This document shows, piece after piece, positions 1-64,000 of a stretch of DNA of 64,000 nt (positions are counted from its first letter, which is position 1; each line of letters opens with the position of its first letter). The notes beneath the pieces were generated by a model that was given only the letters and a program-made list of their open reading frames with translations, had not been told where the DNA came from and did no database searches. Source of the stretch: Halobacterium sp. DL1 (GTDB taxonomy: Archaea; Halobacteriota; Halobacteria; Halobacteriales; Halobacteriaceae); NCBI GenBank assembly GCA_000230955.3, contig CP007060.1:620001-684000 (forward strand), written 5' to 3'. The position numbers and the translations under genes were made by a program.

Positions 1-939
1 GACATCGGCGGCGTCGGTCGCGTCCTCATCAAGTCGATGACCGACGCCGACTACGACGCCGACTTCTCCGCCGCGGTAACGAGCGCGTCGGCGACCGTCG
101 GCCCCATCTTCCCGCCGAGCATCCCGCTCATCATCTTCGGCATCATCGCGGAGGTGTCGGTGCTGTCGCTGCTGTTGGCGGGCGCGCTGCCCGCGCTCCT
201 GACGGTGGCCGCGCTGATGGTCGGCACCGTCTACATCGCCAAGTCACAGAACCTCCCGAGCAACGACAAGCGCGCGTCGCTGTCGGCCATCGCCCGGACG
301 TTCGTCTACGCGTTCCCGGCGCTGTTCACGCCGGTCGTCCTCATCGCAGGGATGCTGGCCGGCGTGTTCAGCCCGACGGAGGCAGCGGGCGTGACGGTGT
401 TCTACATCCTCGTCATCAACACCCTCGTCTACCGCATCATCGACTTCGGCTACATCTGGACGGCCGCCGTCGAGACGGCCCGGACGAGCGGCACCATCGT
501 CATCATTCTCGCGGCGGCGAGCGTGTTCAGCTTCGTGCTCTCCGTCGAGAACATCGACACGCTGTTCGCCCAGACGCTGTTCGGCATCTCGACGAACCCG
601 TTCGTCCTGCTGCTCATCGTCAACGTCGTGTTGCTGTTCCTGGGGCTGTTCCTCGACCCTATCGCGGCCCTCGTGATGATGACGCCCATCGTCGTGCCGA
701 CGCTCACTCAGGTCGGCGTCGACCCGGTCCACATCGGCGTCATCATGGTGTTCAACCTGATGCTGGGGCTGCTCACGCCGCCGCTGGGGCTCTCCGTCTA
801 CCTCTCTGCGGACCTCGCGGACGTCCCGGTGGCCGACGTGTTCCGGGAGACGAAGGTGTACTACGGGATCCTGGTGGTCGCGCTGCTGATCATCACCTAC
901 GTCCCGGAGATCACGCTGTTCGTCCCCCGGTCGCTCTAG
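1..939 (+). CDS. TRAP transporter large permease (DctM/fused family), 3' part
   Basis: The reading frame is open from base 1, so the gene begins before the window; 312 residues are visible. It is the large membrane subunit of a tripartite ATP-independent periplasmic transporter, which moves organic acids using an ion gradient and an external binding protein. The visible part starts in the conserved loop (GGVGRVLIKSM, then SASATVGPIFPPSIPLI, matching the family ASTIGPIIPPSI motif). About eight hydrophobic helices follow, with a typical DPIAALVMMTPI segment and LTPPLGLSVY near the end. The small permease and binding protein would lie upstream of the window. Its 3' end overlaps by 4 bases the end of the convergent VOC gene. 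The neighbouring 2-oxoacid dehydrogenase genes suggest a small carboxylate substrate; that is inference. Confidence 0.9.
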   Translation, partial: DIGGVGRVLIKSMTDADYDADFSAAVTSASATVGPIFPPSIPLIIFGIIAEVSVLSLLLAGALPALLTVAALMVGTVYIAKSQNLPSNDKRASLSAIARTFVYAFPALFTPVVLIAGMLAGVFSPTEAAGVTVFYILVINTLVYRIIDFGYIWTAAVETARTSGTIVIILAAASVFSFVLSVENIDTLFAQTLFGISTNPFVLLLIVNVVLLFLGLFLDPIAALVMMTPIVVPTLTQVGVDPVHIGVIMVFNLMLGLLTPPLGLSVYLSADLADVPVADVFRETKVYYGILVVALLIITYVPEITLFVPRSL

Positions 940-1364
940 AAGTTCGCCTTCCGCTCGGCCATCGTCTTCTCGTCTTCGACAATCTGCATCGGTACGAACG
1001 TGTCCGCCGGATCGAACGTCGCGACCTGCCAGTCGAACCCCTCCTGGGCCCGTTCACTCTCGAAGGAGAGCCCCTGTTCGCGGAACGCCGCCATGCTCTC
1101 CTCGATGTCCTCGACCTCGAAGGCGATGTGGAAGAAGCCGTCGCCGTTCTCGCGCCACGTCTCGTACACCCACCCGGACTCCGTCGTCGGCGTGATGAGT
1201 TCGAAGAGAACGCTGCCGATGGGGTAGAGTGCCACGTCGAGTTCGAAGTCTCCGGTCATCTCCCGCCTGGTCAGCTGTTCGGCGCCGTACTGGCGCTCGA
1301 AGCGTTCGACCGCCTGGTCGAGGTCGCCGACCAGGAACGCCACGTGGTGGACGTCTGTGAACAT
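936..1364 (-). CDS. VOC family (glyoxalase/methylmalonyl-CoA epimerase-like) protein
   Basis: A 142-residue protein with the vicinal-oxygen-chelate fold: the N-terminal half begins FTDVHHVAFLVGDLDQAVERF and the second half carries FFHIAFEVEDIEESMAAF. Candidate metal ligands are His near residue 8, Glu near 57 (FELITP), His near 79 and a late acidic residue. The length and two-motif layout fit methylmalonyl-CoA epimerase or lactoylglutathione-lyase-like enzymes acting on a small acyl substrate in the cytoplasm. The two ends of this gene and the TRAP permease overlap tail to tail. The sequence does not decide between epimerase, dioxygenase and lyase. Confidence 0.85.
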   Translation of the reverse strand: MFTDVHHVAFLVGDLDQAVERFERQYGAEQLTRREMTGDFELDVALYPIGSVLFELITPTTESGWVYETWRENGDGFFHIAFEVEDIEESMAAFREQGLSFESERAQEGFDWQVATFDPADTFVPMQIVEDEKTMAERKANF

Positions 1365-1389
1365 ACGCCACGACTGTCGTGAGTCCGCT

Positions 1390-2193
1390 TCAACGTATCG
1401 GCTCGCCGCGGACGCACTCGGCGAACGCCTCGCAGTCCATTCCGGGTTCGACGCCCAGCGACCGCGCGGGCGCGTTCACCGCGCTCAACTCCCCGTCCCA
1501 CGTCGAACGGCCGTCGCCGATGCGGGCCGTCGTCGCGTCCACCGTCGCCGCGGGCACGTCGTGGTCGGCGAGCATCGGGAGGCGGGTCGTCCCCGCGTCT
1601 TCCTTCCCGCCGCCAGCGTCGTTGAACACCGCGCCGGCGACGTCCGTCGGTACGTAGGACTCCGTCTCGCCGGCGAGGCGCGCGCCGTGGCTACCCGTGA
1701 CGACGACGCAGCCGGCGTCCAACGGTTCGATGAGCGACAGCGAGTCCATCCCCCAGACGGGCACCTCGCCGTCGGCCAGCCGGTAGCGGTTGCTCCCGAG
1801 CGACGGGACGTCCGCGGGTGGGGTGCCCTCGCGCATGCGGACCACGCAGCCGAACGTGTCGCTGCCCGGCTGACAGCCGAGCGCGGCGGCCGTCTCGTTG
1901 ACGTAGCTCACCCGGCCCTCGCGCAGACAGTCCACCCCGTCGCCGATGCGCGCGGTGGCGTTGCTCACCGTCGCCGCCGCGAGCCCGACGCCGTCGAGCA
2001 GACCCAGCGATCCGATGCCAGCGAGGTCCTTCCCGACCCCCGCGTCGTTGAGGACGACGCCGCGGACGCCCGCTTTCGCCGCGAGGTAGCCCGCGTACTC
2101 GCCGCCGTGGCTGCCGGCGACCACAACGCTCCTGGACTCCCCCTCCTCGAGCTGCGTGATGCTGTCGAGCGCGCGGACGTCTGTGAGGACCAT
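1390..2193 (-). CDS. Conserved protein of unknown function built of two tandem homologous halves
   Basis: 267 residues with no motif I can tie to a reaction. The sequence is an internal duplication. Residues about 8-120 contain VVVAGSHGG, VVLNDAGVGKDLAGI and AAATVSNATARIGDG; residues about 148-262 contain CVVVTGSHGA, AVFNDAGGGKEDAGT and PAATVDATTARIGDG. The conserved pieces (GSHGG, NDAGxGK, TARIGDG) look like loops of an active or binding site. I recall single-unit relatives of this kind as hypothetical proteins in bacteria. The ATG start lies about 27 bp after a TATA-like box (2217-2226), so the transcript is probably leaderless. It diverges from the E2 gene of the 2-oxoacid dehydrogenase cluster. 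Confidence 0.85.
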   Translation of the reverse strand: MVLTDVRALDSITQLEEGESRSVVVAGSHGGEYAGYLAAKAGVRGVVLNDAGVGKDLAGIGSLGLLDGVGLAAATVSNATARIGDGVDCLREGRVSYVNETAAALGCQPGSDTFGCVVRMREGTPPADVPSLGSNRYRLADGEVPVWGMDSLSLIEPLDAGCVVVTGSHGARLAGETESYVPTDVAGAVFNDAGGGKEDAGTTRLPMLADHDVPAATVDATTARIGDGRSTWDGELSAVNAPARSLGVEPGMDCEAFAECVRGEPIR

Positions 2194-2216
2194 ACGTTCG
2201 AACTGGGGTGGTCTTC

Positions 2217-2273
2217 CGATATAAAATTCTGTGTGTTGGTACCAGGCTGCGCGGTATCTCCAGTGTATTTATA
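2217..2273. promoter_or_regulatory. Divergent promoters between the duplicated unknown gene and the E2 gene
   Basis: Two TATA-like boxes face outward in a 104-bp gap. The box at 2217-2226 (TTTTATATCG on the minus strand) sits about 28 bp before the ATG at 2193. The box at 2265-2273 (GTATTTATA) sits about 27 bp before the ATG at 2298. Both distances fit leaderless mRNAs. The shared region would allow joint control of the two transcripts. Confidence 0.7.
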
Positions 2274-2297
2274 CGCCGCTCTACCTCCTATCGCGTA

Positions 2298-3524
2298 ATG
2301 AGCTACATCGTTCGGATGCCGAAGCTCGGCGTAGAGATGGAGGTCGGCGAGGTCGTCGAGTGGCACGTTTCGGTCGGTGACGCCGTCGAAGAGGGCGACG
2401 TCCTGGCTGAGATCGAGTCCGAGAAGTCCGTCGCGGAGGTCGCCGCACGCGAGGACGGCGTGCTCCGCACGGTCTACCTCGACGTGAACGGTGAGGCGCC
2501 GCCGGGCGGCGCGATGGGCATCGTCGCCGGGGCGGACGAGGACATCGGCGACCTCGAGGCCGAGGTCGACGTCCCGGAAGCGGACGACGGGGAATCCGGA
2601 GACGCGGGCACCGACGAGGCGAGCGCGGACGATGGGAGCGCGACGTCGACCACCGAGCCCCCGGAAAGCGCAACCACGAGCGCCACACAACCCGCGCAGT
2701 CCAGCGGCGAGGTGAAGGCGACGCCGAAGGCGAAGAAGACCGCGGAGGAACTGGGCGTGGCGCTGGCGGCCGCCAGTGGGACAGGGCCCCAGGGAGGCAT
2801 TACCGCGAGCGACGTGGAGGCGGCCGCGGCGGACACCGGTACGGCCCAGCGCACGGTCCGGGAGGAGCGCGAACTCTCCCGGATGCGCTCGACCATCGCC
2901 GACCGCCTCGGCGAGAGCTACCGCGAGGCCGTCCACGTCACCGTCGACCGCGAGGTGGACGTCGAAGCCGTCTTCGAGGCGACCGACAGCTCTGCGGGCT
3001 CGCTCACCGACGTCATCCTCCGGTGTGTCTCCGAGACGCTCGCGGAGCACCCCGAGTTCAACGCGACGTACGACGCCGACGCGGAGACGCTTACGCTCTA
3101 CGAGGAGCACAACGTCGGCGTCGCCATCGACATCGAGGGCGGCCTGGTCACGCCGGTCCTCCCGGACGTCGGCGGACTGTCGGTCGCGGAGATCAACGCC
3201 GCCCGCGGCCGCGTCACCGAGCGCGTCCTCGACGGCGAGTACACGAGCGACGACCTCTCCGGAGGGACCTTCACGGTGTCGAACCTCGGCGTCTTCGGCA
3301 GCGACTCGTTCACGCCCATCATCAACCCGCCGGAGGTCGCCATCCTCGGCCTCAACCGCGTCACCGAGCGCGCCGTCCAGGTCGAGAACGGCATCGCGTT
3401 CCACCGCCACATGACGTTCAGCCTCTCCTTCGACCACCGCGTCGTCGACGGCGCGGACGCCGCGAAGTTCCTGACGACCCTGGAGTCCCACCTCGAGTCC
3501 GCCCCGGAACTCGCCGGGGAGTGA
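2298..3524 (+). CDS. 2-oxoacid dehydrogenase complex E2 component (dihydrolipoyl acyltransferase)
   Basis: 408 residues forming the core of a pyruvate/branched-chain/acetoin-type dehydrogenase complex: it carries acyl groups on lipoamide and passes them to CoA. One lipoyl domain (about 1-77) has the lysine K43 in EIESEKS. A Ser/Thr/Asp/Glu-rich acidic linker (about 78-135) follows, then a short E3/E1-binding domain (about 138-173, TPKAKKTAEELG to GGITASDVEAA). The catalytic domain ends in the signature DHRVVDGADAAKF with His and Asp of the active site. I chose the ATG at 2298 because it begins the lipoyl domain and follows a TATA box at leaderless distance. E1 alpha and beta lie downstream and E3 (6873-8333) faces them. 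The acyl substrate is not revealed by sequence. Confidence 0.95.
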   Translation: MSYIVRMPKLGVEMEVGEVVEWHVSVGDAVEEGDVLAEIESEKSVAEVAAREDGVLRTVYLDVNGEAPPGGAMGIVAGADEDIGDLEAEVDVPEADDGESGDAGTDEASADDGSATSTTEPPESATTSATQPAQSSGEVKATPKAKKTAEELGVALAAASGTGPQGGITASDVEAAAADTGTAQRTVREERELSRMRSTIADRLGESYREAVHVTVDREVDVEAVFEATDSSAGSLTDVILRCVSETLAEHPEFNATYDADAETLTLYEEHNVGVAIDIEGGLVTPVLPDVGGLSVAEINAARGRVTERVLDGEYTSDDLSGGTFTVSNLGVFGSDSFTPIINPPEVAILGLNRVTERAVQVENGIAFHRHMTFSLSFDHRVVDGADAAKFLTTLESHLESAPELAGE

Positions 3525-3599
3525 GCGGGACCGCGCTCGGCGTAGACTGACGCGGACGCACGGCTTATGCGGGTGGCCGTGCGACCGTTCTCCAGGCCT

Positions 3600-4382
3600 A
3601 TGCCAGCACTTCTCACGGACTCGGCGGCAGTCGTCACGGGCGCGTCCAGCGGCATCGGGCGGGCCATCGCACTCCGGTTCGCCGAAGAGGGCGCCGACGT
3701 CGTCGTCGCGGACGTCGACGAGACGCCCCGCGAGGCGGACACCCCGACCCACAGGCGGATCGTCGAGACAACCGACCGGGACGCGTCGTTCGTCGAGTGC
3801 GACGTCACCGTCCCCGCGGACCTCTCGGCGGCCGTCGAGGCGGCCGAGGCGTTCGGCGGCATCGACGTGATGGTGAACAACGCCGGCATCGTCAACGTCG
3901 AGGACGTCCTCGAGGTCACGGAGGCGGAGTACGACGCTGTCATGGACGTCAACGCGAAGGGCACGTTCTTCGGCGCCCAGCGCGCCGCCCGGGCGATGGA
4001 CGACGGCGGCGTCATCATCAACATGTCGAGCATCGCGGGCCTGGAGGGAACCGGCGACTACGTCACCTACTCCACGTCGAAGGGCGCGGTCCGCCTGATG
4101 ACGTACTCGCTGGCCGACGCACTCGGCCCGATGGGAATCCGGGTGAACGCCATCCACCCCGGGCCAGTAGACACCGGCCTGATGCGCGAGGACCTCGGCA
4201 CGGACCCCGACGCGGAGAACCCGTTCGTGCAGAACGTCCCCCGGGGGCGGATGGGCACCCCGGAGGACGTCGCGGACGCCGCCGTCTACCTCGCGAGCGA
4301 CCTCGCGGACTTCGTCACTGGGTCGTCGCTCGTCGTCGACGGCGGCATGTACTCCACCCGGGGGAAACTGCTCTCCGAGTGA
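3600..4382 (+). CDS. Short-chain dehydrogenase/reductase (canonical SDR)
   Basis: 260 residues from the ATG at 3600, giving an NAD(P)-dependent oxidoreductase. The cofactor motif TGASSGIG is near residues 13-20, NNAG follows in the middle, and the catalytic Ser and YSTSK (YxxxK) are intact; the C-terminus has the usual GSSLVVDGGM. An in-frame codon at 3567 is possible, but the ATG at 3600 matches the family N-terminus and lies about 32 bp after a TATA-like CTTATGC at 3563-3569. It sits between E2 and E1 alpha. That placement suggests it interconverts a hydroxy compound and the keto substrate of the complex, for example acetoin/butanediol. This is inference; the substrate is unknown. Confidence 0.92.
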   Translation: MPALLTDSAAVVTGASSGIGRAIALRFAEEGADVVVADVDETPREADTPTHRRIVETTDRDASFVECDVTVPADLSAAVEAAEAFGGIDVMVNNAGIVNVEDVLEVTEAEYDAVMDVNAKGTFFGAQRAARAMDDGGVIINMSSIAGLEGTGDYVTYSTSKGAVRLMTYSLADALGPMGIRVNAIHPGPVDTGLMREDLGTDPDAENPFVQNVPRGRMGTPEDVADAAVYLASDLADFVTGSSLVVDGGMYSTRGKLLSE

Positions 4383-4447
4383 GTGTCGATATCACCGATT
4401 CGGCAATGCTTTTACCTCGCCACTGCCACCTTTTGGTATAGTCTCTC

Positions 4448-5482
4448 ATGGTAAAATCGCTTGATACAGCCGAGGAGCGCCTGGAAGCGCTCCGGACGAT
4501 GTTGCTCGTACGCGAGTTCGAGAACCGCGTACAGGAACGCTTTGCAGACAACGAGATTCCTGGCTTCGTTCACCTCTCTCAGGGCCAGGAGGCGGTGGCG
4601 GTCGGCGCTTGCACCGCGCTCACCGACGACGACTACATCACCAGCACGCACCGCGCACACGGACACAGCCTCGCGAAGGGTCTCGAACCCGACCGACTCC
4701 TCGCCGAACTGTACGGGAAGGAACCGGGCTACTGTGGCGGCCGCGGCGGCTCGATGCACGTCGCCGACCTCGAGAAGGGGATGCTCGGCGCACAGCCCAT
4801 CGTCGGCGCGAGCGTCCCGCTGGGCACCGGTGCGGCCCTCACCGCACAGCTGACCGACGCCGACTGGACGGCGACCGTGTTCACCGGCGACGGTTCGGTC
4901 GCCGAGGGCCAGGTCCACGAGGCCATCAACCTCGCCGCGACGTGGCAGCTCCCGGTCGTCTTCGTCGTCGAGAACAACCTCTACTCGGAGGGGATGGTCT
5001 TCGACGAGCAGCACAACATCGAGGACCTCGCGGAGATGGCTGCGGCCTACGGCATCCCCGGCGAGATCGTCGACGGCCAGGACGTGACCGCGGTCTACGA
5101 GACGGTCAACGAGGCCCGCGAGCGGGCGGCCGCCGGCGACGGGCCAACGCTCGTCGAGGCGAAGACGTACCGCTACCGCGGCCACTTCGAGGGCGACGAG
5201 GAGCCCTACCGGAGCCGCGAGGAGGTCGAGGAGTGGATGGAGAACCGCGACCCCATCCAGCTCTACCGCGAGGAACTCGAGGACGCGGGCGAACTCACGC
5301 CCGAGCAGTTCGCCGAACTGGAGGACGAGGTCGCCGACGTTATGGACGAGGCGGTCCAGTTCGCGCGCGATGCCGACGAACCCGACCCGGAGGCCGCCTA
5401 CGACGACGTCTTCGTCGAGCAGGCGCCCGAGGTCGAGGCGTTCCGTGACCAGATGCGGACCGACGGAGGTGAGGGCGAATGA
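4448..5482 (+). CDS. 2-oxoacid dehydrogenase E1 component, alpha subunit (acetoin/pyruvate type)
   Basis: 344 residues. The alpha subunit binds thiamine diphosphate and, with the beta subunit, decarboxylates a 2-oxoacid or cleaves acetoin, then acylates the lipoyl group of E2. The thiamine motif runs from GDGSVAEGQVHEA (147 on) to VVENN (ending 177). THRAHGH (67-73) and GYCGGRGGSMH (94-104) are typical of the family. An AT-rich box (GCTTTTACC near 4407) about 35 bp upstream may be its promoter. The stop overlaps the start of the beta gene (ATGA), so the two are translationally coupled. Similarity by eye is to AcoA and PdhA; I cannot separate these without a search. Confidence 0.94.
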   Translation: MVKSLDTAEERLEALRTMLLVREFENRVQERFADNEIPGFVHLSQGQEAVAVGACTALTDDDYITSTHRAHGHSLAKGLEPDRLLAELYGKEPGYCGGRGGSMHVADLEKGMLGAQPIVGASVPLGTGAALTAQLTDADWTATVFTGDGSVAEGQVHEAINLAATWQLPVVFVVENNLYSEGMVFDEQHNIEDLAEMAAAYGIPGEIVDGQDVTAVYETVNEARERAAAGDGPTLVEAKTYRYRGHFEGDEEPYRSREEVEEWMENRDPIQLYREELEDAGELTPEQFAELEDEVADVMDEAVQFARDADEPDPEAAYDDVFVEQAPEVEAFRDQMRTDGGEGE

Positions 5483-6468
5483 GCGCCCAGAGCGCCGCCG
5501 AGGAGACAGAGACGATGAGCCTCCGGGAGGCAATCCGCTCGGCGCTCCGCGAGGAACTGCTCGCCGACGACGACGTGTTCATCATGGGCCAGGACGAGGA
5601 GGACGGCGGCTCCTTCGAGGTCACCGCGGGCCTCCACGACGAGTTCGGCTTCGAGCGCGTGCGGAACACGCCCATCAGCGAGGCCGCGCAGGTCGGTGCG
5701 GGCGTCGGCGCGGCCGCGACGGGGATGCGGCCAGTAGTCAACCTCAGCTTCGCCGACTTCATCGGTGTCTGTTTCGACCAGATCATGAACCAGGCGGGGA
5801 AGACCCGCTACATGTTCGGCGGCGCAAGCGAGGTGCCGCTCACCCTCCGCGCCATCGAGGGCGCAGGGCTGAACGCGGCGGCCCAGCACTCCGGCACCGT
5901 CCACTCGCTTGTCGCCCACCTCCCCGGCGTGAAGGCCGTCGCACCTGGCACGCCCGCGGCCGCGAAGGGACTGATGAAGTCCGCCATCCGCTCGGACGAC
6001 CCGGTCGTCTTCTTCGAGAACAAGACCATCTACGAGCGCCACGGTCCGGTCCCGACGGACGAGGAGTTCACCGTCCCGCTCGGCGAGGCGTCCGTCGAAC
6101 AAGAGGGCGAGGACGTCACCGTCGTCGCCACCCAGCGCCTCCTTGGCGAGTCCATCGCGGCCGCCCGCGACGTCGACGCCGACGTCGAGGTCATCGACCC
6201 GCGCTCGCTGTACCCTCTGGACACCGACACCATCGCCGACAGCCTCCGGAAGACAGGCCGCCTCGTCGTCGCCGACGAGAGCCCGCTCTCCTACGGCCTC
6301 CACGCCGAGATCGTCACCCGTGTCATCGAGGACGCGTTCTGGAGCATCGACGCCCCAGTTCAGCGCGTCGGCGTCCCGGACACGCCGATTCCGTTCGCGC
6401 CGTCCCAGGAGGACGAGGTCGTGCCGGACGCCGACGACGTCCGCCGCGCCATCGAGCGGACGTTCTAA
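5479..6468 (+). CDS. 2-oxoacid dehydrogenase E1 component, beta subunit
   Basis: 329 residues; the partner of E1 alpha forming the heterotetrameric thiamine enzyme. Family landmarks: REAIRSALREEL, VFIMGQDEEDGGSF (normally GEDV), NTPISEAAQVGAGVGAA, SFADF, the PYR-domain-like QHSGTVHSL region, VIDPRSLYPLD and a C-terminal TPIPFAPSQED. The ATG overlaps the alpha stop by 4 bases and is preceded by a strong Shine-Dalgarno GGAGGTGA at 5465-5472, unusual among the largely leaderless genes here and consistent with translation inside an operon. The gene ends the plus-strand cluster; the E3 gene is nearby on the other strand. Confidence 0.94.
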   Translation: MSAQSAAEETETMSLREAIRSALREELLADDDVFIMGQDEEDGGSFEVTAGLHDEFGFERVRNTPISEAAQVGAGVGAAATGMRPVVNLSFADFIGVCFDQIMNQAGKTRYMFGGASEVPLTLRAIEGAGLNAAAQHSGTVHSLVAHLPGVKAVAPGTPAAAKGLMKSAIRSDDPVVFFENKTIYERHGPVPTDEEFTVPLGEASVEQEGEDVTVVATQRLLGESIAAARDVDADVEVIDPRSLYPLDTDTIADSLRKTGRLVVADESPLSYGLHAEIVTRVIEDAFWSIDAPVQRVGVPDTPIPFAPSQEDEVVPDADDVRRAIERTF

Positions 6469-6545
6469 CGGGACTCCCACTCGCGTTCTCCCCGTCTGCG
6501 TGCGGACGCGACAGCCGGTGTGGCGGGTGACTGCTCTACCGCATC

Positions 6546-6752
6546 CTACTCCTCGTCCTCACCGAGTGCACTCGAGAAGGCCAGACCGAGCGCGACGCCG
6601 AGACTCATCCCGAGGGGGAGCCACAGCCCGATGTTGTCCGTCGCGACGCCGACGCTGGCGCCGATGGCCATCCCGACGCCGATGCCGAGCGCGAGCCCCT
6701 GGCCGGTGAACTCGACGTCGTCACCCTCGTCTCCCGGAGATTCTGCGTCCAT
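6546..6752 (-). CDS. Small glycine-rich membrane protein, unknown function
   Basis: 68 residues. A short acidic head (MDAESPGDEGDDVEF) is followed by two hydrophobic, glycine/alanine-rich stretches (about 19-37 and 41-62) that should form a helical hairpin in the membrane, and an acidic tail GEDEE. Codon use and acidity match its neighbours, so I accept it as a gene. It lies between E1 beta and the E3 gene. I do not recognise a family. Confidence 0.65.
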   Translation of the reverse strand: MDAESPGDEGDDVEFTGQGLALGIGVGMAIGASVGVATDNIGLWLPLGMSLGVALGLAFSSALGEDEE

Positions 6753-6872
6753 ACGCGCTCCTGGTTAGCGTCCGGGGAAAAGTGTTGGCACCGTACGCCA
6801 GCGCAGTGATTCCTGGGCCGCCGAGCGGGGCGATTCTGGACGGGCCGGTGCCGCCAGCGAACTACCGCGGGG

Positions 6873-8333
6873 TCACCGGTTCGGCGCGTGGATGGCCTCG
6901 CCCTGGGTCTGGGCCGCGGCCTCCATCAGACACTCCGAGAGCGTCGGGTGCGCGTGAACGGTGTGGGCGACGGTCTCGGCGTCGAGGCCCGCGGTCACCG
7001 CGAGCGTGAGTTCGCCGACGAGCTCCGAGACGTGCGGGCCGACGAGCTGTCCGCCGAGCACGGTACCCGAGTCGGCGTCGACGACGACCCGGCAGAACCC
7101 ACTCGCCTCGCCGGTTGTGAGCGCGCGTCCGTTGCTCCGGAACGGCACCTGCCCGACGGTGACGTCGTAGTCCGCCTCGACCGCCTCTTCCTCGGTCATT
7201 CCGACGGAGGCTATCTCGGGGTCGGTGAAGACGACCGCGGGAATCGGCTGGTCGGCGTCGCCACCGGGGTCGCGGCCCGCGGCGTGCTCGGCCGCGCGCA
7301 TCCCCTCGTGGCTCGCGGCGTGAGCGAGCATCGGGTCGCCCGCGACGTCGCCGATGGCGTAGATGTGTTCGGCGTCCGTCCGCCCGTACTCGTCGGTCTC
7401 CACGAAGCCACGGTCGTCGGTCTCGACGCCCGCCGCGTCGAGGTCGACCGTGTCCGTGACCGGGACGCGGCCGACCGCCACGAGGACGTGCTCGCCGACG
7501 TACTCGCTGCGCTCGCCGTCTGCCTGAGGCGTCTCCGACGCCTCTCCGTCCTCGGTCTCGGTGACGACGGTGACGTCGCCGGTGATGTCCTCGTACCACT
7601 CCGCGGCGGCCTCGCCGAAGCTGAACGAGACGCCGAGTTCCTCGGTGCGCTCCCGGACGATGTCCACGGTCTCCTCGTCGTAGCCCGGGAGCGGAGCATC
7701 GAGGGCCTCGAGGACCTGCACGTCGGTGCCGAGGCGCGCGAACGCTGTCGAGAGCTCCATCCCGATGTAGCCCGCGCCGACGACGACGAGGCGGTCCGGG
7801 CGCCCCTCGAGGTCGAGGACGTCCCGCGAACTGAGCACGTGGTCCTCGGCGTAGTCGAAGCCCGGAATCTCCAGCGGTCGGCTCCCGGTCGCGACGATGG
7901 CGTGGTCGAAGGCGATGGTCTGGGCGTCGGCCGTGAGGTCGTCTGGCTGGACCTCGACCGTCTGGTCGTCGACGAACGACCCCGTCCCCTCGACGAGCGT
8001 CACGCCGTTCGACCGGCAGAGCGACTGGACGCCGCCGGTGAGCCGCGAGACGACGGAGTCCTGCCACGCAGCGAAGTCGTCGAACGCGAGTTCGCTGGTT
8101 CGCTCGACGCCCAGCTCGGCGACCTGGTCGTCGCTGCCCGCGTGGCGCGCCGCCTCGATGAGCGCCTTCGACGGGATGCAGCCGTGGTTCAGGCAGACGC
8201 CGCCCGGCTCGCCGCGCTCGACCAGCACCGTCTCGAGGCCACACTGCGCGGCCCGGATCGCCGCCACGTAGCCGCCGGGTCCCGCACCGATTACGACGAG
8301 GTCCGCCGCCGACGGAGCAGTCTCAGTACTCAT
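6873..8333 (-). CDS. lpdA: Dihydrolipoyl dehydrogenase (E3)
   Basis: 486 residues; reoxidises dihydrolipoamide on E2 (and glycine cleavage H protein) with NAD+. FAD motif GAGPGGYVAA (16-25); redox-active disulfide C47/C52 in GVCLNHGCIPSKAL; NAD-binding GAGYIGMEL near 187; second FAD motif YAIGDVAGDPMLAHAASHEG; and the C-terminal HAHPTLSE with the catalytic His-Glu pair. Full length for the family. The ATG at 8333 lies about 27 bp from a minus-strand TATA-like ACTTAAGC (about 8358-8366). It is transcribed separately from E1/E2 but close to them, so it is likely the E3 of that complex and possibly shared by other lipoyl systems. Confidence 0.96.
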   Translation of the reverse strand: MSTETAPSAADLVVIGAGPGGYVAAIRAAQCGLETVLVERGEPGGVCLNHGCIPSKALIEAARHAGSDDQVAELGVERTSELAFDDFAAWQDSVVSRLTGGVQSLCRSNGVTLVEGTGSFVDDQTVEVQPDDLTADAQTIAFDHAIVATGSRPLEIPGFDYAEDHVLSSRDVLDLEGRPDRLVVVGAGYIGMELSTAFARLGTDVQVLEALDAPLPGYDEETVDIVRERTEELGVSFSFGEAAAEWYEDITGDVTVVTETEDGEASETPQADGERSEYVGEHVLVAVGRVPVTDTVDLDAAGVETDDRGFVETDEYGRTDAEHIYAIGDVAGDPMLAHAASHEGMRAAEHAAGRDPGGDADQPIPAVVFTDPEIASVGMTEEEAVEADYDVTVGQVPFRSNGRALTTGEASGFCRVVVDADSGTVLGGQLVGPHVSELVGELTLAVTAGLDAETVAHTVHAHPTLSECLMEAAAQTQGEAIHAPNR

Positions 8334-8545
8334 TGTATGGCTCTTCGCTCACCGGCGCTTAAGTCTTGATAACGGCCCAGATATGTTCGAAAGCGGCTGA
8401 TTTTGCGCTCGCGGATAGTCCGGTCGGCGCGGTGGCAGGCCCGACAAGACATTTACCGACCCAGTTCCCAGAATCCATCGCCGGGTAGGGGTACCCGAGA
8501 TCTTTTCGGAGCGCGGTAGCGGGGAGTGGGGACGCTGTTGACGAA

Positions 8546-8556
8546 AACGCTTACCC
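8546..8556 (+). promoter_or_regulatory. Promoter of the ubaA-like gene
   Basis: A TATA-like AACGCTTACCC lies about 28 bp before the ATG at 8579, indicating a leaderless transcript. A second AT-rich patch (ACATTTACC, near 8450) lies further up in the same 245-bp divergent gap shared with lpdA. Confidence 0.55.
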
Positions 8557-8578
8557 GCGCTCGCGCCAACCACGGAGT

Positions 8579-9394
8579 ATGTCCGGGCTGAATCTCGACC
8601 CGGTGCAACTCGACCGCTACTCGCGTCACATCATCATGGACGACGTGGGGCCGGAGGGCCAGCAGCGCCTGCTGGACGCCGACGTGCTGGTGGTCGGGGC
8701 GGGCGGCCTCGGCGCGCCAGTCGTCCAGTACCTCGCCGCGGCGGGCGTGGGAACGCTGCGCATCGTCGACGACGACGACGTCGAGCGCTCGAACCTCCAG
8801 CGCCAGATAATCCACGCGGACGCCGACGTCGGGACGCCGAAGGCCGAGAGCGCGCGAGCGTACGTCGAGCGCCTGAACCCCGACGTGGACGTCCGCGCGC
8901 ACGTCGCGCACCTCGACCAGTCGAACGTCGACGCGCTGCTCGACGGCGTGGACTTCGTCGTGGACTGCTCGGACAACTTCTCGACGCGCTTCCTCGTCAA
9001 CGACGCCTGCGTGCTCCGGGACATCCCGTTCAGTCACGCCGCCATCTACCGCTTCGAGGGCCAGGCCATCACGGTCACGCCCGACAGCGCCTGCTACCGC
9101 TGTCTGTTCCCGGAGGCACCCCCGGAGGGAACGATTCCGGACTGCGCGGAGGCCGGCGTGCTCGGCGTCCTCCCGGGGACGATGGGCTGCGTGCAGGCCA
9201 CCGAGTGCGTGAAGGAACTCCTCGGCGTCGGCGACCTGCTCGCCGGGCGCCTGCTGTTCTACGACGCCGCGGCGATGTCCTTCGAGGAGGTGCCCGTCAG
9301 GCCGAACCCCGACTGTCCTGTCTGCGGGGACGACCCCGAAATCGACTCGGTGGCCGAGGTCAACTACGTCGAGGGCTGCGCGGTGCGGCCCTGA
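8579..9394 (+). CDS. ubaA: E1-like SAMP/sulfur-carrier activating enzyme (UbaA; MoeB/ThiF family)
   Basis: 271 residues. The family adenylates the C-terminal Gly-Gly of ubiquitin-like small archaeal modifier proteins. In Haloferax, UbaA serves protein SAMPylation, tRNA thiolation and molybdopterin synthesis. ATP-binding GAGGLG at 40-45, then the DDDDVERSNLQRQ segment and CSDNFSTRFLVND. The predicted catalytic cysteine is C189 in PDCAEAGVLG. Zinc ligands are CYRC (172-175) and CPVC near 246-249. The length and single domain (no rhodanese extension) match haloarchaeal UbaA. It is probably transcribed alone from a leaderless promoter. Confidence 0.92.
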   Translation: MSGLNLDPVQLDRYSRHIIMDDVGPEGQQRLLDADVLVVGAGGLGAPVVQYLAAAGVGTLRIVDDDDVERSNLQRQIIHADADVGTPKAESARAYVERLNPDVDVRAHVAHLDQSNVDALLDGVDFVVDCSDNFSTRFLVNDACVLRDIPFSHAAIYRFEGQAITVTPDSACYRCLFPEAPPEGTIPDCAEAGVLGVLPGTMGCVQATECVKELLGVGDLLAGRLLFYDAAAMSFEEVPVRPNPDCPVCGDDPEIDSVAEVNYVEGCAVRP

Positions 9395-9421
9395 CCGCCC
9401 CGGCGCTCGGCACTCCCCGAC

Positions 9422-10348
9422 TCAATCGTCGGCGGCGCCCTTCTTCGCCGGTCGCTCGCCGTCGTCGGACTCCTCGGCGACGCCGGCCGCCCACCCGTAG
9501 ACGTCCGCGGCGTGCTCGACGGGCGGGCGGCGGTGCCCCTCGTCCTCGTAGACGACCAGTTCGGCGTCGGTCACGTGGTGGGCGACGTGCTCGGCGGCGG
9601 CCAGCGGGACCGTCTCGTCGGTGCCGCCGTGGTAGACCCGCGTCGGGGCGCCGACGTCGAGCAGTTCGAAGTCCCACGGGCTGGCGAGGACGCCGTAGTC
9701 GGTCGCCACGTGCAGCGACCCCTGTTTCACTCCCTCCCGGAGGTCGGAGAGGAGGATGCGACCCGTCTCCCCGAACCGGGGGTCCGAGAGGTCGCCGTCC
9801 GTCGGGTCGCCGACGACGTCGGTGAACCGGTCGGCGTCGCGGATTCGCCGGCGCAGCAGCCAGGCGAGCGGCCGTCCGAGGTGGGGCGACCACCGGGCGA
9901 GCGAGAACAGCGCGCGGTCGAACCGCGTCGTCTCCTCGCGGGCGACCTTCGGTGGCGGGACGCCCGAGACGACCGCACACCGGGTGACGCGCTCGGGGGT
10001 GTGGGCGGCGCAGCCGAGCGCGTACGGGCCGCCCGCGGCGACGCCGACGACGCCGTACTCCGCGACGCCGAGCGCGTCGGTCAGCGCCGCCACGTCGTCG
10101 GCCCAGTCGGCGAACGACCAGTCGGGCGTGTACTCGGAGTGGCCGAACCCGGGGCGTTCCGGCGCTATCAGGCGGACACCCGCCCTGGTCATCGTCTCGC
10201 GGGCGACGCTGGCCGACACCCGCGACCCGGGCGTTCCGTGGAACGAGAGGACGGGCGCCCCCTCGAGGTCGCCGTACTCCGCGTACGCGAGCGTCCGGCC
10301 GTCGGGGAGGGTCACCTCGCTCGCGAAATCCCTGCGGGGCGGTCGCAT
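9422..10348 (-). CDS. Alpha/beta hydrolase fold protein with an altered nucleophile elbow
   Basis: 308 residues with the alpha/beta hydrolase layout: HGTPGSR oxyanion loop near 37-43, APERPGFGHSEY, then the nucleophile elbow near 102-106. Here the usual G-x-S-x-G reads GVAAG, so the catalytic Ser is Ala at 104; the codon is GCC. The other triad members appear present: Asp in YHGGTDETVP and His in EDEGHRRPP. The protein may be a binding protein, use another residue, or have lost activity. It stands alone, convergent with ubaA, with an AT-rich promoter-like stretch near 10370-10382. Confidence 0.88.
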   Translation of the reverse strand: MRPPRRDFASEVTLPDGRTLAYAEYGDLEGAPVLSFHGTPGSRVSASVARETMTRAGVRLIAPERPGFGHSEYTPDWSFADWADDVAALTDALGVAEYGVVGVAAGGPYALGCAAHTPERVTRCAVVSGVPPPKVAREETTRFDRALFSLARWSPHLGRPLAWLLRRRIRDADRFTDVVGDPTDGDLSDPRFGETGRILLSDLREGVKQGSLHVATDYGVLASPWDFELLDVGAPTRVYHGGTDETVPLAAAEHVAHHVTDAELVVYEDEGHRRPPVEHAADVYGWAAGVAEESDDGERPAKKGAADD

Positions 10349-10427
10349 GCTGTTGGTGTGATTCGTGGCCGAGGAGAAAAACGTTACTCGCGTTCTCGAG
10401 TCGGGCGGCGGCGCGCGCCCAGCGCCC

Positions 10428-12353
10428 TCAGCGTTCGCGTTCGAGTTGCGCGAGTTTCCCGCCCGCGAGCAGCGTCTCGCGCTCCCCGGGCGTCAGGTCC
10501 ACTGCCGCCTCGAACGTCCAGTCGTCGTTCACGGAGACGGTCACGTGGTCGGCGCCGTCCCGGAGCGCGTCGGTGACGTCCTCCACGACGTCCAGGTCGT
10601 CGCCCTCCGCGAGGCGGTCGTAGGCGTCATCGGGCAGCGTCAACGGGAGCACGCCGAAGTTCACGAGGTTCGCGAAGTGGATGCGCGCGAAGCTCTTCGC
10701 CAGCACGCCGTCGACGCCGAGCACGGCGAGTTCGAGCGCGGCGTTCTCGCGGCTCGACCCCTGCCCGTAGTTCTCGCCGGCGACCACCCAGCCACCGTCG
10801 GCCGCCCGCGCTTTCTCCGGGAACGCCTCGTCGACACGGACCAGCGTGTAGTCGGCGCACGCCTGCGGGTCCGACCAGAGCGACATGACCTCCGCGTTCG
10901 CGGGCACGATGTGGTCGGTCGTGACGTTCCCGGGCGCCTTCGTGATGACCGGCCCGTCGACGTCGTCGGCGAGCGGCGGTTCCAGCGGGACGGTGCCGAT
11001 GGTGTCACCCTTCACCACCTCCGTCGACGGGTCGGGGCCGAGAATCTCGGCGTCAGTCCGGGTCATGTCCGCGGGCAGCGAGACCGACGGCGGGTCGGCG
11101 TCGAGGTCACGGGGGTCGACGATCTCGCCCGCGATGGCGCTCGCCGCGACGACCTCGGGGGACGCGAGGTAGACGCTGTCGTCGGGCAGCCCCGAGCGGC
11201 CCTTGAAGTTCCGGTTGAACGCGCGGAGGCTCACGGAGTCCGACGCGGGGACGTGGCCCTGACCGATGCACGCGCCACAGGTCGCCTCCGAGAGGTTCAC
11301 GCCGGCGGCGTACAGTTCCGCGGTGCCGCCCTCCCGGGCGAGCACCTCGACGGCGCGCTTGGAGGCGGGCGCGACAACGAAGTCGGTCTCCCCGGCGACG
11401 ACCTCGTCCTCGACGACGGCCGCGACCGTCGCCACGTCGAAGTACGACCCGTTCGTGCAGGTGCCGACAATGCACTGGTCGACCGGGGTACCGGCGACCT
11501 CCCCGACGGGGACGACCTTGTCGGGCATCGACGGCTTCGCGACGAGCGGCTCGATTGCCGCGAGGTCGACGTCGATGCGGTCGTCGTAGTCGGCGCCGTC
11601 GTCCGGCGAGAGCGGCGTGAACGCGTCCTCGCGCCCGAGGCGGCGGAGGTGGCGGCGGGTCCGGTCGTCGCTCGGGAAGACGGCGGTCGTCGCGCCCAGC
11701 TCCGTCGTCATGTTCGCGATGGTGCAACGCTCGGGCACCGACAGCGATTCCACGCCCGGCCCGGTGAACTCGAAGACCTTCCCGACCCCGCCCTCGACGG
11801 AGAGGCGCCGCAGCAGTTCGAGGATGACGTCCTTCGCGGACGACCAGTCGGGGAGTTCGCCCTCGAGGCGGACCTCCACTATCTCCGGCATCTCGAACGT
11901 GTACGGGGCGCCGCCCATCGCGGTGGCGACGTCGAGGCCGCCGGCGCCGATGCCGATGGCGCCGAACCCGCCCATCGTCGTGGAGTGGGAGTCACAGCCG
12001 AGGAGCGTCGCGCCGGGTTCGATGAACCGCTCCCGGTGGACCTGGTGGCAGATGCCGTTGCCGGGTTTCGAGAAGTGGCCGCCGTAGCGCTGGGCGGCGG
12101 TCCGCAGGTAGCGGTGCGTGTCCGTGTCGTCGCTGTCGAACTGGTACACCTGGTGGTCGGCGTACGTCACCGCGACGTCGGTCTGCACCTCGTCGAACCC
12201 CAGCGCCTCGAACTCGATCCAGACGAGCGGGCCGAGGACGTCCTGCAGCAGCACCTGGTCGACGTCGATAGCGACGGTCTCACCCGGCGTCAACTCGCCG
12301 TCGGCGAGGTGGTCGCCGAGCAGTTGTTCGGTCAGTGTCCGCGGCGAATCCAT
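10428..12353 (-). CDS. acnA: Aconitate hydratase
   Basis: 641 residues from the ATG at 12353; interconverts citrate and isocitrate in the TCA cycle through a [4Fe-4S] cluster. Family marks: GCDSHSTTMGGFGAIGIGAG, one cluster cysteine in VGTCTNGSYFD and two in ATCGACIGQGH. The swivel domain carries AGENYGQGSSRENAAL and AKSFARIHFANLVNFG. The size is that of the shorter archaeal/bacterial aconitase group rather than the about 890-residue AcnA. The reading frame continues upstream of the ATG, but that stretch (with ARSLPRL and similar) does not look coding. It is transcribed alone, divergent from a small hypothetical gene. Confidence 0.94.
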   Translation of the reverse strand: MDSPRTLTEQLLGDHLADGELTPGETVAIDVDQVLLQDVLGPLVWIEFEALGFDEVQTDVAVTYADHQVYQFDSDDTDTHRYLRTAAQRYGGHFSKPGNGICHQVHRERFIEPGATLLGCDSHSTTMGGFGAIGIGAGGLDVATAMGGAPYTFEMPEIVEVRLEGELPDWSSAKDVILELLRRLSVEGGVGKVFEFTGPGVESLSVPERCTIANMTTELGATTAVFPSDDRTRRHLRRLGREDAFTPLSPDDGADYDDRIDVDLAAIEPLVAKPSMPDKVVPVGEVAGTPVDQCIVGTCTNGSYFDVATVAAVVEDEVVAGETDFVVAPASKRAVEVLAREGGTAELYAAGVNLSEATCGACIGQGHVPASDSVSLRAFNRNFKGRSGLPDDSVYLASPEVVAASAIAGEIVDPRDLDADPPSVSLPADMTRTDAEILGPDPSTEVVKGDTIGTVPLEPPLADDVDGPVITKAPGNVTTDHIVPANAEVMSLWSDPQACADYTLVRVDEAFPEKARAADGGWVVAGENYGQGSSRENAALELAVLGVDGVLAKSFARIHFANLVNFGVLPLTLPDDAYDRLAEGDDLDVVEDVTDALRDGADHVTVSVNDDWTFEAAVDLTPGERETLLAGGKLAQLERER

Positions 12354-12418
12354 GCCAGTCACTCGCACATACACGGAAAAGACCCTGTCGCTCTTCTCAG
12401 GGTTCGCCGTGAGTCGCG

Positions 12419-12447
12419 GGAGACTCCGAGCGAAGCGAGGAGTCTCC
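12419..12447. repeat. Inverted repeat of the GAGCGAAGCGAG type
   Basis: Perfect 9-bp arms GGAGACTCC (12419-12427) and GGAGTCTCC (12439-12447) are separated by GAGCGAAGCGA, which itself can pair. A related GGCCGAACGGAGTGAGCCG-like stretch follows at about 12459-12478. It lies in the divergent gap between aconitase and the next gene, so it is not a simple terminator. Elements of this kind are scattered in haloarchaeal intergenic DNA. Confidence 0.6.
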
Positions 12448-12580
12448 TGTTTCGCGACGGCCGAACGGAGTGAGCCGTGAGCCGTGGGAACTCCACGCTC
12501 GGCAGCCCCCGGGCCCAGGCGGCCGAACGTGCCCGAACTCGTCACACAGTATTACGTAGTTCGCAGTGCTACAATCGGGC

Positions 12581-12973
12581 ATGGGACAGGAGACGTCGTA
12601 CACGCCCGACGAACTCGCATCGGAACTCGTCTCGGCCTCCCGGACGACGGTGGGCGACAGCCTGCGCAGCATCACCTACTTCACCGAGGACCAAGAGGAA
12701 CAGCTCTACCTCCGCAGCGACCTCGAACCCGACGCCGACCTCGTCGGGTTCGCGGACAACGAGCGCCTCGGCTTCCGCTCGCAGGCCGTCTACGACGACA
12801 CAGAACTCGGGGCCTACCAGTTCACCATCCGCGTCTTCGAGCGCGGCTTCCTCACCCGCGTCATCGCCGGCGACCACGGCTCGTTCGTCACCACCGACGA
12901 GATGCCGACCGAGGAGTTCGAGGAGCTCGCGAGCGCGGTCCGCAGCGTCCTCGGCTCCCACGACCCGCCCTGA
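12581..12973 (+). CDS. Conserved haloarchaeal hypothetical protein
   Basis: 130 acidic residues from the ATG at 12581 (MGQETSYTPDELASELV). No membrane segment or catalytic motif is visible. The composition (regular helices, VGDSLRSITYFTEDQEEQLYLR, then VIAGDHGSFVTTDEM) suggests a small soluble alpha/beta protein of the haloarchaea-specific type. It ends at 12973, adjacent to the stop of the convergent flavoprotein gene at 12974. I cannot assign a function. Confidence 0.8.
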   Translation: MGQETSYTPDELASELVSASRTTVGDSLRSITYFTEDQEEQLYLRSDLEPDADLVGFADNERLGFRSQAVYDDTELGAYQFTIRVFERGFLTRVIAGDHGSFVTTDEMPTEEFEELASAVRSVLGSHDPP

Positions 12974-14359
12974 CTACAGCGCCGCCTTCGCCTCGCGGAA
13001 GAGGCCGTCGAGGATCTCCGGCGTCGTCGGGTGGTACGCCCGGTCGGGAATCTCCCGCACGTCCATCCCGCCCCTGACAACGACTTGCATCGTCTTCGCC
13101 ATCGCGTCCGCGTCGTAGTGGAGTCCGTGGTAGCCTAGCACCGTCCCGTCGTCCGCGTCGACGACCAGGCGAGCCATCCCGCGCGCCGCGTCCTTCGTCT
13201 TGAACACCCCGTCGTCACTCGCCTCGCGGTGGGCGGTCACCACTTCGTGACCCGCGTCGCGGGCCTCCTCGGCGGTCATCCCGAGCGAGGCGTAGGGGTA
13301 GACGCCGAGGCCCGAGAAGACGACCGAGTGGACGATGGGGTTGTAGCGTTCGAGTGCCTCGCCGCGCTCGGCGCGCAGGACGTTCCGGCCCGCGACGAAC
13401 CCCTCCTCCTTGGCGGTGTGGAGCAGCATCCGTTCGCCGATGGCGTCCCCGACGACGAAGACACGGTCGTCGTCGTTGGACTGCATCGTGGCGTCCACCC
13501 AGCCCGGGCCGGGGAGGAGTTCGGTCTCCCCGATGCCCGCGGGGAACGACTGCCGGCGACCCGTGAACAGGAACAGCTGGTCGCCCTCGGCCGTCGTGCC
13601 GTCGTCGAGGTGGACGCGCACGCCGCCGTTCGCGGTGGGTTCGACGGACTCCTCGTACACCTCCGTGCGGATTTCGACGTCGAACTCCTCGCGGTACATA
13701 GCCAGCAACTCGTCCCCGAACGAGGGGTCGGCGTCGTGCAGGGGTCGCTCGTCGTGCTCGATGACGGTGAGGTCCATCCCCGCGGCCTCCGAGAGGTACG
13801 GCACGAGTTCGAGGCCGACGTAGCCAAAGCCCATCACGACGCCGGAGTCCGGGAACGCCGTGGCGTCGAGGACGTCCGCGCTCCCCATCCAGTCCACCTC
13901 GTCGACGCCCGGGAGGTCCGGGACGTTCAGCGTCGACCCCGTCGCGAGCACGACGTAGTCGGGTTCGAGCCGGTCGCTGCCGACGTCGAGCACGCAGTCG
14001 TCGACGAACTCCGCGGTCTCGTGGCGGAACGTGACGTTCTCGCGCTCTTCCATCTCCTCGATTCGCGCGCGGCGGTGCTCCGCGAACCCGAGCACGTGGT
14101 CGTCTTTCGTCTCCACGACCGCCTCCAGGTCGACCTCCGGAACACCCGTCAGCCGGTGGTCCGCCCGGGCCTGATAGCGGTGTGCCGCCGCCGACAGCAC
14201 CTCCTTTGAGGGCATACAGCCCCGGAGGATGCAGAGCCCGCCGCCCGGTTCGCCGTCGTCGACGAGCGTGAGTTCGACGTCCGCCTTCGCGAGCACGGTG
14301 GCGGCCGCGACGCCCGCGCTCCCGTACGCCCCCACGATGACGACGTGTGGCCTGCTCAT
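12974..14359 (-). CDS. Lpd-like FAD/NAD(P) disulfide oxidoreductase
   Basis: 461 residues of the pyridine nucleotide-disulfide family. A FAD motif (IVGAYGSAGVAAA, with the usual GxGxxG altered to GAYGSAG) starts at residue 8. The redox pair C43/C48 lies in GLCILRGCMPSKE. NAD-binding GFGYVGLEL is near 180, FVVGDAIGERMLLHTAKEEG is the second FAD motif, and HPTTPE is the C-terminal equivalent of HPTLSE. Relatives include dihydrolipoyl dehydrogenase, mercuric reductase and soluble transhydrogenase; no metal-binding CC pair is seen at the C-terminus. It lies 59 bp downstream of mutL on the same strand and may be cotranscribed with it. Confidence 0.9.
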   Translation of the reverse strand: MSRPHVVIVGAYGSAGVAAATVLAKADVELTLVDDGEPGGGLCILRGCMPSKEVLSAAAHRYQARADHRLTGVPEVDLEAVVETKDDHVLGFAEHRRARIEEMEERENVTFRHETAEFVDDCVLDVGSDRLEPDYVVLATGSTLNVPDLPGVDEVDWMGSADVLDATAFPDSGVVMGFGYVGLELVPYLSEAAGMDLTVIEHDERPLHDADPSFGDELLAMYREEFDVEIRTEVYEESVEPTANGGVRVHLDDGTTAEGDQLFLFTGRRQSFPAGIGETELLPGPGWVDATMQSNDDDRVFVVGDAIGERMLLHTAKEEGFVAGRNVLRAERGEALERYNPIVHSVVFSGLGVYPYASLGMTAEEARDAGHEVVTAHREASDDGVFKTKDAARGMARLVVDADDGTVLGYHGLHYDADAMAKTMQVVVRGGMDVREIPDRAYHPTTPEILDGLFREAKAAL

Positions 14360-14418
14360 GTGTCAGTAGAGACGCGCCCGCAAGAAATGCGTTCGGCCCA
14401 CTGGCGGCGCTCGCCGAC

Positions 14419-16437
14419 TCAGTCCTCGCGCCGCCGGCCGCCGTGGCCGGGGTAGTCCCGCTCGAAGCGCGACGCGAGTTCGTCGGCGTCCACGCGGATG
14501 AGGGTCGGCCGGCCGTGTGGGCACGCGAACGGATTCTCGCAGTCGTCCAGCGCGTCCAGCAGTGCGACGACCCGTCCCTCCGCGAGCGACGTGTTCCCGG
14601 TGACTGCGGGCCGACACGCCATGTCCGCGAGCAGGTCGTCGGCCGCGTCCCCCGCGGGGTCACTGCCGGTCTCCGCGACGAACGCCGCGAGCACGTCCCG
14701 CGCCAGTTCCGGGTCCAGCGCATCCGCGAGCACCGCCGGCACCGCCTCGACGCGCGCTCGCCGCCCCTCCAGCGTCGCTTCGAAGCCGAGGTCCCGGAGG
14801 GCCGCGAGCGCCGCGTCGAACACCGCCGCCTCGCCCGCCGTGAGTTCGAGTTCCACGGGCTCTACGAGCGCCTGTGACGTGCCGTCGAGTCGCGCCCGGA
14901 GCCGCTCGTAGTGGACGCGTTCGTCCGCCGCGTGCTGGTCGACCAGCACGAGGCCGTCGTCCGTCTCAGCGACGACGTACGTCCCCGCCAGCTGCCCGAG
15001 CACGCGCATCTCCGGGAGGCTGTCGAAGCCCTCGTCGGGGTCGTCGGATTCGTCGGTCGCGAGCCGAGCGTTCTCCGTCGGCGGGTCGAACGACCGGTCG
15101 TCTGCGCCCGCCGGTGTCTCCCTGCTCGTCGGTGCCTGCCCGTCCGCCGGTGTCTGCTCGCTCGCAGGTTCCTCCCGTTCGCCGGAGTAGCCCGGCTCAG
15201 ACGCCGTTCCGTCCGACGAACTGCCGAACTCGCGCTGTCGGCTCGAACCCGCTGTCGACTCCTGCCGAGCCGTCGAGTCGCCCCCGCTATTCTCTCGACT
15301 CGGTGCTCCCAGTTCGCTGGCTCCCGTCCCGGCCTCGGTTCCAGTACCCTCTTCTCGCTCGTTCGTGTCGACCGCGGACTCCGGCGCTATCTCCGTGTCG
15401 CCGGGCTTCGACCGGCCGCGGGGGGCCTGCGAGCGGACGAGGCCCGAGTCCAGAAGCGCGTCCCTGACGGCCTCGCGGACGGCGCGTTTCACGCCCTCTT
15501 CGTCCTCGAAGCGGACCTCCATCTTCCGCGGGTGGACGTTGGCGTCCACGCCGTCCACCTCGACGAACAGCACCGCGAACGGGTACCGGTCGTTCGCCAG
15601 CTGGCCGCCGTAGGCGTCGAGGACGGCCTCCCGGAGCACGGCGTCGCGCACGGAGCGCCCGTTCACGAACGTCGCGAGGTACTCCCGGGTCGCCCGTGTC
15701 ACCTCCGGGTCCGAGACGTAGCCGTGCACGCGCTCGACGGGGCCTCCGGGCGCGGCGTCCACCTCGCGGAGCGACTGGGCGACCTCCCGGCCGTAGACGG
15801 CCAGGGCGGCGTCCCGCACGTCGCCGGTGCCCGTCGTGGCGAACACCTCGCGGCCGTCGTGGGTCAGCGACACCGCGACGTCCGGGTTGGCGAGCGCGTA
15901 CCGGGTCACCGCGCGGTTGACGTGCGCGAACTCTGTCGCCGGGCGCTTCAGGTACTTCCGGCGCGCCGGCGTCTCGGCGAACAAGTCGGCCACGTCGACG
16001 GTGGTGCCGGCGGGCCGTCCGGCGGGACGTAGGTCGCCGACGGCGCCGTGTTCGACGACGAGTTCCGCACCCGAGTCGCCGGCGTCGCGCGGCCGCGTCG
16101 AGATGGTCATCCGGGAGACCGACCCCACCGTGTACAGCGCTTCGCCGCGGAAGCCGAGCGTCGCCACGCCGTCGAGTTCACTCGCGTCGCCGAGCTTGCT
16201 CGTGGTGTGCTGGCGTACTGCCGCCCGGAGGTCCTCGCCGGTCATTCCGCGGCCGTCGTCGGCGACCACGATTCGGTCGATGCCGCCGTTCTCGACGGTG
16301 ACGTCGATGCTCGAGGCGCCCGCGTCGAGGCTGTTCTCGACGAGCTCCTTCACGACGCTCGCGGGGCGCTCGACCACCTCGCCGGCGGCTATCTGGGCGA
16401 CCGTCGCGTCGTCGAGCTGCCGGATGCGCTCGCTCAC
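14419..16437 (-). CDS. mutL: DNA mismatch repair protein MutL, with endonuclease motifs
   Basis: 672 residues from a GTG at 16437, chosen because a GGAGG Shine-Dalgarno sits 7 bases upstream and the protein then begins SERIRQLDDATVAQIAAGEV, the family N-terminus. GHKL ATPase motifs: ELVENSLDAGA, VADDGRGM, LGFRGEAL and GTTVDVADLF. A Ser/Glu/Gly-rich linker (about 360-480) joins the C-terminal domain. That domain has DQHAADERVHYE, matching the nicking-endonuclease motif DQHA(x2)E(x4)E, and a late CPHGRP motif. It should therefore be a MutL that nicks DNA itself, unlike E. coli MutL. It is on the same strand as mutS (17945-20542) with one gene between. Confidence 0.97.
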   Translation of the reverse strand: MSERIRQLDDATVAQIAAGEVVERPASVVKELVENSLDAGASSIDVTVENGGIDRIVVADDGRGMTGEDLRAAVRQHTTSKLGDASELDGVATLGFRGEALYTVGSVSRMTISTRPRDAGDSGAELVVEHGAVGDLRPAGRPAGTTVDVADLFAETPARRKYLKRPATEFAHVNRAVTRYALANPDVAVSLTHDGREVFATTGTGDVRDAALAVYGREVAQSLREVDAAPGGPVERVHGYVSDPEVTRATREYLATFVNGRSVRDAVLREAVLDAYGGQLANDRYPFAVLFVEVDGVDANVHPRKMEVRFEDEEGVKRAVREAVRDALLDSGLVRSQAPRGRSKPGDTEIAPESAVDTNEREEGTGTEAGTGASELGAPSRENSGGDSTARQESTAGSSRQREFGSSSDGTASEPGYSGEREEPASEQTPADGQAPTSRETPAGADDRSFDPPTENARLATDESDDPDEGFDSLPEMRVLGQLAGTYVVAETDDGLVLVDQHAADERVHYERLRARLDGTSQALVEPVELELTAGEAAVFDAALAALRDLGFEATLEGRRARVEAVPAVLADALDPELARDVLAAFVAETGSDPAGDAADDLLADMACRPAVTGNTSLAEGRVVALLDALDDCENPFACPHGRPTLIRVDADELASRFERDYPGHGGRRRED

Positions 16438-16504
16438 TGTCGCGCCTCCACGTCGCCCTCGCTCATTGCCTGAGTCGAGACGGGGGGCGCGTATGAATCT
16501 CCCG

Positions 16505-17680
16505 CTACTCGGCGTCGGCGTCGAAGTTGCCCAGCGACCAGCGGCCGCTGACGGTCGCGTCGAACCCGTCGTAGAGGAGGCCGTTCGCCCACTCCCCGTC
16601 CGGGTTCCAGCCACACTCCGAGCCGCGGCTCTCGGTCACGGAGAACCGCGTGCCGACGTGCCCGCTCCCCGCCGCCAGGAGCGACACGACGCCGGAGTGG
16701 TCGAAGACGGCCACGGTGTCCTCGTGGACGTCGACTGCGCCGACTGGCGTGCCGAGGGACTCCGTCCACTGTGTCTCGCCGTCGGTCGCCCGGAGGGACC
16801 GTACGCGGCCGTTCTCGGTTCCCACGAACAGGTCCGAGCCAGCCATCGCGACGGCGCCGACGCCCGCGTCGAGCGAACGCTGCCAGCGCTGCTCTCCGCT
16901 GGCCGGGTCGAACGCTGTGACGGCTCCCGCGGTGTCCGCGACGTAGACGGAGGCGCGGTCCTCGTCGTGCACGAGCGGGGCCCACACGTCTCCCGGAGCG
17001 CTCTCGCGCCACCGCCGCTCGCCGGAGTCGAGCGCGACGCCGTGGACGCCGCCGGCTCTCGTGGCCACCACCACGGTGCTCTCGTGGACGACCGGCCCGA
17101 CGAACGCCACGTCGTCGATACCGGACTCCCAGCGCACGCTCCCGTCGGCCGCCTCCAGAGCGAGCAGGCGGTGCGTGTACGCCTCGCGGTCCCCCGGGTC
17201 GGGGTCAGGCTGGTCGGAGTGGCTGACCGCGACCAGAATCGCGCCGTCCGTGCGGGCGGGCTGTCCCCACGCGCCGCCGCCGTACTCCTCGTTCCCGCCC
17301 GCGTCGTACGTCCAGCGGAGGTGGCCGCTGGGCTGGTCGAAGGCGTGGACGTGGTCGCTGCCTGTGCCGACCGCGACGAGGTCGCCGTCCGCGTACGGCA
17401 CCCCGCCGCCGTCGCCGCCGATGGTGTACGCCCAGCGGATTTCGCCGTACTCGACGTTCGCCACCCGGTTCAGTTCGCTGCCGCCGGTCAGGGCGAACCC
17501 CTCGGAGACGAGGAGGCCGTTCGGGCTGGGCACCGGCCGCGACCAGCGGTCGCCGCCGACGGTCCAGTTGGGCTTGCGCATCGCCGGGCAGGAGTCGCCG
17601 TCGCGCGTCAGGAGGTAGCCGCCCGCCGCGGCGGCGCTCCCACCGAGCGCGGCGAGCAGTTGTCGGCGACTCAGCTCCAT
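16505..17680 (-). CDS. Tat-exported PQQ/beta-propeller repeat protein
   Basis: 391 residues. The N-terminus MELSRRQLLAALGGSAAAAGG has twin arginines at 5-6 and a hydrophobic stretch, a Tat signal; no clear lipobox. The rest consists of BamB/PQQ-like blades of about 40 residues, each with an AxDxxSGxxRW-like element (HAFDQPSGHLRWTYD, ALEAADGSVRWESG, VALDSGERRWRE, AFDPASGEQRWQR, RSLRATDGETQWTE). These form a seven- or eight-bladed propeller outside the cell. It sits 67 bp upstream of mutL and 264 bp downstream of mutS. Nothing in the protein suggests a role in repair, so the linkage may be only positional. Confidence 0.9.
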   Translation of the reverse strand: MELSRRQLLAALGGSAAAAGGYLLTRDGDSCPAMRKPNWTVGGDRWSRPVPSPNGLLVSEGFALTGGSELNRVANVEYGEIRWAYTIGGDGGGVPYADGDLVAVGTGSDHVHAFDQPSGHLRWTYDAGGNEEYGGGAWGQPARTDGAILVAVSHSDQPDPDPGDREAYTHRLLALEAADGSVRWESGIDDVAFVGPVVHESTVVVATRAGGVHGVALDSGERRWRESAPGDVWAPLVHDEDRASVYVADTAGAVTAFDPASGEQRWQRSLDAGVGAVAMAGSDLFVGTENGRVRSLRATDGETQWTESLGTPVGAVDVHEDTVAVFDHSGVVSLLAAGSGHVGTRFSVTESRGSECGWNPDGEWANGLLYDGFDATVSGRWSLGNFDADAE

Positions 17681-17944
17681 CGGTTCCTCGGCAGTCCAGG
17701 GGTATCGTGCATAGGTGCGGTGGTCTCGGTGGCTCGAAGTGGTCGTGGTCGGCCGTCCTACACGAACCCAGTGTCGTGCGTCGAGCGGGCTTCACGTTCG
17801 CTGCTATGGTGTTCTGTCGCCCTTCCGCTGTCTCCGACGACGGGGAGGGGTACGGGAGGGTGGCTGGCTGGCGGGCACCGGCTGGTGCGACCGTGCTGTC
17901 GTGGAGACAACTGCTTCTGGGCCGAGAATAAGTCTTCTGTGTGC

Positions 17945-20542
17945 TCAGTCCTCCAGGCGCTCCTGCCACCGCTGGACCTTCGACAGGAGTTCGACCGGCG
18001 GCGTCTCGTTCACGTCGACGTCCTGGAGGTCCGCCAGAACTGACGCTGTCTCGGGGTCCAGGCTCTCACTGTCCCCGCCGTCCAACGCCGCGAACTCCCC
18101 GGCGTCGAGGTCGAAGACGGCCTGCACGCGTTCGCTCGCGGAGCCCCGGGCCTCCACGGCCTTCTCCTCACGGAGGCGGTCGAGGACGTCCCGCGACCGC
18201 TCCACGACCGGGTCGGGGACGCCAGCCAGGTCGGCGACGTGGACGCCGTACGAGCGGTCGGTCGCGCCGTCGCGGACCGTCCGGAGGAACGTCACCTCGC
18301 CGTCGCGCTCCTCGGCAGCGACGTGGACGTTCGCCACGTCGTCGAGGTGGTCCGCGAGCGCCGTCAACTCGTGGTAGTGGGTGGCGAACAGGGTCTTCGC
18401 GCGCACCTCGTTGTGGATATACTCCGTGGCCGCCCACGCGATACTGATGCCGTCGTAGGTAGCGGTGCCGCGACCCACTTCGTCGAGGACGACGAGCGAG
18501 CGCTCGGTGGCGGCGTGGAGGATGCGACTCAACTCCTGCATCTCTACCATGAACGTCGAGCGGCCCTGCGCGAGTTCGTCCAGGGCGCCGACGCGGGTGT
18601 AGATACCGTCGACGAGACCGATTCTGGCAGAGCCCGCGGGGACGAAGCTCCCGACCTGCGCGAGCAGGACGATCAGCGCGACCTGGCGCATGTACGTCGA
18701 CTTCCCGCTCATGTTCGGTCCCGTGACGACGAGGAACCGTCTGCCCGGACCGAACCCGGCGTCGTTCGGCACGAACTCCGTGGACTGCTCGACGACGGGG
18801 TGGCGGCCACTCCGTATCTCCAGGTCGTCACCCGCGACGAGTTCGGGGCGCGTCCAGCGGTTCGCGGCGGCGTGTTCGGCGAGGCTCGCGAGCGCGTCCA
18901 GTTCCGCGAGCGCCCGGCCCGCGTCCTGGAGCAGTTCGGCGTGCTCGCCGACGCGCTCCCGGAGGTCACAGAACAGGCGGTACTCGAGGTCCCCGCGCTC
19001 CTCCTCGACGCGCAAAATGTGGCGCTCCCGGGTCTCCAGTTCCTCGGTCGTGTAGCGCTTCGAGTTCTTGAGGGTCTTCACCTCGCGGTAGTCGTCGGGG
19101 ACGGCGTCGGTCTCCGAGCGCCCGACCTGGAGGTAGTAGCCGTCGGTCTTGTTCCGGTCGACTTGCAGGTGGGCGACGCCGAGGCGCTCGCGCTCGCGGT
19201 CCGCGAGGCCGTCGAGCCACTGCTCGTGCTCGCGGTGCTCGGCGAGCAGTTCGTCGAGGGCGTCGTCGTAGCCCCCGCGGAGCAGGCCGCCCTGCCGGAG
19301 CGTTTTCGGCGGGTCGTCGGCGAGCGCGGCCGCCAGTTCCTCCCGCAGGCCCGCGACCGCCTCGCGGTCCACGCGCGCCAGCACGTCAGCAGCGGGCGAT
19401 TCGGCGAGGTCCGGGTCGGTGGTCAGCGCGTCCGCGACCTCGGGTAGCAGCGCGAGCGTGCGCCGGATCCGCAGCAGGTCGGTGGCGTCCGCGCGGCCGC
19501 CCGCCGTCCGACTAGCGAGGCGTTCGAGGTCGTACGTCTCGCCGAGGGACTCGCGCAGGGCATCCCGCGCGAGCGGCGCGTCGGCGAGCGCGGCCACTGC
19601 GGCCTGCCGGCGGTCGAGTTCTGCGCGGTCCTGCAGGGGGCGCAGCAGCCACGACTCGAGGCGACGGCCGCCCGCCGCGGACACCGTGTGGTCGATGGTG
19701 TCGAACAGCGACCCGTCTCCCTCGCCGGCCATCGTCGCGGTCAGTTCGAGGTTACGCTGCGTTGTCGCGTCCAGTTCCACGTGGTCGTCCGCGCGGTAGG
19801 GCTGGAGGCGGGTGAGCGAGGCCAGCACGCCCGCGTCCGTGTCGGCGACGTAGCCGATGGCGGCGCCCGCCGCCCGGACCGCGGCGCTCTCGCGCTCGAC
19901 GCCGAGGCTGTCGAGGGCGCCGTCGCCGAACTGCTCGCGCACCTCGTGGGTCGCCTTCCCCGGGGCGAACGCGCCCGCCTCGTGGAGCGTCAGCGTCGCG
20001 GCCGTTCGGTCCCGGAGCGCAGTGAGGAACGCGTCGTCACTACGCAAGTCCGGGCCGGTGAGCACCTCCTCGGGCGCGAACCGGTGGAGTTCGGTGAACG
20101 CGTCGGCCTCGCTGGCCGCGTCCGTGACGTGGAACTGCCCAGTAGTGACGTCGACGAACGCCAGCCCCCAGTCGTCGTCCCGCACGACGGCGGCGAGGTA
20201 GCGGGCCTCGGCGCCCGTCGATTCGAGCATCGTGCCGGGCGTGACGACCCGCGTTATCTCGCGGCTGATGTCGTCGGCGTCGTCGTCGCGCTGGTCGGCG
20301 ATAGCGACCCGGTTGCCGCGCTCGACGAGCGCCGCGAGGTACGGCGTCAGGTCGTCGACGGGCACGCCCGCCATCGGGTAGGCGGAGCCGTGACTCGACT
20401 TCTCGGAGACCTTCAGGTCGAGGGCGTCGCCGACCGCTCGGGCGTCGTCGGCGAAGAACTCGTAGAAGTCCCCCACCTGCATCGCGAGCAGGTCGGCGTC
20501 CGTCTCCGCCTTCAGGTCGAGGAACTCCTCGACTACGCCCAT
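17945..20542 (-). CDS. mutS: DNA mismatch recognition protein MutS (first of two)
   Basis: 865 residues from the ATG at 20542; the upstream in-frame extension is proline- and arginine-rich and not family-like. The mismatch-binding motif GDFYEFF (Phe-x-Glu) appears near residue 23. AYPMAGVPVDDLTPYL, connector, lever and clamp domains follow. The ATPase carries GPNMSGKST (Walker A), [17 protein letters not shown] (Walker B) and ATHYHELT. The N-terminus is shorter than usual, the mismatch domain beginning almost at once. It would bind mismatches and recruit MutL, encoded downstream on the same strand. A second full-length MutS lies at 59938-62529; the two differ throughout, so they are old paralogues rather than a recent copy. 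Confidence 0.96.
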   Translation of the reverse strand: MGVVEEFLDLKAETDADLLAMQVGDFYEFFADDARAVGDALDLKVSEKSSHGSAYPMAGVPVDDLTPYLAALVERGNRVAIADQRDDDADDISREITRVVTPGTMLESTGAEARYLAAVVRDDDWGLAFVDVTTGQFHVTDAASEADAFTELHRFAPEEVLTGPDLRSDDAFLTALRDRTAATLTLHEAGAFAPGKATHEVREQFGDGALDSLGVERESAAVRAAGAAIGYVADTDAGVLASLTRLQPYRADDHVELDATTQRNLELTATMAGEGDGSLFDTIDHTVSAAGGRRLESWLLRPLQDRAELDRRQAAVAALADAPLARDALRESLGETYDLERLASRTAGGRADATDLLRIRRTLALLPEVADALTTDPDLAESPAADVLARVDREAVAGLREELAAALADDPPKTLRQGGLLRGGYDDALDELLAEHREHEQWLDGLADRERERLGVAHLQVDRNKTDGYYLQVGRSETDAVPDDYREVKTLKNSKRYTTEELETRERHILRVEEERGDLEYRLFCDLRERVGEHAELLQDAGRALAELDALASLAEHAAANRWTRPELVAGDDLEIRSGRHPVVEQSTEFVPNDAGFGPGRRFLVVTGPNMSGKSTYMRQVALIVLLAQVGSFVPAGSARIGLVDGIYTRVGALDELAQGRSTFMVEMQELSRILHAATERSLVVLDEVGRGTATYDGISIAWAATEYIHNEVRAKTLFATHYHELTALADHLDDVANVHVAAEERDGEVTFLRTVRDGATDRSYGVHVADLAGVPDPVVERSRDVLDRLREEKAVEARGSASERVQAVFDLDAGEFAALDGGDSESLDPETASVLADLQDVDVNETPPVELLSKVQRWQERLED

Positions 20543-20929
20543 GGGGTCCTCCGCGTACTCATCACCCCGTGGTCGTGCGGGAGCGGACAAGAAGGCTCCG
20601 GGTCGGCAGCCCAGACCACCTGCCGGGAGCGAGTCGACCGTGGGAAGGCAGGGAGACACCGGCAACGAGCTTCCATACCGAATCTAGCAAGAACTCTGAA
20701 GGAGTGCCGCCGGCTGCGAGTTTGTGGCGGGCGCGTCGTGACAGGTCAGTACCGTTGGATAACCTTCATTGGTGGCGACTGAGTGGGGACTAGTCCAACG
20801 TAGGGAACCGCACCGAGAAAGGGCAGCTGGTAGGACATCTGTCCTTCTCACTACGGCATCAAAAACGTTGCCCAGGCGTAGTGGCGACGCTGGCGCCGGC
20901 GTGACTCGGTGGGCCCACGAGGGGACACC
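20543..20929. other. Gene-free stretch upstream of mutS
   Basis: 387 bp with no convincing reading frame. Codon bias typical of neighbouring genes is absent. It must contain the mutS promoter (minus) and that of the membrane protein at 20930 (plus). An AT-rich patch, ATCAAAAACG, lies near 20858. I see no repeat or RNA gene. Confidence 0.5.
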
Positions 20930-21565
20930 ATGGGAACGGGTACGATCGACGAGGACGAGAGCACCAGACAGGACGAGCTGCGGCGCCTCGACGGCGACCA
21001 CCGCGTCGACGTGCGCTGGCCGTCGGGAGCGGCGGCAGTCGAGGCGCCGCAGCGGGTCGCGACCGACGGCGGGCGGACGACCGCCGCGCCGGAGGTCGGC
21101 CGCACCGACTCAGAGTACGAACGCGGCACCGCTGCGAACAGCGACGCGCACGAGGCGTTCGCGTGGCTGGCGATCGCCCCGCTCGCGCTCACCGTCGTCG
21201 GCCTCGCGGCTGGCCTGCTGTTCGGCTTCCAGTTGTTCGACACGGGGACCGCCGGGAGCGCGACCCTCCTCCCGTACGTCGTGCTCGTCCCGTACTTCCT
21301 CGTCGGCCTCGCGGGCACGCTCTGGCTGTTCCACGACGCCGAGCAGCGGGCAGACGCGGGCGCCGACTGGCAGCCGAACCCGTGGCTGTACGTGCTCGGT
21401 GGTGCCTGCGTTCTGGAACTCTACTACCTCGTACCGGTCCTCCGTGGCGCCGTCGACCCACCCGTCGTTCCATACCTCACCGGCGGCTTCGTTGTCGCCG
21501 TGTTCCTCTCGGCAGTCGTTTCGGGTCCGGTCTACTTGCTCGCGCGCCGCCGCGCCCTCGACTAG
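20930..21565 (+). CDS. Membrane protein with an acidic cytoplasmic head, unknown function
   Basis: 211 residues. I chose the ATG at 20930 because GAGGGG lies just upstream; a GTG at 20909 is in frame. The first about 80 residues are hydrophilic and charged. Four hydrophobic segments follow (about 84-106, 118-142, 159-175 and 182-205) with a W-rich loop (ADWQPNPWLYVL). The head-plus-four-helix layout is common among haloarchaeal proteins of unknown function. It converges on the HerA-like gene. Confidence 0.78.
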   Translation: MGTGTIDEDESTRQDELRRLDGDHRVDVRWPSGAAAVEAPQRVATDGGRTTAAPEVGRTDSEYERGTAANSDAHEAFAWLAIAPLALTVVGLAAGLLFGFQLFDTGTAGSATLLPYVVLVPYFLVGLAGTLWLFHDAEQRADAGADWQPNPWLYVLGGACVLELYYLVPVLRGAVDPPVVPYLTGGFVVAVFLSAVVSGPVYLLARRRALD

Positions 21566-21576
21566 TTCCTCAGTCC

Positions 21577-23007
21577 TCAGACGACCGTGACCGCGAGGTA
21601 GGCCAGCGCAGAAACAGTGACCAGCGCCCCGAGACCGACCAGCCGGTCCGCCAGGGGGTTCCTCTGGCGGCGCGCCCACTCGCTCTCGGGGTCGACCGAC
21701 TGGACCGTCGGCACCGCGGGCTGTCGGTCGCCGCCGTCGAGGGCGTCGAGCGCCCGCTCGCCCAGTTCGCGGAGCTCCCGGCCGAGCCACCGGACGCCCT
21801 GGTCAGCGGCCTTCCCCCCTTCGCGGCCGAGCAGCGACAGCCCGCTGGCCGTCCGGCGGGCGCCGACCAACGCGACGTGGGCGACCAGTTGCCCGAACTC
21901 CAGCAGGGCGCTCCGCGGGTCGTCGGCGGACACCGGCTGCGCCGGGCCGGCGGTCTGCGCCGGCCTGGCCGGCCCCGGATCTCGATTGGGGCCGCCTTCG
22001 GTGACTTCGTGCGCTTCGATGATCTCGGTCTCGTCGGTCGCCTGGGGCTCGTCGTCCTCGTCGGCCTCGGTGTTCTCGGTGGTCGTGGTGTCCACGTCGT
22101 CGGTGGACGGACTGCCGTCGACGTCGACGGTCGGCAGCGGGTCGACGTCCGCGGCGGTCGCCCCGAAGCGCTCCAGCCACGCCTCGTCGACGGGTTTCAG
22201 GTCCGGCGTGTCGGCCTCCCCGAACCCCGGCGTCGCGCCGGCGTCGAACGTGCGCTTGCGGCGGAACTGCACGCGCTTGACGCCCTCCTCCCAGTCCGCC
22301 ATCAGGAACGCCTCGCCGTCGCCCAGCGTCTCGACGTCCGTCGAGTACGACCCGCCGAGAATGCGGTCGACGACCTTCGTGTCGTTCGCCCAGGTGAGGC
22401 GGTGCCAGACCAGCCAGTCGCACTGCGTGATGAAGTCCTTGTCCACGGACGCGGGGCGCTGGGAGAGCCCACAGAGTCCGAGGCCGCGTTTCCGGCCGCG
22501 CTTGGCGACCCGGACGATCATCTCGCCCACGTCGTCGAGGCCGCCCTTCTCGGGGACGAACTCGTGGACCTCCTCGACGAGCAGGAGGAACGGCTGCCTG
22601 ACGTCCCGCGCCTGCGAGAACAGGTGTTTCGTCACCTCGTACACCAGCCGGTCGGCCACGTCGCCCTCCAGGAACCCCGAGACGTCGAGGACCACGGGAA
22701 CGCCCTCCGACAGCGCGATGTTCGCGATTGCCTCTGCGTCGCCGGCGCCGACGACGGCGTCACAGCGGTCGCTCGCGCCCAGGTGCAGCACCTCGTACTC
22801 CTCCTTGAGGCCGTAGTACTCGCCGTCCGTGTCGATGATGAGGAGGCGCGCCTCGTGGTCGAGCAGCTCCTCGACGAGCACGCTCGCCGTGTTCGACTTC
22901 CCGGAGCCGGACTTGCCAGTGACGAACCCTCTGCCGGTGAGCACGTCTGTCGCCGGCAGCGTCACGTCGTCCTCGGTCACCTCCAGTTCGTCGCCGCGCT
23001 GGACCAT
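21577..23007 (-). CDS. HerA/DUF87-like ATPase with a C-terminal membrane anchor
   Basis: 476 residues from the ATG at 23007. A short beta-rich N-terminus leads to Walker A GKSGSGKSNT (31-40) and Walker B FLLLVEEVHEFVP, with RGRKRGLGLCGLSQRPASV as the sensor/arginine region; this is the FtsK-HerA motor fold. After about residue 270 comes an acidic low-complexity linker (DDVDTTTTENTEADEDDE), then a helical region and a final hydrophobic segment (LGALVTVSALAYLAVTVV). Classical HerA works with NurA in DNA end resection; here no nurA is adjacent. The C-terminal anchor suggests a membrane-bound motor, perhaps in DNA or protein translocation. Its promoter is a TATA at 23034-23042. Confidence 0.88.
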   Translation of the reverse strand: MVQRGDELEVTEDDVTLPATDVLTGRGFVTGKSGSGKSNTASVLVEELLDHEARLLIIDTDGEYYGLKEEYEVLHLGASDRCDAVVGAGDAEAIANIALSEGVPVVLDVSGFLEGDVADRLVYEVTKHLFSQARDVRQPFLLLVEEVHEFVPEKGGLDDVGEMIVRVAKRGRKRGLGLCGLSQRPASVDKDFITQCDWLVWHRLTWANDTKVVDRILGGSYSTDVETLGDGEAFLMADWEEGVKRVQFRRKRTFDAGATPGFGEADTPDLKPVDEAWLERFGATAADVDPLPTVDVDGSPSTDDVDTTTTENTEADEDDEPQATDETEIIEAHEVTEGGPNRDPGPARPAQTAGPAQPVSADDPRSALLEFGQLVAHVALVGARRTASGLSLLGREGGKAADQGVRWLGRELRELGERALDALDGGDRQPAVPTVQSVDPESEWARRQRNPLADRLVGLGALVTVSALAYLAVTVV

Positions 23008-23095
23008 GCTGAGAAGGTTGTTACACCCCCGGGGATATATGCTTCCTGTCCGTTCGAGACTGCGCCAGCCAGGGCGGCCGGCCGCAACTCCGGAG

Positions 23096-23117
23096 CCGCA
23101 CGACGCGCGTCGTGCGG
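23096..23117. promoter_or_regulatory. Perfect 22-bp palindrome in a divergent promoter region
   Basis: The half-site is CCGCACGACGC, followed directly by its exact reverse complement with no spacer. It lies between the minus-strand TATA of the HerA-like gene (23034-23042) and the plus-strand TATA ACTTAAC (23128-23134) of the next gene, 10 bp upstream of the latter. This is a likely binding site for a dimeric regulator acting on one or both genes. Confidence 0.65.
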
Positions 23118-23160
23118 ACCCCACCAGACTTAACTCGTGCGTCGGCGAGTCAGAGACGAG

Positions 23161-23562
23161 ATGGACCGTACGTACCTGCGGCAGGCCGTCGGACTGGTCG
23201 CGCTCTCGACGGTGGTGCTGACGGCGGCGTTCGTCGGCGTGGTCGCACTCGGCCAGGGGCGGGCCGCCGGCGCGGTCAACCGCGTCCCGTTCTACGCGCT
23301 CGGGGGCGCCGTCGTCTTCGTCACGACGCTGGTCACGCTCGAGGACCCCGAGGAGGGCGGCGTCCCGATTCTCACCTCGACCGTCGCGGTGACGGTGATC
23401 GGGTTCGCACTGCTCGCGCTCGGCGGCGAGGGCGTCATCTACGGGGCGCGGGACCCGGGCCGACTCGGCACGAGTCTCGTCGCCTACTTCGTCGCGGCCG
23501 CGCTCGTCTGCACCGGCAGCGTCTACTGGGGGCTGAACCACTGGCGGGAGTTCACGGCGTAA
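23161..23562 (+). CDS. Four-helix membrane protein, unknown function
   Basis: 133 residues with four hydrophobic stretches (about 9-30, 42-58, 70-90 and 105-124) and short loops, and little else. The ATG at 23161 lies about 30 bp after a TATA-like ACTTAAC, so the mRNA is probably leaderless. It diverges from the HerA-like ATPase gene and shares the palindrome-bearing region with it. I recognise no family. Confidence 0.8.
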   Translation: MDRTYLRQAVGLVALSTVVLTAAFVGVVALGQGRAAGAVNRVPFYALGGAVVFVTTLVTLEDPEEGGVPILTSTVAVTVIGFALLALGGEGVIYGARDPGRLGTSLVAYFVAAALVCTGSVYWGLNHWREFTA

Positions 23563-23623
23563 CTGTCGGCAGGCGAGTGGACCGACCACAACCAGTTAGT
23601 GGCTGCTCTCCGAATCGAAGGGT

Positions 23624-24799
23624 ATGACAGCCGGGCGTCTCCGCGTCGTGCTCGCGTGTGCCCTCCTCCTGTTCGCGGGCTGTACGGCGCCGACGGCCGA
23701 CAGCCCGGCACTCGGGGACACCGGGGAGCCGTCCGTCGACGAAACGACGACCACCGACGACGAGCCACCGCAGGGCGTCCGGGTCGTCGAGGGTGACCTC
23801 GGCTTCGACGTGAACCGGACGTTCGACCGGGTCGAGTCGCTCGTCGGCGCGGAGTACCCGGGCACCACCGTCGTCGTCCGCGACCTCACCAGCTACAAGA
23901 CCGCGGACCTGGGGATGGTGCCGTTCTTCCGGGTCTTCGACGTCTCGAACCCCTCACTCGACGCCGACGACCCCGCGGGGCTGACAACCCTCGAGGCCCG
24001 GGTCTACCTCTCGCCTGCGGAGGCCGGACCCGCGCGCCTCGAACAGGTGCTCGCCCACGAGTTCGTCCACGTCGCGCAGATCCGCGAGGAGATGGTGCCG
24101 TGGTTCGGTGCCCTCTCACTGGGGCGCGTCTCCCTGGACGAGCGGTTCGCCCGCCGCGCGCTCGTCGAGGGCGGCGCCGTCTACGTCACCGACCAGTACA
24201 CCCGGGAGCACCTGAACGTCACGCTGCAGTCCGAACACATCGCCGAGCGGTACGAAGCCGGCTCCTCGGGCGACCGCATCGTCTACAGCCAGTACTACTT
24301 CGGCTCCCAGTACGTGAACGCCAGCATCGACGATCCCGCGGACCTGGCCGACGTGTACGACGACGCGCCCAGGACGACCGAGAACGTCCTCCACCCCGGG
24401 GCGTCCGACGAACTCGCCCCGCTCGACGTGACCACCGACACCGGGGAGTTCGAGCTCGTGCAGTCGCCGACCGGTCGTGCGGGCGAACTCGTCACGCGCA
24501 TCACGCTCCGCGACGCCACCGGGAAGCCGCAGGCCGTGAACGCCAGCGAGGGGTGGGGCAACGACCGCGTCGTCGTCTTCGAGGACGGCTGGGAGCGCTC
24601 GGTCGCGTGGGTGACCCGCTGGGACACGGCCGCCGACGCCGACGAGTTCGCCGCCGCTGCGCGCACGCTCGGCAACGAGACGGACACCAAGGCGTTCCGG
24701 ACCACGCGACTCGACGAGGAGACGGTCGTCGTCTTCGCGGGCACCGAGTCGTTCGTCGAGACGGCGTCGGCGTCCGGCAACGTCACCATCTCCGCCTGA
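23624..24799 (+). CDS. Hvo_1808-type surface lipoprotein with a zinc-metalloprotease-like motif
   Basis: 391 residues. The signal peptide ends in a lipobox (LLFAGC, Cys20), followed by a Thr/Asp/Glu linker typical of haloarchaeal surface lipoproteins. A HExxH motif, HEFVH (145-149), is followed about 30 residues later by LVEGGAVY, in which Glu could be the third zinc ligand as in gluzincins. The C-terminal about 120 residues (FELVQSPTGRAGELVTRITL onwards) form a second domain with several N-glycosylation sequons. The overall plan matches the haloarchaeal Hvo_1808 surface protein family; peptidase activity is inference. Confidence 0.82.
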   Translation: MTAGRLRVVLACALLLFAGCTAPTADSPALGDTGEPSVDETTTTDDEPPQGVRVVEGDLGFDVNRTFDRVESLVGAEYPGTTVVVRDLTSYKTADLGMVPFFRVFDVSNPSLDADDPAGLTTLEARVYLSPAEAGPARLEQVLAHEFVHVAQIREEMVPWFGALSLGRVSLDERFARRALVEGGAVYVTDQYTREHLNVTLQSEHIAERYEAGSSGDRIVYSQYYFGSQYVNASIDDPADLADVYDDAPRTTENVLHPGASDELAPLDVTTDTGEFELVQSPTGRAGELVTRITLRDATGKPQAVNASEGWGNDRVVVFEDGWERSVAWVTRWDTAADADEFAAAARTLGNETDTKAFRTTRLDEETVVVFAGTESFVETASASGNVTISA

Positions 24800-24820
24800 C
24801 CTCGCCACTCCGCTGCTCTG

Positions 24821-25834
24821 TTACTCGCGGAACCGCTCGCGTGCGGCCTGGTACGCCGGCCACAGCGGGTCCGAATCGGGTTCCGCCAGCGGGTCGCCGT
24901 CCACGGTGACTCCGGCTCCTTCCTCGACGACGCCCACGTCCGCGGCGCGAATCCCCGCTGAATCGAGTGCGCCGAGCACTGCGTTCACGTCCCCCGAGTC
25001 GACCGTGAGCACGACGGTGCCCTCACTGGAGGCCGTCCACGGGTCCATCCCGAAGAGTTCACACACCTCCTGCACACCCGCGCCGACCGGCACGCGCTCG
25101 CGCTCGACCGCCAGCGAGACGCCGCTCGCCGCGGCGAGTTCATGGAGGCCGTTGGCGAGGCCGCGCTCGGTCGCGTCGTGCATCGCCGTGACGTCCCCCG
25201 CCGCGGCCGCCGTGAGCGCGTCCCGGACGGGACTCGCCTCCTCGAAGCGCTCCCTCGCTGCCGCGACGACGTCGTCGCCCAGCGGGAGGTCGTCGCCGAA
25301 CAGCACGCCGAGCAGTCCGACGGACTCGATGGCCGGCCCCTTCGTGACGACGACCCGGTCGCCCGGGTGGGCGCCGGTCGGCACCACCAGGTCCGCGGGG
25401 TCACCGACCGCGAGCGCCGTCGCGCCGCCCACAGTGGGGAACGCACACCCCTCGTAGGTGCCCGTGTGCCCGGTCGTGATACTCGCGCCGAGGTCGCGGG
25501 CCTCCCGGTCGAAGACCGCCCAGATGTCGTCGAACGTCTCCGTGCTCGTCCCCGGCGGGAGGTTGAGGGTCACGGAGAGGTGCGCCGGTGGCAGCCCCGA
25601 CAGCGCTACGTCGCTGACGCAGATGTGGAACGCGAACCAGGCCGCCCGCTCGACGCCGAGTTCGCGCAGCACGAACACGGGGTCCGTGGCGAGCGCGAGC
25701 ACCCGGTCGCCGACGTCCACGACGCCGAAGTCGGCGCCGTAGGTCGGCCCGAGGCGCACGTCCGCGCGCTCGGCGCCGGTCCGGCCCGCGACGTGGTCCG
25801 CGAAGAACTCCCGGCTTGCTTTCCCGTCGTCCAT
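24821..25834 (-). CDS. AIR synthase-related (PurM/HypE/ThiL fold) protein
   Basis: 337 residues. N-terminal half: ATDPVFVLRELGVERAAWF and SDVALSGLPPAHLSVTLNLPPG; then TGHTGTYEG and TKGPAIESVGLLGVLFGD. The second half contains DVTAMHDATERGLANGLHELAAASG, the family dimer-interface/ATP-site region. This is the AIRS superfamily, whose members (HypE, ThiL, SelD, PurM) use ATP to activate a carboxyl, amide or phosphate. Length and motifs are closest to HypE-like proteins, but no hydrogenase maturation genes are nearby. The exact reaction is unknown. Confidence 0.85.
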   Translation of the reverse strand: MDDGKASREFFADHVAGRTGAERADVRLGPTYGADFGVVDVGDRVLALATDPVFVLRELGVERAAWFAFHICVSDVALSGLPPAHLSVTLNLPPGTSTETFDDIWAVFDREARDLGASITTGHTGTYEGCAFPTVGGATALAVGDPADLVVPTGAHPGDRVVVTKGPAIESVGLLGVLFGDDLPLGDDVVAAARERFEEASPVRDALTAAAAGDVTAMHDATERGLANGLHELAAASGVSLAVERERVPVGAGVQEVCELFGMDPWTASSEGTVVLTVDSGDVNAVLGALDSAGIRAADVGVVEEGAGVTVDGDPLAEPDSDPLWPAYQAARERFRE

Positions 25835-25948
25835 GGCGGCGCTTCGGGCGCCCGCCTCAAGTAGCCCTGCGAATCGCGGCGGCGGTCAGTTTCCCCCGGT
25901 CGTGGACCGCCAGCAACAGTTTTCCTCGCGTCTCGCCAACCTGTCGGT

Positions 25949-26389
25949 ATGCCCCTCGGTTCGACGCCCGCCGTCTCCGCACAGTCCATCCGTCCAGCGG
26001 TCTTCGCCGGTCCACTCGCGGTCTGGGTGGTCATGGCCGTCCTCGCAGTGGCGAACGGCGTGTTCCGGGAGACCGTGATAATCCCGCGAATCGGGGAGTA
26101 TCCGGGCCACGTCGTGAGCACGCTGGTGCTGGTCACCGCCATCCTCGTCGTCGCCGCCGCGTACTTCGCGACGACGGGGACGACGTACACGGACGCCGAA
26201 CTGCTGCTCGTCGGCGTCGGCTGGACGGTACTCACGGTGGGCTTCGAGTTCCTCGTCGGTGCCGCCGAGGGCACGCCGGTCTCGGTGACGCTCGGGCAGT
26301 ACGACGTGTTCGCCGGGCAGGTGTGGATTCTGGTGCCGCTGACGCTGCTGGTCGCGCCGTACCTCTTCGGTACTCTGTTCGCGAAGTAG
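25949..26389 (+). CDS. Four-helix membrane protein, unknown function
   Basis: 146 residues. A short soluble start is followed by four predicted membrane helices (about 17-39, 51-74, 83-103 and 118-141). ANGVFRETVIIPRIGEYPGH between helices 1 and 2 and YDVFAGQVW before helix 4 are the most distinctive loops. It precedes psmA by 135 bp, but psmA has its own AT-rich promoter. I recognise the general haloarchaeal membrane-protein type but no function. Confidence 0.78.
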   Translation: MPLGSTPAVSAQSIRPAVFAGPLAVWVVMAVLAVANGVFRETVIIPRIGEYPGHVVSTLVLVTAILVVAAAYFATTGTTYTDAELLLVGVGWTVLTVGFEFLVGAAEGTPVSVTLGQYDVFAGQVWILVPLTLLVAPYLFGTLFAK

Positions 26390-26524
26390 CGGTCTCGGAA
26401 CCCCTGGCGGGCGCATAGAGGGAGCCAAATCCCTCTCGCTGCCGGCGCTGGTGTGGGCGCTGCGGGCCATGCCGAAAGTCAAAGCCCTTTACGTCGGGGT
26501 GACTTACGTCTGGTCAAGGAAACC

Positions 26525-27253
26525 ATGCAGGGTCAGAACCAGCAGCAGGCCTACGACCGCGGTATCACGATCTTCTCCCCGGACGGCCGACTCTACCAGG
26601 TCGAGTACGCGCGGGAGGCAGTCAAGCGCGGCACGGCGAGTATCGGCGTCCGAACCGCCGAGGGTGTCGTCCTCCTCGTCGACAAGCGCACGCGCTCCCC
26701 GCTCCTCGAGGGGTCCAGCGTCGAGAAGCTCCACAAGGTCGACGACCACGTGGGTGCCGCGAGCGCGGGTCACGTCGCCGACGCCCGCCAGCTCATCGAC
26801 TTCGCGCGCCAGCAGTCCCAGGTCGAGCGCGTCCGCTACGACGAACCCATCGGCGTCCGCACGCTGACCAAGGAGGTCACCGACCACATCCAGCAGTACA
26901 CGCAGGTCGGCGGCGCGCGCCCGTTCGGCGTCGCGCTCCTCATCGCGGGCGTCTCCGACGGCGAACCCCGCCTCTTCGAGACGGACCCCTCGGGCACGTC
27001 CAACGAGTGGAAGGCAGTCGCCATCGGTTCGGACCGCTCGGCCATCCAGGAGTACCTCGAGGACGAGTACGACGCCGACCTCACCGTCGACGACGGCATC
27101 GACCTCGCGCTGCGCGCGCTCAACGAGGGCCGCGAGGGCGCACTCGAGGGCGAGGGCGTCGGCATCGCGGTCGTGGACGCCGAGACCGCGACCTACCGCG
27201 AACTCGACGCCGAGGAAGCCGAAGCCCACATCGAGGAACTCGACATCGAGTAA
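26525..27253 (+). CDS. psmA: 20S proteasome alpha subunit
   Basis: 242 residues from the ATG at 26525. The N-terminus YDRGITIFSPDGRLYQVEYAR is the alpha-subunit signature; the propeptide and N-terminal Thr of beta subunits are absent. KRGTASIGVRT, RTLTKEVTDHIQQYTQVGGARPFGVALL and an acidic C-terminus follow the archaeal pattern. Alpha subunits form the outer gated rings of the proteasome and dock PAN/Cdc48 ATPases. A TATA-like CTTACGTC about 20-27 bp upstream suggests a short leader or leaderless mRNA. The beta subunit gene is not in this window. Confidence 0.97.
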   Translation: MQGQNQQQAYDRGITIFSPDGRLYQVEYAREAVKRGTASIGVRTAEGVVLLVDKRTRSPLLEGSSVEKLHKVDDHVGAASAGHVADARQLIDFARQQSQVERVRYDEPIGVRTLTKEVTDHIQQYTQVGGARPFGVALLIAGVSDGEPRLFETDPSGTSNEWKAVAIGSDRSAIQEYLEDEYDADLTVDDGIDLALRALNEGREGALEGEGVGIAVVDAETATYRELDAEEAEAHIEELDIE

Positions 27254-27347
27254 CCCGCCGGCCAGTTCTCCGTTCGGTCGCAATTGCTTCTCCGCAGGGA
27301 GCCTGGAGTGACGACCGACGGGTTCGTCGCTGGACACCGACCACTCC

Positions 27348-27476
27348 GTGTGGGACACGCTGTGGGTCACGACTAGCGCAGACGAACCGACGGACGAGGA
27401 CCGTCTGTGCGTCCCCGAGGGCTGCGTCCTCCCGCTCGTCGACGACGGCCGCGCGTGCGCGCGTCCGACGACCTGA
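27348..27476 (+). CDS. Possible 42-residue Cys-containing micro-ORF (doubtful)
   Basis: GTG at 27348 to TGA at 27474-27476. The frame reads as haloarchaeal coding sequence (LWVTTSADEPTDEDRLCVPEGC, then ACARPTT) with three cysteines in CVPEGC and CA, and the frame stays open back to 27312. There is no clear promoter. It could be the remnant of a longer gene or a small Cys protein. Its stop lies at the edge of a tandem repeat. Confidence 0.25.
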   Translation: MWDTLWVTTSADEPTDEDRLCVPEGCVLPLVDDGRACARPTT

Positions 27477-27511
27477 CACTCCGGCGTCGGGTTGACACTC
27501 CGGCGTCGGGT
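27474..27511. repeat. Perfect tandem duplication of 19 bp
   Basis: TGACACTCCGGCGTCGGGT occurs at 27474-27492 and again at 27493-27511, directly end to end. It lies about 45 bp upstream of the thioredoxin gene, next to the possible promoter (GTGCTTATCC near 27526). Confidence 0.85.
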
Positions 27512-27556
27512 CCGCTGGTAGTAGTGCTTATCCGAGTGCACCACGTACAATTCTGT

Positions 27557-27898
27557 ATGAGTTCGTCCACAGAGACGCGAACACCGATCCGCGCCGCAGA
27601 CGGCGCGGAACTCCGCGCGGTACTCGAAGCCCACGACCGCGTGCTCGTCGAGTTCTACACGAAGGGCTGTGCGATGTGCCAGGCCATCGAGCCGGTGCTC
27701 GGCAACGTGGCCCGGCAGACTGGAATCACGGTCGTGATGGCCAACCCCGGCGACGACGTCGAACTCGTCGACGAGTGGTCGATCCGGAGCGCGCCGACGC
27801 TCGTCCTCGTCGAGGACGGCGAGGAGGTCGCCCGACTCGCGGAGGGGTTCCAGGGCGGTGACGACATCGAGGCGTTCCTCGACGAACACGCGAACTGA
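27557..27898 (+). CDS. Thioredoxin-family protein (CAMC active site)
   Basis: 113 residues from the ATG at 27557. The N-terminal helix is followed by RVLVEFYTKGCAMCQAIEPVL, with the redox pair C38/C41 in CAMC instead of the classical CGPC. The cis-proline segment is SAPTLVLVEDGEEV. The Ala-Met dipeptide will change redox potential and partners. A TATA-like CTTATCC lies about 28 bp upstream. It probably acts as a cytoplasmic thiol-disulfide oxidoreductase; no partner reductase is adjacent. Confidence 0.9.
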   Translation: MSSSTETRTPIRAADGAELRAVLEAHDRVLVEFYTKGCAMCQAIEPVLGNVARQTGITVVMANPGDDVELVDEWSIRSAPTLVLVEDGEEVARLAEGFQGGDDIEAFLDEHAN

Positions 27899-27919
27899 CC
27901 GACCTGCTGTCTGTTCTCT

Positions 27920-28645
27920 TCAGCCCGCGTCGGCCTCTGCCCCGGGCACGTCGCGGTCGGTGAACGCGGGGAGGTGTGGGTCGCGCTCGGGGTTGCGGCC
28001 GAACGCCGGCAGGCCGCCCGCGAGCTGGTCGGTGAGGACGCGGCGGAGCCGGTTCAGACTCGTCTTGTCGAGGTCGTAGCGGTCGGCGAGACGCTGGAAC
28101 GCCGGCTCCTCGGTCACGTCGTGGCGCTTGTACTGCTCGAAGAGGTCCTCGAGGCGCTCGGAGGAGACGCTGCCCGCGTCGAGGTCGTCGAGCCCGAAGT
28201 AGCGCCGCCGGTCGACGTCCACGACGTGGCGGATGACCACGAGCGCCACCTTCTCGATGGCGCGCTGGCTCCCGAACTCCGTGAGGTCGATCTCGCCCAT
28301 GACGCCGAGGGCGACGTCGCGCTGCCACGGCGTCACGTCCACCGCGTTGCACAGCGCCTGCGTCGTCCGCAGGCGGTCGAGGTAGTGCGCCCGCCGGCTG
28401 TGGCCCTCGGTGGCCGTGTGGCGCTCGTCGTGGAGGCGACGGACGCTCTCCGAGAGGTCGGCCTCCGGTGACTCGGCGCGCCCGATGACCGTCGCGCTGG
28501 GTGAGACGACGCCCCACTTCCGGACGGTCGTGTCGCGCTGTGCCTCCGCACGGGACAGCGCACCCGCTCCGGGCCGGTGTTCGACGCGTCGGTCGCCGCC
28601 GCTGGCCGACTCCCACCGGACTGACGTCCCGGAGCCTGCTCGCAT
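27920..28645 (-). CDS. rpoeps: RNA polymerase epsilon-like subunit (haloarchaeal)
   Basis: 241 residues from the ATG at 28645, which follows a TATA-like AGTTTAAC (28672-28679) at leaderless distance. The core TTVRKWGVVSPSATVIGRAE, EGHSRRAHYLDRLR, TQALCNAVDVTPWQRDVALGVM and DKTSLNRLRRVLTDQLAG match, from memory, the protein annotated in haloarchaea as DNA-directed RNA polymerase subunit epsilon. The middle has cyclin-like helices reminiscent of TFB, so a general transcription role is plausible, though to my knowledge its function is not well established. The first about 45 residues are variable. A duplicated 38-bp element lies upstream. Confidence 0.8.
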   Translation of the reverse strand: MRAGSGTSVRWESASGGDRRVEHRPGAGALSRAEAQRDTTVRKWGVVSPSATVIGRAESPEADLSESVRRLHDERHTATEGHSRRAHYLDRLRTTQALCNAVDVTPWQRDVALGVMGEIDLTEFGSQRAIEKVALVVIRHVVDVDRRRYFGLDDLDAGSVSSERLEDLFEQYKRHDVTEEPAFQRLADRYDLDKTSLNRLRRVLTDQLAGGLPAFGRNPERDPHLPAFTDRDVPGAEADAG

Positions 28646-28745
28646 GTCGTCATCGTCCGGGCTGCCTACTGTTAAACTCTCGGTCGACGCCGTCGTTCGT
28701 CGATCAGAGCAGCCGCTCGTCGGTCGGAGCAGTGCCCGTAGAAGT

Positions 28746-28783
28746 CCTTCGTATCTACTCCTTGTCGCCAGAAGCACTTAAAG
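28746..28783 (-). repeat. Promoter-like 38-bp repeat, copy 1
   Basis: On the minus strand the element begins with a TATA-like CTTTAAGTGC and ends GATACGAAGG. It matches the second copy (28883-28920) at 36 of 38 positions. The conserved stretch spans a TATA box and the following about 28 bp where transcription would begin, and both copies read toward rpoeps. After the 38 bp both continue as CGAAGG(A)CTTCT, a small potential hairpin. Confidence 0.75.
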
Positions 28784-28882
28784 GAGGGTCGGGGCGGCCG
28801 ACACTCCCGGCGGTAGTGGAACGGAAACTCCTCGACGACCGGCGACGGAGCAGTCGCTGGGACGTCGTGACACCCCGAGAAG

Positions 28883-28920
28883 CCTTCGTATCTACACCTT
28901 GTCGCCAGAGGCACTTAAAG
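28883..28920 (-). repeat. Promoter-like 38-bp repeat, copy 2
   Basis: Second copy of the element at 28746-28783, 137 bp upstream of it in the direction of rpoeps transcription, and 21 bp beyond the stop codon of the DsbA-like gene. The two substitutions lie in the spacer, not in the TATA-like part. It could start a transcript that runs through copy 1 into rpoeps, or define a short RNA of about 130 nt. Confidence 0.75.
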
Positions 28921-28941
28921 AACGAACGGGGATGGAGTTCC

Positions 28942-29571
28942 CTACTCCGTGCCTTCGACCAGCCGCCGGAGCTGTGCCGGCGGGACGGCGCCGCGGGCGG
29001 CGTAGCCGTCGTAGGCGAACGTCGGCACGCCAGTGACGCCGGCCTCCCTCGCCTCGGCGAACTGCGCCTCGAGGCGCTCGCGCCACTCCTCGTCGGCGAC
29101 GGCGGAACGGATCTCCTCGGGGCCGAGGCCGACGTCCGCGGCGACGTCTGCGAGCACGTCCACGTCGCCGATGTCGCGGGCGTCCTCCCAGAGCGCCTCG
29201 AGGAGCGCGACGTCGAAGTCGAGCCACTGGTCGGGGTGCTCCTCTTTCACGTAGAACGACGCCACCTGCGCGTCCAGGGAGTCGACGTCCCGCGAGAGGT
29301 CGACGCTCATCTCGTCGGCGCCGTACTGCTCTTTGAGACGCTGGACGTTCTGTCTGGCCTGCTCGAAGTACGCCTCGTCCTTCCCGTCGTCGGCGTCGTG
29401 GTCGATCTCGCCGTCCGGCCCACGCTTGCCCGCGCGCAGGTCGAAGGGACGCCAGTCGACGTCGAGGCGGTCCTCGCGGCTCTCCTGGTACTCCGCGAGG
29501 GACTGCCGCCCGAGGTAGCAGAACGGACAGACGTAGTCCGAGTAGACGGTGATCGCGTCGGTGTCGCTCAT
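28942..29571 (-). CDS. DsbA-like thioredoxin-fold oxidoreductase (FrnE type)
   Basis: 209 residues from the ATG at 29571. The active site CPFC (C15-C18) in VYSDYVCPFCYLG is at the very N-terminus, a helical insertion domain (about 60-155) follows, and the cis-proline loop is VTGVPTFAYDGYAARGAVPP. This is the FrnE branch of DsbA/2-hydroxychromene-2-carboxylate isomerase-like proteins, cytoplasmic (no signal peptide), often tied to oxidative-stress resistance or polyketide isomerisation. It is transcribed toward rpoeps. Confidence 0.92.
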   Translation of the reverse strand: MSDTDAITVYSDYVCPFCYLGRQSLAEYQESREDRLDVDWRPFDLRAGKRGPDGEIDHDADDGKDEAYFEQARQNVQRLKEQYGADEMSVDLSRDVDSLDAQVASFYVKEEHPDQWLDFDVALLEALWEDARDIGDVDVLADVAADVGLGPEEIRSAVADEEWRERLEAQFAEAREAGVTGVPTFAYDGYAARGAVPPAQLRRLVEGTE

Positions 29572-29827
29572 GGACGCCCGTTGTCGCTGCGACGCGAAAA
29601 GCGACAGGCTAGCGGGGAATACCTCCGACGGTAGCCGACGTCGGCGAACACGTATGCGTCGCAATGCCATCCGGCGAATACGTCGGTGGTAGCTGGAAAG
29701 GTGGCATGTTGGTGTTCGAGGGCTGGTATCGTCGCCCGTCACAAGGAGTGTCTACAAGGTCACCGTCTCGCCGAACACGATCCGGTAATACCCAAAACTT
29801 TTCTCTAATCGTATTCCTGTTCATTGC

Positions 29828-30592
29828 ATGCGCGAACAGGACACTTTTCGGGTGAAGTCAACAGCGACGACTGTCCAAGTCATCGACGGATTGATCGCTC
29901 TAGACCACCCCGGAGTTGCCGACATCGCGGCCCACCTCGACATCCCGAAGAGTACTGCGCACGACCACCTCAGCACGCTCATCAGTTTGGGGCTTGTCGT
30001 CAAGGAGCCAGGCGGATACCGACTGGGTGCCCGCTTCCTCGAGTACGGCAGCTACGCACGCGACCAGATGGCGGTGTACCGTGCCGCCCGACCGGTGGTC
30101 GACCGACTCGCCGATGACACCGGCGAACGCGCAAACCTGCTGATCGAGGAAAATGGGCTCGGTGTCTACCTCTACAGTGCGGAGGGCGGATATCCGACTG
30201 AGATCGATACCCGCCCCGGGGAGCGAGTACCCCTCCAGACTACCGCGTCCGGAAAGGCAATCATGGCATTCCTTCCCCGGACCCATACCGCTGAGATAAT
30301 CGACGAGCATGGTCTTCCGGGAGCTACTGAAAAGTCGATCACGAACCGAGATGTACTGTTTACGGAACTTGAGCAGGTCCTGAACCGAGGATTCGCCATC
30401 GACGACGAGGAACACATTGAGGGAATTCGGTGTGTCGCCGCACCGGTACTCGACTGTGACGACACGGCTGTCGGCGCTGTCAGCGTCTCTCTACCAGTCA
30501 CCAGAGCGCCCGACGAGCCCGTCACGGACGAGATAGTGCGTCGCGTCCTCGGTGCCGCAGAAGGTATTGGGGAAACTATCGCGCGTTCGTAG
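29828..30592 (+). CDS. IclR-family transcriptional regulator
   Basis: 254 residues. An N-terminal winged helix (about 12-70; PGVADIAAHLDIPKSTAHDHLSTL) precedes the IclR effector-binding domain (about 80-250; VPLQTTASGKAIMAFLP, then DDEEHIEGIRCVAAPV). It is expected to bind a palindrome near a catabolic promoter and respond to a small carboxylate or sugar acid. A 9-bp palindrome GGTATTACC-type (29784-29792) lies about 36 bp before the start and could be its own operator. A second IclR gene follows 960 bp downstream. Codon use is less biased to G/C than the flanking housekeeping genes, consistent with an acquired island. Confidence 0.93.
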   Translation: MREQDTFRVKSTATTVQVIDGLIALDHPGVADIAAHLDIPKSTAHDHLSTLISLGLVVKEPGGYRLGARFLEYGSYARDQMAVYRAARPVVDRLADDTGERANLLIEENGLGVYLYSAEGGYPTEIDTRPGERVPLQTTASGKAIMAFLPRTHTAEIIDEHGLPGATEKSITNRDVLFTELEQVLNRGFAIDDEEHIEGIRCVAAPVLDCDDTAVGAVSVSLPVTRAPDEPVTDEIVRRVLGAAEGIGETIARS

Positions 30593-31550
30593 CGTCATTG
30601 TTTCCACAGTGGTGACCCACTCTCTGGGTTCGAGATAGTTTTCCGGCTATCCCGGATACCGGCATCTCGCCTGTGGGGTTGTAGTTGTCACCCTGTCAGA
30701 CCGTTGTGAGTGCGACCACCGGCTCGTGTGGCGGAAAACATATAGCTGGAAAACATATTTCGTTTTATTAGTGGCGGCCTCTGTACGATTCGGGGGCTGA
30801 AGTTACCTGCCAGTTGTGGTCGACGAAGAACCGCTCTATGTACTCCTCCTACACTTGAATCCTGGAGTACTCTCCTCATCTCATAGTCAGAACGGGGTGT
30901 TCCCGAACGCTACTCACTGATCAGACACTAGACAGCCGATAGTTGCGATCGCGCTATACTGCCGTCTCAGTTTAGTGAGGGTTCCTCATCTTTGGTTCGC
31001 CGCTCTCGTGGTTGTGGTAGTGATTGGTACTACTTCGACGACCCTGGTGTAGCACTGATTTAAATCCGGTATTAGCGGATTTCGTAGTGGGGCCTGATTG
31101 GGTGAATGCGATGGTAAAGTCCCGGCAAACACCGAGGTCGACCATCTCCCGTGAACAACGTCCTCGGCCACGACTATCGATAGTTCCTACACCACCTGTC
31201 ACTGGTGTCTGAACCAGTGAACTGAGCAGTCCACGATTTCAGCGACGGTCCGTAGCTCAACTTCTGACACGTACCGTGGTCGACGAGGGAGCGAAGATAT
31301 GGCCCGAAACTGATATATCGGCAGGGGGAATAACAAACGCACTTCTGTTATTTCCGGAATGTCGGTGTCGAATTCACCAGCTGAACGGTTCCACTGTTCG
31401 TTCAGCCGAGTGACCAAGAGGTGACGAGACGTTGATTCTCTGGTCATGACGCGAGGCTGCTGGGAACTGGTCCCGGACGACCTTCATCCCGGGGGTGGGC
31501 CGTTGAATTCAACAGCAACAACTTTCAACACCTTCTCCGTATGCTATACC
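30593..31550. other. Gene-free, AT-richer stretch between two IclR genes
   Basis: 958 bp with no convincing gene. Two copies of GGAAAACATAT lie at 30733-30743 and 30748-30758 (15-bp period), next to TTTTATTAG. Minus-strand frames at 30972-31202 and 31199-31447 are open for 76-82 codons but do not show haloarchaeal codon bias or a recognisable family. They may be eroded genes. Nothing here looks like an insertion sequence end. Confidence 0.5.
31502..31513. promoter_or_regulatory. 12-bp palindrome upstream of the second IclR gene
   Basis: GTTGAATTCAAC is a perfect palindrome ending 37 bp before the ATG at 31551, beside a weak AT-rich promoter region (AACTTTCAAC, about 31521-31530). The size, symmetry and position suit an IclR-family operator for autoregulation. 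Confidence 0.5.
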
Positions 31551-32348
31551 ATGCCAAACGCGGGCGAGAACAGCTCGACACGAACGGTCGACGCGGTCGG
31601 ACGGACGATCGATATCTTCGAAGCCCTCCACGAACTCGAGGGGGGTACGGTGACGGAACTGGCCGACCATCTCGGCTACTCGAAGAGCTCCGTACACGCG
31701 TATCTAACCAGTCTCGAGGAGCGTGAATTCGTCACCAAAGAGGGCTACTTCTACCGGCCTAGCTACCGCTTCATCACGATAGCCGAACGCCTCCGTCGAT
31801 CGCACTACGACATCTACAAATTCGGTCGGGAGGCGGCCAAGCGGCTCGCGGAGGAGACCGGCGAGTTCGTTCAGATAATGGTCGAGGAGTACGAGATGGG
31901 CATCCACATCTTCACGGCCTCGGGGAAGAAGGGCGTGTACGCAGACAAGTACCCGGTCGGACGACCGTGTCCGCTTCACTGCAACGCTGCAGGGAAGGCG
32001 ATCCTCGCCACCCTCCCGGAGCGGAAACTGCAGCGCATCGTGTTCCAGAACAATCTGCCTTCGATCACCGAGAACACCATCACTGACCCCGACGAACTGC
32101 TGCGGGAACTGGAGGCGATCCAGGAGACCGACGTCGCGTTCAGCACGGAAGAAGCTGTCATCGGGATGCGTGGTATAGCGTCACCTGTCGTTGGTCCGTC
32201 GGGGGAGACTCTCGGATCGGTCAACATCTCCGGGCCGGTGAGCCAGTTCGACACGGAACGGTTCCGTGAGACCCTCCCAGAGAAGGTCGTCGAGTGCTCT
32301 AACTTCATCGAGGTTGAGATAATGAACGAACGCGGATACGATGATTAA
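31551..32348 (+). CDS. IclR-family transcriptional regulator (second)
   Basis: 265 residues from the ATG at 31551. The winged helix (about 12-75) contains GTVTELADHLGYSKSSVHAYLTSL; the effector domain contains HIFTASGKKGVYADKYPVGRPCPLHCNAAGKAILATLPE and EEAVIGMRGIASPVVGPSGETLGSVNISGP. It is clearly distinct from the first IclR (29828-30592), so the pair is not a recent duplicate. It faces the carbohydrate ABC importer 700 bp downstream, the most likely target. The palindrome at 31502-31513 may mediate self-control. Confidence 0.93.
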   Translation: MPNAGENSSTRTVDAVGRTIDIFEALHELEGGTVTELADHLGYSKSSVHAYLTSLEEREFVTKEGYFYRPSYRFITIAERLRRSHYDIYKFGREAAKRLAEETGEFVQIMVEEYEMGIHIFTASGKKGVYADKYPVGRPCPLHCNAAGKAILATLPERKLQRIVFQNNLPSITENTITDPDELLRELEAIQETDVAFSTEEAVIGMRGIASPVVGPSGETLGSVNISGPVSQFDTERFRETLPEKVVECSNFIEVEIMNERGYDD

Positions 32349-33053
32349 ACGGGACCGACAGCAGTCCTCTACTACCGTGTGGACGGCCCTGCTTCCATCC
32401 TCTCGCCGATAGAGTGTACTCCCGTAGAGTACCGTCTATGCTGTACTCGTTCGAGTCGTTCTGGCCCACCTCGCAGGTGGACGCTGTTCTATTGCCGTGG
32501 TGCACACGAACTCGACTATCTGTCACTCTGTGGAATCGCTGCGAACTCGCCGGACCGACTCATCACCTCGGGATTACAGCACTTTGTCTGTAAGACCCCT
32601 GGGGTGAGGTCCAGGCTCACAAGACCCACAACCCGTTCTCTTCTCACGAACAGGGCTTCCTGGGTCGAGACCCCTCTATCGACGCCTCAGAGCCGCTCGC
32701 GAGTTATACGGGGGAATAATGGAGATTCGATCATTCCTCCTGTCCCCTGATGTTCTCCCCTTGCGAACGGTAGTCACACCTGTTGGAGTCGACGAACGCC
32801 CCCGGCCTCCCCCGTTCCAGCAGCTCCTCGAACTGACGAGGGCTCGTTTTTGTACTCCCGAGCGGTGATTTTTCGGCTCTCGCGAACGCACCTTCCTTCG
32901 ACAGAGTAGGTGTCTCGTCGGCGCGGAACTCAGAGTAAGTGCAGCCTTCTCGTGGCTAGATTCCGACTCCAGGTCACCCTTCTTACTACCGCTCAAAAAC
33001 GGTTGGCAATATTACAAAAATAGTTAACTGTGCTTGCTACGGTTTAACGTGTG
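32349..33053. other. Gene-free stretch upstream of the ABC ATPase
   Basis: 705 bp without a credible gene; the open frames on either strand lack acidic composition. The last 45 bp hold an AT-rich promoter: AAATAGTTAAC at 33018-33028, about 30 bp before the ATG at 33054. I see no transposase fragment. Confidence 0.5.
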
Positions 33054-34217
33054 ATGACTGCTCAAAACGAGGAGATCTCAGATTCTCGTAGCGGTGACGC
33101 CACGGAAGTCGAACCCTCGACCGAGGACGTCGCCGTTCGACTCCAGAACATCCGGAAGACGTTCAACGACGGTCAGATCGTCGCGTGTGAAGACTTCAAC
33201 CTGGACGTCGCGGAGGACGAACTCGTCGTCTTCCTTGGCCCATCCGGCTGTGGAAAGACGACGACATTACGGATGATCTCTGGCCTCGAACAGCCCGACT
33301 CCGGGTCGATATCCATCGAGGGTCAGAACGTCATCGGGAAGGCTCCAAAGGACCGCAACCTCGCGTTCGTCTTCCAGAACATCGCGCTTTACCCCCACAT
33401 GACTGTCCGAAAGAACATGCGGTTCGGGCTGGACATGAAGAGCGACCTCTCGAAGGCGGAGAAGAACAAACGTGTCGAAGAGGCTGCCGAGTTGCTCGGC
33501 CTCGAGGGTATGCTGGACCGGAAACCGTCCGAACTGTCCGGAGGGCAGCAACAGCGCGTAAGCCTCGGCCGCGCGATGGTCATCGAACCGGCCGCGTTCC
33601 TTCTCGACGAACCGTTCTCAGCGCTAGACGCGAACCTCCGAGACCAGATGCGCGTCGAGGTCAAGAAGCTTCAGCGACGCCTCAATACCGCGATGGTGTT
33701 CGTCACTCACGACCAGGAGGAGGCGATGACGCTGGGGGACAAGATCGTTATCATGAACTCGGGCCGCATCCAGCAGGTCGGCTCCGCCCACGACATCTAC
33801 AACGATCCCGCCAACCAGTTCGTCGCCCAGTTCATCGGCTCTCCCTCGACGAACGTGTTCGAGGCGACAGTCGTGGCCGACGGCGACGGGTTCGCTGTGG
33901 AGACCGATTTCTTCACCATCCCACTTCCCGACGAGCGGGTGGCCGGCGCCGACCTCACCGACGGGCAGTCGGTCTCCCTCGGTGTGCGCCCGGAGTACAT
34001 CGAACTCAACAGCGGCGCCTCGAAGTTCTCCGCGGAGGTCTCTGTCGTCGAACCTCGCGGAGACACCGACGCAGTCTACCTGATGGTCGACGACGAGGAG
34101 ATCCGGGCAATCACGTCGCAAGGCGAGATCGACGAGGACGCTGACTCGGTCTCCGTGGACGTGCGACCCGAGAACGTCTGGGTGTTCGACTCGGTCTCCG
34201 GGGACCGCCTGTTGTAG
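33054..34217 (+). CDS. Carbohydrate ABC transporter ATP-binding protein (MalK/UgpC type)
   Basis: 387 residues from the ATG at 33054 (a GTG three bases earlier is also in frame). Walker A GPSGCGKTT, Q-loop FVFQNIALYPHMTV, signature LSGGQQQRVSLGRAM, Walker B AFLLDEPFSALDANLRDQM and switch His FVTHDQEEA. The C-terminal TOBE/OB domain (about 260-387, GVRPEYIEL) is typical of sugar importers. It powers uptake through two MalF/MalG-like permeases. Unusually, it is not in an operon with them: they lie on the opposite strand from 35044 with their binding protein. Confidence 0.95.
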   Translation: MTAQNEEISDSRSGDATEVEPSTEDVAVRLQNIRKTFNDGQIVACEDFNLDVAEDELVVFLGPSGCGKTTTLRMISGLEQPDSGSISIEGQNVIGKAPKDRNLAFVFQNIALYPHMTVRKNMRFGLDMKSDLSKAEKNKRVEEAAELLGLEGMLDRKPSELSGGQQQRVSLGRAMVIEPAAFLLDEPFSALDANLRDQMRVEVKKLQRRLNTAMVFVTHDQEEAMTLGDKIVIMNSGRIQQVGSAHDIYNDPANQFVAQFIGSPSTNVFEATVVADGDGFAVETDFFTIPLPDERVAGADLTDGQSVSLGVRPEYIELNSGASKFSAEVSVVEPRGDTDAVYLMVDDEEIRAITSQGEIDEDADSVSVDVRPENVWVFDSVSGDRLL

Positions 34218-34512
34218 TGACACCCGGGACAGGGTGCTGCAACGGGACTACTGACCCGCCGTTGGACTTCTCGGTCACGAAGGACCCTCCCACAGTCACC
34301 AATCTGCGCCACGCGGGCAGCCGTCTGGGCATCGGCTCCTCGAACACGGTGGCGCCGATCGAAACGAGCGGTCCCGCTGACAGGGGCCCGTCGGTCAGCC
34401 ACCCTGCAAGACAACTGGAGGAGGAGTTTGATGTGTACTCCAGCCACCGAGGACGGCCGTGTCGGTTACCTCACCGGAGAATTTTTGATGGTCGATTTCG
34501 TGGGTAACGGTG

Positions 34513-34731
34513 ATGTCAGCCAGATTTGACCGCGCCAGACAGTACACCAAGGTATCAATCTCGGTCGTCGGTTACGGATTGCTGACCCTGTTCATGCTGC
34601 TCCTCGCCTACTTGACCTACAAGTACGGTGGCGGGTTCGCGGACTGGAAGTCGGTCGTCACCATCCTGTCGCTATCGATGATCGCCTTCATCACTGGTTG
34701 GTTCGCCGTGACCAGCTGGCGCGACCGGTAG
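34513..34731 (+). CDS. Small two-helix membrane protein next to the ABC importer
   Basis: 72 residues from the ATG at 34513 (GTG at 34510 also in frame). There is a basic start (SARFDRARQYTK), two hydrophobic helices (about 15-36 and 46-66) and the end SWRDR. It lies downstream of the ATPase on the same strand and just ahead of the 3' end of the permease operon. It may be an accessory membrane component of the importer; that is inference from position only. Confidence 0.65.
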   Translation: MSARFDRARQYTKVSISVVGYGLLTLFMLLLAYLTYKYGGGFADWKSVVTILSLSMIAFITGWFAVTSWRDR

Positions 34732-35043
34732 CTCCCTCTCGACAGCGAACACTGGGCGGTCAATCGCCGACCATCTTCGCCTCACTGCACTCGCCAAGGC
34801 GGTCACGAACACGGTGAACTAGGCAGCCAGTCCGGACGACTGGCGCAGTTCGTTCTGGTGCGGAGCGGTCGACGTCAGCGAACGGAGATTCCAACTCGTC
34901 GAAGGCAGGCGCGTTTCTCGGGATGCTAGCTGGACATACAGTGTGAGCCCTCCTCGTTGCTGGCGAAGCCCCTCTAGGGATCGTCGGTGCTGTCAGAGGA
35001 CTCGGATCCAGAGCAGAACGGAGCGTGCCCGGCCGTTCGAGGT
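34732..35043. other. Gene-free convergent spacer
   Basis: 312 bp between convergent transcripts. No coding signal, repeat or strong terminator hairpin was found by eye. Confidence 0.4.
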
Positions 35044-35889
35044 CTACTCGGAGACCTCGAACGACTCGGAGAGGGACTTGCGCGCCAGGAGGTACAGTAC
35101 AGTCGGCGGAGTCCCGATGATGAGCGTCTCGCCCATGATCAGTCCCCACGGGACTGACGCCGAGGTTCCGTGAATCGTCAGGTAGAGGCCAACCACGGCG
35201 GGCCGCGGGCCGGTTCCGTCGGTCAGCATGCTGCCCATGAGGAAGTCGTTCCACGCAACCAGGAACGACAGGAACGCGACGGCGATGATCGCGGGCATGG
35301 CTAGCGGCAGGATGACACGACGGAACGCGCTGAACTGCGTGCAGCCGTAGATGCGCGCCGACTCCTCCAGGTTGAGGGGGAGCTTAGCGAAGTAGTCCCT
35401 GAGCACCCAGATGGCGAACGGGGCGACGAAGATCTGGTACGCGATCCACATGCCGGGAACGGTGTTGTACAGCCCCAGAGTGAACCAGCTCTCCGCAATT
35501 GGGATGATAAGCAGGACGAAGGGGAACATGATGATCAGCAACACGAGGTAGAACATCGTGGACTTCCCCTTGAAGTCCAGCCGCCCGAAGACGTAGGCGC
35601 TGGGGATGACGATGATCAGGGAGACGAGCATCGTTCCCGAGGAGATTAGCACGCTGTTCCACAGGAGGTCGCCGACACGACCGAAGGACGTCTCCAGTGT
35701 CGTAAGCGTCAGCGACGACGGGATGAGCTGGACGGTCCAAAGCTGGTCCGACGGTCGGAAGACCACCGACAGCATGTAGAGGAACGGTAGCACGCACAGC
35801 ACAGCGATGCCTATTCCGAGCCCGTAGGTGAGGAACGTGAGCGCCTGGTCGGTGAACGACCGCTGGGAGTTTCTGTTGCCGAAGTTCAT
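35044..35889 (-). CDS. Carbohydrate ABC transporter permease (MalG-like)
   Basis: 281 residues with six predicted helices. The coupling-helix EAA motif is EESARIYGCTQFSAFRRVILPLAMPAI in register, of which the core is ESARIYGCTQ and ILPLAMP. It is the second membrane subunit of a CUT1-type sugar importer. The ATG overlaps the stop of the other permease gene by 4 bases (ATGA), so they are coupled. The C-terminus LARKSLSESFEVSE is usual for MalG relatives. Confidence 0.94.
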   Translation of the reverse strand: MNFGNRNSQRSFTDQALTFLTYGLGIGIAVLCVLPFLYMLSVVFRPSDQLWTVQLIPSSLTLTTLETSFGRVGDLLWNSVLISSGTMLVSLIIVIPSAYVFGRLDFKGKSTMFYLVLLIIMFPFVLLIIPIAESWFTLGLYNTVPGMWIAYQIFVAPFAIWVLRDYFAKLPLNLEESARIYGCTQFSAFRRVILPLAMPAIIAVAFLSFLVAWNDFLMGSMLTDGTGPRPAVVGLYLTIHGTSASVPWGLIMGETLIIGTPPTVLYLLARKSLSESFEVSE

Positions 35890-36809
35890 AGCTGGTCACC
35901 CTCCGACTTCTCGAAGTACCTGATGAACAGGACGATGAACGCGAGCACCAGCAGCAGGAAGATGATACCCACGGCGAACGCCTCGCCGAGGTTACCGTCG
36001 CTGAACGCGGACCGGTAGAGGAGCAACGAGAGCGGGGAGGTCTGGTAGCCGGGCCCCCCACCAGTCATCTGCAGTGGCTGCGAGACCTTCGTCAGGTTCC
36101 AGACCAGGCGGAGCGTGACCACCACGAAGATGGACGTCTTCAACTGCGGGAGAGTCACGTACCAGAAGGTCTGCCACCTGCTCGCGCCGTAGACGCGAGC
36201 ACTCTCGTAGTACTCGTCTGGGATGCTCACCAGCGTCGCGAACAGGATGAGGAACATGAACGGCCAGAACGTCCACGCGTTGACGAGCGTGACGACTAGC
36301 AGTGCCATGTCCCCCTGCGTGCTCCAGTAGATGGGGTCCTGCAGGATCCCCCAGTCGGTGAGGAGGGTGAAGATCGGGCCGAGGTTCGGCTTCAGCAGGA
36401 AAACCCACAACGTCCCCGTTGCGACCGGCGGCATCGTGTACGGGAGCAGGTACATCCCGCTGAACAGGCTCTTGAACTTGATCTTGTTGACGATCAGCGC
36501 CGCAGTCAGCGCCAGTCCCAGCTGGATGACCGTCGCGAAGCCGTAGATGACCGTCGCCTTCAGCGAAACGTAGAACCGCTCCGACGTCAACAGGTTAGAG
36601 TAGTTATCTAGCCCGACGAAGCTGGGCGCAGTGAACCCGAGCGGCCAGTTATGCAGACTCATCCAGATTCCCTGCAGGAACGGGACCCAGACGATGAAAA
36701 TCAGGAACACCATCAGCGGTGCTAAGAAGATGTACGCCAGGCGGTCTTCGACCGAGTCGGGGACGAAGCCGAGATCTGGTAGTCGCTTCTTGAAGTCTAT
36801 TGAGCTCAT
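35886..36809 (-). CDS. Carbohydrate ABC transporter permease (MalF/UgpA-like)
   Basis: 307 residues, six helices. Family marks are WMSLHNWPLG and FVGLDNYSNLL near the N-terminus and the EAA loop YYESARVYGASRWQTFWYVTLPQLK. It pairs with the MalG-like subunit directly downstream and lies 38 bp after the binding-protein gene, so binding protein, MalF-like and MalG-like form one minus-strand operon from the promoter at 38311-38322. Confidence 0.94.
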   Translation of the reverse strand: MSSIDFKKRLPDLGFVPDSVEDRLAYIFLAPLMVFLIFIVWVPFLQGIWMSLHNWPLGFTAPSFVGLDNYSNLLTSERFYVSLKATVIYGFATVIQLGLALTAALIVNKIKFKSLFSGMYLLPYTMPPVATGTLWVFLLKPNLGPIFTLLTDWGILQDPIYWSTQGDMALLVVTLVNAWTFWPFMFLILFATLVSIPDEYYESARVYGASRWQTFWYVTLPQLKTSIFVVVTLRLVWNLTKVSQPLQMTGGGPGYQTSPLSLLLYRSAFSDGNLGEAFAVGIIFLLLVLAFIVLFIRYFEKSEGDQL

Positions 36810-36847
36810 TGGGGTGGTGGGACTTTGGGAATCGATTGATTGCTGGA

Positions 36848-38287
36848 TTACGTTCTCGCGGACCAGTAGTCGTCGAGCACGGAGTTACCGGCCTCGGCAC
36901 CCCTCGTACAGACCTCTTCGGGGGTCAACTCGCCGTTGTACCCCTGCCCCATGAGCGAACCCATGTCAGAGGACGCGGAGAGGTACGTCGGGTGCGAGGT
37001 GTGGATCCCTCGGGACTCTTCGTCCACCATGGTGGTCAGCGTCTCGAACGCTCCCGACGCGTCGTTGTACGGAAGTTGCTCTGCGTTCTGGTCCCAGAGG
37101 TCGCGGCGAACTGGGACGAACCCGGTGTCCATGAACAGGGACGTCTGGACCTGCTCTTCGAACCACATCTCGGCGAGCTTGACGGCCAGTTCCTGTTTCC
37201 TCTCCCACTCGTCCTCGTCGGCTCCCTCTGGCGGGTTGGTGATTGCGAGGCCGTACGTGAGCATTGCGTTGTTCATACCCGACGGCTCGCTCCACAGCGA
37301 GCCGTACTTGATGTCGCCGGCCTCCATCAGTTCGGGCGCGGTGTCGTGGTAGGTCGGGTAGTTCATCGGCTCGATGGGGCTCATGCTCACCTGGCCCTGA
37401 GTCAGAAGTGGGACCGTGTCCTCGTCGGGAATCGACGGCGTCTGTGGCCCGGAAACCTCGTGTTCCCGGTACAGCGCGATGGTGTCGGCCACGACCTGCT
37501 TCCAGGTCTCCGTGTCGTAGTTCACCGAGCGGTAGTCCTCGGCGAAGTAGCCGGCTTCACCCTCGTGTCCGCCCAGTGCGTTGGTGTACGGCTCGATGAA
37601 CGTGTACCAGTCGAACGGGTGACCGTGGAGCTGGAACCCGTAGTCGCCAGGGCCGTCCTCCGTGAGCGTCGTCGCGATCTCGACGAGGTGCTCGTAGCTC
37701 TCGGGCGGGAAGTCGGATTCGGGGTCGAGACCCGCCTCCCGCATGTGGTCGGCCCGGACCTGAACCGGGTCCTGTGGCACCAACCCGACGGGGAACGTGT
37801 ACGTATTCCGTTCCATGCTGGGGTGCTCGCCCATCCAGGCAGTCGCCTCGTCGATGGGTCCGTCGAGAATCCAACTGAGCCCGTTGCGGACGTTGCTACT
37901 GAGTTGGTCGTGCCAGTCGGTGAACGGCTTGATGTATCCCCCCTCTTCGAATCGGCCGGCAACGATCTGGTCGCCGGTGAAGATGACCGGGTACTCGCCC
38001 TCCTCGAACCGTGTGATCCACTCCGAACCGGCCATCTGGCCGAACCCGGAGAGGTTCAGTTCGACGTTGACATCGTGTTCGTCCTCGAACCGCGAGACGA
38101 GGTTCTCCACCGTCTCCCTGGCGGACTGTGATTGGACGTTGAACGTGTCCCAGTACTTGATGGTGGTCTTGCCCGAGCCACCACCACCCAGACCGAAACA
38201 GCCCGCGAGTCCAGTTGCGGCGATTGTTCCACCAGCAGCTTTCAGGTAGTCCCGTCTCTTCGGGTGGCGCTTGCTGTCTTCCAGCAT
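36848..38287 (-). CDS. ABC transporter carbohydrate-binding lipoprotein (Tat-exported)
   Basis: 479 residues. The signal PKRRDYLKAAGGTIAATGLAGC combines twin arginines (11-12) and a lipobox with Cys30, typical of haloarchaeal Tat lipoproteins. The mature part starts with a Gly/Ser linker, then KTTIKYWDTFNVQSQ and the two-lobed fold of family 1 extracellular solute-binding proteins (LVSRFEDEHDVNVELNL, then FTGDQIVAGRFEEGGYIKPF). It would catch an oligosaccharide at the cell surface for the permeases encoded downstream. The substrate is not readable, but neighbouring GH88/GH105 genes point to unsaturated uronides. Confidence 0.95.
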   Translation of the reverse strand: MLEDSKRHPKRRDYLKAAGGTIAATGLAGCFGLGGGGSGKTTIKYWDTFNVQSQSARETVENLVSRFEDEHDVNVELNLSGFGQMAGSEWITRFEEGEYPVIFTGDQIVAGRFEEGGYIKPFTDWHDQLSSNVRNGLSWILDGPIDEATAWMGEHPSMERNTYTFPVGLVPQDPVQVRADHMREAGLDPESDFPPESYEHLVEIATTLTEDGPGDYGFQLHGHPFDWYTFIEPYTNALGGHEGEAGYFAEDYRSVNYDTETWKQVVADTIALYREHEVSGPQTPSIPDEDTVPLLTQGQVSMSPIEPMNYPTYHDTAPELMEAGDIKYGSLWSEPSGMNNAMLTYGLAITNPPEGADEDEWERKQELAVKLAEMWFEEQVQTSLFMDTGFVPVRRDLWDQNAEQLPYNDASGAFETLTTMVDEESRGIHTSHPTYLSASSDMGSLMGQGYNGELTPEEVCTRGAEAGNSVLDDYWSART

Positions 38288-38310
38288 GGTATCCGAGAAG
38301 AAATCAGCGC

Positions 38311-38322
38311 GTATATAATTTT
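38311..38322 (-). promoter_or_regulatory. Promoter of the ABC importer operon
   Basis: A strong TATA box, AAATTATATACG on the minus strand, centred about 29 bp from the ATG at 38287, implying a leaderless transcript for the binding protein and both permeases. Confidence 0.75.
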
Positions 38323-38488
38323 GGGTGATTCTTCACGTCCTGCCGTATTCGCGTCGTCTCGTGGGGAGACTGAAATGACCGAGAACGAGGATATCGGGTG
38401 TCCACCACTGTCCACGTACTCACTGCTGGCCACATGCCATCCTCTCGTTCGACTTGCCTCCGTCGTTGCCGAGTTCGCAGTGCGTCGC

Positions 38489-38758
38489 TCAGTCCAACTC
38501 GAGATCTGTCCCAGGACCGACGCGCGTTCCGCCCTCGACTGCCACTACCCTGAACGAAACCGACGTCTGGGAGCCACAGCCGTCGTTCACGAACTCCGTC
38601 CACGTGTCGCCGACGACCACCGGCCCCTCGTGGACGCGCTGGAGGTACCGGCTGAACGTGGGGTCGGTCACGGCGTCTCTGACGTGTTCGGTGTCAGGCT
38701 CGACGGCGACGCGTACGGCGTCCGCGTCGCTGCTGTCGGGGGCCCGGCTATCAGTCAT
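38489..38758 (-). CDS. Small hypothetical protein coupled to the acyl-CoA ligase
   Basis: 89 acidic residues. Its ATG at 38758 overlaps the last 8 bases of the ligase gene, so it is probably translationally coupled. The sequence (VRVAVEPDTEHVRDAVTDP, then CGSQTSVSFRVVAVEGG) has two cysteine-free halves joined by a single Cys and no known motif. Its codon bias matches neighbours. The pairing suggests an accessory role in the ligase reaction. Confidence 0.55.
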   Translation of the reverse strand: MTDSRAPDSSDADAVRVAVEPDTEHVRDAVTDPTFSRYLQRVHEGPVVVGDTWTEFVNDGCGSQTSVSFRVVAVEGGTRVGPGTDLELD

Positions 38759-40352
38759 CGTTGGGGTCCTCCGGGAGGGTTCCCAGGCAGTCCTCTGCTC
38801 GCGCCTGGAGTCCCGAGCGAGCCACCTTCTCCGTTCCCGTCAGCGGGTACTCCTCGACGAAGAAGACGTGCCGCGGGTGCGCCGCCGCCGGTCCGTGTTC
38901 GATGGCGAACTGCTTCAGCTCCGCCTCGGTCACCTCACCGTCGGGGACGACGAACGCCACCGGCACCTCGCCCTTCACACGGTGGGGGACCGGGACGACG
39001 ACCGCCTCGGAGACCGCCTCGTGGCGCTCCAGCCGCTCCTCTACGGTCACCGGGTAGATGTTCTCGCCGCCGACGATGAGCATGTCGTCCAGGCGGCCGA
39101 CGACGTAGTGGTAGTCGTCCTCGTCGCGCCACACCACGTCGCCAGTGTGGAGGAACCGCTTCCCGTCGCGCTCCTCGAAGCGTTCGGCGCTCACCTCCGG
39201 GAGGTCGTGGTATCGGGCCACCCCGGGGCTCGCGACGAGCAGCTCGCCAGACTCGCCGGGCGGCAGCTCATCGCCGGTCTCGGGGTCGACGACCCTGGCG
39301 TCGACCTCCGGGAGCGGGATGCCCGCACTCCCGTGTTTCTTCGGCCCCCACCGGGGGGTCATCGTTATCATGGGGCCGCCCTCGGTCAACCCGTACCCCT
39401 CGGTGAGGGGCGCACCGAACACCGACTCGAACTCGTCGTAGAGGCTGCCCGAAACGGTATCACTCCCTGTGCTGCCGACCTCGACGGAGGACACGTCGTG
39501 TGCCTCGAGCGCGTCCTCCGCCTCGACGAGGTAGTGGTAGATGGCGGGGACGCCCGTGAGGTACGTGACGTCGTGTGCGTCGATTGCCGCTATGGCTGCC
39601 GCGGCGTCGAACGACCGCATCACCACGACGGTGCCGCCGCCGAGCAGCGTGGTCTTCAGGTTCAGCATCGCGTTCTTGTGGTACAGCGGCGTCGCGGTGA
39701 GCGTGACGTCCTGTTCGTCCATGAGGTTCACCTGCGCGAATCGCCTGGCGTTCCAGTACGCACCGCCGTGCGAGAGCACGATCCCCTTCGGGACGCCGGT
39801 CGAACCGCTGGAGTACGGCTGGAGCGCCGGGTCGTCGAACGCTACCTCCACAGGGTCGAGCGTCGGTGACGCCTCGTCCACGTGCGCCTCGAAGTCGACG
39901 GTTCGGACGCCGTCGACGCCCTCGCTCCCGCCGTACGTTCCCAGCACCGTCGCGCTCTCACACTCGCTCGCAGCGTCGGCAGCGACCGCGCGGGCGTTGC
40001 CGTCCCTGCCCGCTACCACAACCCGTGACCCGCTGTCGGCGACGACGTGGCGGACGGTCTCTACGGACGATCGCACGTTGACGGGGACCGGCACGAATCC
40101 GGCCCGAATCGTCCCGAAGAACACCGCGACGAGTTCCGGCCCGTTCTCGAAGCAGAGCGCGACGCGGTCACCGCGCTCGACGCCGAGGTCGCGGACAGCG
40201 TTTCCCGCGCGGGCGATGGCGTCGGCGAGCTCGCCATAGGTGACTGTCTCCTCGGAATCAGGGAGGACGAGCGCCGTACTATCGGGTGCGACAGCTGCGC
40301 GGTCGTCGTGTAACGTTCCGAGGTTGCGGGCCCACGCTGACTCGTCGTGCAT
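38751..40352 (-). CDS. Acyl-CoA ligase (AMP-binding, ANL superfamily)
   Basis: 533 residues from the ATG at 40352. It activates a carboxylic acid with ATP to the acyl adenylate, then to the CoA thioester. Motifs: A3 YSSGSTGVPKGIVLSHGG; A5 EGYGLTEGGPM; A7/A8 HTGDVVWRDEDDYHYVVGRLDDM and GGENIYPVTVEERL; and A10 lysine in PLTGTEKVAR. It belongs to the fatty/aryl acid CoA ligase (CaiC/FadD-like) group. It diverges from an enoyl-CoA hydratase gene 85 bp away; with the ACAD, MaoC and CoA transferase nearby it forms an acyl-CoA catabolic set. Confidence 0.93.
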   Translation of the reverse strand: MHDESAWARNLGTLHDDRAAVAPDSTALVLPDSEETVTYGELADAIARAGNAVRDLGVERGDRVALCFENGPELVAVFFGTIRAGFVPVPVNVRSSVETVRHVVADSGSRVVVAGRDGNARAVAADAASECESATVLGTYGGSEGVDGVRTVDFEAHVDEASPTLDPVEVAFDDPALQPYSSGSTGVPKGIVLSHGGAYWNARRFAQVNLMDEQDVTLTATPLYHKNAMLNLKTTLLGGGTVVVMRSFDAAAAIAAIDAHDVTYLTGVPAIYHYLVEAEDALEAHDVSSVEVGSTGSDTVSGSLYDEFESVFGAPLTEGYGLTEGGPMITMTPRWGPKKHGSAGIPLPEVDARVVDPETGDELPPGESGELLVASPGVARYHDLPEVSAERFEERDGKRFLHTGDVVWRDEDDYHYVVGRLDDMLIVGGENIYPVTVEERLERHEAVSEAVVVPVPHRVKGEVPVAFVVPDGEVTEAELKQFAIEHGPAAAHPRHVFFVEEYPLTGTEKVARSGLQARAEDCLGTLPEDPNDD

Positions 40353-40437
40353 CTTGCCCCCAACTCCTCCTTCGAGTGGCAAAAAGTCCCCGGGTGGACC
40401 GGGATTTAGGTGGGCCGACTGCGAGGTAGTAGGCGTC

Positions 40438-41145
40438 ATGCACGGAATCACGACCAATCGAACTGACGGCGGTGTGCGCACTATCGCGCTCGACCGGCCC
40501 GAGAAACTGAACGCGCTCGACACCGCGACGCTGCGGAACCTCGCGTCCACGGTCGCGGACGCCGACGAACAGGTGGTCGTCGTGGAGGGGAGGGGTCGTG
40601 CGTTCTGTGCGGGGGCTGACCTCGAGGAAGCAGGTGAAGACGGCGAGGACATCGACGCCTACCAGGACGTGACGCGGGTAGTGCGGCGTCACCCGGGCGT
40701 CGTCGTCGGGAAACTCCACGGCCACGTCGTCGGTGGCGGCCTGGAACTGGCGCTCGCGTTCGACCTCCGGTACGCCGCCGCGGACACGACGTTCCAGCTC
40801 CCGGAGGTCACCCTCGGCGCGGTGGTGTCGAACGGCGCGACGCGGCTCCTCCCGCTCGTCGTCGGCGACGGGTTCGCCCGCGAGATGGTGCTCACGGGCC
40901 GGCCGGTCGACGCCGAGGAGGCCCTCGACCACGGACTCGTGGCCGCAGTCCACTCTGCGGAGGAACTGGACGACGCCGTCGCGGGCGTCGCCCGGCGGAT
41001 TGCCGACAACCCCGCCGTGGGCGTGGCGTTGAACAAGCGCGGCCTGAACCGGGCGTTTCCGGTCGGGGACACGCTGGCGGTAGAGCGTGACCTCCACCGC
41101 GAGCACGAGGCGCGGGGCGCCAGCGTGGACACCAGCCTCGACTGA
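40438..41145 (+). CDS. Enoyl-CoA hydratase/isomerase family protein (first)
   Basis: 235 residues from the ATG at 40438, shorter than the usual about 260. Crotonase-fold marks: TIALDRPEKLNALD, oxyanion-hole GRAFCAGADL and HGHVVGGGLELALAFDLRYAA, and the catalytic-Glu region FQLPEVTLGAVVSNGATRLLP. The Glu of LPEV is kept, while the first catalytic Glu position of classical hydratases (usually within GGGCELA to GAI.P) is not clear. It could be a hydratase, isomerase or CaiD/feruloyl-CoA-lyase-like enzyme. A TATA-like GATTTAGG (about 40402-40409) is its promoter. Confidence 0.9.
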   Translation: MHGITTNRTDGGVRTIALDRPEKLNALDTATLRNLASTVADADEQVVVVEGRGRAFCAGADLEEAGEDGEDIDAYQDVTRVVRRHPGVVVGKLHGHVVGGGLELALAFDLRYAAADTTFQLPEVTLGAVVSNGATRLLPLVVGDGFAREMVLTGRPVDAEEALDHGLVAAVHSAEELDDAVAGVARRIADNPAVGVALNKRGLNRAFPVGDTLAVERDLHREHEARGASVDTSLD

Positions 41146-41202
41146 CAGGGTGGGGGATGCCAACCTATATCACGATTGCGGGCGACGAAGCAGACACGAC
41201 AC

Positions 41203-41667
41203 ATGAGCACACACACCCAGCGCAGCGGCGACCGCTACTTCGAAGACGTCGAACTGGGGGAGGAGCGGACGGTTGCGGACGCGCGGACCATCACCGAGAC
41301 GGACATCGTGAACTACGCCGGCGTCAGTGGGGACTTCGGCGACATCCACGTCAGCGAGGAAGCGGCGAAGGAGACGGGGTTCGGGCAGCGGATTGCCCCT
41401 GGCAACATGGTCCACGCCATTGCGGAGACCATCGGCATCGATTGGGCGGTGGAGGCGTTCAGCTACGGGCACGACAACATCCGGTTCGTGAACCCGGTGT
41501 TCATCGGCGACACCATCACCGTCCACACCGAGGTCGTGGCGGTCGAGAACTACGACGACGAGTTCGGCCGCGTCGTGAACAAGTACACAGTGACGAACCA
41601 GCGCGACGAGACCGTACTCGTCGACGAGCACATCCTGCTCGTGAAGCGACGGAACGCGGGTGAGTAG
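41203..41667 (+). CDS. MaoC-like (R)-specific enoyl-CoA hydratase
   Basis: 154 residues from the ATG at 41203, 33 bp after a TATA box (CCTATATC, 41164-41171). Single hot-dog domain with the hydratase motif VSGDFGDIHVSEEAAKETGF (catalytic Asp and His) and IAPGNMVHAIAETIGI. The C-terminal FVNPVFIGDTITVHTEVV is typical of MaoC. It hydrates or dehydrates a 3-hydroxyacyl-CoA of short or branched chain. It is followed after 2 bp by the aldo/keto reductase, forming an operon. Confidence 0.92.
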   Translation: MSTHTQRSGDRYFEDVELGEERTVADARTITETDIVNYAGVSGDFGDIHVSEEAAKETGFGQRIAPGNMVHAIAETIGIDWAVEAFSYGHDNIRFVNPVFIGDTITVHTEVVAVENYDDEFGRVVNKYTVTNQRDETVLVDEHILLVKRRNAGE

Positions 41668-41669
41668 CG

Positions 41670-42641
41670 ATGGAGTACACGACGCTGGGCGACACCGGCA
41701 TGCAGGTCAGCCGTATCTGTCTCGGCTGCATGAGCTTCGGCACGGGCCGGGAGTGGACGCTGGACGAGGAGGAGTCCCGGGAGATCATCGAGCGCGCCAT
41801 CGACCTCGGCGTGAACTTCTTCGACACCGCGAACGTCTACTCGAACGGGGAGTCCGAGCGCATCCTCGGGGACGTGCTCGCGGACTACGACCGCGACGAG
41901 CAGGTCGTCGCGACCAAGGTGTTCGGCGACATGAACCCCGACGACCCGAACGCGAGCGGGGTGTCCCGGAAGGCCCTCGAGCAGGAGCTCGACGCCTCCC
42001 TGGAGCGGCTGGGGATGGAGACGGTGGACCTCTACCAGACCCACCGCTGGGATTACGAGACGCCCATCGAGCAGACGCTGGCGGCGCTCGACGACGCCGT
42101 CCGCCGGGGGAAGGTGCGGTACATCGGGACGTCCTCGCAGTGGGCGCGCCAGTTCGCCGAAGCGCTGCACACCAGCGACCTGCTGGGTTACGAGCGCTTC
42201 GTCACGATGCAGAACCACTACAATCTCGTCTACCGCGAGGAAGAGCGAGAGATGCTACCGTTGTGTGAGCGCGAGGGGATCGGCGTGATGCCGTGGTCGC
42301 CGCTCGCCCGCGGCTACCTCACCCGCCCCCACGAGGACGTCGAGGCCACCAAACGCGGAGACACCGACGACTACCGCCGCGAGCAATCGTACCAGGAGGG
42401 TGGCGGTCGGGAGGTCAACGAGCGCGTCGAGGAACTCGCCGCGGAGAAGGACGTGGAGATGGCTCAGATCTCCCTGGCGTGGCTGTTCCACAAGGAGTGG
42501 GTCGACGCGCCCATCGTCGGCACAACGAGCGTCGAACACCTCGAGGACGCCGTCGAAGCGCTGGACATCGACCTCTCGGACGCCGACGTCGACTACCTCG
42601 AAGAACCGTACCAGCCAGTCCAGATCTCCGGGCACGAGTAG
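41670..42641 (+). CDS. Aldo/keto reductase
   Basis: 323 residues, (beta/alpha)8 NAD(P)H-dependent carbonyl reductase. The catalytic tetrad is visible: Asp and Tyr in FFDTANVYSNGESERILG, Lys in VVATKVFG, His in YQTHRWDYE. The cofactor end contains PIVGTTSVEHLEDAVEAL. It resembles the AKR group acting on sugars and small aldehydes (YghZ/GSP69-like). Cotranscribed with the MaoC gene. In an unsaturated-uronate pathway it could reduce the keto-deoxy product; that is inference. Confidence 0.93.
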   Translation: MEYTTLGDTGMQVSRICLGCMSFGTGREWTLDEEESREIIERAIDLGVNFFDTANVYSNGESERILGDVLADYDRDEQVVATKVFGDMNPDDPNASGVSRKALEQELDASLERLGMETVDLYQTHRWDYETPIEQTLAALDDAVRRGKVRYIGTSSQWARQFAEALHTSDLLGYERFVTMQNHYNLVYREEEREMLPLCEREGIGVMPWSPLARGYLTRPHEDVEATKRGDTDDYRREQSYQEGGGREVNERVEELAAEKDVEMAQISLAWLFHKEWVDAPIVGTTSVEHLEDAVEALDIDLSDADVDYLEEPYQPVQISGHE

Positions 42642-42656
42642 ACCGCCGGGGTGGAC

Positions 42657-43832
42657 TCACGCGTCCCAGCCGAGGACGCGATTCAGCGTCAACAACACGG
42701 CGAGCGCCGCGAAGATGACCGCGAGGACGCCGTAGGCCACCTGCCAGCTGAAGAAGGTCGCGAGCGCGCCCGTCACGACGCTCCCGAGCGCCGCGAGCAG
42801 CATGTACACGGTGCGGACGAGGCCGAAGCCGACGCCCTGCTCGTCGTCGCGGAGTGCGTCCATGAACCGTGCCTGGATGGCTGGCGGCCAACTGAAGCCG
42901 AGTGAGAGCAGCGGTACGGCGACGACGTGGACCACCGTGTCGCCGACCAGGAAGAGCGCCAGTCCGGCCGTCCCGAGCACGTAGCATGCCCGGATAGTGC
43001 GATCACGGCCAAAGCGGTCTGACGCACGGCCCACCAGCGGGAGAGTTATTCCCTGGAGCGCGAACAGCACCGCGAACGCGACGCTGGCGTACGTCTGCGT
43101 AGTGCCCACGTACTCCACGAGGAACGTGGGAAAGAACGACTGGATCGCCTGGATGACGAACACGCCGAGGAACGCCAGTGTGGTAGTGAACCCGATGCTC
43201 GGCCGGACGAGGAGCGCGACGTTCGACCGCACGTTGAACTGGTCGGTGATGTTCAGGTCGGGGTGTTCCGAATCAGACGACCGGATGCGGGACGCGTACA
43301 GGGCGGCAACCGGGAACGCAACGACTGCGCCGAGCGTGATGGCCACCCGCCAGTCGAACTGCGTCGCGACGAACACTGCGGCGACGGGTGTGAGGAGACC
43401 AGCGAGGGGCGCGCCCATGTTGTGGAACCCGAGCGCCTGTCCGACGTTCTCGAACCGATTGGTGAGCAGCGTGGCGGCAGCCGGGAAGTAGAGGCCCGCG
43501 CCGACGCCGAGGAAGACGCCGAACAGTGCGAACGCGGGGAACGAGGGCGCGGCCGCCAGCAGTAGGCTCCCGACACCCGTCAGCAGTAACGAGGCGACGA
43601 TGATCGTGCGCTCGCCGTATTTCTCGCCGAGGATCCCGCTCGGGAACTGCATGACCGCGTACGCCGCCCACATCCCCGTGAGTACGAGGCCGACGGCGCT
43701 CTTCGAGACGTCGAAGGTGAGCATGATGTCGGGGATGAGCGGACTGACGACGAGGCGTGCGACGTACGTCCCGAAGAACGCGGTCATCGTCAGCCCGAGC
43801 AGCGTGCGCTGGTAGGACCAGGTCACGCGCAC
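42657..43832 (-). CDS. Major facilitator superfamily transporter
   Basis: 391 residues from a GTG at 43832, favoured over the GTG at 43841 because a GGAGG (43845-43841) sits 8 bases upstream. Twelve hydrophobic segments; between helices 2 and 3 is GILGEKYGERT and in the second half VGRASDRFGRDRT, the two MFS A-like motifs. Proline/glycine-rich helix ends suggest the organic-acid/sugar acid (ACS or NNP-like) branch. It is the last gene of an apparent minus-strand operon of cupin, acyl-CoA dehydrogenase and MFS, and may take up the substrate of that pathway. Confidence 0.9.
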   Translation of the reverse strand: MRVTWSYQRTLLGLTMTAFFGTYVARLVVSPLIPDIMLTFDVSKSAVGLVLTGMWAAYAVMQFPSGILGEKYGERTIIVASLLLTGVGSLLLAAAPSFPAFALFGVFLGVGAGLYFPAAATLLTNRFENVGQALGFHNMGAPLAGLLTPVAAVFVATQFDWRVAITLGAVVAFPVAALYASRIRSSDSEHPDLNITDQFNVRSNVALLVRPSIGFTTTLAFLGVFVIQAIQSFFPTFLVEYVGTTQTYASVAFAVLFALQGITLPLVGRASDRFGRDRTIRACYVLGTAGLALFLVGDTVVHVVAVPLLSLGFSWPPAIQARFMDALRDDEQGVGFGLVRTVYMLLAALGSVVTGALATFFSWQVAYGVLAVIFAALAVLLTLNRVLGWDA

Positions 43833-43869
43833 CCGAGCCACCTCCGAGCCGTCTCGGCGCCGTCACCCA

Positions 43870-45117
43870 TTACAGGTCGAGGAACTGGTCGGCGATGGTG
43901 ACCTTCTGGATCTCGTCAGTGCCGTCGTAGATGCGCGTGACCCGTGCGTTCCGGTACTCGGCCTCGAAGGGCAGCGAGCGCACGTAGCCAGCGCCGCCGT
44001 GGATCTGGACCGCCCTGTCGGCGGCGTCATTCCAGAGCTGTGCGCCACGGAGTTTCGCGGCGCTCTGCTCCCAGCGCTCGCCCTCGCCTCGGTCGTACTG
44101 CCAGGCGGCGTGGCGATAGAGCCACCGCACCTGTTCGATGTCCGCCCGCATCTCCGCGAGCATGCCCTTCACGAACTGGCGGGTGCCGATGGGTTTCCCG
44201 AACGTCTCGCGGCTCTCCGCGTAGTCGACGCACTCCTCGAACATCCACTGTGCGTGCCCGACCGCTCGCGCCGGAAGGCTCAGGCGGAAGTAGCCGACCG
44301 ACCCCATCGCGACGTCGACGAGCCCGCGTCCACGCTCGCCGACCATGCGCTCCTCGGGGACCCGACACCCCTCGAAGTGGTTGAAGGCGATGCGGCCGGC
44401 GTCCTCGTCCCCCATGGGTCGCTGGGCTTTCCCCCGCTCCCAGCCGGGGTTGTCCTCGTCGACGACGAACGCGGAGATACCGTAGGCGTCGCCGTCCTCG
44501 CCGTCGGTGCGCGCGAACACGATGATCGCGTCCGCGAACGTGGAGTTCGTGATCCAGCACTTCGTACCGTCGACAACCCACTCGTCACCGTCCTTCTCGG
44601 CGGTCGTGTCGAGGTAGGTGATGTCGCTGCCGTGGTCGGGTTCGGACATCCCGATGGTGACGGTGATGTCGGCGTTCATCATCGGCTCGAAGTAGCGCTC
44701 CCGGAGGTGGTCGTCCTCGTGCATCGGAAGGAGTGCGGGTGTCAGGAGCGTCTCCAGGAGCATCTCGTGGAATCCCTCCGGGTGGTAGCTGTTGACGTGT
44801 TCGAGTACGAGCAGGTACTCGAGGAGACTCAATCCGCCACCACCTACCGACTCGGGCATGTGCATCGTGAGGAAGCCAGCCTCCGCGGAGAGCTGGCGTA
44901 TCTCGTCCCGGATGTCGAGGTATTCGTCGACGAGGTAGCCGTTCTCGTCCAGTCGGTTCTCCACGCCCCGTTCGCCCAGGAACTGGTCGTGCTCGGACTC
45001 GAGCGGCCGGACTTCCCGTTCGATGAAGCGGTCGATCTGGCTCTTCACGAGGCCGAGTTCCGAGGATTCGGAGAAGTCCATGCCGCCGGGGGTCGCTGAG
45101 GATGTCGTATCGGTCAT
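43870..45117 (-). CDS. Acyl-CoA dehydrogenase family protein
   Basis: 415 residues from the ATG at 45117; a flavoprotein that desaturates an acyl-CoA and passes electrons to ETF. FAD/substrate motifs TVTIGMSEPDHGSDITYL and WVVDGTKCWITNS; C-terminal Arg/Gln cluster RETFGKPIGTRQFVKGMLAEM and QIHGGAGYVRS. At the position of the catalytic base (IYEGT in medium-chain enzymes) the sequence is IYDGTDEIQ, with Asp instead of Glu. ACAD10/11-like enzymes also use an Asp here as far as I recall. The odd base may indicate a branched or hydroxylated substrate. Lies between cupin and MFS genes with gaps of 49 and 37 bp. Confidence 0.93.
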   Translation of the reverse strand: MTDTTSSATPGGMDFSESSELGLVKSQIDRFIEREVRPLESEHDQFLGERGVENRLDENGYLVDEYLDIRDEIRQLSAEAGFLTMHMPESVGGGGLSLLEYLLVLEHVNSYHPEGFHEMLLETLLTPALLPMHEDDHLRERYFEPMMNADITVTIGMSEPDHGSDITYLDTTAEKDGDEWVVDGTKCWITNSTFADAIIVFARTDGEDGDAYGISAFVVDEDNPGWERGKAQRPMGDEDAGRIAFNHFEGCRVPEERMVGERGRGLVDVAMGSVGYFRLSLPARAVGHAQWMFEECVDYAESRETFGKPIGTRQFVKGMLAEMRADIEQVRWLYRHAAWQYDRGEGERWEQSAAKLRGAQLWNDAADRAVQIHGGAGYVRSLPFEAEYRNARVTRIYDGTDEIQKVTIADQFLDL

Positions 45118-45166
45118 TGGCACAAGTCGTTGGTCGTGGTCGACCGCCCAGTGGCGGTCAGCGGTA

Positions 45167-45514
45167 CTACTCTTCGCGGTCGGTCCAGTAGTCGAAGCCG
45201 CGGCCCGGCGCGAATACGTCGAGACCGACCGCGCGTTCGTCGCTCTGGTTCTCGACGCGGTGGGGTTCGTCGGACGCCAGCCAGACGGAGTCGTACTCCC
45301 CGAGGGTGACGGAGTCGTCCTCGGTGTGGACGACCATCTCGCCCTCGAGGACCACGCACACCTGTTCGTTCTCGTGGTGGTGCATCGGCGAGGAGTGTCC
45401 AGCTGGTTTCTCGAACCACTCGAAGGTGAACGCGTCGCTCCCCGCGAGCGAGACGCGTTGCCAGCCGTCTTCCGGTTCGTACGTTTCTGCGTCGGTGAAG
45501 TCTACGAATTCCAT
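45167..45514 (-). CDS. Small cupin protein, KdgF-like
   Basis: 115 residues, single cupin barrel. Metal ligands: HHH at 45-47 (PMHHHENEQ) and His85 (DEPHRVEN). The C-terminal strand GLDVFAPGRGFDYW resembles the DIFTPMREDFL end of KdgF, the enzyme that turns unsaturated uronic acids into the linear keto form. Size and single domain also fit KdgF; many other cupins share this fold, so this is a hypothesis. It heads an apparent operon with an acyl-CoA dehydrogenase and an MFS carrier. An inverted repeat lies in its leader. Confidence 0.8.
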   Translation of the reverse strand: MEFVDFTDAETYEPEDGWQRVSLAGSDAFTFEWFEKPAGHSSPMHHHENEQVCVVLEGEMVVHTEDDSVTLGEYDSVWLASDEPHRVENQSDERAVGLDVFAPGRGFDYWTDREE

Positions 45515-45542
45515 GGTTTGACTGGTCGTCCGGGATGGTCGT

Positions 45543-45581
45543 CGTGACGGTGTGCTCCCGGCCGTGACAATCACCGTCACG
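45543..45581 (-). promoter_or_regulatory. 10-bp inverted repeat in the leader of the cupin operon
   Basis: Arms CGTGACGGTG (45543-45552) and CACCGTCACG (45572-45581) with a 19-base loop. A minus-strand TATA-like TTTATGT at 45611-45617 would start transcription near 45587, placing the repeat at the very 5' end of a leader of about 70 nt. It may act as an RNA hairpin or as a downstream operator. The rest of the 315-bp gap up to 45829 shows nothing else. Confidence 0.5.
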
Positions 45582-45829
45582 TTGCGCGTTGTGAGATTCC
45601 GAGCCGTTCTACATAAACTTTCGCCAGCTTCGTCGGGCGGTGTTCGGGCGAGTGAGTGACCCCGGCAGACGGCAGTCCAGCTAGAACGTCACAGGGGGCG
45701 TCCGGCACCCGCTGTTCGCCGACGCGCTCGTGGCAGTTCGGTTTACAGGGTGCCTGTCTGCACAACCTAAGAGAGTTGGATCTGGTGTCACGATCACCGA
45801 GCGCGTTCCCCGAACATCACCGGGGCCAG

Positions 45830-46252
45830 TCACTCCTCCAGCAGTTCGACGAGGTTCCCGTCGGGGTCCTCCATGAACGCGAGTTTCACGCCGTTGTCCA
45901 GTTCCTGTGGCGGACTCAAAAACTGGACGTCATCGCGCAGGCGTTCGTAGGCCTCGTCGGCGTCGGCCACGGCGAGACAGAAGTGTGCCGCGCCCACGTC
46001 GTTGTTCTCGACGTCCGCGTTCGCGTCGCCCCCTGGCGGCCGCTGGTAGTCGATGAGTTCCACCACGTAGCCGTCGGCATCGAGGAATGCGAGTTCGACG
46101 CGCGCGTTCGCTACCCCGACCGCACGGTCGAACGCCTCGCTCTCCTGTTCGAACCGGTCGACGAGTTCCATACCGAGCGTGTCGCGATAGAACGCCAGCG
46201 ACGCGTCCATGTCTCCGACGACGACGCCGTAGTGGTCACCTGAACCAACCAT
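45830..46252 (-). CDS. VOC family (glyoxalase-like) protein
   Basis: 140 residues from the ATG at 46252. Paired beta-alpha-beta modules: SGDHYGVVVGDMDASLAFYRDTLGMEL and AAHFCLAVADADEAYERL, ending MEDPDGNLVELLEE. Candidate metal ligands are His6, Glu in YVVELID, His in AAHFC and the final Glu. Relatives are glyoxalase I, fosfomycin-resistance proteins and ring-cleaving dioxygenases. A TATA-like GTTTAAGCC (about 46277-46285) drives it divergently from the first GH88/GH105-like gene. Substrate unknown. Confidence 0.88.
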   Translation of the reverse strand: MVGSGDHYGVVVGDMDASLAFYRDTLGMELVDRFEQESEAFDRAVGVANARVELAFLDADGYVVELIDYQRPPGGDANADVENNDVGAAHFCLAVADADEAYERLRDDVQFLSPPQELDNGVKLAFMEDPDGNLVELLEE

Positions 46253-46354
46253 GCGAACGGGTTCCACGGCCGCTGGCTTAAACTCTCGTCCCTCCGGTCA
46301 AACTATCCGATACGTTTATGCGGGTTTCGCCGGTCGTTCAGAGTGCGTGTGAGA

Positions 46355-47398
46355 ATGAGTCACGAGCTACCAGAGCTCGTCGAGCGTGTCGCGGAGCACG
46401 CGCTCGACGACCAGACGTTCAACATGGAACAGCACGACTGGGAGAAGGGGTGTGCCATCAACGGCCTCCACGCGGTCGGCCTCCACGAGGAGGAGACGCG
46501 ATACCTCGTCGACCGGTCCATCGAAACCCAGACGACGGAAGGCCAGCTCACGTACGGCAGTCTCGGCCTCACGCCGTACGGCTGGGAACCCGACTGGGCG
46601 GGCGACAAGAACGACTACAAGTCCTACGCCGACCCGGTCGTGCCGGGCCACGGCGTCCTCGAGCTGTACGATCGGACGGGCGACGACTACTACCTCGACG
46701 CCGCCCGGAAGCAGTACGAACAACTCCAGAGCATCGAGAAGACCGAGGGCGGCGGCATTCCCATCTCGCGCGGCGAGAAGGAACTGTTGCTCGACTCACT
46801 GTACCACATCAGCCCGTTCATGGCGCGTTATGGGGAACTCGCGGACGACCCCGAGGCCATCGACGAGGCGGTCCGCCAGATAGAGGTCCACGCCGAGCGC
46901 TGTTACGACTCCCACACGGGGCTCTATCGACAGGGCTGGCAGGAGACCCCGAACTCCTTCGCACAGGACACGTTCTGGTCTCGTGGTGTCGCCTGGCTCA
47001 CCACGGCCATCGTCGCCACGTTGCCGTACGTCCCGGAGGACCACGACGGCTACGACGGCCTCGTCGAGATGCTCCAGGACGTCAGCGAGGTCGTCCTCGA
47101 CTACCAGGACGACAGCGGGTTCTGGCACAACACCCTCGACGACCGGACCTCCCCACTCGAGGCATCAGGTACGCTGATGTTCGTCTACACCTTCGAGGAG
47201 GGCATGGAACAGGGCGTCCTCGACCCGTCCACGTTCGAGGAGCCGTCCCAGCGTGCGATGGACGTCTGCAAGGGACTCGTCGACAGCCAGGGCGGCGTTC
47301 GCCGCGTCGCAGTCGTCCCCGGTGGCCCCGACGCCCCGCTCGGCGTCGCGCTCCACGGCCAGGGGTTCTTCCTGCTCGCTGCGAGTTACTTCCTGTAG
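46355..47398 (+). CDS. GH88/GH105-type unsaturated glycuronyl hydrolase, paralogue 1
   Basis: 347 residues, no signal peptide, so cytoplasmic. Alpha/alpha-barrel marks: GCAINGLHAVG, VPGHGVLELYDRTGDDYYLDAARKQ, the acidic catalytic candidate D147 in LLLDSLYHISPFMARYG, then FWSRGVAWLTTAI, FWHNTLDD and LEASGTLMFVYTF, and a C-terminal GVALHGQGFFLLAAS. Enzymes of this clan remove a 4,5-unsaturated uronic acid from oligosaccharides made by polysaccharide lyases. The usual RGNGW is changed to RGVAW here, hinting at a different specificity. Two relatives lie at 49261-50292 and 55679-56755. It converges on the aldolase gene, the 3' ends overlapping 13 bases. Confidence 0.88.
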   Translation: MSHELPELVERVAEHALDDQTFNMEQHDWEKGCAINGLHAVGLHEEETRYLVDRSIETQTTEGQLTYGSLGLTPYGWEPDWAGDKNDYKSYADPVVPGHGVLELYDRTGDDYYLDAARKQYEQLQSIEKTEGGGIPISRGEKELLLDSLYHISPFMARYGELADDPEAIDEAVRQIEVHAERCYDSHTGLYRQGWQETPNSFAQDTFWSRGVAWLTTAIVATLPYVPEDHDGYDGLVEMLQDVSEVVLDYQDDSGFWHNTLDDRTSPLEASGTLMFVYTFEEGMEQGVLDPSTFEEPSQRAMDVCKGLVDSQGGVRRVAVVPGGPDAPLGVALHGQGFFLLAASYFL

Positions 47399-48201
47399 TC
47401 GCTCGCTCGCGTCTGTCCCAGACCGCGAGCGATTTCTTCGACGCGGTCGCCGAGTGCGGAGCGCAACGCGTCGACGTCGCTCCCGACGACGAGCAACTGG
47501 TAGCCAGCCTCGGCCTTCTCGGCGGCGTCCTCGCTGTCGCCGACGAACCCCATCACTGGCACGTCCGCGTCGGCGCAGGCGTCCTCGATGTCCGCGATGG
47601 CGGCCTGCACACTGTCGTGCTCCTCCTCTAGCGGGTGGCCGAGGGAGTGTGAGAGGTCCCACGGCCCGATGAACGCGAACCCGAGTTCGTCGACGGCGAG
47701 TATCTCCTCGACGTTCGCCACCGCGCGCTCGTTCTCTATCATCACGCCGACCTGGACGTGGCGGTCCGACCGGGACGTGTAGCTGTCCATGTCCGCTCCC
47801 CACCGGTTCGCACGGACGCCTGCGAGCCCCCGGTCGCCGACCGCGCCGTCGTAGCTGAAGTGCGCCGAAGCGACGGTCTGGCGGACCTCCGCGGCCGTCT
47901 CGACGCGCGGTATCAGTATGTTCCGGACGCCCGTGTCGAGGGTCTTCCGGACGAGCGACGGGTCCTTCGTCGGGAGCCGGAGCACGACTTCGACTCCCGC
48001 GAGATCCGCGGCGCGCGCGAGGTCCTCGAGGCGTTCGGCGTCGTAGGGTGACGGGCCGGCGTGCTCCAGGTCGATCCACACGAAGTCCAGTCCGAGGCTG
48101 CCGTACACTTCGACGAGGTTCGGGTGTACAATCGTGGAGAGCACGCCAATCGTCGCGTCCCCCTGATCGAGGCGCTCTGCGAGGGTGAGTGAGTCGTGCA
48201 T
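47386..48201 (-). CDS. HpcH/HpaI-family aldolase
   Basis: 271 residues; class II, metal-dependent aldolase fold of the HpcH/HpaI/citrate-lyase-beta family. Marks: STIVHPNLVEVYGSLGLDFVWIDLEHAGPS (metal and substrate region), NILIPRVETAAEVRQTV, QVGVMIENERAVANVEEI (metal Glu) and FIGPWDLSHSLG. Members split 2-keto-3-deoxy sugar acids (KDG, keto-deoxyglucarate, rhamnonate) or hydroxy-diacids to pyruvate and an aldehyde. With GH88/GH105 paralogues and a KdgF-like cupin nearby, a role in sugar-acid cleavage is likely. A minus TATA (ACATTCATACC, 48228-48237) lies about 30 bp upstream. Confidence 0.92.
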   Translation of the reverse strand: MHDSLTLAERLDQGDATIGVLSTIVHPNLVEVYGSLGLDFVWIDLEHAGPSPYDAERLEDLARAADLAGVEVVLRLPTKDPSLVRKTLDTGVRNILIPRVETAAEVRQTVASAHFSYDGAVGDRGLAGVRANRWGADMDSYTSRSDRHVQVGVMIENERAVANVEEILAVDELGFAFIGPWDLSHSLGHPLEEEHDSVQAAIADIEDACADADVPVMGFVGDSEDAAEKAEAGYQLLVVGSDVDALRSALGDRVEEIARGLGQTRASDYRK

Positions 48202-48296
48202 CGGTTGGTTCGAGGGTCGCCGTCGCGCGGTATGAATGTTTGGGGCTCGGTGACACGGAACGAAGATTTAAGGCGCTCGTCACCCCACTTTTCGGC

Positions 48297-49112
48297 GTGC
48301 AACCAGAGGACTTCGAGACGATAGATTGGCGTTTCGACGAGGAAACGGGCGTCGGGCGGATCATACTCGACCGTCCAGACAAACTCAACGCACTCTCCAA
48401 GCAGTGCTGTGACGAGATAATCGAGGGGCTGGAGGCGTTCGAGGGCCTCGACCGGCAGGGTCTCTACGAGGAGGACGACGGCGTCAAGACCCGCATCGTC
48501 GTCCTCGAGGGCGCTGGCGACGACGCGTTCTGCGTGGGGTCGGACGTCGACGAGTTCCACGACGTGAAACCGGGCGTGTTCAACTTCAACCCGATGTTCA
48601 CGCGCGTCGAGGAGTTCCCCGCCCCCGTCGTCGCGAAGATCGACGGCTACTGTCTCGGGGGCGGTCTCGAACTCGCGCTGACCTGTGACTTCCGCATCGC
48701 CAGCGAGGACAGCCAGTTCGGATTCCCCGAGATCCAGCTTGGCATCATGCCCGGCGACGGCGGTACCCAGCGCCTCCCGGAGATCGTCGGTCCGAGTCGT
48801 ACCAAGGAACTCGCCATGACGGCCGAGCACATCGACGCGGCGGAGGCGCTGGACGACGGTATCGTGGACTACGTGCACACGTCGGCGGACCTCGAGACGG
48901 AGGTCGTCGAGTTCGCCGAGCGCATCGCCGAGCAGCCCCCGCTCGCCGTGCGAGCGATCAAGGACGCGGTGAACATCTCCCAGGAGACGAACCTCCGCAC
49001 CGGGCGGTACTACGAGCGCCGCGCGGGCAACTGGCTCACGGCCACCGAGGACCACGAGGAGGGCGTCGAAGCGTTCGAGGAGAAGCGCGATCCCGAGTGG
49101 AAGGGGCAGTGA
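48297..49112 (+). CDS. Enoyl-CoA hydratase/isomerase family protein (second)
   Basis: 271 residues from a GTG at 48297; the TATA box ATTTAAG (48266-48272) 28 bp upstream fixes a leaderless start. Crotonase motifs: IILDRPDKLNALS, DAFCVGSDVDEF, DGYCLGGGLELALTCDFRIA and FPEIQLGIMPGDGGTQRLPEIVG, with both catalytic-region glutamates plausible. It is only distantly similar to the hydratase at 40438-41145, so they probably act at different steps. It diverges from the aldolase gene and precedes the second GH88/GH105 paralogue. Confidence 0.93.
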   Translation: MQPEDFETIDWRFDEETGVGRIILDRPDKLNALSKQCCDEIIEGLEAFEGLDRQGLYEEDDGVKTRIVVLEGAGDDAFCVGSDVDEFHDVKPGVFNFNPMFTRVEEFPAPVVAKIDGYCLGGGLELALTCDFRIASEDSQFGFPEIQLGIMPGDGGTQRLPEIVGPSRTKELAMTAEHIDAAEALDDGIVDYVHTSADLETEVVEFAERIAEQPPLAVRAIKDAVNISQETNLRTGRYYERRAGNWLTATEDHEEGVEAFEEKRDPEWKGQ

Positions 49113-49260
49113 GCGTCCGCAGTCGACTCGCGTAGACGCGCCTCCGTGGTGGTCCGACGCCGAAATCTCCACCCGACTCCCAGGGCAGTTCCCCGGACGG
49201 GACGGCGACTGACCCCGGGAAACACTTATCTAATCGCCAGTGAATGACGTTAACGAACTG

Positions 49261-50292
49261 ATGACAGCACCACTGTCAGAGCTTACTAGCCGCGTCGCAG
49301 AGCACACCGTAGACTGGGACATGGAGATGGGCATCGACTGGGAGAAGGCGTGCCTCATCGACGGCCTCCTCGCGACAGGGGAACAGCCCGAACGAACGCG
49401 GGAGATCGTCGACCGCTGTATCGAGACCCAGACCAGCGAGGGCCAGTTCTCCTACGGTTCGCTGGACCCGCTCCACCTCGACTGGGCGGCGGAGTGGACT
49501 ATCGGTGAGTACCAGTCCGTCCCCGACCCGGCGGCAATCGGCCACGGCGTCCTCGAACTGTACGACCGGACGGGTGACGACTACTACCTCGACGCCGCAC
49601 GGAGACAGATCGAGTACCTCCGCGACGTCGAACGCACCAGTGAGGGCGGAATCCCCCAGCAGCGCGGCGAGCTCTCACTCGCCGTCGACGGCCTGTGGAT
49701 GGTCTGTCCGTTCCTCGCGCGCTACGGCGTGCTCGCGGACGACCCCGACGCCGTCGACGACGCGATCAAACAGTTCGAGGTCCAGCGCAAGCACCTGCAG
49801 GACCCCCATACGGGGCTGTTCCGGCACACGTGGATGGAGCAACCGAACTCCTACGTCCAGAGCAGCTTCTGGTCGCGCGGCATCGGGTGGGCGATCTGCG
49901 CACTGGTAGACACCATCGAGTTCGTTCCGGACGACCACGAAGGCCATGAGATCATGGCGGAGATGCTCCGAGAGGCCTGTTCGGCGATGGTCGACCTCCA
50001 GGACGACACTGGCTTCTGGCACAACATCGTCGACGACCACGAGGAGCCCCTGGAGACGTCCGGCACGCTGATGGCGGCGTACGCGTTCAAACGCGGGCTC
50101 GAACTCGGTGTGCTCGAGGGGGAGGAGTACGAGACGGCCGCCGATCGGGCCATGCAGGTCTGTAAGGGTGTCGTGGACGAAGACGGCGAGGTCCGTCGCG
50201 TCGCACTGGTTCCCGGCGGTCCCGAGGCCCCCATCGGCGTCACGCTCCACGGGCAGGGGCTGTTCCTCATGGCCGCGAGCTGCTTCGAATGA
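49261..50292 (+). CDS. GH88/GH105-type unsaturated glycuronyl hydrolase, paralogue 2
   Basis: 343 residues from the ATG at 49261, after a TATA-like CACTTATC (49223-49230). Cytoplasmic. IGHGVLELYDRTGDDYYLDAARRQ, D143 in AVDGLWMVCPFLARYG, FWSRGIGWAICALV (in place of RGNGW), FWHNIVDD, LETSGTLMAAYAF and GVTLHGQGLFLMAAS. Clearly homologous to the proteins at 46355 and 55679 along the whole length, but with many differences, so the three are not fresh copies. It probably removes a terminal unsaturated uronate of a different linkage. Confidence 0.88.
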   Translation: MTAPLSELTSRVAEHTVDWDMEMGIDWEKACLIDGLLATGEQPERTREIVDRCIETQTSEGQFSYGSLDPLHLDWAAEWTIGEYQSVPDPAAIGHGVLELYDRTGDDYYLDAARRQIEYLRDVERTSEGGIPQQRGELSLAVDGLWMVCPFLARYGVLADDPDAVDDAIKQFEVQRKHLQDPHTGLFRHTWMEQPNSYVQSSFWSRGIGWAICALVDTIEFVPDDHEGHEIMAEMLREACSAMVDLQDDTGFWHNIVDDHEEPLETSGTLMAAYAFKRGLELGVLEGEEYETAADRAMQVCKGVVDEDGEVRRVALVPGGPEAPIGVTLHGQGLFLMAASCFE

Positions 50293-50380
50293 GTGTTCAC
50301 ACCACTGTAGCCTGATTCCGGAGTCCGCGTCCAGACAGTCCTCGAGAACGCTCCGCTCCTCCTCACGGCAACCCTCGCCC

Positions 50381-51274
50381 TCAGCCGAGGGCGATCAGTA
50401 CGACGCCGACCACGGCAGTGCCGGCGGCCACAAGCCGCAACAGGAGGTCTTCCTCGCCAAGGATGATTCCGCCGAGGACGACGGCGACGACCGCCTGCAT
50501 GCTGATGATGGGGGATGCCAGGCTCGCGGGTATCGTGGAGAACGCGAGTGCGGTCACCCACTCGCCGAGCCCGACAAACGCGCCGGCGACGGCGAACTTC
50601 CCGAGGTCGCCCCAGACGCGCGGCGTCCTGCCCCGCCACGCAACGGGGCCGAGAACGATCGGGACGCCGGCGAGCTTGATGAGCGTCCAGACGGCGGGCT
50701 GGACGCCTCCCTCCTGGAGCAGGACGCGCTGGCTCACGGCGACGACACCGAGCAACATCGCGCTCAGTAACGCGAGACGTGCGGGACGGGAGGTCACGGC
50801 AGTCTGGAACGGTGTGTGGATGCCGCCGCCCTGGTAGTTCGCGACGTAGACCGCCACCGTGGCGATGAGGACACCGGCGACCTGGACGGGTCCGAGATGC
50901 TGGTCGAGCACGACAACTTCGAGCGGAAGGACGAACGCTGGAGAGAGCTTGCTAAGCGGTGCGACGTACGAGACGTCCCCGACGGCCAGCGCGTGGTACA
51001 GCAACAGCAATCCGCTGGCGAACACGACAACAACGCCGGCGGCGGCAAGCCAGTCGTCCGCGGGCAGCGCCACCACTTCCCCGACGACAGTCCGGCCGGG
51101 GTCGAGACTCACCGCGGTTAGAAACCACCCCACTGAGAAAATGTTCGTCACGACGATGACGAGTGCGGGCGGGTAGTCACTGAAGTGCCGCTTCAGATAG
51201 AACAGGAAGACGCCCCAGAGGACCGCCACGCTGGCGGCGTAGGCGAGTCCCTGGGCGTGAGGAACGAACGTCAT
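50381..51274 (-). CDS. EamA/DMT-superfamily transporter (first)
   Basis: 297 residues with ten predicted helices in two halves, each an EamA repeat (LWGVFLFYLKRHF near the start; ASLASPIISMQAVVAVVLGGIILGEE near the end). The family exports or imports metabolites such as sugars, amino acids or nucleosides. It lies convergent with the second GH88/GH105 paralogue and divergent from the aldehyde dehydrogenase. Substrate unknown. Confidence 0.9.
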   Translation of the reverse strand: MTFVPHAQGLAYAASVAVLWGVFLFYLKRHFSDYPPALVIVVTNIFSVGWFLTAVSLDPGRTVVGEVVALPADDWLAAAGVVVVFASGLLLLYHALAVGDVSYVAPLSKLSPAFVLPLEVVVLDQHLGPVQVAGVLIATVAVYVANYQGGGIHTPFQTAVTSRPARLALLSAMLLGVVAVSQRVLLQEGGVQPAVWTLIKLAGVPIVLGPVAWRGRTPRVWGDLGKFAVAGAFVGLGEWVTALAFSTIPASLASPIISMQAVVAVVLGGIILGEEDLLLRLVAAGTAVVGVVLIALG

Positions 51275-51367
51275 CAGTGACTGGATGGGGTGCGTGTCCT
51301 TACCAGTTCTGCTGGGAATGCGTCTCGGGGGTGCGAGGCAGACACGGCTTCGAGAGTAAACAATATA

Positions 51368-51379
51368 CGAGCGCGCTCG
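51368..51379. promoter_or_regulatory. 12-bp palindrome between TATA box and start of the aldehyde dehydrogenase
   Basis: CGAGCGCGCTCG is a perfect palindrome placed immediately after the TATA-like CAATATAC (51361-51368) and 14 bp before the ATG. A protein bound here would block the start site, so it is a candidate repressor operator. Confidence 0.5.
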
Positions 51380-51393
51380 AATTATGTTAGCGC

Positions 51394-52845
51394 ATGTCGA
51401 GCCAGCACCGCAATTTCATCGACGGGGATTGGGTAGAATCCAACTCCGGCGAGACGTTCGAGAACAGGAACCCGGCGGACACCAAGGAAGTCATCGGCGA
51501 ATACCAGCAGTCGACAGCCGAGGACGCGGAGGCGGCCATCGAAGCCGCGAACGAAGCCGCAGACGAGTGGGCGGCGATGCCCGGGCCGGAGCGCGGCCGC
51601 ATCCTCCGGAAGGCGGGCGAGATCCTCGCAGACCGAAAGGAGGAACTCACGCAGACGCTCTCCCACGAGGTCGGGAAAACCACGTCGGAGGCGGGAGGTG
51701 AGGTCCAGCGCTCGATCGACATCTACGCGTACTATGCAGCCAAGGCGAGTGACTTCGGGGGGACCGTCAAGGAGTCCTCGAGCCCGACTACCCACCTCTA
51801 CTCCCAGAGCGAGCCGGTGGGCGTCGCCGGCCTCATCACGCCGTGGAACTTCCCGATCGCCATCGCGTCGTGGAAGATGGCGCCGGCGCTCGCGGCGGGG
51901 AACACCGTCGTCCTCAAACCCGCGTCGCTCGCACCGGGAATCATCCGCGAGCTCGTGGAGGCACTGGAGGACGCGGGAATCCCTGACGGAGTCGTGAACT
52001 TCGTCACCGGGCCCGGGAGGAGTGTCGGGGCCACCGTCTCCTCCAGTCCGGACGTGGACGCGGTCTCGTTCACGGGTAGCCACTCGGTCGGTGAGAAGGT
52101 CCGCAAGCAGGCGGTCGACGACGGGAAGCGTGTGCAACTGGAGATGGGCGGGAAGAATCCGACCGTCGTGATGCCTAGCGCCGACGTGGACGAAGCCGTG
52201 GACATCGTCGCGGGCGGCTGCTTCGGCGTCACCGGCGAGGCGTGTACGGCGACCTCCAAGGCGATCGTCCACGAGGACGTCTACGAGGAGTTCGTCGAGA
52301 AGATGGTCGACCACGTCGAGAGCATCGAGGTCGGTCCGGGGCTCGAGGACTACGACATGGGTCCGCACATCAGCGAGTCGGAGCTCGACTCGACCCTCGA
52401 CTACGTCGAGATCGGCCAACAAGAGGGCGCGACGCTCGAGACCGGCGGGAACCGCGTCACAGGCGACGGTTACGACGACGGGTACTTCGTCGAACCGGCC
52501 GTCTTCTCCGACGTCACGAACGATATGCGCATCGCGCAGGAGGAGATCTTCGGGCCGGTGCTCGCCATCATCCCGGTGTCGGGCTTCGAGGACGCGCTGA
52601 AGCAGGCCAACGACGTCCGGTACGGACTCGCGGCGGGGCTCGTCACCCAGGACCTCACGGAGGCCCACGAGTTCGCGAACCGCGCCGAAGCCGGCATCGT
52701 GAAGATCAACGAGAAGACGACCGGGCTGGAACTCCACGTCCCGTTCGGGGGGTTCAAGGACTCCTCGAGCGAGACCTACCGGGAGCAGGGCGACGCGGGC
52801 CTGGACTTCTACTCGATCAGCCGCACGGTCTACATGAACTACTGA
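51394..52845 (+). CDS. Aldehyde dehydrogenase (2-ketoglutaric semialdehyde/succinate semialdehyde type)
   Basis: 483 residues; NAD(P)-dependent. PWNFPIAIASWKMAPALAAGNTVVLKPA (cofactor), FTGSHSVGEKV, the general-base Glu in LEMGGKNPTVV, and the nucleophile Cys in GGCFGVTGEACTATSK. The C-terminus ending in SISRTVYMNY completes a full-length enzyme. The sequence resembles the haloarchaeal XacF-type alpha-ketoglutaric semialdehyde dehydrogenase, the last step of oxidative sugar and uronate pathways. In this context it would oxidise the aldehyde left by the aldolase or a 2-oxo-deoxy acid intermediate. Specificity cannot be fixed by sight. Confidence 0.92.
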   Translation: MSSQHRNFIDGDWVESNSGETFENRNPADTKEVIGEYQQSTAEDAEAAIEAANEAADEWAAMPGPERGRILRKAGEILADRKEELTQTLSHEVGKTTSEAGGEVQRSIDIYAYYAAKASDFGGTVKESSSPTTHLYSQSEPVGVAGLITPWNFPIAIASWKMAPALAAGNTVVLKPASLAPGIIRELVEALEDAGIPDGVVNFVTGPGRSVGATVSSSPDVDAVSFTGSHSVGEKVRKQAVDDGKRVQLEMGGKNPTVVMPSADVDEAVDIVAGGCFGVTGEACTATSKAIVHEDVYEEFVEKMVDHVESIEVGPGLEDYDMGPHISESELDSTLDYVEIGQQEGATLETGGNRVTGDGYDDGYFVEPAVFSDVTNDMRIAQEEIFGPVLAIIPVSGFEDALKQANDVRYGLAAGLVTQDLTEAHEFANRAEAGIVKINEKTTGLELHVPFGGFKDSSSETYREQGDAGLDFYSISRTVYMNY

Positions 52846-52970
52846 CGGACTTGCAGTCCGCGGAGCGTTGCACCCAGCCACCGTCGGTGGCCCGGTCGAG
52901 CGGCGAACGGGATGCGGTCGGCCCGACCTGACTCGACCGCTCGCCGTGGAACGCATTTTCCCGACCCTCG

Positions 52971-53861
52971 TCAGGCGAGCGTGACGACGACTGCCCCGAG
53001 GACCACGACGACTGCCCCGGCCACCAGGCCGAGCGTGACCCGCTCGAGCTTGTCGAGGAACGCGTAGGAGAGCGCCATCACGATCAGGGGGCTGAGCTGG
53101 AGGATGGGGACGACCAGGGAGACCGGCGCGAGCGACAGCGCGGCGTAGTACGACAGCAGGAACACGGAGTTCGAGAGGCCGGCGAGCAGGTACCACCGGC
53201 GGTTCGGGCTACGGACAAGGTCGCCGGGGGCCGGGAGCGCGTTGCGCCACCGGAGGTACGCCCACATCCCGGCCGCCGCTACCACTGTCTTCACTGCGAG
53301 TCCGGACATGACGGAAGTCCCGTCGCCGAAGCCGACCTTCACTATCACCGGTTCGAGCGCGAACACGAGCGCCGTTGCGAACGGCAGCGTGAGCGCCCGG
53401 GCCGGGGCGTCGGCGAGCGTGGCGTCGCCGTCGACGGTCTGTTTCGACAGCCACGCCACACCCGCGACGATGAGCACGACGCCTGCGAACTGGCCGTTCG
53501 TGACCGGGTCGCCGAGCAGGAGGACGGCGAGCACCACCGCGAACAGGGGGTTGGAAGCCTTGATGGGTTCCGTGATGCTCGCGCCCAGGCGGTCGATGCT
53601 CGTGTAGTAGAGCGCCCGCCCCAGCAGCGTCCCGAGCAGGCCCGCGGCGACGAAGGAGAGGAGCGCGTTCGTGGACATGCGGTACGCCGGGAACTCCAGG
53701 ACGGCGGCGAGGGGAACGAAGATAGCCACGTTCACGAGCAACACGACTGTCAACGCGTCTGTCGTCGACCCCTCGTGGGTGCCGACGCGGACAGCCATCA
53801 CCTGCCCCGCGATGCCGATCGCCCCGAGCACCGCGAGCGCTACCCCCACAATCTCGTTCAC
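52971..53861 (-). CDS. EamA/DMT-superfamily transporter (second)
   Basis: 296 residues, ten helices, with duplicated EamA halves (YTSIDRLGASITEPIKASNPLFAVVLA in the first, LAPVSLVVPILQLSPLIVMALSYAFLDKLE in the second). It is the last gene of a tight minus-strand operon after the class III CoA transferase and the cytidine deaminase (6-bp gap). It is not a close copy of the EamA protein at 50381. Possible exporter of a pathway intermediate or nucleoside; unknown. Confidence 0.9.
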   Translation of the reverse strand: MNEIVGVALAVLGAIGIAGQVMAVRVGTHEGSTTDALTVVLLVNVAIFVPLAAVLEFPAYRMSTNALLSFVAAGLLGTLLGRALYYTSIDRLGASITEPIKASNPLFAVVLAVLLLGDPVTNGQFAGVVLIVAGVAWLSKQTVDGDATLADAPARALTLPFATALVFALEPVIVKVGFGDGTSVMSGLAVKTVVAAAGMWAYLRWRNALPAPGDLVRSPNRRWYLLAGLSNSVFLLSYYAALSLAPVSLVVPILQLSPLIVMALSYAFLDKLERVTLGLVAGAVVVVLGAVVVTLA

Positions 53862-53867
53862 CGAGCG

Positions 53868-54320
53868 TTACCCCTCGAGGTGAACGTCCCGGTAGCTCTG
53901 GACGTACTTGCTGGGGAGTAAGTCGATAGCCGCCGACTTGGTCAACTCGCCGTCGTCGCCGGGGTAGATGACCGTCATCTGCGGGTTGACGTCCGAGATT
54001 AGCTCCCGGCAGACGCCACACGGGGAGACGACCTTGATCTCGTCCTCGTCCTCCGCCGGACCTGGGTGGCGGACCGAGACGATGGTGTCGATGTCCTCCC
54101 CCTTGACGCCGTTCGCGACGGCCGTCCCGAGGGTGACTGGCTCCGCGCAGACGGACGCGCGGCCGACGTTCGCTTCCACGTGGACGCCCGTGTGGACGTC
54201 GCCGCTTGTCGTTCGGAGTGCCGACCCGACGTAGTGGGTGCCGTGGACGAACGCGTCCCGGATCACGTCGCGGGCTGCTTCGATGAGCTGCTCGTCGTCG
54301 CTGGTGAGTGTGCCTGTCAT
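53868..54320 (-). CDS. Cytidine deaminase-like zinc hydrolase
   Basis: 150 residues, CDA fold. HVEANVGRASVCAEP (zinc Cys in CAE with the catalytic Glu) and SPCGVCRELI (the two other zinc Cys) are intact. The usual VENAS substrate motif reads VEANV, and the CAE motif is followed by Pro-Val instead of Arg. This resembles Cdd/blasticidin-S deaminase relatives with changed base recognition. It starts 1 bp after the CoA transferase stop in an operon with that gene and an EamA carrier, an unusual combination. Deamination of cytidine/deoxycytidine or of another amino-heterocycle is likely. Confidence 0.9.
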   Translation of the reverse strand: MTGTLTSDDEQLIEAARDVIRDAFVHGTHYVGSALRTTSGDVHTGVHVEANVGRASVCAEPVTLGTAVANGVKGEDIDTIVSVRHPGPAEDEDEIKVVSPCGVCRELISDVNPQMTVIYPGDDGELTKSAAIDLLPSKYVQSYRDVHLEG

Positions 54321-54321
54321 G

Positions 54322-55527
54322 TTACTGGGTTCGCGTGCCGCCTTCGCTCGCGGTGACGCCGTTCTCCTCGAGGTCCGCGATCTCGTCGTCGTCGTAACCG
54401 AGTTCCGCGAGAACTTCCTCGGTCTGTTCGCCGGGCACCGGAGGGTCGCTGAACTCCACGTCTGCGTTCGACATGGAGACGGGGACGCCGGTCGTCTCGA
54501 ACGTCCCGACGCCGGGGTACTCCAGTTCGATGATCATGTCGTTGTGCCGGACCTGGGGGTGGTCCGCGGCGTCCTGGTAGTCGTTGACCTCTGCTATCCA
54601 CGCCCCGGCGTCGAGCAGACGGTCCATGAGTTCGTCGGTCGGCACCGACCGCGTCTCTGCTTCGAGCTGTTCTTTGACCTCGTCGCGGTGCTCGTACACC
54701 TCCCGGCCGTCGCTGTAGTCACAGAGCGGCTCGACGCCCAGTTCGTCCGCGATGCTCGGCAGGTTCGCGAACGAGAGCGCCACGTGGCCGTCCGCGGTCT
54801 CGTAGACGCCGTAGGGTGCGCCCGAGTAGACGTGGCCGATGCCCGACTCGCTGCGCTCGGCCTCGACGTCCATGTTGACGGCGCTCGTGATCTCCTGGGT
54901 CTGGAAGTCGATGCCGGCGTTGAGGAGGTTCGTCTCTATCTTCTGCCCCTGGCCGGTCATCTCTCGCTGGAACAACGCGACGACGGTGTGGAGCGCGATG
55001 GTGTTCGCGGAGTGGGCGTCGCAGATGAACGAGCCGGCGGGCGTCGGTGGGTCCTGCTTCCGGCCCGTGTTCTGGACGAGTCCGCTCATCGCTTGCGCGA
55101 GGATGTCCTGGCCGGGCCGTTCCGCGTACGGGCCGTCCGCCCCGAACCCGGACGCCGACACGTAGACGATGTTCTCGTTGACGTCGCGGACGTCCTCGTA
55201 CCCGAGACCGAACTTCTCCATGACACCCGGGCGGAAGTTCTCGACGAGCGCGTCTGCTTCCCCGATGATCTCCTCGGCGACCTGCCTGCCCTCGTCGGAC
55301 TTGAGGTCGAGGGTGATCGAGCGCTTGTTGCGGTTCATCGCGAGGAAGTACGGGCTGACGTCCTCGAGGAGTTCCCCCTCGATGGGCGCGGTCCGGACGA
55401 GCTCCCCGCCCGCTGGCTCGATCTTGATCACGTCGGCGCCCATGTCCCCGAGCTTCTGGGTGGCCCACCCACCCTGTTGCATCTGGCTGAAGTCGGCGAT
55501 AGTCACGTCTTCGAGTGGTGCTGGCAT
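54322..55527 (-). CDS. Class III (CaiB/BaiF-type) CoA transferase
   Basis: 401 residues. Moves CoA between carboxylic acids. MQQGGWATQKLGDMGADVIKIEP (CoA-binding start), MNRNKRSITLDLKSDEG, ADALVENFRPGVMEKFGLGY, YVSASGFGADGPYAERPGQD, and a catalytic-Asp candidate in SFICDAHSAN. The ATG at 55527 follows a TATA-like CTAAAC (55552-55559) 28 bp away, with an inverted repeat just upstream. It heads an operon with a cytidine deaminase and an EamA transporter. Members act on oxalate, carnitine, bile acids, aryl-succinates or mesaconate; the substrate is open. Confidence 0.93.
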   Translation of the reverse strand: MPAPLEDVTIADFSQMQQGGWATQKLGDMGADVIKIEPAGGELVRTAPIEGELLEDVSPYFLAMNRNKRSITLDLKSDEGRQVAEEIIGEADALVENFRPGVMEKFGLGYEDVRDVNENIVYVSASGFGADGPYAERPGQDILAQAMSGLVQNTGRKQDPPTPAGSFICDAHSANTIALHTVVALFQREMTGQGQKIETNLLNAGIDFQTQEITSAVNMDVEAERSESGIGHVYSGAPYGVYETADGHVALSFANLPSIADELGVEPLCDYSDGREVYEHRDEVKEQLEAETRSVPTDELMDRLLDAGAWIAEVNDYQDAADHPQVRHNDMIIELEYPGVGTFETTGVPVSMSNADVEFSDPPVPGEQTEEVLAELGYDDDEIADLEENGVTASEGGTRTQ

Positions 55528-55559
55528 ACACCACGGAAAATGCTGACCGAGGGTTTAGT

Positions 55560-55580
55560 TCCACCGATGAATCCGGTGGA
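55560..55580. promoter_or_regulatory. Inverted repeat abutting the TATA box of the CoA transferase operon
   Basis: Arms TCCACCG (55560-55566) and CGGTGGA (55574-55580), 7-bp spacer. It lies directly upstream of the TATA-like element, over the BRE position, where a regulator could recruit or block TFB. The arms share the ACCG...CGGT core with the repeat at 58122-58139. Confidence 0.55.
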
Positions 55581-55678
55581 CGCCGGATTTCGAACATCAG
55601 GTGGTGGTCCAGATTGGTGAGTGTGGAGCCGGTCGGGATGGCCAAAGGGCACAGACTCTCGGTGGCGCGACCGGCCAG

Positions 55679-56755
55679 TCAGGGGGCCGCCGCCGCGGCC
55701 AGCAGGAACCACCCCTGCCCGTGGAGCGTGACACCGGCGGGCGCCTTCGGCCCACCTGGAACTTTCGCCACCCGACGGACCCGACCCCGGCTGTCTACGA
55801 CGCCCTCACACACCTCCATCGCCTGCCGCGCCGGTGGGACGTACGTCTCCGGGTCGAGGACACCTAAGTCGACTCCGCGTCCGAAGGCGTACGTGGCCAT
55901 CAGCGTACCGGACGTCTCCAGCCACGACGTCCGGTCGTCGACGATGTTGTGCCAGAAGCCGCTGGCGTCCTGGTAGGGCCGCATCGCGGCCGCGAGGGCT
56001 TCGAACTGCTCGACGAGGTCCTCGCGGGCGGCGTGGTCGGCCGGGAGCACTGCGAGAACGTCCGCGAGCGCGGCCAGCACCCAGCCGTTTCCGCGAGCCC
56101 AGAACGTGCTCTGCACGAAGCTGTCGGGCTCTGCTGCCCAGTTGTGCCGGTAGAGTCCGGTCTCCGGGTCACGGAGGCGGTCCCGGCACGCGTGGAACTG
56201 CGCGACCGCGTCGTCGACGGCATCGGGGTCGTCCGCGAGCACGCCGTAGCGCGCGAGGAACGGGGCGGCCATGTACAGCATGTCCACCCACAGCTCCTGA
56301 GCTTCCCGGCGCTGCGGGATGCCGACCCCAGCTACGCGTTCGACCCGCTGGAGGAACTCGTACTGCTTGCGCGCGGCGTCGAGGTAGTAGTCGTCACCCG
56401 TGCGATCGTAGAACTCGAGGACCCCGTGCCCCGGGATGAGCGGGTCCGCGATGGACGTGTACCCGAGGCGGTCCTGTTCACCCCAGTCGACGTCCCAGTC
56501 GAGGTGTTTCGTGTGGAGCGACCCATACGCGAACTGTCCCTCGCCCGTCTGGGTCTCGATGGATCGCTCGACGTGGTGTTTCGCATCCGCAACGCGTACC
56601 CCACACGCGAGTAGGCCGTTCACGAGCACCCCCTTCTCCCAGTCGTGGTCCGCTACGTCCATGCCGAGGAACGGCTGGTCGTCGTGGTGGGCGAGCGAGT
56701 AGTCGGCGACGCGGTCGACCAGTTCGGACAGTGGTGCGCGAGCCACTCGGCTCAC
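55679..56755 (-). CDS. GH88/GH105-type unsaturated glycuronyl hydrolase, paralogue 3
   Basis: 358 residues from a GTG at 56755 that overlaps the stop of the upstream VOC gene (GTGA), so the two are coupled. Cytoplasmic. IPGHGVLEFYDRTGDDYYLDAARKQ, D158 in LWVDMLYMAAPFLARYG, and FWARGNGWVLAALADVL, keeping the classical RGNGW motif of GH105. FWHNIVDD, LETSGTLMATYAF and GVTLHGQGWFLLAAA follow. Of the three paralogues this is the most orthodox, a good candidate for true unsaturated rhamnogalacturonyl or glucuronyl hydrolase activity. It is next to a VOC protein and an SDR. Confidence 0.9.
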   Translation of the reverse strand: MSRVARAPLSELVDRVADYSLAHHDDQPFLGMDVADHDWEKGVLVNGLLACGVRVADAKHHVERSIETQTGEGQFAYGSLHTKHLDWDVDWGEQDRLGYTSIADPLIPGHGVLEFYDRTGDDYYLDAARKQYEFLQRVERVAGVGIPQRREAQELWVDMLYMAAPFLARYGVLADDPDAVDDAVAQFHACRDRLRDPETGLYRHNWAAEPDSFVQSTFWARGNGWVLAALADVLAVLPADHAAREDLVEQFEALAAAMRPYQDASGFWHNIVDDRTSWLETSGTLMATYAFGRGVDLGVLDPETYVPPARQAMEVCEGVVDSRGRVRRVAKVPGGPKAPAGVTLHGQGWFLLAAAAAP

Positions 56756-57168
56756 TCCGGTGGCGGCCCCTCGAGCCGTTCGATGAGTTCGATGGCGTGC
56801 CCGTCCGGGTCCTCGACGAACGTGATGACGTTCCGGTGTGTCTCGAACGGCGTCGTCTTCGGGGGCAGAATCACGTGACAGTCGGTCCGTTCGACGAGTT
56901 CCTCGAAGACACCGTGCAGGTCTTCCTCGACCAGCAAGCAGACCGAGTGGTCGGTGTGGATGGTGTCACTGCCGCCGCCTGCCACGGGTTCGTCGTTCGA
57001 GGGGTCCTCGAAGATGTGGATGTCGGAGCCAGTCTCGGGCCCGAGGTAGACGTGCTCCACGCCGTCCTCCTCGAACCCCCACTTCTCCTCGAACCCGAGT
57101 CCGTCCAGGTAGAACTCCTTCGAACGGTCCAGATCCGTCACTCTGAACGCCGTGTGGATCAACTCCAT
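56752..57168 (-). CDS. VOC family (lactoylglutathione lyase-like) protein
   Basis: 138 residues from the ATG at 57168, 27 bp after a minus TATA-like CGCTTATGC (57190-57199). ELIHTAFRVTDLDRSKEFYLDGLGFEE and TDHSVCLLVEEDLHGVFEEL, with the end FVEDPDGHAIELIERLEG. His and Glu ligands of glyoxalase I are at plausible places (IHTAF, YLGPE, DHSV, IELIE). It is the first gene of a two-gene operon with the third GH88/GH105 paralogue, suggesting it processes the sugar released, for example by isomerising an unstable keto-aldehyde. That is inference. Confidence 0.88.
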   Translation of the reverse strand: MELIHTAFRVTDLDRSKEFYLDGLGFEEKWGFEEDGVEHVYLGPETGSDIHIFEDPSNDEPVAGGGSDTIHTDHSVCLLVEEDLHGVFEELVERTDCHVILPPKTTPFETHRNVITFVEDPDGHAIELIERLEGPPPE

Positions 57169-57294
57169 GCTCCCGAATCGGAGCAAAGGTGCATAAGCGT
57201 ACTCCCGGCGCACAACCCGGATGTGGTGGTCAGCTGCTGGAGCCGCCGCGTGTCGACGGGGGTCCCGACCACTGATCGTGCCGCCAGACTCGGT

Positions 57295-58086
57295 TTACAG
57301 GTTCGACGCCCCGAGGCCGCCGTCGACGGGTATCGCGACGCCGTTGATGAAACTCGACCGCTCCGAGGAGAGGTACGCGACGGCGTCCCCGAGTTCCATC
57401 GGGTCGCCGATGCGCCCGAGCGGGATGGGCGCGCCTCGCTCCTCGAGGCCCTGTTCGTAGGACTCGTACTCGCCGCGCTCGACGCCCTGTTCGATGAGCT
57501 CGACCGTCCGGTCGGTCTCGTGGGGCGCTGGGAGAACAGCGTTGGCGCGGATTTCGGGCGCCAGTTCTTTCGAGAGTGTCTTCTCCAGTCCCACGACACC
57601 CATGCGGACGGCGTTCGACAGTACGAGCGACGGGATCGCCTCTTTGACGCTGCGTGATGCGATGGTGACGATGGTGCCGCCGTCGCCCTCCTGGAGGTGC
57701 TCGGCGGACTCGCGGACGAGTCGAACGACGCTCATGACGAGCAGGTCGTAGGCGTCGTACCACTCCTCGTCGGTCGTCTCCAGAAACGGCCCGCTCGGCG
57801 GCCCACCCGCGTTCGTCACGAGGTGGTCGAGGCCGCCGAACTCCTCGACGGTCCGGTCCACGAGCGTGGTTATGGCGTCCGCGTCGGTTAGGTCGGCGGC
57901 GTGCCCGACGACGTCACCCTCGGCGACCTCCCGGACCTCCTCGACCGCGTCCTGGAGGCGGTCTTCGTCACGGCCGTTGAGTACGACGTTCGCCCCCTCC
58001 TCGGCGAGGCGGGTCGCCGCCGCCTTCCCGAGTCCGCTACTGGACGCCGTTACGAGTGCACTATCGCCCTCGATTTCCAAATCCAT
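57295..58086 (-). CDS. SDR-family protein without the Tyr-x3-Lys catalytic pair
   Basis: 263 residues. The Rossmann motif TASSSGLGKA and TNAGG are normal and the C-terminus FINGVAIPVDGGLGASN is as in 3-oxoacyl reductases. In the active site, Ser144 (TIAS) is present but the expected YxxxK is LSNAV: Leu156 replaces Tyr and Val160 replaces Lys, followed by Arg161. A clade of SDRs with this LxLSNxxR sequence exists; its chemistry is not clear to me. Its ATG follows a TATA CTTAAG (58114-58119) and a perfect inverted repeat. It ends the catabolic island. Confidence 0.88.
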   Translation of the reverse strand: MDLEIEGDSALVTASSSGLGKAAATRLAEEGANVVLNGRDEDRLQDAVEEVREVAEGDVVGHAADLTDADAITTLVDRTVEEFGGLDHLVTNAGGPPSGPFLETTDEEWYDAYDLLVMSVVRLVRESAEHLQEGDGGTIVTIASRSVKEAIPSLVLSNAVRMGVVGLEKTLSKELAPEIRANAVLPAPHETDRTVELIEQGVERGEYESYEQGLEERGAPIPLGRIGDPMELGDAVAYLSSERSSFINGVAIPVDGGLGASNL

Positions 58087-59238
58087 GGCTGCTTACTACC
58101 TCTCCGAGCGGATTCTTAAGGGTACCGCATACGCGGTACACGGGCAAGGCAGAGAGACGAAAGACACGACCCTCGTACTTGTCCAGAACTGCTGACGTGT
58201 CCCAGCGGGCCTCCAGTGAGCCGTCGACGACCAGGAACGCTGGACCGGGGAAGGTGTCGGTTCCAGGGTCGACAATTCGCGACCCGATATGATGTATTAT
58301 CAATATTGGATAATACTAAATGCACTGTTAATTCTCCCGGATCTGGTTTGATAGGTCGCTCGGGCTACCCGAACTTGCGTCGCAGCTGGGTGGGCTCGAT
58401 CTGGGTGGATCGCTGGTCCAGTCGCACCCCGTTACGACCTCTGGGATGGGCAAAAAAGGCTAACAAACTGGCGTCACCAGGGGTATTTAATGGGTGATTG
58501 GAGGGTCAAACTGGGGATTAGTTAACAAAACGAAACAACACGTCTCTGGCGCTCATCGAAATCGACAGACGCTACCGGTTACTGTGTGGCGAAGTCGATA
58601 CCAGTCTAGATCAACCTCCGGAAGTGTAGAATAGTCTCCGATGGCCACTAGAAATACCTCGGTATACTTACTATCTTTACTTACTATCTGATTTTCTACC
58701 AGAGATGGGTTCGGTCCCGGGCCACCTGTGGCGAGCGGTGGCGTCTCCACAGGTGAGCAACCAGCCGATGTGCCGAACACCTGACAACCCCCGAGAAACG
58801 TAGTTAGTCGAGGCTGTTCACGGATGGCCTGCACGGGAACGGGGTTCGTGTCAGTCAACCGGTTGAAGAGCGGTCACGCTGCCGAGCACGATTCAGTCGG
58901 CCCTACCGACCCGCGATGCACCATTCCGGGGGTAAGCTCGGGGAAGATGTTCGGGGGAAGGACTTCTCCGGCGCGCTCCGTCGGTCCGCCTGCGTTGCCG
59001 GCACACTCCCCGACCGCCGCGGACGACGTGGTGTCACCCGTCCGCCGGCAGGACGCCCCACGCGACCGTCGTCGGTCCAGACACGACGTGGCCAACGTTC
59101 GTCTCGTCGCCGACGGTCACCGGGGCACCGCCGGCTAGCGCAGTCGCTCGTGGTCGTGCTCGAACACCTGCCCCGAACAGACACCGCGACCCGGCGACCA
59201 TCCTTGCGTTTTTGCCGCCGTCCCACCTACACCGTAGC
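58087..59238. other. 1.15-kb gene-poor stretch with possible gene remnants
   Basis: Holds the SDR promoter, an AT-rich section (about 58280-58330 and 58470-58540, including a strong TATA-like TATTTAATG near 58482 with no obvious gene after it), and two short pieces that look coding on the minus strand: about 58150-58280 (TFPGPAFLVVDGSLEARWDT) and 59034-59145 (PVTVGDETNVGHVVSGPTT, ending in a TGA at 59034). Neither has a credible full gene around it. I read this as a decayed boundary between the accessory island and the core genome. Confidence 0.45.
58122..58139. promoter_or_regulatory. Inverted repeat abutting the TATA box of the SDR gene
   Basis: Perfect 7-bp arms GTACCGC (58122-58128) and GCGGTAC (58133-58139) with a 4-bp spacer ATAC. 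It lies immediately upstream of the minus-strand TATA CTTAAG (58114-58119), at the BRE, about 36 bp from the SDR ATG. The geometry is the same as at 55560-55580. Confidence 0.6.
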
Positions 59239-59937
59239 GTGCGAACCGTCACCGACCCCGACCCGGAGACCGCCGCGGCGTTCGTCGCCGACGCCAGCAG
59301 CGACGGGCTCGCGGTCTCGCTGGTCGGGCGCTGTGCCACGACGTTCGAGGGGCGGGCGGAGCGGGCGCTGCCGGCTGGCGTCCGGCAGCTGCTGTACAAG
59401 CCCGACGACACGGTCCTCGTCCACGGCGCGTCGGGCCGCGACCCCGTCGCGTGGTCGTCGGGCGGCGGCGTGACCGCGAGCGTTGTCGACGACGCCCTCG
59501 AACTCCACTGCGGCGAGGCCGACGGCGCGGACACGCTGACGGTGCGCTTCCAGTCCGTCCGGCACGCCGCGGCGTTCGCCCCGACGAGCGTAGCGGGCGA
59601 CGTCTCCGGCACGGAGGCCGACCTCAAGGAGCGCGTGCTGTCGAACCCGGACCTCGTCGAGGCGGGGTTCCGGCCGCTCGCCACGGAGCGCGAGACGCCC
59701 GCGGGCCCCGTCGACGTCTACGGCCGCGACGCGAACGGCGCGGTGGTCGCCGTCGAACTGAAGGCGCGGCAGGCCGGTCCGTCGGCGGCCTCCCAGCTGG
59801 AGCGGTACGTGACGGCGCTCCGCCGGGACCTCCACGCCGACGCCGAGGTGCGTGGCGTCCTGGTCGCGCCCGAGGTCACGGAGAAGACCCGCCGCCTGCT
59901 CGCGGAGAGCGGGCTCGACTTCTCGCCCGTCGAGTAG
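59239..59937 (+). CDS. nucS: Endonuclease NucS (EndoMS)
   Basis: 232 residues from a GTG at 59239, with a T-rich promoter-like patch (GCGTTTTTGCC, 59204-59214) about 28 bp upstream. The N-terminal domain (about 1-110) is the beta-sandwich DNA-binding part. The RecB-like nuclease domain carries GPVDVYGRDANGAVVAVELKARQAG with the catalytic Asp and E-x-K, then SQLERYV. NucS cuts both strands around mismatches (EndoMS) and branched DNA, and docks PCNA through its C-terminus. The gene ends one base before the stop of mutS on the other strand, so mismatch repair genes of two unrelated systems are adjacent. Confidence 0.95.
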   Translation: MRTVTDPDPETAAAFVADASSDGLAVSLVGRCATTFEGRAERALPAGVRQLLYKPDDTVLVHGASGRDPVAWSSGGGVTASVVDDALELHCGEADGADTLTVRFQSVRHAAAFAPTSVAGDVSGTEADLKERVLSNPDLVEAGFRPLATERETPAGPVDVYGRDANGAVVAVELKARQAGPSAASQLERYVTALRRDLHADAEVRGVLVAPEVTEKTRRLLAESGLDFSPVE

Positions 59938-62529
59938 CTACTCCAGGTCGCGCCGGAGCTCGTTGAGCACGTTCAGCGCCTCGATCGGCGTCAGTTCCGC
60001 GACGTTCACGTCCCGGAGTTTCGCCGCCAGGCCGGCGTCCGTGCCGGTGCTCTCGTCCGCTCCCTCGTCCGCGCTCCCGTCGCGTGTCCGTTCGCCAGCG
60101 TCCGCCGCGACGACGGACTCGTCGAGGAACGTGCGGGCGCGCTCGACCACCTCGTCGGGGACCCCCGCGGTCCGCGCGACTTCGACGCCGTAGGAGGCGG
60201 TCGCCGCGCCCTCCCGGACCTCGTGCTGGAAGGTCACGCCCTCGTCGGTGCGCGTCGCCCCGAAGTGGAGGTTGACGGCGTCGGCGAGGCGCTCGGCGTC
60301 CGCGGTGAGTTCGTGGTGGTGGGTGGCGAACAGCGTCGTCGCGCCGAGTTCGTCGTGGACGTACTCCGTGACGGCGCGCGCGATGGCGAGACCGTCCGTC
60401 GTCGACGTGCCGCGGCCCACCTCGTCGAGCAGCACGAGTGAGTCCTCCGTGGCCGCCCGGAGGATGGACGCGAGCTCCGTCATCTCGACCATGAACGTCG
60501 AGCGCCCGCCAGCGATGTCGTCGCTCGCGCCGACCCGCGTGAAGATGCGGTCGACGAGCCGGAGTCGGGCGTTGGCGGCGGGCACGAAACTGCCGGCCTG
60601 CGCCAGCAGGACGACAAGCGCGACCTGGCGCATGTACGTCGACTTCCCGCTCATATTCGGCCCCGTGACCACCGCGACGCGCTCGTCGGGCGTGAGTCGG
60701 CTGTCGTTGGGCACGAAGCCCGACTCCGTCCGCTCGACGACGGGGTGGCGCCCGCCCTCGACGCGGATGCCGTCGCCGCCCATCGTGGGGCGCGCGTAGT
60801 CGTGGGCCGCGGCGACCGACGCGAAGGATGCGAGGGCGTCCAGCGCTGCGAGCGCCGCCGCCACCGCCTGCATCCGCTCGGCCTCGCGGGCGACCCTGTC
60901 ACGGACCTCGGTGAACAGCTCGTACTCGAGGTCCTGGGCGCGTTGCTCGGCGCGCACGATGTCGTCCTCGCGTTCCTTCAACTCCGGCGTGACGTAGCGC
61001 TCGGCGTTCTTCAGGGTCTGTCGGCGCTGGTACTGCTCGGGCACCGCCTCGCTGTTCGCGTGCGTCACCTCGATGTAGTAGCCGTGGACCGCGTTGTGCC
61101 CGACCTTCAGCGAATCCACGCCCGTGCGCTCGCGCTCCTCGGCCTCCAGGTCGTCGATCCACTGCTTGCCCGAGCGCTCTGTCTCCCGGAGGCCGTCGAG
61201 GGTCTCGTCGTAGCCGTCCCGGACGACCCCGCCCTCGGTGAGTTCCTGTGGCGGGTCCGGCACGATGGCGCGGTCGAGCAGGTTCCGAATCTCCGGCAGA
61301 TCGTCGAGTTCGGCGCGCAACTCCCGGAGTTTCCCGCAGTCGGCGTCCGCGAGCAGCGAGCGCACCTCCGGCACCACGTCGAGGGTGGCCTTCAGCGAGC
61401 GCAGGTCGCGGGCGTTCGCCCGGCCCCGGGACACCCGCGAGACGAGGCGCTCGATGTCGTAGACGTCCCGGAGGTGTTCGTGGAGTTCCTCGCGGGTCAT
61501 CGGGTCGGCGACGAGTTCACCGACGGCGTCGTGGCGCGCCTCGATGGCCTCGCGGTCGGTGAGCGGGCGGCGGAGCCAGTCGGTCAGCGCGCGCCGCCCG
61601 AGCGCACAGGCGGTCTCGTCGAGTACGTCCACGAGCGCGGTGCCCTCGGCGCCGTGGACGCTGCGCTGTTCGAACACCTCGAGGCTGCGCAGCGCCACGG
61701 CATCCAGCTGGAGGTACTCCCGGGGGTCGTAGCGCGTGAGGTGGTTGAGGTAGTCGAGTCGCTGGTGCCCCTCGCCCCCGCGCGTGTACTCGGCGTACGC
61801 GAGCAGCGCGCCGCAGGCCCGCACCTCCGCGTCGGCGGCGAGGGCGTCCGCGCTCCCGAAGTACGACGCCACGCGTTCCGTGGCCGCGTCGAGGTCGAAC
61901 GCCGCGTCGTCGTACTCCGCGAGGAAGGTGTCGCCGTCGAAGCGGCCCGCGTCGACGGCCGGACCGGCGACGAGCTCGGCGGGCGCGAACCGCCCCAGTT
62001 CGTCACGCACCCTGGCCGCCTCGGGGAGACTCGTGGCGTAGAAGTCGCCCGTTGAGACGTCGAGCAGCGCGAGGCCGAAGCGGCCGCTCTCGGACTGGGA
62101 CAGCGCCGCGACGAAGTTGTTGTCGTCGCCCGCGAGCAGTTCGTCCTCCGTGAGCGTCCCCGGGGTCACGATGCGTGTGACGGCCCGATCGACGACGCCA
62201 GTCACCTCCTCGGGGTCCTCTACCTGGTCGGCGACGGCGACCCGGTAGCCCGCGTCGAGCAGGTCGTCGATGTACGGTTCGGCGTTGTCGATGGGGACGC
62301 CCGCCATCGGGTAGCGGCCCGTCGAGTCCTCGCGAGCAGTCAGCGTGATCTCGCAGATGCGGGCGGCCGCCTCGGCGGCGTCGCAGAACAGTTCGTAGAA
62401 GTCGCCCACCTGAAAGAGTACGAGCGCGTCCTCGTAGCGCCGCGTGAGCTCGAAGTACTGGCTCATCATCGGCGTGAGGTCGCCCTCGCTCTCGGCCATC
62501 TGGTCGGGTGGCCCCAGCGCCGCGTCCAT
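59938..62529 (-). CDS. mutS: DNA mismatch recognition protein MutS (second)
   Basis: 863 residues from the ATG at 62529 (a TTG four codons earlier is also in frame). [27 protein letters not shown] is the complete mismatch domain start with Phe-x-Glu; its core is [27 protein letters not shown], the lever/clamp domains, Walker [10 protein letters not shown], Walker [18 protein letters not shown] and ATHHHELT follow. A Ser/Asp/Glu-rich insertion near 805-835 precedes the end ([13 protein letters not shown]). It has the full N-terminal arm that the MutS at 17945 lacks. Tail-to-tail with nucS. Confidence 0.96.
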
Positions 62530-62657
62530 GCAGGAGGGCAACGGGGTGGCGGCTGTTATGCTCGTCGGTTGGGACGGAATCGGGTCCGCAGCGGGTGTCC
62601 AGCGGGGTCGTCTTTCACCGGGGGTTTTTGGGTTCGCAGGCGCTAGGCCCTCCCCGA

Positions 62658-63104
62658 ATGGCGGACGTCGTCGACAGCGTCGAACGTCGCGCCGAGAACG
62701 TCTTCCGGCTACTCGGGCTCGACCGGATCGCCGCCCCGGCGCGGGCGGTCCGCGCTGTCGAGTTCGGCGTCGTCGGCACCACTGGCGCCGTCGTGAACGC
62801 CGTCGTCTTCGTCCTCGTACCGGTGGCCTACCTCCTCGCCGGTGCGCTGGCGTTCGCGGGCGGCACCGCCTGGACGTTCGTTCTCAACTGGGTCGTCACG
62901 TACGACCGCCCGGGCCACGACCTCCACCGCGCTGCTGCCCGGTACGCGTCCGTCTACGGCCTCGGGTTCGTCGTCTACTCGGTCGCGCTCGCGGTCGGCG
63001 TCGAGGTCCTCCACCTGGCCGCGTTCACGGCCAACGTCGGGGCCATCGCCGTCGCCGGCACCGTGAACTTCGCCGGTAGCGAGCTGTTCGCGCTCGGCGA
63101 GTGA
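62658..63104 (+). CDS. GtrA-like membrane protein
   Basis: 148 residues with four predicted helices (about 36-58, 64-82, 99-117 and 121-142). [21 protein letters not shown] and [20 protein letters not shown] match the GtrA/DPMS-like family pattern (FLxVGxxxxxxN, NFxxxRxWVF). GtrA proteins help flip or transfer lipid-linked sugars. It sits between two MutS-type genes without obvious relation to them. Confidence 0.88.
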
Positions 63105-63147
63105 CCCCGTCGGTCACCGTCCGTCCCGGTAGCACGGACCGCGGAAG

Positions 63148-63155
63148 CCTTTACC
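63148..63155 (+). promoter_or_regulatory. Promoter of the MutS-related gene
   Basis: TATA-like CCTTTACC about 27 bp before the ATG at 63178, giving a leaderless start. Confidence 0.55.
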
Positions 63156-63177
63156 CCCGGGTGTCACAGTCGGAGAT

Positions 63178-64000
63178 ATGCGACTGGAGGAGTACTGGGG
63201 TGTCGGCCCGAAGACGGCCGAACGCCTCGAGACCGAACTCGGGGTGCCGGCGGCCGTCGACGCCATCGAGAGCGCGGACGTGCGGGCGCTCGTCGAGGCC
63301 GGCATCTCTCGCGGCCGCGCCACCCGCATCCTGCGGCGCGCGAACGGCGGCGAGGGGATGGAGAAACTCGCCACCGACGACACCCGGGCCGTCTACAAGG
63401 AACTCGTCTCGCTGGCCGCGACGTACGCGGTGACCCGGCACGCGGGCGACCGCATCCGCGTGCTCACGCCGCTCACCGACCGCGCGGCGATGAGCGAGCG
63501 CCTCGACGCCGTCGAGGCCGCCCTGGAGACGTGGCGCGGCCTCGACGGCGAACGCCGCCGGGCCGTCCTCGACGTCTTCGAATCGCACGACGGTGACAGC
63601 CGACGGGCGGCCGTCGAAACGGCGCTAGCGCTCGACGACGTGGGCGTCTCCGGGGGCGTCTTCGCGTCCGTCGTCGGCCTCGACAGGGACCGACTGGAGG
63701 CGGCCGCCGATGCACTCCGCCACCTCACCGACGACGGCGTCGCCGAGGGCGCGGACGCCAAACTCGACCGACTCCGGGAGCGCACGGACGCGCTGGACCG
63801 TCTCGAACGCGACACCTTCGACGTGCTCGAGGCGGTGCGCTCGGAGGGCGTCGAGGGGACCGACGAGTTCCGCGAGGCGTTCGTCCAGTACGTCGCCACG
63901 GAGGCCGACGTGGAACCGCGGCAGGTCCGGAACGCGATGGTCGCGGACGCCGCCGACGCCCCCGACTTCGTGAGCACGACGCTCCGCGAACTCTCTGGGG
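63178..64000 (+). CDS. MutS-related protein with N-terminal helix-hairpin-helix motifs (MutS5-like), 5' part
   Basis: 274 residues are visible; the frame is open to the end of the window. It begins MRLEEYWGVGPKTAERLETEL, a helix-hairpin-helix, with a second one about residues 35-60 (LVEAGISRGRATRILRRANGG). Then a helical core follows (VYKELVSLAATYAVTRHAGDRIRVLTPL) like the lever/clamp domains of MutS2/MutS5-type proteins; there is no mismatch-binding domain I. The ATPase must lie beyond base 64000. Haloarchaea carry such HhH-MutS-like proteins in addition to MutS; they are thought to act on branched or recombination intermediates. Assignment rests on memory of homologues. Confidence 0.8.
   Translation, partial: MRLEEYWGVGPKTAERLETELGVPAAVDAIESADVRALVEAGISRGRATRILRRANGGEGMEKLATDDTRAVYKELVSLAATYAVTRHAGDRIRVLTPLTDRAAMSERLDAVEAALETWRGLDGERRRAVLDVFESHDGDSRRAAVETALALDDVGVSGGVFASVVGLDRDRLEAAADALRHLTDDGVAEGADAKLDRLRERTDALDRLERDTFDVLEAVRSEGVEGTDEFREAFVQYVATEADVEPRQVRNAMVADAADAPDFVSTTLRELSG

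Follow-up and report, generated by a model that had tools for sequence, protein, structure and literature searches.

Two tandem elements upstream of rpoeps

The window, by which we mean the whole stretch of 64,000 nucleotides analysed, carries on its minus strand rpoeps (27920–28645), identified from annotated homologues as the gene for the RNA polymerase subunit epsilon (241 aa). This gene and a DsbA/FrnE-like gene located upstream (28942–29571; PF01323, E = 7.3e-32), also on the minus strand, flank two copies of a 38-bp element, both in the same orientation as rpoeps. The proximal copy, CTTTAAGTGCTTCTGGCGACAAGGAGTAGATACGAAGG (28746–28783, minus strand), was delimited by repeat comparison and with a family profile, and the distal one, CTTTAAGTGCCTCTGGCGACAAGGTGTAGATACGAAGG (28883–28920, minus strand), by repeat comparison. 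The first-pass annotation had reported two copies identical at 36 of 38 positions and 137 bp apart; we reproduced this, with the distance taken from start to start, and dinucleotide shuffles of the window contained no match comparable to the repeat. We found no third copy genome-wide at up to three mismatches, and none at the rRNA operon. Beyond the DsbA-like gene, two genes for IclR-type regulators lie close together, one recognized by family search (29828–30592) and the other by sequence inspection (31446–32348).

The proximal element consists of a TATA-like TTTAAGT (28782–28776), a spacer block (28773–28760) and a start-site box, TACGAAGG (28753–28746), all read on the minus strand; the corresponding TATA-like and start-site boxes of the distal element are at 28919–28913 and 28890–28883. 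Both copies indeed have the CTTTAAG box first described in them, and rpoeps also has the separate, closer box that had been proposed for it: GTTTAAC (28671–28677, minus strand), situated 26–32 nt ahead of the ATG, with CGAGAGTTTAAAC at the equivalent place in relatives. This box would produce a nearly leaderless mRNA. By analogy with the geometry of rRNA promoters, we infer that transcription from the proximal element would start near 28752, leaving a leader of ~107 nt to the rpoeps ATG, and the start predicted for the distal element lies near 28889, with a leader of ~244 nt.

A geometry shared with rRNA promoters

Upstream of the rRNA operon in this genome, TTAAGT-N22-TGCGAACG occurs two times at a distance of 131 bp, and a related third promoter lies ~133 bp beyond them. 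The elements share with these haloarchaeal rRNA promoters the TTAAGT box, the 22-nt spacer, a start box of the form T(G/A)CGAASG and the tandem arrangement, at 137 bp for the elements and about 131–133 bp in the rRNA operon. A tandem layout is also known from Halobacterium cutirubrum, whose rRNA operon has five promoters of differing strength (PMC4983044). The joint pattern TTAAGT-N22-TRCGAASG matched exactly four sites in the genome, of which two are rRNA promoters and two are the elements, and it gained none when one mismatch was allowed; as it was built once both kinds of promoter were known, this result measures specificity and is not an independent discovery. The spacing between TATA and start boxes is kept in relatives for rRNA promoters and elements alike. 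Nevertheless, the two kinds can be told apart: their start boxes, TGCGAACG and TACGAAGG, agree at 6 of 8 letters, rRNA promoters lack the conserved spacer YTCTGGCGACAAGG of the elements, and they precede the rRNA operon whereas the elements occur at rpoeps and a few other genes, essentially only in genomes with rpoeps. Compared with the haloarchaeal basal promoter (TATA TTWT, BRE CGAAA and -10 WW; PMC4983044), the element similarly has an AT-rich box ~27 nt ahead of the presumed start but differs in being conserved through its whole spacer and in having, in place of CGAAA, only a weak CG at -9/-8. The earlier proposal that the copies are promoter-like is thus well supported by this geometry and by the conservation from TATA to start.

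An element family with conserved spacer in haloarchaea

A search for the motif in other haloarchaeal genomes, suggested with the first description, revealed the family pattern TTTAAGT-NN-YTCTGG(CG/TC)ACAAGG-NN-TAGMTACGARGG, which the window copies fit at up to two mismatches, with no matches for the reversed-pattern control. When 293 genomes of the order were searched, 42 contained a strict pattern and 118 a wider one, the reversed controls giving zero in both cases. Carriers include Halobacterium (with Hbt. salinarum), Halorussus, Halomicrococcus, Natrialba, Natrinema, Haladaptatus, Halorientalis and others. The spacer conserved in the class is YTCTGGCGACAAGG. Variants of the element differ by lineage: Halobacterium and Halorussus have CGACAAGG...TAGATACGA, Natrialbaceae have TCACAAGGTGAAGCTACGA, and family f7, like genera g43 and g81, has TTCGTAGTGARG. 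A profile of 101 copies was flat outside 37 positions, from TTTAAGT to RGG, except for short flanks and the weakly conserved CG at -9/-8. Conservation ends ~10 nt beyond the presumed start, with CTTCTC and a weak tail there in Halobacterium, and the sequence farther downstream is free. This agrees with the initial remark that conservation exceeds what a TATA box needs, as it runs from the TATA box through the spacer to just past the start. In nine loci checked the elements were intergenic, save for overlaps with doubtful predicted ORFs. A coding interpretation was considered and rejected: the element is open as VLLATRxRYEG, yet its variable positions in the profile (7–9 and 23–24) are not at third codon positions.

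Tandem copies are common, with 70 element pairs spaced by 108–257 bp, mostly 117–147. A sister species, whose rpoeps is 97% identical, has three copies versus two in the window. The distal element of the window (28883–28920, compared with L035:8920–9072) is a hybrid, its upstream half resembling the sister's distal copy and its downstream half the sister's middle copy. The difference is a trace of recombination between tandem copies, which either removed a unit of ~118 bp from the window or added one in the sister species.

Association of the element with rpoeps

That the copies are tied to rpoeps, as originally claimed, was borne out well beyond the window, where both have the orientation of the gene and lie no more than 300 bp ahead of it. 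Of 66 non-redundant rpoeps loci, 57 had a sense element in the 900 bp preceding the gene, the nearest copy at 102–290 bp from the start codon, and 30 of those 57 had two to four copies; no element turned up in shuffled upstream regions (0/198). In Hbt. salinarum (locus L128), the distance from element to rpoeps is ~112 bp. Among 293 haloarchaeal genomes, 117 had both the element and a strong rpoeps, 24 only rpoeps, one only the element, and 151 neither (Fisher p ~4e-56, uncorrected for a phylogeny in which the co-occurrence is clustered). The lone exception, G155, has a contig that ends ~290 bp past its last element, where rpoeps should begin. The association can also be followed within families: in family f1, all 18 genomes with strong rpoeps have elements and those without it, except G155, have none, and in family f5 the sole genome with strong rpoeps (G244) is the sole one with elements. 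Inspection of 19 of the 24 genomes with rpoeps only showed mostly a more divergent element. In genus g49, all five genomes tested (L180, L182, L183, L186 and L190) contain rpoeps with no detectable element upstream.

Two distant RpoEps paralogues (34–40% identity), one on a Halobacterium hubeiense plasmid, have a variant element 150–180 bp upstream (L216:480–516 and L217:653–689) with the start box TATCTATATGAA, and these paralogues and variant elements are perhaps separate factor-promoter pairs. We detected no element upstream of the distant paralogue in the window's own genome (~248 aa; L215, G000:C1:435465–435890).

Elements also occur at other genes, whose names, DsbA excepted, were assigned by sequence inspection and not by family search. 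Neighbours of rpoeps often carry them, such as the DsbA/FrnE gene in Halobacterium, which is preceded by one to three copies in other species of the genus, and a nucleotidyltransferase-like gene in Natrialbaceae. Away from rpoeps, we found them at menA-like genes in Halorussus and at cspA-like and GNAT genes elsewhere. The menA-like prenyltransferase gene of Halorussus (L011, L012, L019 and L163) has its own single element ~125–160 bp upstream, and a menA-like gene adjoins rpoeps in Haladaptatus (L144 and L145). In a Natrialbaceae genome (L169:1501–1840), three tandem elements precede a cspA-like cold-shock gene far from rpoeps. In a hand-picked set of 24 remote elements, all 24 were closer to the rpoeps elements of their own lineage than to those of other lineages. 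Such sharing of letters is expected if one trans-acting factor reads all the elements, and so argues for a single reader in each genome; alternatively, copies spreading within a lineage could have left the same signature. Antisense elements located downstream of rpoeps and aimed into its 3' end were seen at 13 of the 66 loci, among them loci of Halorussus, Haladaptatus and Halorientalis, which is odd for plain rpoeps promoters; these copies could make antisense RNA as feedback. An example is L039:9495–9796 (Halorussus ruber); there and at comparable loci, the antisense elements facing the rpoeps 3' end number one to three, in tandem.

RpoEps, a polymerase subunit with a predicted cyclin box

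Across most of its length, the window RpoEps shares 55–58% identity with proteins that are encoded on plasmids and carry the annotation DNA-directed RNA polymerase subunit epsilon. It had no family match in Pfam (TFIIB included), NCBIfam or PDB-sequence searches, a single weak PHROG match of unknown function and no homologue in phages. A viral origin was discarded, with zero exact element matches in viral contigs. RpoEps has been reported as a polymerase-bound subunit, and polymerase with epsilon transcribes native templates efficiently, although the role of the subunit has been called enigmatic (PMC8305020). Our literature search retrieved no paper on the element, and rpoeps came up in PMC8305020 alone.

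An AlphaFold2 model based on 42 homologues showed a confident helical core at about residues 82–207. In structure it came closest to the first cyclin repeat, as found in TFIIB, Brf2 and archaeal TFB, and next to cyclins (Z ~9.5). The core aligned with the first cyclin repeat of TFIIB (5oqj_M) with Z 10.4 and 2.3 Å over 96 residues, and with Pyrococcus woesei TFB (1d3u_B) with Z 9.6, values that mostly helical models can also reach, near 10, through a common arrangement. Foldseek, too, gave Brf2/TFIIB and cyclins the highest ranks, with no match below E 0.5. At the sequence level, hhalign of RpoEps against TFB gave probabilities of 0.2–1.3%, and the comparison with the genome's own TFBs was not significant; restricted to the matching regions, it placed the motifs IG, LTP/LP and QRAIEKVA/GRSIEGVA in the same register, with 1–2 of 60 shuffles equally good, a marginal support. 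We predict from the model that RpoEps contains a single cyclin box (about residues 82–212), most similar in fold to the first repeat of TFIIB/TFB. With 241 aa, one predicted cyclin box and a single Cys, it lacks the two cyclin repeats and the N-terminal Zn ribbon of TFIIB/TFB.

Promoters proposed to be read with the help of epsilon

The element is found across haloarchaea essentially only with rpoeps, which suggests that epsilon helps the polymerase to recognize its own promoter class. We thus favour, with a probability of roughly 0.55, the interpretation that the two copies are tandem, autoregulatory promoters of rpoeps belonging to a class read with help from RpoEps. The probable promoter role is argued from the geometry, and the putative recognition by epsilon from the co-occurrence, the lineage-matched variants and the predicted fold. 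Under this scheme, rpoeps would have two starts besides that of its near-leaderless promoter, ~107 and ~244 nt ahead of the ATG. TBP would occupy TTTAAG; epsilon, predicted to have a single TFIIB-like cyclin box, would add contacts downstream of TATA at the spacer. The first repeat of TFIIB faces the DNA downstream of TATA, where the conserved spacer of the element sits. If the element class is read by the epsilon-bearing polymerase, rpoeps would be autoregulated.

The most serious alternative is that these are tandem rRNA-type promoters used by an ordinary TFB/TBP pair, coupling rpoeps to growth rate, epsilon having no role in recognition. Some promoter specificity in haloarchaea does come from the use of several TFB/TBP pairs (PMC7289017), the window genome has many TFB matches, and both the TATA/start geometry and the tandem layout equal those of rRNA promoters. 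However, the absence of the conserved spacer from rRNA promoters and the restriction of the menA-like, cspA-like and GNAT-neighbour elements, too, to rpoeps-bearing genomes make us consider it unlikely. Still less probable is that the elements are operators, overlapping a promoter, of an unknown repressor or activator from the same genomes. An operator would fit the 37-bp extended conservation and the copies in both orientations, some antisense to rpoeps, but the element has no clear dyad, and the fixed spacing of TATA and start box speaks for its being recognized as a core promoter.

The proposal that each unit is a conserved small-RNA gene or structured leader (~80–110 nt) found no support and looks very improbable. 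The tandem units of ~120–140 bp, some antisense to both neighbouring genes, are suggestive of it. Nonetheless, sequence conservation stops ~10 nt after the start, mean folding z was ~0 for the RNA downstream of 164 non-redundant units from three groups, there was no Rfam family, only a chance-level match elsewhere, and no terminator-like site; scans for sigma-70-like promoters and intrinsic terminators returned none. The hairpin CGAAGG(A)CTTCT, pointed out in the first-pass annotation, is not used by the predicted minimum-energy structures (z ~0 in the window). Non-conserved transcripts from the units are possible. Finally, a selfish or mobile repeat spreading near rpoeps would account for copy numbers shifting through recombination and for copies at neighbouring genes, but we give it almost no credence in view of the absence of visible mobile-element ends and of exact matches in viral contigs, the fixed position before rpoeps across families, and the confinement of conservation to promoter positions.

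Returning to tandem promoters read with the help of RpoEps, a broader and more tentative version, for which we would not claim even odds, is that RpoEps is a half-TFIIB promoter-specificity factor and the element its cognate promoter, together forming an archaeal sigma-like regulon centred on autoregulated rpoeps. RpoEps would then assist initiation at a set of genes as an accessory, TFIIB-like factor, similarly to the trans-activating TFB paralogue TFB3 of Sulfolobus (PMC7289017), from which it differs by its one predicted cyclin box, its lack of a Zn ribbon and its being reported as a polymerase-bound subunit (PMC8305020). The existence of a promoter class essentially confined to genomes with rpoeps, and centred on this gene, makes the role of epsilon directly testable. 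If true, it would mean that archaea can select a promoter class by means of a dedicated, polymerase-associated TFIIB-like subunit.
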